The notes beneath the pieces were generated by a model. It did no database searches. It was not told where the DNA came from and was given only the letters and a program-made list of their open reading frames with translations. Shown one piece after another: positions 1 through 34,683 of a stretch of DNA of 34,683 nucleotides. This DNA is from Terriglobia bacterium. Its GTDB lineage: Bacteria; Acidobacteriota; Terriglobia; Terriglobales; Acidobacteriaceae. Each line of letters opens with the position of its first letter. Positions within the stretch are counted from its first letter, which is position 1. The DNA is taken from contig JAJPJZ010000074.1 of NCBI GenBank assembly GCA_021323935.1, forward strand, positions 1 to 34,683, read 5' to 3'. The position numbers were made by a program, and so were the translations under genes.

Positions 1-1444
<1,444 letters not shown>

Positions 1445-1469
1445 CAGCTTGGAACCGACAACCCACTTC

Positions 1470-2615
1470 ATGTTTGGCGCCTGCCTGGCGCGCGCAGGCT
1501 TCAACCGCAAGACCGCGCTGGCAACTTCCGTGATGGTGATTGCCGCCGAAATCCCTGATCTCGATATCTTCCTCGAGCTGCGCGGGCCGGTTTATGGTTT
1601 TCAGCACCATCGCGGCGCAACCCACACGCTGCTCGGAGTTCCATTCGACGCCGCGGCAGCCCTGCTCATCGTCTATGCCGCACGGCGCCTTCGGCAGTGG
1701 CGGCGCGGCGGTGGCGCGAGGGCACGCTCCGGCCCGGCGCCCCGCTGGGGGCTGCTTTACGCGCTGGCGTGTGTGGCGGCGCTCTCGCACATCCTGCTTG
1801 ATTTCACCAACTCTTACGGCGTTCGGCCGCTGATGCCGTTCTCATATGGCTGGCACCACTGGGACATCGTCGCTATTTTTGAGCCGTTCATGTGGGCAGT
1901 GCTGTTCCTGGGCCTGGTGCTGCCTTCGCTGTTCTCGCTCATTCATGAAGAAATCGGCGCGCGGCACAGCGGGCCGAGGGGCCGCGTCGCGGCAGTGGCT
2001 GCCCTGGCGGCCGTGGCGCTGATGTGGGGCGCGCGTGACTACGAACATCGGCGGGCGTTGGCGGCGCTTGACGCCATGGAGTATGGCAGCGAGCTTCCCG
2101 TGCGGGTTTCGGCCTACGGCACCATGCTGAACATTTTTGCCTGGAACGGTGTGGTTGAAACCGACACTGCCTTTCGCGCCATGCCGGTCGATTCACTCAC
2201 GCCGGAAGTCGATCCACGGCGGCAGGCACGCATCTTCTACAAGCCGGCCGTCACGCCGCCGCTCACTGCGGCCAAGGCCAGCTACCTGGGGCGTGTATTC
2301 CTCGATTGGGCTGATTACCCGGTTTTTGAAATGCGCCAGCTCATGCCCGGGGAAGACGCTCTGGATCAACTGGGGCGCGCGGCCGGGGCAGCGACTCTGC
2401 GGCCGGCGGCTTTGATCCAGGAGGCGGGCACTGCGCCCGCCGGGTACGTGGTCAGGATGTATGACTTGCGCTACTTCGACGTTGATTCGGCTTTGCGCGG
2501 CCGGCGGCGAACCCTGGGCGGAACGGTGCAGCTCGATGCTGAGCTGCACCCCGTCGCGTATTACATGGGATCGTTTTTCGGCAGGACCGTCCAGCGGCTG
2601 CAACCGCCCAGGTAA
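1470..2615 (+). CDS. Metal-dependent hydrolase, DUF457/YdjM-like membrane protein
   Basis: FMFGACLARAGFNRKTALATSVMVIAAEIPDLDIFLELRGPVYGFQHHRGATHTLL, HILLDFTNSYG and hydrophobic segments. The track ORF begins at 1389; ATG at 1470 is the more likely start. Confidence 0.8.
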   Translation: MFGACLARAGFNRKTALATSVMVIAAEIPDLDIFLELRGPVYGFQHHRGATHTLLGVPFDAAAALLIVYAARRLRQWRRGGGARARSGPAPRWGLLYALACVAALSHILLDFTNSYGVRPLMPFSYGWHHWDIVAIFEPFMWAVLFLGLVLPSLFSLIHEEIGARHSGPRGRVAAVAALAAVALMWGARDYEHRRALAALDAMEYGSELPVRVSAYGTMLNIFAWNGVVETDTAFRAMPVDSLTPEVDPRRQARIFYKPAVTPPLTAAKASYLGRVFLDWADYPVFEMRQLMPGEDALDQLGRAAGAATLRPAALIQEAGTAPAGYVVRMYDLRYFDVDSALRGRRRTLGGTVQLDAELHPVAYYMGSFFGRTVQRLQPPR

Positions 2616-2625
2616 AAGCGCAGAA

Positions 2626-3321
2626 CTACTGCGGCGGCTGGGGCTTGGAGCCATTCCCCTGCGCCGGCGCCTGTGAACCCTTCGCCTGGCCGGCATTTCC
2701 ACTCGGCGCCGCGGTAGAAGCGCCGCTGCTCGATTGCGACCTATCGACCACGCCGCCTTCGGCTGACTCAGGAATTCCTGACTGGCCCGGCGCGGCGACG
2801 TGAACGATCCTCATCTGTGGCACCTCATGGTTCCAGCTCGCGGGAATACCATCGAAGGCGACCCGGAAAGGCATGCTCTGCCGGGGTTTCAACGGCGAAG
2901 TGGCCGCTGCCGGCGCGCCTTTGTCATCGGTCAGGAACTCGAGGTTGCGCGTCTCGCGCTGCACCTGGTGGCCTTGCGCATCGGTGAATGCAGCATCTAC
3001 CGTCACCTGGCCTACCGCATTTGAGCCGGTGTTTTCGATTTCGCCGTAGATGTAACTCTGGCCGCCAACCGGCGCGCTCGAAACACGAAGCCCTTTAAAT
3101 TGCAGTTGCGTGGCGAAAGGCTGGTCGGGGACCTGGCCGGCGACCGGTCCGGGTGAGTTCTTTGGCGTGCGCGGCAGCGCGTAGATAATGGCAGCCAGAA
3201 TTACGCCTGCCACCACCAGCGCAACCAGCGGCCACGGAAAGCGGTTGGGTTTTTCAATTTGTTCCACGATGTGCGGCGCAGGCTGTCGATCGGGCGGTCG
3301 GTAATTGGGGTTGGTTGCCAT
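2626..3321 (-). CDS. Membrane-anchored hypothetical protein, DUF2393/FxLYD-like extracytoplasmic domain
   Basis: N-terminal TM (WPLVALVVAGVILAAIIYAL), then a domain with GQSYIYGEIENTGSNAVGQVTVDAAFTDAQG; strong SD (AGGAGG) 3 nt upstream of ATG at 3321. Confidence 0.7.
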   Translation of the reverse strand: MATNPNYRPPDRQPAPHIVEQIEKPNRFPWPLVALVVAGVILAAIIYALPRTPKNSPGPVAGQVPDQPFATQLQFKGLRVSSAPVGGQSYIYGEIENTGSNAVGQVTVDAAFTDAQGHQVQRETRNLEFLTDDKGAPAAATSPLKPRQSMPFRVAFDGIPASWNHEVPQMRIVHVAAPGQSGIPESAEGGVVDRSQSSSGASTAAPSGNAGQAKGSQAPAQGNGSKPQPPQ

Positions 3322-3353
3322 GTTCCTCCTGTTGCGCCCAAGCCGGCGGCGAA

Positions 3354-3382
3354 GATATATCTGCCGCGCGGGGGTGATTCAA
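3354..3382 (-). promoter_or_regulatory. Candidate sigma70-type promoter for the gene starting at 3321
   Basis: On the minus strand TTGAAT (3377-3382), 17-nt spacer, TATATC (3354-3359), followed by AGGAGG (3325-3330) and ATG. By-eye match only. Confidence 0.35.
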
Positions 3383-3461
3383 AACCGACGGCGCGAACTG
3401 AACTGCACCATAAGGCGCTTTTCGGTACCCGCGGTGCATCAATCCGCAGCTTCAAATCCGG

Positions 3462-3641
3462 TTACCGGCCAGGCGCGCCGGCCACGAAGTACCAGATGAT
3501 TAAGCCCAGAATCGCGGCCGTAATGAGCGCTCCAATCACGCCCCACGGAAAAGGCTTCTTGGTTTCAATCTCGGCCCTGGGTTCAGGCTTATGAAGCTGC
3601 GGCCCGCGCGTGAAATTCGGATCAATTGGATTTGTTGCCAT
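3462..3641 (-). CDS. Small single-TM hypothetical protein (59 aa), N-terminally similar to the 2626-3321 protein
   Basis: Reverse complement from ATG at 3641 reads MATNPIDPNFTRGPQLHKPEPRAEIETKKPFPWGVIGALITAAILGLIIWYFVAGAPGR*. Shares MATNP...PFPW..(I/V).AL(V/I)..A.IL..II with the neighbouring MATNPNYRPP... protein. Below the size cut of the ORF track. Confidence 0.75.
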   Translation of the reverse strand: MATNPIDPNFTRGPQLHKPEPRAEIETKKPFPWGVIGALITAAILGLIIWYFVAGAPGR

Positions 3642-3740
3642 ATTGGTTGGGATGGACAGGAATCAGTGAAGTTTGCCTTGAAATCCAGACCTGCTGAACC
3701 GCGCCGCGGAACACCAGGCGCGCGCCGGCGGTCTGATAAG

Positions 3741-4469
3741 ATGAGGCCAGTGTTGCTTATGATAAGGCTGTTTGCAGTTATGGTGTTGTTGGCCTTAGCG
3801 CTCCAGGCGCAGAGCTCGCCTGCCGTTCCGGCATCGCAGCAAGCGGAGACGGCCGCTTCGCTGGCCAACCAACCGCCACAGCCGCCACAGGTGACCTACC
3901 AGAACGGCCTGCTCACCGTCCACGCTGAAAATTCCACGCTGGCTGATGTCCTGGCGCAGGTGCAAGCCAAGACCGGCGCGCAGATCCAGGTACCGCCCGG
4001 TGCCGCCACCGAGCGTATGGTGGTTCAGGAAGGACCGGAGCCCGCGCGGGACGCATTGGCCGCGCTGCTGCGCGGCAGCGGCTTTGATTTCATCATTTTA
4101 GGCAGCGCGCAGGACCCGCAGTCGGTGCAGCGCGTGGTGCTCACGCCGCATATGGCGCAAGCTCCTGCGCCAGCGCAATCGGGTTTCCCGGCACGCCAGC
4201 AGGCGCCCGATTACCAGAACAACAATGAAGAAGCAGAGCCCGCGCCGCCCGCGCCCATCCAGCCCGCAGCTCCCACGACCACGGCGCGCCCGGCAAGCCC
4301 GGGAGGCGAGACCGGCGGCCTGAAGACTCCTGAGCAGTTGCTGCAGGAACTGCAGCAGATTCAACGCGGCCAGCCGGGGCAGGCGCAACAGAATGGCCAG
4401 ACGCAAACACCGCCGCAAATGCCGCCCCAGGCGCCGACCCGCCGCCGCGAAGTGCCGCCTCCGGTTTAG
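3741..4469 (+). CDS. Exported protein with an STN-like (secretin/TonB short N-terminal) domain and a Q/P-rich C-terminal tail
   Basis: Signal-like N-terminus MRPVLLMIRLFAVMVLLALALQAQ; QVTYQNGLLTVHAENSTLADVLAQVQAKTGAQIQVPP...VVQEGPEPARDALAALLRGSGFDFII resembles STN; tail rich in Q, P and A. Track ORF starts at 3591; ATG at 3741 gives the signal peptide. Confidence 0.65.
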   Translation: MRPVLLMIRLFAVMVLLALALQAQSSPAVPASQQAETAASLANQPPQPPQVTYQNGLLTVHAENSTLADVLAQVQAKTGAQIQVPPGAATERMVVQEGPEPARDALAALLRGSGFDFIILGSAQDPQSVQRVVLTPHMAQAPAPAQSGFPARQQAPDYQNNNEEAEPAPPAPIQPAAPTTTARPASPGGETGGLKTPEQLLQELQQIQRGQPGQAQQNGQTQTPPQMPPQAPTRRREVPPPV

Positions 4470-4534
4470 GCGAGCAGCAAAAAGCCGGGCGCTCGGCCCA
4501 GCCTTGTGAACAACGACAAATTGATGAATGAGAG

Positions 4535-4699
4535 CTAGTCGCCGCTTTCCGCGGTCGCAGGCCGCAGGGTCGCGACTGCCTGCTGCTTCGGCTCATTGTG
4601 GCGCTTGAACATCCGCAGGATCCCCAGAATCGCCACGTACCCGGCGCCGATACCCAAAGCCATCGTGGAAACAATTGCGAACGCCACCATTACGAACAT
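4535..4699 (-). CDS. Small membrane protein (54 aa)
   Basis: Reverse complement from ATG at 4699 reads MFVMVAFAIVSTMALGIGAGYVAILGILRMFKRHNEPKQQAVATLRPATAESGD*: one TM segment plus a charged cytosolic tail. Not in the ORF track. Confidence 0.55.
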   Translation of the reverse strand: MFVMVAFAIVSTMALGIGAGYVAILGILRMFKRHNEPKQQAVATLRPATAESGD

Positions 4700-4783
4700 C
4701 TCGTCCCCTTTGGCCCAATCGTAGGATGCCGGGCCTGAGTTCCTGTTTGCCTTCGCGGCCCTTGCCGAGCGGCGAAGGCTGGG

Positions 4784-5005
4784 TTACTTCTTCTTCTCCG
4801 CGTTCCACACGGTCCGCGAAATTGCCCGCCCGCAGAACGGGCAAAAATTCATCAGGTAAAGATTCGGGCGCTCTTCCGGCGAGCCCACGGCGTAATCCGA
4901 ATCCACTTCGTTCAAAATCCTGCCGTGCATCTGCTGCCTGGGCGCGTGCAAGACGGCTCCGTTGTCCACCGCCTGTTGCAGGTCGTCACAGCAGTGTTCC
5001 GTCAT
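4784..5005 (-). CDS. Conserved hypothetical protein with C-terminal zinc-ribbon knuckle (73 aa)
   Basis: MTEHCCDDLQQAVDNGAVLHAP...LNFCPFCGRAIS-type ending; CPFCG knuckle; ATG start. Confidence 0.65.
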   Translation of the reverse strand: MTEHCCDDLQQAVDNGAVLHAPRQQMHGRILNEVDSDYAVGSPEERPNLYLMNFCPFCGRAISRTVWNAEKKK

Positions 5006-5080
5006 ACGCCCGTCAGCACTCTACCTGCGTTGACCCTGCTCGGGATTGGCAAGTAAGATACGTTCTGGCGTTAAGCCGGA

Positions 5081-5119
5081 TTCCCAACCGGGCGCCGCTT
5101 GGCGCAATGCGGTTGGGAA
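5081..5119. repeat. Extended inverted repeat/hairpin upstream of uvrA
   Basis: Perfect 10-bp arms TTCCCAACCG (5081-5090) and CGGTTGGGAA (5110-5119), with an inner 5-bp stem GCGCC (5092-5096)/GGCGC (5101-5105) and GCTT tetraloop. Confidence 0.7.
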
Positions 5120-5227
5120 GCACACCTTTACTTTTGCGGATAATCCCAACCCCGCCAAGATTACTGAAGTCCATTGCCTCAGCGGCCAGTGGTCTTGACA
5201 GCCCCGAGGACGTTTACCCTTAAGTAA

Positions 5228-8023
5228 ATGGCGATCACGAAAATCTCGGTCCGCGGCGCCCGCCAGCACAACCTGAAAGATATTTCTGTTGAGGTTCCGC
5301 GCAATTCGCTCACGGTGATTACCGGGCTGAGCGGCTCGGGCAAATCGTCGCTCGCCTTCGACACGATTTATGCGGAAGGGCAGCGGCGTTACGTCGAGAC
5401 GCTCTCCGCGTATGCGCGGCAGTTTCTCGATCAGATGGAGCGCCCTGATGTTGATTCCATCGATGGCCTGAGCCCTTCGATCGCCATTGAGCAGAAAACT
5501 ACCAGCCGAAGCCCGCGCTCCACCGTCGGCACAATTACTGAGATTTACGATTATTTGCGCCTGCTTTATTCCTCGATCGGAACGCCGCATTGCCCGCAGT
5601 GCGGGCACGAGATCACGCGGCAATCAGCCGAGCAGATTGTCTCGAGCGTAATGGCGCACAACGCCGCCGCCGGGGAAGAGCGCGCAATGGTGCTGGCGCC
5701 CATTGTGCGCGGCCGCAAAGGAGAATTTAAGAAGGAGCTGGAAAAGCTGGCGCAGCAAGGCTTCACGCGCGCACGCATCGATTCGGAACTGCGTAACCTC
5801 GATGAGGAAATCAATCTCGATAAGCGCAAGAACCACACGATTGAGGTGCTGGTCGATCGCGTGCTGGTGAAAGCCGGCATTGAAAAGCGGCTGCAGGATT
5901 CCATCACGCTGGCGATGAAGCTGGCCAACGGCCTGGTGCAGGTTGCGTACGTGGGAGCGTCGTCCAGCGGCGCCGGCGAAGAGAAGCTGTATTCGTCGCG
6001 GCTGGCCTGCCCTGATTGCGGCATTAACGTTGCCGTGCTGGAGCCGCGCTCGTTCAGCTTCAACAGCACCTACGGCGCGTGCTCTGAGTGCCAAGGGCTG
6101 GGCAGCAAGTATGACTTTGACCCGGCCAAGGTCATCGTCGATTGGTCAAAGCCGCTGCTTGAGGGAGGCCTTGGGCCAGGCTCGGCCTCGGGCAACGTGA
6201 TCAACATGCTGCAGATTGCGGCAACAGCCTTCGGCTTTGATCTGGCAACGCCCTTCGAGAAATTTCCGGCGAAAACGCAGAACCTAGTGCTGTATGGTCC
6301 GGAGGCGCGCGATAAGAATCGCTGCGGGTTCAAAGGCGTGCTCGCGTATCTCCGCCAGGTGCTGGATGAAACCACGTCAGACGGTTACCGCGACTACCTG
6401 CTGAACTATATGTCGGCGGCCGAATGCCCTGCCTGCCACGGCGCGCGGTTGCGGCCCGAGAGCCTGGCCGTGAAAGTAAATGGCCTTTCCATCGCCGACT
6501 TCACGGCTATGCCGGTGGGCCGCGCGATTGAAGCGGTGGCGCAAATCAAGCTGAGCGGGCGCGAAGAAGCCCTGGCAGGGCGCATCGTGCGCGAAGTGGC
6601 TGAGCGCCTGCAATTCCTGAACGCCGTGGGCCTGAATTACATTTCACTGAACCGCTCGGCGGCCACTCTTTCAGGCGGAGAAGGCCAGCGCATCCGACTG
6701 GCCAGCCAGATTGGCTCGCGCCTGCGCGGCGTCCTCTACGTGCTGGATGAGCCTTCGATCGGGCTGCACCATCGCGACAACAACCGCCTGCTTTCCGCGC
6801 TCGAAGCCCTGCGCGACCTCGGCAACACCGTGCTGGTGGTAGAGCACGATGAAGAGACGATCCGCCGCGCCGATTACGTCATCGACCTTGGCCCCGGCGC
6901 GGGGCGGCATGGCGGCGAACTGGTCGCCAGCGGCACTCCGGCTGAAATCAGCGCTGCCCCCGCATCGCTCACCGGCGCGTACATTTCCGGCCGAAAAAGG
7001 ATTGCGGTCCGTGCACAACGCCGCGACTCCAAAGGCGCCATCACGGTGCTGGGCGCGCGCGAAAACAACCTGCGCAATGTTGATGTGGCGTTTCCGCTCG
7101 GCGTCATGACCGTCGTGACCGGCGTTTCCGGCTCGGGCAAGTCAACTTTGGTCAATGACATTCTGTATCGCGCGCTGGCAAAGCAACTTTACCGCTCGCG
7201 CGAGGAGCCGGGGACACACAAGCAAATTACCGGCACGGAGAACATCGATGGCGTTATTCGCATCGACCAATCGCCCATCGGGCGTACGCCGCGCTCCAAC
7301 CCGGCAACCTACACCGGCGTGTTTACCCACATTCGAGACCTGTACGCCATGCTGCCTGAATCGCGCGAACGCGGCTACAAGGCCGGGCGCTTCTCGTTCA
7401 ACGTTGCCGGCGGGCGCTGCGAAGCCTGCCAGGGCGAAGGCCAGCGCCGCATCGAGATGAACTTTCTTCCCGATGTGTATGTGCAATGCGAAGTGTGCGG
7501 CGGCCGCCGCTACAACCACGAAACCCTGACCGTGCGTTTCAAGGGGCTTTCCATCGCCGGCCTGCTCGAACTGCCGGTTTCAGATGCTTTGCCGCCGCTT
7601 GAAGACGTGCCGCAGGTGCGCCAGAAGCTGCAAACGCTGGTGGATGTCGGCCTCGGCTACATTCATCTGGGCCAATCGGCCGTAACCCTCTCAGGCGGAG
7701 AGGCGCAGCGGATTAAGCTGGCCCGCGAGTTGAGCAAGCGCCAGACCGGCCGCACGCTTTACCTGCTGGACGAGCCGACCGTGGGGCTGCACATGGAAGA
7801 CGTCAGCAAATTGCTGGAAGTGCTGCACCGGCTTACCGACCTGGGCAACAGCGTGATCATCATCGAGCACGACCTTGACGTCATCCGCAACGCCGATTGG
7901 ATCATTGACCTTGGGCCTGAAGGCGGAGAGAACGGGGGGCGCGTGGTGGCGCAGGGAACGCCGGAGCAGGTCGCGCGCAGCAAAGCTTCTTTCACCGGCA
8001 AGGCGCTGGCGGCGAGTTTGTAA
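5228..8023 (+). CDS. uvrA: Excinuclease ABC subunit A
   Basis: Full-length 931 aa; two ABC modules ([31 protein letters not shown]), two signature LSGGE motifs, zinc-binding CxxC pairs, [40 protein letters not shown]. Confidence 0.98.
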
Positions 8024-8105
8024 ACGCCGGCTTTCCGAGGCTCCGCTGCCGCTGCTTTAGAATCGACTGGAACCACCGATCCCGGGTCGAACGAAGAACC
8101 GCAAA

Positions 8106-8966
8106 TTGCCTCCTGCTCCCAATTCGTCCGGCGAAGCGCCTGAGCAACCGACATTTACTCCTGAAATTCAGAGCGAAATTCTTCCACCTGCGGCAAGCCT
8201 GCCTCGCCCGCATGGCGCGGGCGAAGACCCGGTGTGGAGCGGCTGGGATGTGGCGCTGCTGGTCATCGTGTTCTTCGTCGCGCTGGCTGTCGTCACCTGG
8301 TTTGGGCTGCCGATTGCGCGCAAGCTGCCCTCCATGCGCCACATGACGGCGCTGGCGGTGCTGCAGAGTCCCATCGTGGTGATCTGCATCGAGGGGGCGG
8401 CGGAATTTGCCGTGCTGCTGTTCATGATCGCGCTGGTCAGGGTTTCGTATCGGCGGCCGTTCTGGCCGGCCGTGCGCTGGAACTTTCCGCATTCGCGCTG
8501 GTCGGCGTTCCTGGCAATTGGCTTTGTGCTGGCGCTGGCGCTGGCGCCATTCGAGTCAGGACTGGAGAAAGTTGCGCCGTCGCCCAAGCAGCTTCCGATT
8601 GACCAGATGTTTTCGACGACTGCGGCCGCCTACGCCATGGCCCTGTTCGGCACCTTCTGGGCGCCGCTGATTGAAGAGCTCTTCTTTCGTGGATTTCTTT
8701 ATCCCGTGCTTGCCCGCCGCCTGGGCGCGTTGGTTTCGGTGTTGCTGACGGCAATCGCCTTTGCCGCACTGCACGGAGCGCAGCTCGCCCACGCCATTGC
8801 GCCGCTGGCCGTAATCTTCATTGTGGGCCTGGTGCTGACGATTGTGCGTGCGCGAACACGATCCGTAGCATCATCGATGCTGGTGCACATGGGCTACAAC
8901 GGCGCGCTGTTCCTGATTGCGTGGCACAGCAGCGACCACTTCCGGCATTTGGAGAAGCTGACGTGA
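8106..8966 (+). CDS. CPBP family intramembrane glutamic endopeptidase (Abi/CAAX protease-like)
   Basis: Multiple TMs; motifs LIEELFFRGFLYPVLARR, AIAFAALHG and MLVHMGYN (EExxxR, FxxxH, HxxxN). Confidence 0.88.
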   Translation: MPPAPNSSGEAPEQPTFTPEIQSEILPPAASLPRPHGAGEDPVWSGWDVALLVIVFFVALAVVTWFGLPIARKLPSMRHMTALAVLQSPIVVICIEGAAEFAVLLFMIALVRVSYRRPFWPAVRWNFPHSRWSAFLAIGFVLALALAPFESGLEKVAPSPKQLPIDQMFSTTAAAYAMALFGTFWAPLIEELFFRGFLYPVLARRLGALVSVLLTAIAFAALHGAQLAHAIAPLAVIFIVGLVLTIVRARTRSVASSMLVHMGYNGALFLIAWHSSDHFRHLEKLT

Positions 8967-9544
8967 GCGCAGCCCGCGCGGAACTGCTCGCCTTGCTGGC
9001 GGAGAAATCGTTCAAGCTCGGCCATTTCAAGCTGTCTTCGGGCGGCACCAGCGATTACTACGTCGATTGTCGCACCACCACGCTCGACGCAAGAGGCGCA
9101 CGGCTGGTCGGCGAGCTGGTGCTCGATGAAATCGCCGCACGCGGCTGGAAGCCGGAGGCCATAGGCGGACTCACGCTGGGCGCGGATCCTATCGCCGTGG
9201 CGGCGGCGGTGGTGAGCAGCGAGCGCGGTACGCCGGTCAATGCGTTCCTGGTGCGGAAGGCGGAAAAGCAGCACGGGACCGGTCAGCGCATCGAGGGCTT
9301 TCGCCAGGGCGGCGCGCGTGTCGTCATCGTTGATGACGTCTGCACCACCGGAGCTTCAACCATCCAGGCCATTGAAGCCGCGCGCGAAGCCGGCTTTGAG
9401 GTTGTGGGCGTGCTTTGCCTGCTGGAGCGCGAAGAAGCCCGGGGCCGGGCCAACGTGGAGCGCGCCGCCGCACCTGCTCCCTTTGTGGCGCTGTTCACTG
9501 CGTCGCAACTCCGCGAACATGTGAAAGGGAACCAGGCCCGCTGA
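8963..9544 (+). CDS. pyrE: Orotate phosphoribosyltransferase
   Basis: FKLSSGGTSDYYVDCRTTTLD, VVIVDDVCTTGASTIQAIEAAREAG (PRPP motif). GTG start at 8963 overlaps the upstream TGA (GTGA). Track ORF starts earlier at 8921. Confidence 0.93.
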   Translation: MSAARAELLALLAEKSFKLGHFKLSSGGTSDYYVDCRTTTLDARGARLVGELVLDEIAARGWKPEAIGGLTLGADPIAVAAAVVSSERGTPVNAFLVRKAEKQHGTGQRIEGFRQGGARVVIVDDVCTTGASTIQAIEAAREAGFEVVGVLCLLEREEARGRANVERAAAPAPFVALFTASQLREHVKGNQAR

Positions 9545-9594
9545 CGCAAACCTGGCAGCGCGAGGCGCCAATCACAAGATCCCTGCGCAGCCGA

Positions 9595-10044
9595 TCAAAA
9601 CTGCTTTTCGGAATCGAGCAGGATGGTGACCGGCCCATCGTTCACCAGCTCCACCAGCATCATTTCCTGAAAGCGGCCGGTTTCGCATTGCAATCCAAGG
9701 GCGCGCACCTGCTCGACGAAGCGCTCATAGAGCGGCCGCGCAAGCTCGGGGCGAGCGGCATGAATGTAGGATGGCCGGTTCTGGCCACGGGCGTCGCCAT
9801 ACAGGGTGAATTGCGAGACCGCGAGCACCGCGCCGCCTGCTTCCGTGATCGCTAGGTTCATCTTCCCGCTTTGGTCGTCAAAGATGCGCAGCTTGGCGAT
9901 CTTGGCCGCAAGGTAATCGGCATCGCGTTCAGTATCGATTTCGGAAACGCCGAGCAGGACCAGCAGCCCACGGCCAATCTGGCCGGCGGTTTCGCCGTTC
10001 ACGGTCACGCCGGCCCGAGTCACGCGCTGCACCACCGCTCGCAT
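9595..10044 (-). CDS. dtd: D-aminoacyl-tRNA deacylase
   Basis: MRAVVQRVTRAGVTVNGETAGQIGRGLLVLLGV...LAVSQFTLYGDARGQNRPSYIHAARPELA...MMLVELVNDGPVTILLDS; start taken at the internal ATG (10044). Confidence 0.95.
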   Translation of the reverse strand: MRAVVQRVTRAGVTVNGETAGQIGRGLLVLLGVSEIDTERDADYLAAKIAKLRIFDDQSGKMNLAITEAGGAVLAVSQFTLYGDARGQNRPSYIHAARPELARPLYERFVEQVRALGLQCETGRFQEMMLVELVNDGPVTILLDSEKQF

Positions 10045-10053
10045 ACACGCAGT

Positions 10054-10081
10054 GTTGCAACAAGCCGCGCCTGTTGGCAAC
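10054..10081. repeat. Imperfect inverted repeat in the divergent dtd/selD intergenic region
   Basis: GTTGC-AACA (10054-10062) versus TGTT-g-GCAAC (10072-10081), one bulged G, 9-nt loop. Confidence 0.4.
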
Positions 10082-10122
10082 CGCCAGGGAATAATTCGGC
10101 AATCCGCTAGAATTCAACCTTG

Positions 10123-11166
10123 ATGGACGGCAAGCCAATTCGGCTGACGGAGCATGCCAAGGCCGCGGGTTGAGCGTCGAAGCTGAGTCCGGCGGCGCTG
10201 GACGCGGTGCTTGGGAAATTAGCCCGGCAGCATGACCCGAATGTGCTGGTCGGCTTTGATAAAGCCGACGACGCCGGCGTGTATCGTCTTTCGCCCGAGT
10301 TGGCGCTGGTGCAGACAGTGGATTTCTTTACCCCCATCGTTGACGACCCGTTCACCTTCGGCCAGATTGCCGCCGTCAACTCGCTGAGCGATGTGTATGC
10401 CATGGGCGGCCGTCCGCTGAGCGCGCTGGCCATGGTCTGCTTCCCAGAAAAAGGCGATCTCGAAATCCTGCAGCGGATTCTTGCCGGTGGCCTCGCCAAA
10501 ATGATGGAAGCTGAGTGCGTGGTGCTCGGCGGCCACAGTGTCCGCGACGACGAAATTAAGTTTGGCTACGCCGTTACCGGCACAGTGCATCCCGATCGCG
10601 TGCTGGCCAACAGCGGCGCCCGAGCCGGAGACCGGCTAGTGCTGACCAAGGCCCTGGGAACCGGCGTGATTGCCACTGCCATCAAGAAGCAGCGTGCCGA
10701 AAAAGCCTGGGTCGAGGCAGCCACCGCCGCCATGACGCATTTGAACAAGCGCGCCGCCGAACTCGCCATTGCGGCCCACGGCGTTCACGCCATCACTGAC
10801 GTTACCGGCTTCGGCCTCATCGGCCACGCGCGTGAGATGGCGCTGGCCTCCGGGGTTGCGCTCACCATGACAGCCGGCGCTGTGCCGCTGTTGCCGGGCG
10901 CTGCCGAGTGCGTCCGCGCGGGCCACATCCCGGGAGGGCTGAACGCAAACCGCGAATTTGCCGAGTGCTCGGCTGAATTCGCGGAATCGGTAGCGCCGGA
11001 ACTGAAAACGCTCCTTTTCGACGCGCAAACCGCCGGCGGGTTGCTGATCTCGGTGGATCCACACGTCGCAGACGACCTGGTCGCCGCCCTGAAGCATGCG
11101 GGCGAGGACGCAGCGCTGATCGGCGAAGTAGTACGACTTCGCAATCCGCTCATCGTTGTTGATTAA
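10123..11166 (+). CDS. selD: Selenide, water dikinase (selenophosphate synthetase), selenocysteine-containing: UGA codon 17 read as Sec
   Basis: ATG at 10123 in frame with the 10207-11166 track ORF reads MDGKPIRLTEHAKAAG(U)ASKLSPAALDAVLGKLARQHDPNVLVGFDKADDAGVY...TVDFFTPIVDDPFTFGQIAAVNSLSDVYAMGG...; UGA at 10171-10173 is codon 17, the position of catalytic Cys17 of E. coli SelD ([14 protein letters not shown]). Confidence 0.93.
10187..10203 (+). promoter_or_regulatory. Candidate bacterial SECIS stem-loop for selD
   Basis: GTCCGGC (10187-10193)/GCTGGAC (10197-10203): 7-bp stem including one G-U pair, apical loop GGC; loop begins 20 nt after the UGA. Confidence 0.65.
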
Positions 11167-11331
11167 TCCTCTACGTGGCAGCGCGCCTGCGCCTCATTTT
11201 CTTGCGATGTCGTGCGGAACTGTTGTTTAATCGCACAACATTCCCTGAGCAGACGAATTCGTTCGTGCGCTTGTGCATGGCGCGGCGATCGCTGCCCTTG
11301 CGGAATGCCCGTGGGATCCAGGAGAAGACAA

Positions 11332-14300
11332 ATGAAAACCATCAGGTCAGGTGTCGCTACGCTGGTTGTGGCGCTGATTGCGACGCTCGCGAACGCGCAG
11401 GGCGTGGGCGCTTCCGGCAACATCAAAGGCACGGTCATGGATCCGCAGGGCGCGGTGGTGCCGAAGGCGCAGGTCACGGTTTCAGATCCGGCGCGCGGTA
11501 CCCAGCGCACCACTACCACCGACGATCGCGGCCAATACATCCTGCCTGACCTTGCGCCGGCAAATTACCAGATTGCGGTTGAAGCTCCCGGCTTCGAGAA
11601 GACGGCGACCAGCGCCCCCGTGATGTTGACGGTGGGTGAAACCGTAGTGCTTGATTTCCACCTCGCGCTGGCGCAACGCGCCGAGCAGGTCATGGTGACC
11701 ACCGAGGCGCCGGTGGTGGCGGTTGGGCGCACCCACCAGGCGGAAGTGATCACCGAGCGCGAGATTCAGTCGCTGCCCATCAATCGCCGCGATTACCTGA
11801 CGTTCACGCTGCTGGCCCCGGCCGTCTCCGATTCCACGCACCTGGCGTCAGACCAGGATTATCGCGTTAAGCAGACGCCGCAGAGCGGCCTCTCCTTCTA
11901 TGGCAGCAACGGCCGCGGTAACAGCGTGACGGTGGATGGCAGCGAGGCCAATGACGACGCCGGCGGCGTTCGCCTCACCATGAGCCAGGACGCGGTTGAG
12001 GAATTCCAGATCAATCGCAGCAACTACTCGGCTGAACTCGGCTCGGCGAGCGGCGCGTCCATCAACATTGTGAGCAAGTCCGGCACTAACATGGTGCACG
12101 GCAGCGCGTACGGTTTCTTCCGCAACAGCGCGATGGATGCCGCCGACCCGTTTGCCTTCAGCCAGCCGCTGGCCGCGGGCGCAATCTTTAATCCGCTCGG
12201 CCCCGACGTGGCGGGAACCAAGATTAAGGACTCGCTTTCGCGGCAGCAGTTTGGCGCCACCATCGGGGCCCCCATCAAGAAGGACCGCACGTTTGTGTTC
12301 TTTGGTTTTGAAGGACTGCGGCAGAACGCGCAAACGGCAGTGCCGCTGCTGACCAACACCAACATTTTTCGCCCGCAGACGCTGGCATTCAACAACCAGC
12401 AATCGGTCATCAATGCGCTGGCGGCGCGAGGGCCCGCGCCGGTCGCCTGCCTGTGGAGCGGCGCGCCGGGAGCCTCGGCGCCCATCGTGATGCCGGCAGC
12501 GAACTGCGCCGCCGCGCTGACCAGCGGCCTTACCGTCAGCGGCTTGACCGGCCCCACCGCGGGGCAAATCGCTCGCAACAATTTCCTCATCAACCAGTTT
12601 GAAACCAACGGCGGCCTGTTCCCCTATGACACGCGCGAGTACCTGGGCTCGGCTCGCCTCGATCACAAGATCAACGACAACAATCAGCTATTCGTCAGGT
12701 TCAGCTCCGGTCACGACCAGGAACAGAACCCTGACCTGACCTCGCTCACCGGTTTCAGCCGCGGCAGCGCCGTTGAGAATTCCGATGTCACGATTCAATC
12801 GGCGTGGTTCCACAATTTCAGCTCGCGCACCATCAACGAACTGCGCGGCCAGTTCAACACGTACCTGTATAACGTGGTGCCGAACGCGCCCGCGGAAGTG
12901 GGGCTCGATATTCCGGGCTTCGGCAACTTTGGAACGCAGATCTTCCTGCCGAACCGCTCGCGCGTAGAGCACTACGAAATGGCTGACAATGTCAGCATGG
13001 TGCGCGGCAGCCACAACCTGAAGTTCGGCGTTTACGAGTTGATTCGCACCAACAACACCGATTCGCACACTTTCTTCCCCGGCCGCTTTGAATTCGGCAA
13101 CCTGCCGGGCGTGCTGCTCAGCCCCTGCCTCGACCCAACCCTGGCGCACGCTCCGGTCACCAGTGCAGGCTGTGGCCTGCCCGGCTCGGTGACGGGCGCA
13201 ACCATCGATTCGTTGCAATCGGCTTCGCTCGGCTTGCCGCAGTTTTATCAGCAGGGATTCGGCACCGGCGTTTACGAGTTCACTCGGCCTTTCACTGCGG
13301 CTTACGTGCAGGATTCCTGGAACGCGCGCCCGGGCCTGACGCTGAACTTCGGCCTGCGCTACGAACTCGATACCCAGAACCCCCAGCTCAACACTGACAC
13401 CAATAATTTTGCGCCGCGCGTATCGTTCGCCTGGGACCCCACCAACAGCCACAAGACTGTGATCCGCGGGGGATACGGAATCTTCTATTCGCCAATTTAC
13501 GCGCAGATCGATAACGTGGTGCACACCCTGGGAGTGGTAAACGGCTTCCGCCAGATTCCGCAGGTGTTTGTGCCCCTCACCGGCTCGCCGCTGAATCCGG
13601 CGCTCACTTCGGCAGCCATTTTCCAGACGCTGTTTGCCCAGGGCAAGGTGCAGTGCACCACGCCGGCGAGCGGCAACAATGCATGTATCGCCCCGTCCGA
13701 CCTGGCGCAGTTCGGCATCACGGTTTCGCAGACCGGGCCGATTCCGCCGCTTTCCGTCCTCTTCAGCGGCCAGCCGAATTATGTGAACCCGTACTCGCAG
13801 CAGGCCGAATTCGGCGTCGAGCGGCAAATCGGCAGCAGCATTTCGGTTTCAGCCAGCTACGTCTATGTGCACACCCTCAAGATGCCGGTGGCGATTGATA
13901 CGAACCTGCTGCCGGCGCCCGTTACGCCGGTGCCCGCACCTGACGGACAGCTGGTGGGAATGCGCAACTGGAATACCACGGTTCCGAACCCCACCGGGGT
14001 TGCGCCGTGTGCCGGAGCGGCCATCGTGACCTGCTTTGCGAATCCGCTGATCCTGCAAAACAATGTGTACTCGTCTGAAGGCTCAGCGCTATATCAGGGC
14101 GGCATCTTCGAATTCACCAAGCGCTTCACTCATCACGTGAGCGTCATGGCCAATTACACGTACAGCCGCGCGACTGACACCACCAGCGACTACAACAGCG
14201 ATTACGGGCCCATGGACAACACCAATCTCGCGGCCGAGCGCGCGCTCTCGAATTTCGACCAGCGGCACAAGGTAGTGTTCGCGCCGGTCGTGGACAGCCC

Positions 14301-14727
14301 CTGGCAGAATGTCGTGCTGAAGGGCTTCCAGTTGGCTCCAATCGTTCGCTACAACAGCTCGCATCCCTTCAACCTGCTGGCCGGAACCGACGTGAACGGC
14401 GATCATCATTCCACCAATGACCGGCCGTTCGGCGTCGGCCGCAACACCGGCATCGGCCCCGACTACGTCGATCTCGACCTGCGCTTAAGCCGGATCGTGA
14501 AGCTGGGCGAGCGCGCCAACGTGCAGTTCATCGCCGAAAGTTTCAACCTGACCAACCACACCAATTACGCCAGCGTGAACAACATTGTGGGCCCGAGTCT
14601 TACGGCTGAGGGCTTCACCACCGCAAAGCTGAGCGGCAGCGCGGCCACTCCGCCGAGCTTGCCGCTGGGCTATACCTCGGCCTTCCCCATGCGGCAGATT
14701 CAACTGGCGCTGCGGTTCGGCTGGTAA
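11332..14727 (+). CDS. Oar-like/TonB-dependent receptor with N-terminal carboxypeptidase regulatory-like domain
   Basis: MKTIRSGVATLVVALIATLANAQ signal peptide; NIKGTVMDPQGAVVPKAQVTVSDPARGTQRTTTTDDRGQYILPDLAPANYQI (CarboxypepD_reg), plug-like and barrel regions, LALRFGW end; SD AGGAGA upstream of ATG 11332. Confidence 0.92.
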   Translation: MKTIRSGVATLVVALIATLANAQGVGASGNIKGTVMDPQGAVVPKAQVTVSDPARGTQRTTTTDDRGQYILPDLAPANYQIAVEAPGFEKTATSAPVMLTVGETVVLDFHLALAQRAEQVMVTTEAPVVAVGRTHQAEVITEREIQSLPINRRDYLTFTLLAPAVSDSTHLASDQDYRVKQTPQSGLSFYGSNGRGNSVTVDGSEANDDAGGVRLTMSQDAVEEFQINRSNYSAELGSASGASINIVSKSGTNMVHGSAYGFFRNSAMDAADPFAFSQPLAAGAIFNPLGPDVAGTKIKDSLSRQQFGATIGAPIKKDRTFVFFGFEGLRQNAQTAVPLLTNTNIFRPQTLAFNNQQSVINALAARGPAPVACLWSGAPGASAPIVMPAANCAAALTSGLTVSGLTGPTAGQIARNNFLINQFETNGGLFPYDTREYLGSARLDHKINDNNQLFVRFSSGHDQEQNPDLTSLTGFSRGSAVENSDVTIQSAWFHNFSSRTINELRGQFNTYLYNVVPNAPAEVGLDIPGFGNFGTQIFLPNRSRVEHYEMADNVSMVRGSHNLKFGVYELIRTNNTDSHTFFPGRFEFGNLPGVLLSPCLDPTLAHAPVTSAGCGLPGSVTGATIDSLQSASLGLPQFYQQGFGTGVYEFTRPFTAAYVQDSWNARPGLTLNFGLRYELDTQNPQLNTDTNNFAPRVSFAWDPTNSHKTVIRGGYGIFYSPIYAQIDNVVHTLGVVNGFRQIPQVFVPLTGSPLNPALTSAAIFQTLFAQGKVQCTTPASGNNACIAPSDLAQFGITVSQTGPIPPLSVLFSGQPNYVNPYSQQAEFGVERQIGSSISVSASYVYVHTLKMPVAIDTNLLPAPVTPVPAPDGQLVGMRNWNTTVPNPTGVAPCAGAAIVTCFANPLILQNNVYSSEGSALYQGGIFEFTKRFTHHVSVMANYTYSRATDTTSDYNSDYGPMDNTNLAAERALSNFDQRHKVVFAPVVDSPWQNVVLKGFQLAPIVRYNSSHPFNLLAGTDVNGDHHSTNDRPFGVGRNTGIGPDYVDLDLRLSRIVKLGERANVQFIAESFNLTNHTNYASVNNIVGPSLTAEGFTTAKLSGSAATPPSLPLGYTSAFPMRQIQLALRFGW

Positions 14728-14750
14728 ATGGTTTGCTAGTGAAATCAAGA

Positions 14751-14771
14751 GGGCGGGATGAACTCCCGCCC
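14751..14771. terminator. Hairpin between convergent genes, likely bidirectional terminator
   Basis: Perfect 8-bp arms GGGCGGGA (14751-14758)/TCCCGCCC (14764-14771), 5-nt loop, extendable by A-T and G-U pairs; placed between the receptor stop and a convergent small ORF. U-tract is weak. Confidence 0.65.
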
Positions 14772-14790
14772 TTCATCATTGGCGGGCAGA

Positions 14791-14946
14791 TTAGAACAGC
14801 GCGCGAATGCCCCAGATAATCAGCGCCCACATCGGGATGGCGAGTGCAACGCCATTCACAACGGCGCGCGCGGAGGGCAGCCCGCGGGCGGCGTCGAAGT
14901 GCGCCGGATGTGCGATAGGATGTGCCGAGAACGTCGCCGCCATCAT
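14791..14946 (-). CDS. Small membrane protein (51 aa), last gene of a coupled operon
   Basis: Reverse complement from ATG at 14946 reads MMAATFSAHPIAHPAHFDAARGLPSARAVVNGVALAIPMWALIIWGIRALF*; ATG overlaps the upstream TGA (ATGA, 14943-14946). Absent from the ORF track. Confidence 0.6.
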   Translation of the reverse strand: MMAATFSAHPIAHPAHFDAARGLPSARAVVNGVALAIPMWALIIWGIRALF

Positions 14947-15515
14947 TGGGTCTCCTGCAGCACGCGAACTTTCCAGCGGTCTTCCGCCACCGTCATCAGG
15001 GCGGTGTAGCGGGCCGTGACCGTCTGGGTATTCACCACGCTCGAGCCATCCAGTACCTGGATCTCAAGCTGCGCGGTATCGTGCAGCTCCATGGCTGAGC
15101 CTTCCGGCGAATAAAAAATGGCCTGCACGTTGTGGCCGTGATCCACAATCCTGGTTTCCAGGCCCGATTTCTGTTGTGCCGCAATGCGGTCAGCCAGTTT
15201 CTGCTGCGCGATGCCGACGAACGACGCCGGCAGCAGGTCAGCGCGGTTTTGTGCGAGCGCGTCAGCCATATCGTGCCAGGCGCGGCCGTAATCGCGAACG
15301 ATGGCGCGTTCGGTTGTGTCTTCCACCTGGCGTGGAGCAGTGGAAGAAACGTCAAGCGTGACCCGGGGCGCGCCGGACACGGCGCCGCCAGCTCCGCTCA
15401 CCAGGCCGCCAACTGCGCCTTTTGCCGGCTGGTCATCTTGTGCCGCCGCCATGCCAAAAAATCCCAAGCTGAGCAGCGCGCCGACGACGATCATGAGGCG
15501 CAATTTAAATTTCAT
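14943..15515 (-). CDS. Exported hypothetical protein (190 aa)
   Basis: Signal peptide MKFKLRLMIVVGALLSLGFFGMAAAQ; conserved-looking soluble domain (RAIVRDYGRAWHDMADALAQ...); ATGA overlap with the upstream gene. Confidence 0.65.
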   Translation of the reverse strand: MKFKLRLMIVVGALLSLGFFGMAAAQDDQPAKGAVGGLVSGAGGAVSGAPRVTLDVSSTAPRQVEDTTERAIVRDYGRAWHDMADALAQNRADLLPASFVGIAQQKLADRIAAQQKSGLETRIVDHGHNVQAIFYSPEGSAMELHDTAQLEIQVLDGSSVVNTQTVTARYTALMTVAEDRWKVRVLQETQ

Positions 15516-16411
15516 TTTCCGCCTCCCAGCCTGACTTCGTTGCCGGTTGCTACGCCCGAAGCCACCGTGATCAGCGCCCCGGGAACGGCAGGCAGTTCAG
15601 CCTGCGCAATGCCGCGCTTGATACGCGCATCAACCGTGGAGCGAGTGCGGCCGTCGGTTTCTACAAACGTAACGATGGTTCCGTCAGGAACTGGATTGCC
15701 GCTGCAATCCTTCACCGGATCCGTTTCAACCGTCACGCCATTCTTGGCGGGCGCGGTGTGGAAGCGCAGGCCGCAGGGATCGGAAGCGACCTGCTGCACA
15801 ACGCGCCGGACGTTGGTGTCGCCAATCGAAGCCACGAACTGCGCCGCGCCGGCTTTGCGAGCCGAATCGAGCCGCGTCCAGGCGATGCCCTCGCGCGCCT
15901 CGACCTTGCGCGTGATGGGAGCCGCGTCTCCCACCGCCAGGTTAAAGGTGACCTGGGCGGGCGAGGTCACCAGGTTCTTGTAATCATCAAAAACGAAGGC
16001 CACTCCGCTGATGGCATCATGCGCCGCCACCGGCACCCTCGAGGGGCGCGCCATGAAATTGATGGCCGCAGGCTGCGCCGGCGCTACCAGCAGTGACGCC
16101 GCTTGCGCGTTGCCGCCTGCCTTCAGGATTGCCGAATAGCGGCCCGCATTGCGCAGGTCAGCGCCGCTGAGTTCGATTGCCTCGCCCAGCTTGACCTCCC
16201 GCTTCAGCGCGGTCCCCGGCCCCACCAGGTAAAACGTGGCGGAGCCGTCGCCCGAGGTCGTGAGGGTTGCGCCGGCGTTGGCGACCACGTGGTCAGGCAC
16301 GCGCAGTTGCTGCGCCGCCGCGGCATGCGCCATGAGCATCGCCAGCGCAGTCAACGCAGCCGCGAGGCCGTACCGATTCCTGGATGTTCCCCCCGCCGCG
16401 CTCATGCTCAA
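15512..16411 (-). CDS. Exported hypothetical protein with Ig-like/invasin-like features (299 aa)
   Basis: Signal-like region LAAALTALAMLMAHAAAAQ, then beta-rich repeats (PDHVVANAGATLTTSGDGSATFYLVGPG..., GNPVPDGTIVTFVETDG). ATG alternative at 16405. Confidence 0.6.
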   Translation of the reverse strand: MSMSAAGGTSRNRYGLAAALTALAMLMAHAAAAQQLRVPDHVVANAGATLTTSGDGSATFYLVGPGTALKREVKLGEAIELSGADLRNAGRYSAILKAGGNAQAASLLVAPAQPAAINFMARPSRVPVAAHDAISGVAFVFDDYKNLVTSPAQVTFNLAVGDAAPITRKVEAREGIAWTRLDSARKAGAAQFVASIGDTNVRRVVQQVASDPCGLRFHTAPAKNGVTVETDPVKDCSGNPVPDGTIVTFVETDGRTRSTVDARIKRGIAQAELPAVPGALITVASGVATGNEVRLGGGK

Positions 16412-17526
16412 GCTCCCTGCCGGTCAATGCTGTACTGATTCACGGTGACGCGAAACTTGGGATTCGGCCCAACATCGTCGCGCACATCAACCGCGAACGG
16501 CACCGGGATTTGCGGCTCCAGCGCGTGATCCACGTAGCCGTCTGACACCCAGATCGGCTTGCCCGAATCGTCGTAGTAAGTTGCAATCACGTGCGGGATG
16601 TTCACGGTTTCCCCGCTCTGGTTCACCAGTTCGCCTTTCAGCAGCTTGTGCCCGCGCGCGTCGGTTTCGATGCGCTGATGCAGTACCGCAATCACCGGAT
16701 CGGCCGAGGCCGGCACCAGCAGCGCGTTGGGCTGCATGGTGACTTTCTTAACGTCGCTGAGCTTTACGCCCGGAAAATCGATGCGGAACGGTGAAACTTC
16801 CTTCGGTAGCAAGGTGTGCGAAATCTTATCGAACGAGCTCTCCTCGCCCAGCGTCTCGCCGTTTTTACCGATCAGCGTGGCGCCCACCGAAACAAAAGCA
16901 GGTACGGTGTCCTGGTTCTCAATTTCGCCCACGATCATCACGCCCTGCAGGCCATTGCCCAGGTCGTGCTGCAGCGCGTTCATGTTCATGATGCGCGCGT
17001 TGGGGGCAGCGACGTCCTGCGATGCCCAATCGTCGCCCGCGGCGCGATGGATGATGTCCCACCGCAGGAAGTTGACGGCCATGACCTGCGGCGGTGCGGT
17101 CGGCGATTTGTCGGCCGGCCAGATCACCTTCCAGTCGCCATTCTCGCGGATCACGTGCAGATCGCGCGTGTCGTAAAGGCTGCCGACCGCGCTTGACCAG
17201 TGCGTGTTGGCGCGCACCATGGCGTCATTGTCGTTTTCGTGCAGCACGGTAGTTCGTATGTCCTGCAGGGTTGAGAAGGTGCGCAAGCTGCCATCGCTGC
17301 CGCCTACGTCTTTTGCAAATGTGCGCTCGTCGGTGTTGCTGGCCGCGGCGACGTAGCGCATGGCCCCGCGCCAGTCGCGCCCGCGAACGTGGTCATAGAG
17401 CGAGCGAACCGCTCCTTCCGGAGTGCCGGCGCTGCGGTTCACGCCTTCACTGGTGGCATAGCCGACCGCCAGCAGCAGGCACGTGACCACCACCATCAAC
17501 AGGGCAAGTCCGATGTTCCTGATCAT
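16408..17526 (-). CDS. Membrane-anchored hypothetical protein (372 aa), NTF2-like N-terminal and FxLYD-like C-terminal regions
   Basis: N-terminal TM (GLALLMVVVTCLLLAVGYA); GAVRSLYDHVRGRDWRGAMRYVAAAS...VIRENGDWKVIWP resembles a lumazine/NTF2-like fold; GVMIVGEIENQDTVPAFVSVGATLIGKNG and LKGELVNQSGETVNIPHVIATYYDDSGKPI resemble FxLYD. Confidence 0.6.
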   Translation of the reverse strand: MIRNIGLALLMVVVTCLLLAVGYATSEGVNRSAGTPEGAVRSLYDHVRGRDWRGAMRYVAAASNTDERTFAKDVGGSDGSLRTFSTLQDIRTTVLHENDNDAMVRANTHWSSAVGSLYDTRDLHVIRENGDWKVIWPADKSPTAPPQVMAVNFLRWDIIHRAAGDDWASQDVAAPNARIMNMNALQHDLGNGLQGVMIVGEIENQDTVPAFVSVGATLIGKNGETLGEESSFDKISHTLLPKEVSPFRIDFPGVKLSDVKKVTMQPNALLVPASADPVIAVLHQRIETDARGHKLLKGELVNQSGETVNIPHVIATYYDDSGKPIWVSDGYVDHALEPQIPVPFAVDVRDDVGPNPKFRVTVNQYSIDRQGA

Positions 17527-19385
17527 TACTTTGCCTCCCGAAGAACCGGCTCCGGCGCGGTCGTGGCAGCCGCCGGAAAGTTAAGCGGCTCCACGAACCG
17601 GCGCCGGTCGGGCAGAAAGAGCACCGCAAACACCGCAAAGATGCTGGCGCCAACCGGCAGAATGCCCCACATCAGGCCTTGCCATGCCGGCGGCGGGGCC
17701 GCGCCGAACTCCAGTTTGTGGGCCGGCGGCACGTCGTCTTTAGTCCACAACGTCACATTGCCGTTGTCGTAACTCTCGGCTGGGCGCCAGCCGGCGAAGG
17801 CAAGCAGCGGCTCATAGAAGCGGTCGCGCACGAAGATGTACTTCAGGCCATATTGATTGGCGTGCTTCAGCACCGCGCGCAATGAATCCATGCCGGCGCT
17901 GCCGAAGTATTTGGCGTTATAAAGCTGCGCCGACCCGTAGGCGGTGAGCTCAGGCAGCAGGCGTGCCGAGTTATACGTGCCATCGACGCTGCCCGCGTTG
18001 GCGTAAGTTGAAACTTTGTCGAACTGGTTGCCGAAGCCGAGTGTGATGTAGCGGAACTTGGAGTGGTCGTCGCGATTCAGGAAGGCGATCACCTGGTCAA
18101 CACGGAACGGCGAGCCGTTAATTGGCTTGATCGTCATCCACGCCACGCCCATCGCGCACGAGAACACTGCGGCAATCCACAACCCCACCACGGCGCGAGT
18201 GCGGTAGCGGTCAATGAGCTCAGCCGCAAGCAGGCCCACCAGCGGCAGCGCCATGATGGTTCCCCAGAAGGTGAACCGCTCGAACGTCAGGATGTTGAAT
18301 GCGTTACCGGGATGCAGCAGCACGGGCGCTACGGGCGTCGTGCCGCCGAGGCCGATCATCGCGGTCAGCCACCATCCGAAGAACAGCGGCCGCAGCCGGC
18401 GCTCACGCGTGCCGCGCGTAAAGATGAACGGCAGCGCCAGGATCAGCGTGCCATACGGGATGACCCAGAAATTCATTCCGCTCAGGAAATTCTTCAGGTA
18501 GTTGTCGCGGCTGCCGTGCGGAATGGGCTGCTGAGTGATGGGGTGCTGGATGGTCTGGATAAAGTAGGGCAGCAGCACAACGGCAATCAGCACGCCGCAG
18601 ATCGCGGCAAAAATTGCCGCCCGCGAAATCACGCCCGCCACGCTGGATTCTTTGCCCTCGCGGTCACGGTCAATCAACGCCAGCGCGAATACCGGCCAGG
18701 CAAACAGCGCAAATCCAAACAGCAGCGTGACGTGGTGGGCAGCCGCTCCCGCCAGCGTAACGGCAACGCCCTTGATGAGCGCCGATCCGCTGCTGCTTCG
18801 CGACCAGCGATAAAAATAAGGCAGCGCGTTCAGCGCCATGGCCGTGGCCATGGTGTTGGGCAGTTGGCCTGACTGGTACACCAGCAGCGCCAGCGAGCCC
18901 AGCAGCACGCCCGCAATCGTGGCATAGCTGGCTGAGCGCTCATCCACCCACAGCTTGGCGTAGCGGAAGATGCCGACCGTCAGCAGCAGAATGACGATCA
19001 ATTGCACCACCATGTACGCGTAGGTGAGCCCGAGCAGGTGCGAGAACAACGCCACCCACTGGTGCGCCAGCGGCGGATATGTGGTCTGCGAGAAACCGCC
19101 AAACCACTTTTCGTTCCACGGGCTGAACCAGTGGTGAGCGTAGTGGTCGGCAAAAAACATGTGCGTGTTGGCATCGTAGGAACTGGCCGGCAACTGCATC
19201 AGCAGCAGCGGCCCGTGGACGGCCAGCGCCAGCAGCAGGATGGCGGTCAATGGAATAACGGCGCGACTGGAACTTGGGAGCGGGGAACTGAACGTCAAAG
19301 TAATGCCTCCGGGAATTCCGGCATTCGCCAGCGCGGGACTTGCACTTGGCGGAAAAGAGCCTTCAGGAGCAGTTTTGATTCGCAA
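17526..19385 (-). CDS. Polytopic membrane protein, GT-C/PTPS-related (DUF/YfhO-like) family
   Basis: About 10-12 hydrophobic segments; SYDANTHMFFADHYAHHWFSPWNEKWFGGFSQTTYPPLAHQWVALFSHLLG resembles the early acidic loop of GT-C/6-PTPS-related membrane proteins. Confidence 0.65.
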   Translation of the reverse strand: MRIKTAPEGSFPPSASPALANAGIPGGITLTFSSPLPSSSRAVIPLTAILLLALAVHGPLLLMQLPASSYDANTHMFFADHYAHHWFSPWNEKWFGGFSQTTYPPLAHQWVALFSHLLGLTYAYMVVQLIVILLLTVGIFRYAKLWVDERSASYATIAGVLLGSLALLVYQSGQLPNTMATAMALNALPYFYRWSRSSSGSALIKGVAVTLAGAAAHHVTLLFGFALFAWPVFALALIDRDREGKESSVAGVISRAAIFAAICGVLIAVVLLPYFIQTIQHPITQQPIPHGSRDNYLKNFLSGMNFWVIPYGTLILALPFIFTRGTRERRLRPLFFGWWLTAMIGLGGTTPVAPVLLHPGNAFNILTFERFTFWGTIMALPLVGLLAAELIDRYRTRAVVGLWIAAVFSCAMGVAWMTIKPINGSPFRVDQVIAFLNRDDHSKFRYITLGFGNQFDKVSTYANAGSVDGTYNSARLLPELTAYGSAQLYNAKYFGSAGMDSLRAVLKHANQYGLKYIFVRDRFYEPLLAFAGWRPAESYDNGNVTLWTKDDVPPAHKLEFGAAPPPAWQGLMWGILPVGASIFAVFAVLFLPDRRRFVEPLNFPAAATTAPEPVLREAK

Positions 19386-19597
19386 TTAGCTCTCAGGGTT
19401 TCTTTGTGAGCAGCGGAAGTGTGTTTGTTCGAACCGCAACGGCAGGTGTGTACCGCGAGCACAATAGAGAGCACCTGGATACCGCATGAGAGCAGTTCAC
19501 CCGCCGCCCAACCTGTGCACGCCTCGATTTTCCTGCTACTTACAGCATCGACAATGGAACGGAGCTTGCGAGAGTACCAGCTGGCAGAACCATCTCT

Positions 19598-22500
19598 GTG
19601 ACCCAGAGCAGTCCCGTGAAACGAAAATTATTTCCCCTGATTTTATTCGCGTGTTTTTTTGCGGCCGTTCCCCTGCGGGCGCAAACATTTGAAATCAATG
19701 GGCAGGCGCAACCGGCGCAGGCCGCTCCGGCAAAAAAGAGCGCTTCAAAGAGCAAGCCCGGTAAGGCCGGCGCCGCACAGAACTCGAGCAGCGACGGCTT
19801 CAGCTTCGGAACCAGCCTTGAAGTCGCTCGCGAGAACCGCGCCGCCCAGGATGCCATGAAGCACGGCAACCCCGGCCTCGCGCTGGTCCACGCCAAGCGG
19901 GCTGCCGACGCCGCTCCCACGAACAAAGGCCTGTGGCTGAACTACGGCTACACCGCCCGGCTGGCCGGTAAATATGACGAATCCCTCCAGGCCTATCGCC
20001 ATGTCCTGCAAATCGAGGCGAACTCTCCCGACGCGCAATCAGGAATGGCGCAAACCTACCTGCGCATGGGCAACACCAATGAAGCGCGGCGGCTGCTGAC
20101 CGCGGTGATCGAGGCTAATCCCAAGCGGGTCAATGACATCCTGATCCTGGGCGAGATGGAGATGCACGAAGGCAATTTGCCGCAGGCGATCTCCATCCTG
20201 CAGCGGGCCGAAGCCCAGCAGCCCTCGGCGCACGCCGAATTGCTGATGGCGGTGGGCTACATGAAGCTGAAACAGCCGGATAAAGCCAAGCATTATCTCG
20301 ACCAGGCCAAGGCACGCGCGCCGCGCAATCCTGAGGTGTACCGCGCCATCGCCAACTTCTTCCGCGAGACGCACGACTACAAGGCCGCGATCACGGCGCT
20401 GAAGCAGATTCCCAAGCCGACTCCCGAGACGCTGGCCGACCTCGGCTACACCTACGAACTTGACGGCGACAAGAAGGAATCGGCCGCCGCTTACGCCAAA
20501 GCCGCCAACGCCGCGCCCGCAACCCTGGGCTTCCAGTTAAGTGCCGCGCAATCAGCCATCGTGGCCGGCGACCTCGGCGCGGGCAAGCAGTTCCTGGCCC
20601 GGGCCCAGGGCATTGACGCCAACAGCTATCGCCTCCACGCTATCAGGGCGATGCTGGCGCGGGTGGAAAACCGCCCGCAGGACGCAATTAAGGAATACCA
20701 GATTGCCATCGCCAACCTGCCCCAGGGCGGCGTGCCTGAAGGCCAGCTTTTCCCGGTGCAGTTGCACCTGAACCTGGCCGACCTCTTGCGGGAGCAGGGC
20801 GAGGAAGCCGAGGCGAAGCAACAGATCAAGATTGCCGAAGACATCGTCGACCAGTTGGACATTCAAGGCACGGCGCGGGCTGAGTTCCTGCGCGTGCGCG
20901 CCGCGGTCAAGACCGGCGACAGCGACTTTAACGGCGCCGAAACTGACCTGAAGCAGGCGATGCAGCTCGATCCTGACAACCTGAACATTCAACTTCAATA
21001 CGGCAGCCTGTTGTGGAAGATGAAGCGGCAGGCGGAATCGCAGAAGGTGTATGCCGCGATTCTGAGCAAGGATCCCGAGAAGCGCTTTGCCCTCGAGAGC
21101 CTCGGCTACTTGGCGCGCGACGCCGGCGACAGCAAGACCGCCGAGCAGTGGTTCATGCGCTTTGCCGAAGCTTACCCTGACGACTACGTTCCCCACCTTG
21201 CGCTCGGCGACCTGTACACTGCCACGCGCGACTTTGCCAAGGCCGATGCCGAATACGGCCGCGCCTTCAAGCTGGCGCCGCAAAATCCCACGGTTGTGGC
21301 CAATGCCGCCAATGCCGCGATTGAGGCCCGCAAGATGGACCTGGCCGGCCAGTGGCTGGCGCGCGCCACCGGAACCATGAATGACGACGCCAAGGTCATG
21401 CTGGAGCGCGAACGCTGGCTGTTCCACACCGGCAAGTTCAAGGAGTCGGCGCAGCTTGGCTACAAAGTGCTGCAGAAGCTGCCGAATGACCGCAATGCCG
21501 CGGTGTACCTGGGCTACGCGCTCTATAACCTCGGCCGCTATGACGACGTGCTGGCGCTGGCAAACCGCTACGACGCAATTCTGCCCAAGGAACCAAACTT
21601 CCCCCTGCTGGCCGGCCATGTTCACAAGCAGGGCGGCCTGCTCGATGAAGCTGCCGACGACTACAGCCGCGCCATGGAGCGCGACCCCAAGATGGTCGAG
21701 GCTTACGTCAACCGCGGCTACGTTGAGAACGACCTGCAGGACGCGGGTGACGCGGTAAATGACTTCCATAAAGCGCTCGAGCTCAGCCCGAATAACGGCG
21801 TCGCCGACCTGGGGCTGGCGTTCTCGAACCTGGAACTGCATCACGGCAAGGCGGCGCTTGAGGCAGTCGACAAGGCGCAGAAGCTGATTGGCGAGTCGGG
21901 CGCCGTGCACCTGGCGCGCGCCACCGCGTATCGCCAGATGCGGCAGTTGCAGAAAGCTGAGGCGGAATACCACCTGGCGCTGAAGTATGCGCCTGACGAT
22001 CTGCACCTGAACATGGCGCTGGCTGACACGCTCTACCACGAGCGCAAGTACCGCGACTCCATCACGGTGCTGAACGCCGCTCTGCAGCTCTCGCCCGGCG
22101 ATCCGCTCATCTACGCGCAACTGGCCGCGGCCAGCGCGGAGCTGCGCGATCGTGCGCAGACCATGAACTACGTTGCCGCCGCCGAACGCGAGGGCGGCGA
22201 TCAATCGGCCGTGCTGGTCGCAACCGGCGAAGCGCTGATGACGCTCGGCGACCGCAGCGCCGCCATGGAACGGTTTGCGCGCGCCCTCGACGCGCCTGAC
22301 GCAGACAAGATCAACGTGCGCCTCTCGATTGCCAAGCTGTTCGTGCGCGAAGGCAAGTACGACGACGCGCGCCAGCAGGTTTCACTCGCCTTTGCCGAAG
22401 CGCGCATCGGTGAAGCTGCGCCTCCCACGGCTGACAACATGGTGGAAGCTGCCAACACCTTCCTGGCCATGCGCGACTTCAACCTGGCCGAGCGCTACTA

Positions 22501-23836
22501 CGCCAAAGCCAAAGACCTGGGCGCGGGTGATGAAGTGGTGGCCATCGGCATGGCGAACAGCTACCTGGCGCGCGGCAACGCCGAGCAGGCGGCATCGCAA
22601 TTGGCCTCGCTAGGCACGGCTGACGACAACCAGCAGAACTTCGATTACCAGATGGCAATGGCAAACCTGTATCGGCAGCGGCGCGACACGGTGCACGCGC
22701 TGACCGCCTTCGCCCAGGCTAATGAGCTTTCGGCTGACGACGACATTGCCGAGCGCTCGCTTGAAGAAGTTGCCGGCGAAGAGGGATACCGCGTCAATCA
22801 GCGGGTCAGCCTGTTCAGCGATGTGGACATTGCGCCCATCTTCGACGATTCCACCATTTACACGCTCGACGCCAAGCTGTTCGGCGTGGCCACCAACGGC
22901 GCTCAGATGCCGCCGCCGCGTTCTTCGCTGCAGACTTTGTGGACTGACGGCTTCCACTATCACGTCAGCGGCCTGCCGCTGGTCAGCGGCTTCTTCCAGC
23001 TCCGCAACGCCACCGGAACTTACTCGGTGCCGAGCGGGCTGCTGATCATTGACCGCAACACGTTTGACTACAACTTTAACGGGGCGCTGAACCCGGTGCT
23101 GCGCATGGGGCGCAACTCCATCCAGTTCAACGCCGGCCTGCAATACACGTTACGGCGCGACCACGGCTCGAACCTTTCAGCCATTGAGCTGAACCAGAAC
23201 CTGTTCCGCCAGTTCGTGTTCTTCTCGAGCAACTCGTTCCTGAACTGGATTTCGCTGCGCGGCCACGCCTTCCATGAGGCCGGTCCGTTCACCAATCAAC
23301 ACCTGAGCTCGCGCGATGTCGGCGCCAACCTGGAATTCACGGTGGGCCGCCCATGGGGCAAGACGGCCATGGTGACGGGCTATTCCGCCCGCGAGCTGCA
23401 ATTCAACCCGCTGCTGCGCCAGTATTTCACCACCTCAACCTATGCCGGCCTGCAGCGCACGTTTGGCGAGAACCTGAAAGTTTCAGTGCTGGGTGAGTAC
23501 ATCCGCGCCTGGCGGGTGCAGGACGCCGCTTCGGCCACGGCGCAAGCCATGCGTCCGGCGGCCTCCTTCGAATACCGGGTTGGCCGGCGCTGGACGGTTG
23601 ACGGGCAGGTTGCCTTCGATCGCGGCGAAGGTTTCCACTCTTATGACAACATCCAGAGCGGATTCTTCATCTCTTATGACAAACCACTCCGCAGGAACGT
23701 TGCTGGTGTGAGTGGCGACATCCCCGTCGAGTATCCGCTCCGATTCTCTGTCGGGCTGCAGCAAGACGATTTTCCGAACTTCACTGGCCAGGGACAGGCG
23801 ATTTTCCGTCCAGTGTTTCGCTTGACCATTTTTTAA
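19598..23836 (+). CDS. Very long TPR-repeat protein with C-terminal outer-membrane beta-barrel (BcsC/PelB-like architecture, 1412 aa)
   Basis: Signal peptide KRKLFPLILFACFFAAVPLRAQ; many TPR-like units; C-terminal ~330 aa beta-rich ending ...AIFRPVFRLTIF with terminal Phe typical of barrel proteins. GTG start at 19598 or 19616. Confidence 0.82.
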   Translation: MTQSSPVKRKLFPLILFACFFAAVPLRAQTFEINGQAQPAQAAPAKKSASKSKPGKAGAAQNSSSDGFSFGTSLEVARENRAAQDAMKHGNPGLALVHAKRAADAAPTNKGLWLNYGYTARLAGKYDESLQAYRHVLQIEANSPDAQSGMAQTYLRMGNTNEARRLLTAVIEANPKRVNDILILGEMEMHEGNLPQAISILQRAEAQQPSAHAELLMAVGYMKLKQPDKAKHYLDQAKARAPRNPEVYRAIANFFRETHDYKAAITALKQIPKPTPETLADLGYTYELDGDKKESAAAYAKAANAAPATLGFQLSAAQSAIVAGDLGAGKQFLARAQGIDANSYRLHAIRAMLARVENRPQDAIKEYQIAIANLPQGGVPEGQLFPVQLHLNLADLLREQGEEAEAKQQIKIAEDIVDQLDIQGTARAEFLRVRAAVKTGDSDFNGAETDLKQAMQLDPDNLNIQLQYGSLLWKMKRQAESQKVYAAILSKDPEKRFALESLGYLARDAGDSKTAEQWFMRFAEAYPDDYVPHLALGDLYTATRDFAKADAEYGRAFKLAPQNPTVVANAANAAIEARKMDLAGQWLARATGTMNDDAKVMLERERWLFHTGKFKESAQLGYKVLQKLPNDRNAAVYLGYALYNLGRYDDVLALANRYDAILPKEPNFPLLAGHVHKQGGLLDEAADDYSRAMERDPKMVEAYVNRGYVENDLQDAGDAVNDFHKALELSPNNGVADLGLAFSNLELHHGKAALEAVDKAQKLIGESGAVHLARATAYRQMRQLQKAEAEYHLALKYAPDDLHLNMALADTLYHERKYRDSITVLNAALQLSPGDPLIYAQLAAASAELRDRAQTMNYVAAAEREGGDQSAVLVATGEALMTLGDRSAAMERFARALDAPDADKINVRLSIAKLFVREGKYDDARQQVSLAFAEARIGEAAPPTADNMVEAANTFLAMRDFNLAERYYAKAKDLGAGDEVVAIGMANSYLARGNAEQAASQLASLGTADDNQQNFDYQMAMANLYRQRRDTVHALTAFAQANELSADDDIAERSLEEVAGEEGYRVNQRVSLFSDVDIAPIFDDSTIYTLDAKLFGVATNGAQMPPPRSSLQTLWTDGFHYHVSGLPLVSGFFQLRNATGTYSVPSGLLIIDRNTFDYNFNGALNPVLRMGRNSIQFNAGLQYTLRRDHGSNLSAIELNQNLFRQFVFFSSNSFLNWISLRGHAFHEAGPFTNQHLSSRDVGANLEFTVGRPWGKTAMVTGYSARELQFNPLLRQYFTTSTYAGLQRTFGENLKVSVLGEYIRAWRVQDAASATAQAMRPAASFEYRVGRRWTVDGQVAFDRGEGFHSYDNIQSGFFISYDKPLRRNVAGVSGDIPVEYPLRFSVGLQQDDFPNFTGQGQAIFRPVFRLTIF

Positions 23837-23850
23837 GGCCAGAGGGGCCC

Positions 23851-25101
23851 ATGAAGATTTGCCTGGTTACCGCGTTCCCGCCCAGCCGGCGGGGACTGAA
23901 TGAATACGGGTACCACATCGCACGTGAGCTGCAGCGCGACCCGCTGCTCTCGCTTACCGTGCTCGCCGATGAACTGGGGACCTCAGAACCTGAGCTGCCC
24001 GAGTTCGACGTGGTTCGCTGCTGGCAGTTCAACGCCCTGAGCAACCCCACGCGCCTGCTGCAGACCATTCGTGAGTGCCGGCCTGACGTGGTGTGGTTCA
24101 ACCTGCTGTTCTCAACCTTTGGCGATCAGCCGCTGGCGGCTTTCGGCGGCCTCTCGATCCCGCTTCTTTCCCGCATCGCGGGCTTTTACACGCACGTTAC
24201 ATTGCACCACCTGATGGACAACATCAACCTGGCTGATGCCGGCGTGCGCTTCCCCCGCATCTATCGGTTAGCAGGGTCAATCGCCACGCGCATGTTGCTG
24301 GGAGCAAACTCAATTTCGGTGTTGCTGCCGGCTTACCGGCGCACCCTGATGGAAAAATATCGGGGCGAGAACGTGCACTTCCGCGCCCACGGCATTCTTT
24401 CAGCACGGCCCGAGTACCCCGATTTCAGCAAGCGCGGCAACCCTGAGCACCGCATCCTGGCCTTCGGCAAGTGGGGCACTTACAAGCGGCTTGAGCTGCT
24501 CATGGAGGCCTTCGACGCCATCGCTTCGGCCATTCCCAACAGCAAGCTGGTGATTGCCGGCTCCGACCACCCCATGACGCCCGGCTACGTGGAAAATATC
24601 GCCCGGCAGTACAAGGGCAACAACCGCGTGGTCTTTACCGGCTACGTGGCTGAAGAGCAGATCCCGGAGCTGTTCTCGACTGCGAGCGTGCTGGTGATGC
24701 CTTATTCATCGGCCACCGGCTCGAGCGGCGTGGCGCACCTGGCCTGCGAATACGGCGTGCCCATCATCTCCGCCGATATCGCCGATTTCCGCGAAATGGG
24801 CGACGACGAAGGCATTGCCATCGACTTTTACAACGTCGGCCATCCCGGTAGCCTGGCCGGGCGCATCATCGATTTGCTTAAGTCGCCGGAGCGGCAGACG
24901 CAGATGGCGGAACAGAATTTTTCTGCCGCGCTGCGTATGACCATGCCGCAGATCATCCGCTCTTACCTGCGGTCGTTCACGCTCTACCAGAAGGCCAAGG
25001 CGATGGAGCCCATCTCGCGCTTCCGCCGCATTCCAGGCTGGGTGCCCTCACGTTCTACGATCTTCCGCGCTGCTGCGCCCAGGTGGGCCCCATGGATGTA
25101 A
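23851..25101 (+). CDS. Glycosyltransferase family 4 (GT-B)
   Basis: KICLVTAFPPSRRGLNEYGYHIARELQRD; ILAFGKWGTYKRLELLMEAFDAIASAIPNSKLVIAGSDHP; NRVVFTGYVAEEQIPELFSTASVLVMPYSSATGSSGVAHLACEYGVPIISADIADF. Confidence 0.9.
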   Translation: MKICLVTAFPPSRRGLNEYGYHIARELQRDPLLSLTVLADELGTSEPELPEFDVVRCWQFNALSNPTRLLQTIRECRPDVVWFNLLFSTFGDQPLAAFGGLSIPLLSRIAGFYTHVTLHHLMDNINLADAGVRFPRIYRLAGSIATRMLLGANSISVLLPAYRRTLMEKYRGENVHFRAHGILSARPEYPDFSKRGNPEHRILAFGKWGTYKRLELLMEAFDAIASAIPNSKLVIAGSDHPMTPGYVENIARQYKGNNRVVFTGYVAEEQIPELFSTASVLVMPYSSATGSSGVAHLACEYGVPIISADIADFREMGDDEGIAIDFYNVGHPGSLAGRIIDLLKSPERQTQMAEQNFSAALRMTMPQIIRSYLRSFTLYQKAKAMEPISRFRRIPGWVPSRSTIFRAAAPRWAPWM

Positions 25102-26273
25102 GGGCAATTCTGCTGATTGGAGGAGCGCAGAACCAGAGTGCGGGCTCAGGCGCCGAATCGGAAACCGTGGTCGGGGTGCCGCTGGCAACGGTTGACGTGC
25201 TGGGCAAGCCGGTTGTTCATCGCGTAGCTGAGCAACTGCTGGCCCAGGGCGTTTCGCGAATCACGGTTGTGGCTGATGCCGGCGCGAACACGCCGGCAAC
25301 CGCGCGGCAGAATCTTCCCGCGGGCGCGGAATTTGTGCTGGCCGAAGCCGGGCAGCTCTGGCGCGACGGCGAAAACGCCTTTGAGAAGACGAGCGACGAG
25401 GGCGCCGAACTGGTCATTGTGTGGCGCCTGGGCAGCTACGTTGAATTCAACGTCGAGCCGCTGGTGCAGGCCCATCTTGACCAGGGCGCACGGACCACTG
25501 CAGTCTGCGACGCCAACGGCGAAGCGCTCGAAATTTTCGTGGTGTGCGGCTCGCGCCGCAATGACGCTGCTTACCTGTTCCGCCATCAGTTGCAGGGCAC
25601 GCGCATGCCGGGCTGCACTTACCGGCACTTCGGTTATGTGAACCGGCTGCGCACCGTGGCTGATTTGCGCCAGCTCACCGCCGATGGCCTGCTGCTGCGC
25701 AACGCGGTGCGGCCGATTGGGCGCGAAATCAAGCCCGGAGTGTGGCTGGGTGAGGGGGCGCGCGTGCAACGCGGCGCTCGCCTGGTAGCGCCTTGCTATG
25801 TAGGCGCGAGGGCCCGAGTTCGCGCGGCAGTTGTGCTCACGCGGGCTGCAGCCATCGAGCACCACGCCGAAGTGGATTGCGGCACCGTGGTCGATGGCTC
25901 GAACGTGTTGCCTTTTTCCTATGTCGGCGCCGGTCTCGACGTCTGCCAGTCCATCGTGGGCTACCGAAAAATCGCCCCGCTGAAGCGGCCGGTGGAAGTC
26001 GAAGTCACGGATCCGAAGCTGGTCGGGATGGCCAGCGAGCATGCGCCGGTGCGCGTGGCATCCAAGGCGGGAGCGCTGTTTGCCTTCCTGCCGATGCAGC
26101 TCATCCGCGGAGTGCTTGCCAAGAAACAATGCGAGCAGGAGCCGGATCTGGCTTCGGCCATCAGTGCGCCGGCCGCGGCCTTGCGCGAACCGCTGGGGCA
26201 GCCGCCCTCGGCGCATAACTCGGCCGAGTTCCCGGCCAACATGGTGGTTGCGAGGAGATATGGAAACGAGTAG
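25092..26273 (+). CDS. Nucleotidyltransferase-like protein with C-terminal left-handed beta-helix (sugar-nucleotide pyrophosphorylase-like, degenerate P-loop)
   Basis: VRAILLIGGAQNQS...LATVDVLGKPVVHRVAEQLLAQGVSRITVVADAG (NTP_transferase fold); hexapeptide-like ARVQRGARLVAPCYVGARARVRAAVVLTRAAAIEHHAEVDCGTVVDGSNVLPFSYVG. Confidence 0.72.
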   Translation: MDVRAILLIGGAQNQSAGSGAESETVVGVPLATVDVLGKPVVHRVAEQLLAQGVSRITVVADAGANTPATARQNLPAGAEFVLAEAGQLWRDGENAFEKTSDEGAELVIVWRLGSYVEFNVEPLVQAHLDQGARTTAVCDANGEALEIFVVCGSRRNDAAYLFRHQLQGTRMPGCTYRHFGYVNRLRTVADLRQLTADGLLLRNAVRPIGREIKPGVWLGEGARVQRGARLVAPCYVGARARVRAAVVLTRAAAIEHHAEVDCGTVVDGSNVLPFSYVGAGLDVCQSIVGYRKIAPLKRPVEVEVTDPKLVGMASEHAPVRVASKAGALFAFLPMQLIRGVLAKKQCEQEPDLASAISAPAAALREPLGQPPSAHNSAEFPANMVVARRYGNE

Positions 26274-26670
26274 GCCTGTTGTAGTGAAGCGCATGCCGGA
26301 ACGATTGAGCCTGCGCACCGCACGGCAATTCGAGCGTGAGGTCCAGCCTTTTTTGACTTCGGACCGCCCGCAGGTTGTCTTCGATCTGTCCCAGGTCCGG
26401 CACCTCGACGCCGCCGGCGTTGACATGCTGCTGCGCTGCATGACGCAGGCAATGAAACGCGATGGCGACCTGAAGCTGGCAGCGCTCTCCGATCACGCGC
26501 TCACCATTCTTGAGCTGACCCGGACCGATCGTCTTTTCGAGGTCTATGAGACTTCAACTGACGCGGTGCGCAGCTTTACTTACTTCCTTCCGAACGCGAT
26601 GAGGGCGTTCCCCATTAACCCTGCGGCGCCGCCTTCAGCAGGCGGAGCGCTTGAGCCGAGGGCCGCGTAA
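26260..26670 (+). CDS. STAS-domain protein (anti-sigma factor antagonist-like)
   Basis: VVVKRMPERLSLRTARQFEREVQPFLTSDRPQVVFDLSQVRHLDAAGVDMLLRCMTQAMKRDGDLKLAALSDHALTILELTRTDRLFEVYET; ATG at 26260 preceded by GAGGAG; overlaps the upstream gene. Confidence 0.85.
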   Translation: METSRPVVVKRMPERLSLRTARQFEREVQPFLTSDRPQVVFDLSQVRHLDAAGVDMLLRCMTQAMKRDGDLKLAALSDHALTILELTRTDRLFEVYETSTDAVRSFTYFLPNAMRAFPINPAAPPSAGGALEPRAA

Positions 26671-26681
26671 CCAGGCAAAAA

Positions 26682-27974
26682 ATGGCACGCACGGTTGAGA
26701 CATTTCCCGACTGGCTGAGCTGGCGCGGGGTTTCAAAGCTGAACATCCACGCGCAGCACACCCGCATTCTCGGCGGCAGCGTCATTATGCTGGTCGGAAT
26801 CAGCATCGTCAGCGCCTTCAACTTCGGCTACAACGTGGCCATGGCGCGCATGCTGGGGCCGGCCGAGTTCGGCCACGCCAGCGCGGCCGTGACCCTGCTG
26901 ATGCTGGTCTCGGCGATCACGCTGGCCTTCCAGTTGGTCTGCGCCAAGTTTGTGGCGCGCAACACATCCGAAGAGGCGCGTCGCTCGCTCTCGCATTCGC
27001 TGATGAAACGCGCCTGGATCGTCGGCCTGGCGCTGGCCGTGGCCATGGCGCTGGCCAGCGGCGCGGTGGCCCAGTATCTGCGGCTGCCGACGGCTTGGAT
27101 TGTCTTGATCCTGACGTTCGGCGTGGCGTTTTACGTGCCGCTCGGGGTCAAGCGCGGCACGCTGCAGGGCGAATGCGCCTTTCCCAAGCTGGCCGGCAAC
27201 TTCATCCTTGAAGTGCTGGTGAAATTTGGAGGGGCGCTGCTGCTGGTAGGCCTGGGCTTCGGCGTAAAAGGCGCCGTGCTCGCCATCAGCGCTTCCGTCA
27301 TCCTGGCGTACCTGCTTCCGTCTACCGACCAGCGCCTGTTTGCCCGCGATGAACCTTGCGTTCCCGCCAGCTTCCGTGAAGGCATGCAGGCCATCGTGTT
27401 CTTTGTGGGCCAAGTCATCATCAACAACATTGACATTCTGCTGGTGAAGCATTTCTTTGCGCCGGACCTGGCCGGCATGTATGCGGCGGTCGCTCTGGTC
27501 GGCCGTGTCCTGTACTTTGCCTCGTGGTCAGTGGTGAGTGCCATGTTTCCCGTGACGGCAGGGGCAAAGTCAGAGGCTCACAATGCATCTTTAATTATCG
27601 TGCCTTTGTTGCTGGTTTTGACCCTCGCCATCGCGTTCATCCTGCTGATGACGTTCGCCCCGGGCATGATCGTCCATTTCATCTTCGGCTCCGGTTATCG
27701 CGAAGCCGAGCCATTGCTCAGCCTCTATGCGGCAGCCACCGGCCTGTACTCGCTTAGCGTCGTGCTGATGGCGTATGAAATGTCGCGACGCATTGCCAAC
27801 ACCGGCTGGCTGCAGTTGGTGTTCAGCGCGGCCATCGTCGGCGGCATCAGCCTGTTCCATTCCACCCTGCGCGAGGTCATTCTTATTCAGGTGGTGCTTA
27901 TGGTCTTTTTACTGATCGCGGTTTCAGTTCCGTTCTTCCGGCTGAATCCCCTGAACACCGGGGAGGCCGCATGA
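26682..27974 (+). CDS. Oligosaccharide/polysaccharide flippase (Wzx/PST, MOP superfamily)
   Basis: Polytopic (about 12-14 TM); GYNVAMARMLGPAEFGHASAAVTLLMLVSAIT; FVGQVIINNIDILLVKHFFAPDLAGMYAAVALVGRVLYFASWSVVSAMFP. Confidence 0.9.
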   Translation: MARTVETFPDWLSWRGVSKLNIHAQHTRILGGSVIMLVGISIVSAFNFGYNVAMARMLGPAEFGHASAAVTLLMLVSAITLAFQLVCAKFVARNTSEEARRSLSHSLMKRAWIVGLALAVAMALASGAVAQYLRLPTAWIVLILTFGVAFYVPLGVKRGTLQGECAFPKLAGNFILEVLVKFGGALLLVGLGFGVKGAVLAISASVILAYLLPSTDQRLFARDEPCVPASFREGMQAIVFFVGQVIINNIDILLVKHFFAPDLAGMYAAVALVGRVLYFASWSVVSAMFPVTAGAKSEAHNASLIIVPLLLVLTLAIAFILLMTFAPGMIVHFIFGSGYREAEPLLSLYAAATGLYSLSVVLMAYEMSRRIANTGWLQLVFSAAIVGGISLFHSTLREVILIQVVLMVFLLIAVSVPFFRLNPLNTGEAA

Positions 27975-28723
27975 AAAAACTCCGCCGGGTTCCTGAAGCC
28001 GCGGTGATCGCGGAATTCCTGAAGAACGAGTTTTACCAGGCGGAATTCCAGCCGGACCGCGCGGAATTTGAGCGCTTTGTGCTTGAGGCCAACGTCGATG
28101 ACGAGCGCGAAAACGCCATTCGCCGCGCGCTCCTGTTCCGCCGCCGCGGCCATATGTGGCGCGAGCTCCCCGCCGATACCGAGTGGTGGGAAGTGTCGCT
28201 CGACCTCACCGACCTGCACCGCATCCATGTTTTTCCGCGCGCGCACTGGCGCAAGATCGCCGACGGAAGCTTCAAGCTGAACGATATCGTGCGCCGCATC
28301 CGCACCACCAGGTTCCGCGGCCGCACGCAAATGTTTATCAGCAAGATTGAAGCGCTGAGCTATCGCCTGCGCGAAAATCCTGACGACAGCGCGGTGTTGC
28401 TCATCGGCATCGATGAAGAAAGCCCGGTCACCATCCTCGAAGGCAATCACCGGCTCACCGCGGCGTTGATGGCTTCGCCTTCGCTGCTGCAGGCCCGCTT
28501 TCGCGTGTTGTGCGGGTTCTCGCCGCGCATGGGTGAATCGTGCTGGTACCAGACGAACGTGGCGAACCTGTGGCGATATGCGCGCAACCGCTTGCGCAAC
28601 CTGCGTGATCGCGAAGCCGATGTGACCCAGGTGCTGCCCCAATATGCGCGGCAGAACCTGAGCGAAGGCGCCGTAGGCAGCGGCGCTGTGGCAGCCTCGA
28701 AGGCGGTTGCCGAACACGAGTAG
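27971..28723 (+). CDS. ParB/Srx-like fold protein (250 aa)
   Basis: SPVTILEGNHRLTAALMASP matches the conserved G-x-H-R/GxxR box of ParB/Srx-like domains; ATGA overlap with the flippase stop. Confidence 0.6.
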   Translation: MKKLRRVPEAAVIAEFLKNEFYQAEFQPDRAEFERFVLEANVDDERENAIRRALLFRRRGHMWRELPADTEWWEVSLDLTDLHRIHVFPRAHWRKIADGSFKLNDIVRRIRTTRFRGRTQMFISKIEALSYRLRENPDDSAVLLIGIDEESPVTILEGNHRLTAALMASPSLLQARFRVLCGFSPRMGESCWYQTNVANLWRYARNRLRNLRDREADVTQVLPQYARQNLSEGAVGSGAVAASKAVAEHE

Positions 28724-28759
28724 TTCGAGCTGCAGCAGTCCTGCAGCATTGGAGACAGA

Positions 28760-29299
28760 ATGAAGCCGAATTTCCCCTGGAACCTGGCGCAGCGCATTTT
28801 GGCAGCGACGCTGGCCGCAATCCTGTGCGGCGTGCCCGCTGCCGTAGCGCAAGCCGCCCAGCAGCAAACCGCAGCTCCGCAGCAGCAAGGCACGCAAGCG
28901 CCGCCGGCGCAGTCCGACACGCAATCGCGGCCGCAGGTTCAGAAGCAGAACCAGACTCTCGACGTCGATCCGTCCAAGGGCCCGCTGCAGCCGATCACGC
29001 CTTCCGACAATGCAGCCGCCCCGGCGGGGAATGCGCCGCAAACCACGCCGCCCGCCGCGCCGCAGCCGCAGGAGCAGCAGCAAAAAGCCACGCCTGCCCC
29101 GGCGCCGCAGGGCGTCGCCGTCGCCGGCGAAGCCAAGACCAATGGCGGCCCCGCGTCTGAGCCTGCCGGTACCGCGATTGCTCCGGCCAAGCAGCGGCAG
29201 ATGCGTTCATTGTTGATCAAGATTGGCGCAATCGGCGCCGGCGCCGCGGCTTTGGGCGCGATCTACGGGCTGACTCGCAGCACACCGAGCCATCCCTGA
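28760..29299 (+). CDS. Exported Q/P/A-rich hypothetical protein with C-terminal TM
   Basis: Signal-like N-terminus (RILAATLAAILCGVPAAVAQA), low-complexity Q/P/A region, hydrophobic C-terminal GAIGAGAAALGAIYGL. Confidence 0.55.
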   Translation: MKPNFPWNLAQRILAATLAAILCGVPAAVAQAAQQQTAAPQQQGTQAPPAQSDTQSRPQVQKQNQTLDVDPSKGPLQPITPSDNAAAPAGNAPQTTPPAAPQPQEQQQKATPAPAPQGVAVAGEAKTNGGPASEPAGTAIAPAKQRQMRSLLIKIGAIGAGAAALGAIYGLTRSTPSHP

Positions 29300-29383
29300 A
29301 GCGCAAAAAATCTGCGGCCGCTCGGCTGCCTCGTCCGCCTGCTTTGCCCGGGCGTGCTGCTTTTGAAATTGGTGAAGTGCACC

Positions 29384-30079
29384 ATGAAAAATTTCCGTTC
29401 TCCACTGCTGATCAGCTTTTCCGGCCTTGATGGCGCCGGGAAAAGCACGCAAATCGATAATCTGCGCGAGACCCTGGCCGCCGCCGGGTTGAAGACCCAC
29501 CTGCTGTCATTCTGGGACAACGTGGTGGTGCTCTCGCGCTATCGCGAAGGCTTTGTGCACAAGGTTTACGGAAGCGAACGCGGGATCGGCGCTCCCGGCA
29601 AGCCGGTGAACCGGCGCGACAAGAACGTTCGCCGCTGGTACCTTACGCTCTCACGCCACGCGCTGTATCTGCTCGATGCCGTGCACCTGCGCATCGTGGT
29701 GTCGCGCGCATTGCTCTCGAAAAGCGACGTCGTCATCTTCGACCGCTACTTGTATGACGAACTGGCCAACCTGCCCTTGCACAATGCCGCCTCGCGCGCA
29801 TTCATAAAGGCCATGGCCCGCCTGGTTCCGCAGCCCGACGTCGCCTTTATCCTTGACGCCGATCCGGAGGCCGCGGTGGCGCGCAAGCCTGAATATCCGC
29901 TGGACTTCATGCGCAAGTGCCGGCAGTCTTACCACGCGCTGGCGTCGCTGCTCGGCACGTTCACGGTCATTCCGCCGCTGCCCTTGAACGAGGCCAAATC
30001 CAGGGTGGTGGAGCACGCCATGGCGGCGCTGCAGACTCGTGAACTGAACCAGCAGGTGCTGACCGCCCCGGCTGCATAG
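29384..30079 (+). CDS. Thymidylate kinase-like P-loop kinase
   Basis: LISFSGLDGAGKSTQIDNLRETLAAAGL; VVIFDRYLYDELANL; LDADPEAAVARKPEYPLDFMRKCRQSYHALAS. ATG at 29384 preferred over the track start. Confidence 0.75.
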   Translation: MKNFRSPLLISFSGLDGAGKSTQIDNLRETLAAAGLKTHLLSFWDNVVVLSRYREGFVHKVYGSERGIGAPGKPVNRRDKNVRRWYLTLSRHALYLLDAVHLRIVVSRALLSKSDVVIFDRYLYDELANLPLHNAASRAFIKAMARLVPQPDVAFILDADPEAAVARKPEYPLDFMRKCRQSYHALASLLGTFTVIPPLPLNEAKSRVVEHAMAALQTRELNQQVLTAPAA

Positions 30080-30159
30080 GCGCAGTTTTCCGCAAAATCA
30101 ACGGTTGGGCAGCATGGCCGATCCGGTGTACCATAGCGGCTCCCCCGCTAAGGCCTGGC

Positions 30160-31251
30160 ATGAAGGATTTTTTTGTTCGCGACGCGGCGCAGTTCGAGAA
30201 CAAGGTTATAACTACTTCGTTCGTAGTGGCTTCCAAGCAGGTCCGCCCGCGCAAGACGGGCGAACTCTATCTCCAGCTCACCTTTGCCGACCGTACCGGC
30301 CACCTCGAAGCCAAGATGTGGGACAACGTGGCTGAGCACATCGACCGCTTCGAGCAGGACGATTTCGTCAAAGTCAAAGGGTTGCTGAACCGGTTTAACG
30401 GCAAGTTCCAGTTCACCGTGCACAAGCTGCGGCGGCTGGAAGATGCCGAAGTGGAATTTGCCGACTACCTGCCGAAGACCGAAAAAAACGTGGATGAGCT
30501 GTGGGCGTGGCTCGCCTCGCGCGTGGCGACGCTTGAAAATCCCTACCTGAAAGCGCTGCTCGAAGCCTTCATGGCCGATCCGGCGGTCGCCTCCGCCTAT
30601 CGCACTGCACCCGCCGCCAAGACGCTGCACCATGCCGTCATCGGCGGCCTGCTCGATCACGTCTGCTCGCTCATTCGCCTTTGTGAACTGGCAGCGCAGA
30701 ATTATCCCAACATCAATCGTGACCTGCTGCTGGCGGGCGCATTTCTGCACGATATCGGCAAAATCCACGAACTCAGCTACAACCGCGCCATCCAGTACAC
30801 CACGGAAGGCCAGCTCCTTGGCCACATGATCATTGAGCTGGAAATGCTGCACGCAAAAATCGCGCAGCTCCCGGGCTTTCCTGCCGAGCTCAAGCTGCTG
30901 CTCGAGCACTTGATCATCAGCCATCACGGCCACTACGAATTCGGTTCGCCCAAGCTGCCCATGTTTCCTGAGGCGCTGATGCTGCACTACCTTGACGATC
31001 TGGATTCAAAAATGGAGAGCATGCGCGCCCAGCTCGAACGCGAAGCTCCCAACCCCGATGACTGGGCCGGCTACAACAGTTCACTCGGCCGCCCGCTGCT
31101 CAATTCGCGCAGGCTCATCGACCGCATCATGGCTGATCTTGCAACAACTTCTTCGCCGCAACCTGAAACTGCCGAGGCCGGCGCGCCTGAGCCGCAGGCC
31201 GAGCGTGAAGCTTCGCAAATTGAGCTCGCCGTAGGCGCGGGTTCAGAGTAA
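30160..31251 (+). CDS. 3'-5' exoribonuclease YhaM-family protein (OB-fold + HD domain)
   Basis: OB-like YLQLTFADRTGHLEAKMWDNV...VKVKGLLNRFNGKFQFTVHKLRRL; HD motifs HHAVIGGLLDHVCSLIRLC, AGAFLHDIGKIHELSY, HLIISHHGHYEFGSPKLPMFPEALMLHYLDDLDSKM. Confidence 0.88.
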   Translation: MKDFFVRDAAQFENKVITTSFVVASKQVRPRKTGELYLQLTFADRTGHLEAKMWDNVAEHIDRFEQDDFVKVKGLLNRFNGKFQFTVHKLRRLEDAEVEFADYLPKTEKNVDELWAWLASRVATLENPYLKALLEAFMADPAVASAYRTAPAAKTLHHAVIGGLLDHVCSLIRLCELAAQNYPNINRDLLLAGAFLHDIGKIHELSYNRAIQYTTEGQLLGHMIIELEMLHAKIAQLPGFPAELKLLLEHLIISHHGHYEFGSPKLPMFPEALMLHYLDDLDSKMESMRAQLEREAPNPDDWAGYNSSLGRPLLNSRRLIDRIMADLATTSSPQPETAEAGAPEPQAEREASQIELAVGAGSE

Positions 31252-31321
31252 GGGTTCGCCTCGCCTGCGTGCTTGCTGCAGCCGTTTGTGATTGAATAGG
31301 CACGACCCTCCAGGAGGCGAT

Positions 31322-31903
31322 ATGCGTAAGCTGTTGTTCGTGGTGTTGTGCTGTTCTTGGTTTGCCATAGCACAGAGCGAAGGCGGCGGAAATCCCGTGA
31401 CCGGAACCGCGAAGAACATCTTTCAGCGGCAGCAGAAGACCCTGATCGCGGCCGCCGAGCAGATGCCCGGCGAAAAATACGACTACAAGCCGACCGCGCA
31501 GCAGAATTCCTTCGGCCAGACGGTCGCCCACGTCATCGGCTCCAATTACGTCATCTGCTCCAAGTTCAACGACAGCACCGCTCCGGCGATGGATACGCTG
31601 CCCAAAGCCACCGACCCAAAGGACAAGCTGGTGGCGGCGCTGAAGCAATCGGTCGATTTCTGCAACAGCGCGCTTGATTCGCTCACCGACAGCAAGCTGG
31701 GCGACCAGGTAACGCTGTTCCGTGGGATGAAAGTTCCGCGCGCTTACGCGCTGTTCGCGCTGACCGACGATTTTGCCGATCACTACGCAGCCATGGCGAT
31801 GTATATGCGGCTGAACGGAATCCTGCCGCCCTCGGCCCAGCCGCGGCCGGCGCAGGGCCAGGGCGGCGCGAGCCCGCAGGGCAGCCCCAAGCCGCCACGG
31901 TAG
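31322..31903 (+). CDS. DinB-family protein with signal peptide
   Basis: MRKLLFVVLCCSWFAIAQS; EQMPGEKYDYKPTAQQNSFGQTVAHVIGSNYVICSKF...DDFADHYAAMAMYMRLNGILPPS typical of DinB-like proteins. Confidence 0.8.
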   Translation: MRKLLFVVLCCSWFAIAQSEGGGNPVTGTAKNIFQRQQKTLIAAAEQMPGEKYDYKPTAQQNSFGQTVAHVIGSNYVICSKFNDSTAPAMDTLPKATDPKDKLVAALKQSVDFCNSALDSLTDSKLGDQVTLFRGMKVPRAYALFALTDDFADHYAAMAMYMRLNGILPPSAQPRPAQGQGGASPQGSPKPPR

Positions 31904-32009
31904 CGGCGCCGTCCGCTGCCCCTCAAGTTCCACTCAGCGCGAGTTTTACGCCACTCACGGCGAGGCCGTCGGCTGCCCCCGCCGGCCTGTGATTTAATTG
32001 ATACAGGCA

Positions 32010-33047
32010 ATGAGAGCGACCGCCAGAACTCACTTCCGCCGCAGCATAAAGGCCATGCATCGCAGGCTGCGCGAGGCGAAAATCGTAGCGTGGGGGTTGC
32101 TTTCTACCCGGCATCCGCTGCAGGCGCACATCATTCCCATGCGCCGCTGTAACCTGGCCTGCACCTACTGCAACGAGTTCGATGACTTTTCAAAGCCGGT
32201 GCCGCTGCTGGAGATGAAGCGCCGGCTCAATCGCCTGGGCGCGCTGGGGACCACGTTCATTACGATCTCGGGCGGCGAGCCGCTGCTGCATCCCGACCTT
32301 GACGAGATCATCCGCCACATCCGCAAGCTGGGCATGCTGGCCGGCATGATCACCAACGGGTATTTGCTGACCGCCGAGCGCATCCAGCGGCTGAATGACG
32401 CCGGGCTCGAACACCTGCAGATTTCCATCGACAACGTGGTGCCTGATGAAGTTTCGAAAAAGAGCCTCAAGGTCCTGGACAAGAAGCTGCAGTTGCTCGC
32501 CCAATACGCCGAGTTCCACGTGAACATCAATTCGGTGGTGGGCGGCGGCGTCAAGAACCCGTGGGACGCCTACACGGTGGCGAAGCGGGCCATCGACCTT
32601 GGGTTCAGCTCGACGGTCGGCATCATTCACGATTCCGATGGCCAGGTGCAGCCGCTCAGCGCCGAGGAGTACGAGGTTTACTGCGCGACCAAGGACCTGA
32701 GCAAGGCCAGCTACGCCCGGCTGAACCGCTTCCAGGACAACATTGCGCTGGGCAAAGCCAACACCTGGCGCTGCCGCGCCGGCTCGCGCTACCTCTACGT
32801 TTGTGAGGACGGCCTGGTGCATTACTGCTCGCAGCAGCGCGGCTACCCGGGCGTGCCGCTGGAGCAGTACACGCGCGACGACGTTCGCCGCGAGTTCTAC
32901 ACTGAAAAGCCGTGCGCCCCGCATTGCACGATTTCGTGCGTACACCAGACGTCGCTGATTGATTTCTTCCGCGGCCGCCAGCGCCCCGCCAATTCGTTTC
33001 CCACTCCAACGGCCAGCCGCCACGACCAGCTCGTTCACATCGAGTAA
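32010..33047 (+). CDS. Radical SAM protein with SPASM-like C-terminal cysteines
   Basis: [13 protein letters not shown] (CxxxCxxC), [22 protein letters not shown]-terminal WRCRAG, VCEDG, HYCSQQ and [14 protein letters not shown] cysteines. ATG at 32010 chosen over TTG 31998. Confidence 0.88.
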
Positions 33048-33089
33048 AGTTCAGCGGGTCGCACCGGCGCAGATCATTCGGCGCACGCG

Positions 33090-34535
33090 TTACCTGATTC
33101 CCACCAGACCCTGCACCGACTGAATCAATTTTTGCGAATCGTAGCCGATGCCATTTTTGAACACGATTTCAACCTTTTCGATATCGCTGATGTCGTGCGA
33201 GGGGTCGCCCTTGATGACGACCAGGTCTGCCTGCTTGCCGGCTGCGATTGAACCGATGCGGTCCTGCTCACCGAGATATTGCGCGCCGTTGAGCGTGGCG
33301 ATTCGGATGGCTTCGAGCGGAGTAAAGCCGGCTTCCACCAGCAGCTCGACTTCGCGTTGGTCGCCGTAGCCGGCGAGCACGCCGCCATTTCCGGTTGGAT
33401 CCGGGCCGGCAAGCAGCAGTCCGCCGGCTTTGGCGAATGCGAACTCAAATTGCATTTCCTTTTTCAGCATTTCGCCGGAAGGCGAATCGGGCGGAATGCG
33501 CGCGCGGGCGCCCAAATAGGCAGCCTGCGCCTGCGGTGTCATGGCAGCGAGCACCCGCGACGATTCCAGCGGCCTGCGCGGAGCGCCGGCGGATGCGTTT
33601 GGAACTGACGCCTCGAATACCGGCAGGGTTGAGGTCACGGCCACGTGCTTTTCAACCAGCGTGCGAATGGTCTGCTGAATTTCAGGGCCGTTCACATCCA
33701 TCTTCAACAACGTTGCCGCGGTGCCGCCGGCCGGGCAGATGTCGGGCTGCTTGCCCGGCACGAACTCGGTGTCAACGATGAGGCCGTGCTCCAGATCGTC
33801 AATGCCGAGCTCGGCGGCCTCGCGGAACCCGATGGAGCAAAGATGGCCCGTGATCTTGAGGTTGTGCGCGTGGGCCACGGCCACCGCGGCCGCAAGTTCG
33901 GCGCGTGTAATGTTCATGTATGCCTTAAACGACGTAGCGCCCTCGGCAATCCAGAACTCGGCGGTTCGCGTCGCGTCGTTTGCGTCGGTCAGCGTGTGCA
34001 TCACCGGCGTAAACGAACCCGGCCCCTCGAAGTAGGGCGCCGTAATGTGCATCCTCGGCCCGGGGATGGCGCCTGCATCGATGAGCCGTTTGAGTTCGAG
34101 GTCTTCATACGGCATCACGCTGCCGGTGGTGCGAAGGCTGGTGACGCCTGCGGCCAGGTACAGGCGCGGAAAACTGAAGCCCATATTGCTGTAGAGCGGC
34201 GGCTGGCCTCCCACGGGATAGAACATGTGGTCGTGCATTCCGACCAGGCCGGGAATCACGGTGTAGCCGCCCAGTTCCAGCACCTTGGCGCTTCCGGGTT
34301 GCCGTGTGGCATCGCCAGCCGATGCGGGCGCGATCTCCAGGATTTTGCCTCCGCTGATCGTGATCCGCTGATGCTCGCGCGCGGGCGCACCGGTGCCGTC
34401 AATGATGCGAACGTCGTTCAGCACGATGGTTTGTGCGTCGACCGTGACAAAGGGCGCCACCTGCGAGGGCCGTCCCTGGGCAGGCGCCGCGACGGCCAGT
34501 GCGCAAACCGAAAACAGAATGCTGCTGAGTCTCAT
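33090..34535 (-). CDS. Amidohydrolase family protein (exported)
   Basis: Signal peptide MRLSSILFSVCALAVAAPAQG; VIPGLVGMHDHMFYP, ITGHLCSIGFREAAELGIDDLEHG, LAGPDPTGNGG, LGEQDRIGSIAAGKQADLVVIKGDP. Confidence 0.9.
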   Translation of the reverse strand: MRLSSILFSVCALAVAAPAQGRPSQVAPFVTVDAQTIVLNDVRIIDGTGAPAREHQRITISGGKILEIAPASAGDATRQPGSAKVLELGGYTVIPGLVGMHDHMFYPVGGQPPLYSNMGFSFPRLYLAAGVTSLRTTGSVMPYEDLELKRLIDAGAIPGPRMHITAPYFEGPGSFTPVMHTLTDANDATRTAEFWIAEGATSFKAYMNITRAELAAAVAVAHAHNLKITGHLCSIGFREAAELGIDDLEHGLIVDTEFVPGKQPDICPAGGTAATLLKMDVNGPEIQQTIRTLVEKHVAVTSTLPVFEASVPNASAGAPRRPLESSRVLAAMTPQAQAAYLGARARIPPDSPSGEMLKKEMQFEFAFAKAGGLLLAGPDPTGNGGVLAGYGDQREVELLVEAGFTPLEAIRIATLNGAQYLGEQDRIGSIAAGKQADLVVIKGDPSHDISDIEKVEIVFKNGIGYDSQKLIQSVQGLVGIR

Positions 34536-34683
34536 GCCGCACACAATAGCAGATGCGGTTTCCCAGTGCGTCGCCCCGACCGCCGCTCAACACCGTCCAC
34601 CACGCGCCCGCAATTCGCGAAGCACGCAAATGCGGGCTGCCCAAGCGATTACTCCGGCTCAGGGTGTGGCTGTGCATCAACCA

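Follow-up and report, generated by a model that had tools for sequence, protein, structure and literature searches.

Does a selD gene with a stop codon at its catalytic position give a truncated enzyme, or does it encode an enzyme that itself contains selenocysteine (Sec)? The question arises from a gene in the genome of a soil-type acidobacterium of the Terriglobia; the gene lies in a stretch of 34,683 nucleotides analyzed as a whole (the window). The window is a single contig, contig 379, of a metagenome-assembled genome (MAG) of 3.4 Mb in 408 contigs that is about 90% complete. That selenophosphate synthetase (SelD; selenide, water dikinase) can be a selenoprotein is textbook knowledge, and the original prediction, made from the letters of the window, held that this SelD is probably one.

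The selD gene and its reading frame

Re-reading the frame on the forward strand confirmed that selD (10123-11166) runs from an ATG at 10123 to a TAA at 11164-11166 with a single internal stop, the TGA at 10171-10173, which is codon 17 and falls on the catalytic Cys/Sec position. Because an in-frame TAG is found just upstream at 10108-10110, translation should start at ATG 10123 or at TTG 10120. Read with Sec (U) at position 17, the 347-residue product matches the SelD profiles TIGR00476 with 373.3 bits (cut-off 125) and PRK00943 with 338 bits (cut-off 299) and contains both AIRS domains, PF00586 and PF02769. Its match to Escherichia coli SelD (3u0o) scores 252.8 bits over residues 4-342, with U17 aligned to Cys17 and Lys20 (AAG, 10180-10182) to Lys20 without gaps, in accordance with the ungapped match and retained lysine that had been predicted. 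The two proteins thus belong to the same family and share K20, whereas E. coli encodes Cys17 by a sense codon. No second SelD-grade match occurs in the assembly.

Standard ORF calling yields a shorter product of 319 amino acids on the same strand (10207-11166), starting at a GTG at 10207. As originally pointed out, this call loses the catalytic residue; residues 1-28 are missing, positions 17 and 20 among them. The full frame corrects an ORF call that strips the active site from SelD.

Selenocysteine machinery and other UGA-bearing genes

The same assembly contains the genes for making and inserting Sec that the original prediction had proposed to look for. These are a tRNA-Sec with anticodon UCA on contig 2 (65.6 bits, cut-off 47), selA on contig 258 (550 bits) and selB on contig 173 (372 bits). 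A match to selU (SelU/YbbB), which would indicate the selenouridine trait, was not found in the approximately 90% complete assembly.

A search for further UGA-bearing genes, for which fdhA had been suggested as an example, recovered formate dehydrogenase alpha (FdhA) and three peroxiredoxin-like genes. In FdhA (contig 231, locus L101:1323-4019) the only in-frame TGA is codon 188 of the reading used here; it occupies the Sec position of the catalytic site (NQARI-U-HSSTVPGL). The peroxiredoxin-like genes (labeled L110, L111 and L112 for this genome, G000) are of the AhpC/TSA family and each carry one TGA at the peroxidatic Cys position: contig 251:1718-2104 (TPG-U-TIEAC), contig 79:3595-4251 (FTGG-U-TQEM) and contig 262:3230-3628 (FTPV-U-GKQM). 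They are therefore candidates for further selenoproteins of this genome, judged by the placement of their TGA codons. One TGA is present in 32 of the 32 matches listed for the contig-79 type, in this genome and its relatives. All five in-frame TGAs inspected fall on Sec/Cys catalytic sites. Since the search went family by family, the totals are lower bounds, with at least four such genes besides selD. Taken together, these genes, the tRNA-Sec, selA and selB support at sequence level the earlier inference that the organism encodes and uses Sec.

A fourth peroxiredoxin-like TGA-bearing fragment at a contig edge (contig 246:9-146) is a candidate. AhpD-like (CMD) genes contained no TGA. In one relative (G080) the selA match contains a TGA, which was rejected because it adjoins a frameshift and lies away from any catalytic Cys site.

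SelD among related genomes

Among 100 genomes, this one included, 61 encode a SelD with one TGA, 13 a SelD without internal stop and 26 no SelD. That 61 of the 100 share the TGA at one and the same codon takes the pattern beyond chance, and by these counts TGA-containing SelD is the rule among the relatives of this genome. Most of the loci retrieved from genome contigs likewise carry this TGA, and its bearers include named MAGs from many sites. The nearest named relatives are Acidobacteriota/Terriglobia metagenome genomes, which points to an uncultured bacterium of this class as the most likely source of the window. The distribution follows that of selA, which is present in 61/61 genomes with TGA-SelD, in 13/13 with stop-free SelD (one of these a contig-end fragment just below the selA cut-off) and in 4/26 without SelD. 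A TGA-SelD without selA was never found among the 61 genomes, and the comparison with the SelD-less genomes gives a Fisher p of 6.6e-17, a value that is not corrected for relatedness. The four genomes with selA but no SelD match are G008, G037, G075 and G087, of which G075 is listed as 100% complete.

Where loci were read base by base, codon 17 was TGA, TGC or TGT in all. Nonsense-type decay at the site, which the original prediction named as a sign against its reading, was absent from the related loci read; in these the TGA stands in an unbroken frame or is replaced by TGC/TGT.

In a maximum-likelihood tree, Cys genes lie inside Sec-SelD clades and the Cys label requires at least 5 changes. 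Because the tree is midpoint-rooted and has some long branches, the direction of change is inferred; several separate origins of Cys-SelD from Sec-SelD are probable in this clade, with loss of the RNA element that follows the UGA. The alphaproteobacterial Cys-SelD genes (L066, L068, L071, L072) are nested among acidobacterial Sec-SelD, and a single transfer between phyla, along with a Sec-to-Cys change, is the probable origin of this group. Repeated Sec-to-Cys change in SelD was reported before (PMC1794560, PMC13188914). The pairing of Sec-SelD with the RNA element and Cys-SelD without it offers a natural comparison for the loss of a Sec codon.

Sec-containing bacterial SelD has been reviewed (PMC13188914) and surveyed (PMC1794560, PMC4561486), and 19% of SelD genes in reference prokaryotes encode Sec, whose position never differs (PMC4561486). 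The gene described here resembles the known bacterial examples in Sec at the Cys17 position, in a SECIS just downstream and in co-occurrence with SelA, SelB, tRNA-Sec and FdhA; what sets it apart is merely its host, an acidobacterium of Terriglobia type, across whose family the SECIS is very uniform. Animal SPS2 is likewise both a selenophosphate synthetase and a selenoprotein, but its eukaryotic SECIS is located in the 3' UTR (PMC4561486), whereas that of this selD lies inside the coding region. Within the phylum, Occallatibacter riparius is a Sec user with three known selenoprotein genes (PMC12013277 Table 2); the present genome shares the Sec trait, and its candidate selenoprotein genes number at least five. 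Our literature search found no paper describing SelD of Terriglobia in particular. Overall, the Sec-SelD arrangement is well known, as is Sec use in Acidobacteriota, and the finding is ordinary in kind. It shows that using Sec is the usual condition in this acidobacterial family, which is large and for the most part uncultured.

The RNA element after the UGA and the decoding of codon 17

A hairpin on the forward strand at 10187-10203 (GUCCGGC-GGC-GCUGGAC, loop 10194-10196) forms the apical part of the predicted SECIS element of selD, as indicated by folding and covariation. Published bacterial SECIS criteria (PMC13188914) describe a loop of 3-9 nt with a G in its first two positions, located 16-37 nt after the UGA, on a stem of 4-16 bp with an energy of -7.5 kcal/mol or lower. 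Here the spacing is 20 nt, the loop GGC, the upper helix 7 bp and the energy -15.5 kcal/mol. Energy criteria discriminate poorly, as 70% of control positions in the window reach the limit and 12% have a fold as good as that of the median relative, and the case for the hairpin is therefore based on conservation and covariation. A GGC-loop hairpin 20 nt past the TGA is the commonest geometry, found in 47 of 68 relatives. In the apical helix 98% of cells pair, compared with 21-48% in slid controls, and two pairs show two-sided changes. In deeper relatives the sequence becomes GUCCAAA-GGU-UUUGGAC, so that the helix is kept by two-sided changes while the protein is altered. By this comparative signal the hairpin is a bacterial SECIS element.

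Silent sites point to the same region. Among 42 closely related TGA-SelD genes, identity of synonymous codons exceeds expectation by 0.43 in codons 18-39 and by 0.05 in the remainder of the gene, and the best 20-codon window past codon 40 reaches 0.19; codons 18-39 of ten Cys-SelD genes give 0.09. The constraint starts about two codons ahead of the TGA and leaves some 60-70 bases nearly frozen in TGA-bearing relatives, and only there are the silent sites of codons 15-38 (10165-10236, forward strand) near-invariant. This block includes a possible basal helix that pairs 10167-10173 with 10219-10225 (GGGUUGA with UUAGCCC), the UGA inside it. On a class-wide set, RNAalifold retained the apical helix and lost the basal one, which hardly varies within the family. 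Silent-site identity in TGA-SelD genes is raised once more at codons 43-53 (10249-10281 of the window); this second block has an excess of about 0.19 and is weaker in Cys genes.

These data bear on two readings of the TGA that do without Sec. A sequencing or assembly error, or a decaying gene that gives only the product from GTG 10207, might be suspected in a MAG as fragmented as this one, and the ORF caller does return that product. However, an identical TGA in an intact frame recurs across the relatives as well as the named MAGs, which come from many sites, and an error or decay leaves the silent-site constraint around the TGA unexplained; the comparative data refute this explanation, and we regard it as having next to no chance of being correct. 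It is equally remote that the codon is read as Trp, Cys or Arg, or that TGA is reassigned throughout the lineage. A frame that is open with TGA taken as X does leave the inserted residue unspecified, but pyrE, dtd and selA of this genome terminate with TGA, which thus serves as an ordinary stop and argues against wholesale reassignment. Moreover, the inspected TGAs coincide with Sec/Cys catalytic sites, the Sec machinery is present, and TGA-SelD was never found apart from selA in the genomes compared. We therefore favor, with a probability of about 97%, that selD encodes a Sec-containing selenophosphate synthetase whose UGA17 would be decoded through SelB and the downstream hairpin; machinery, relatives and hairpin thus bear out the original prediction as far as sequence can.

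From established knowledge we infer how such a Sec-containing SelD would work. At the UGA (10171-10173), SelB bound to the downstream hairpin would deliver Sec-tRNA(Sec) to the ribosome, inserting Sec17. Located in the mobile N-terminal loop, Sec17 would handle the selenium substrate together with Lys20, and selenium substrate and ATP would be converted to selenophosphate. This in turn would supply SelA for the synthesis of Sec-tRNA(Sec), used for SelD itself, formate dehydrogenase and at least three peroxiredoxin-like proteins, closing a self-feeding loop.

Such a loop raises the question of whether UGA17, besides being a Sec codon, acts as a regulatory switch, with selenium shortage causing termination at codon 17 so that SelD output tracks selenium. 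As only one SelD-grade match is present in the assembly, SelD synthesis would depend on its own product, and the conserved RNA reaches past the minimal hairpin. Extended constraint would equally be expected from any ordinary SECIS that has a lower stem, though, and we consider the switch rather unlikely. It is in our view distinctly doubtful that the selD element, whose basal helix may enclose the UGA, is more than a plain SECIS and adjusts or switches the synthesis of SelD according to the supply of selenium, the sole SelD itself needing Sec.

Elsewhere in the window, positions 14627-14771 (forward strand) gave a below-threshold match to the Collinsella-1 RNA (26.3 bits, threshold 35) that overlaps the end of a TonB-receptor-like gene.
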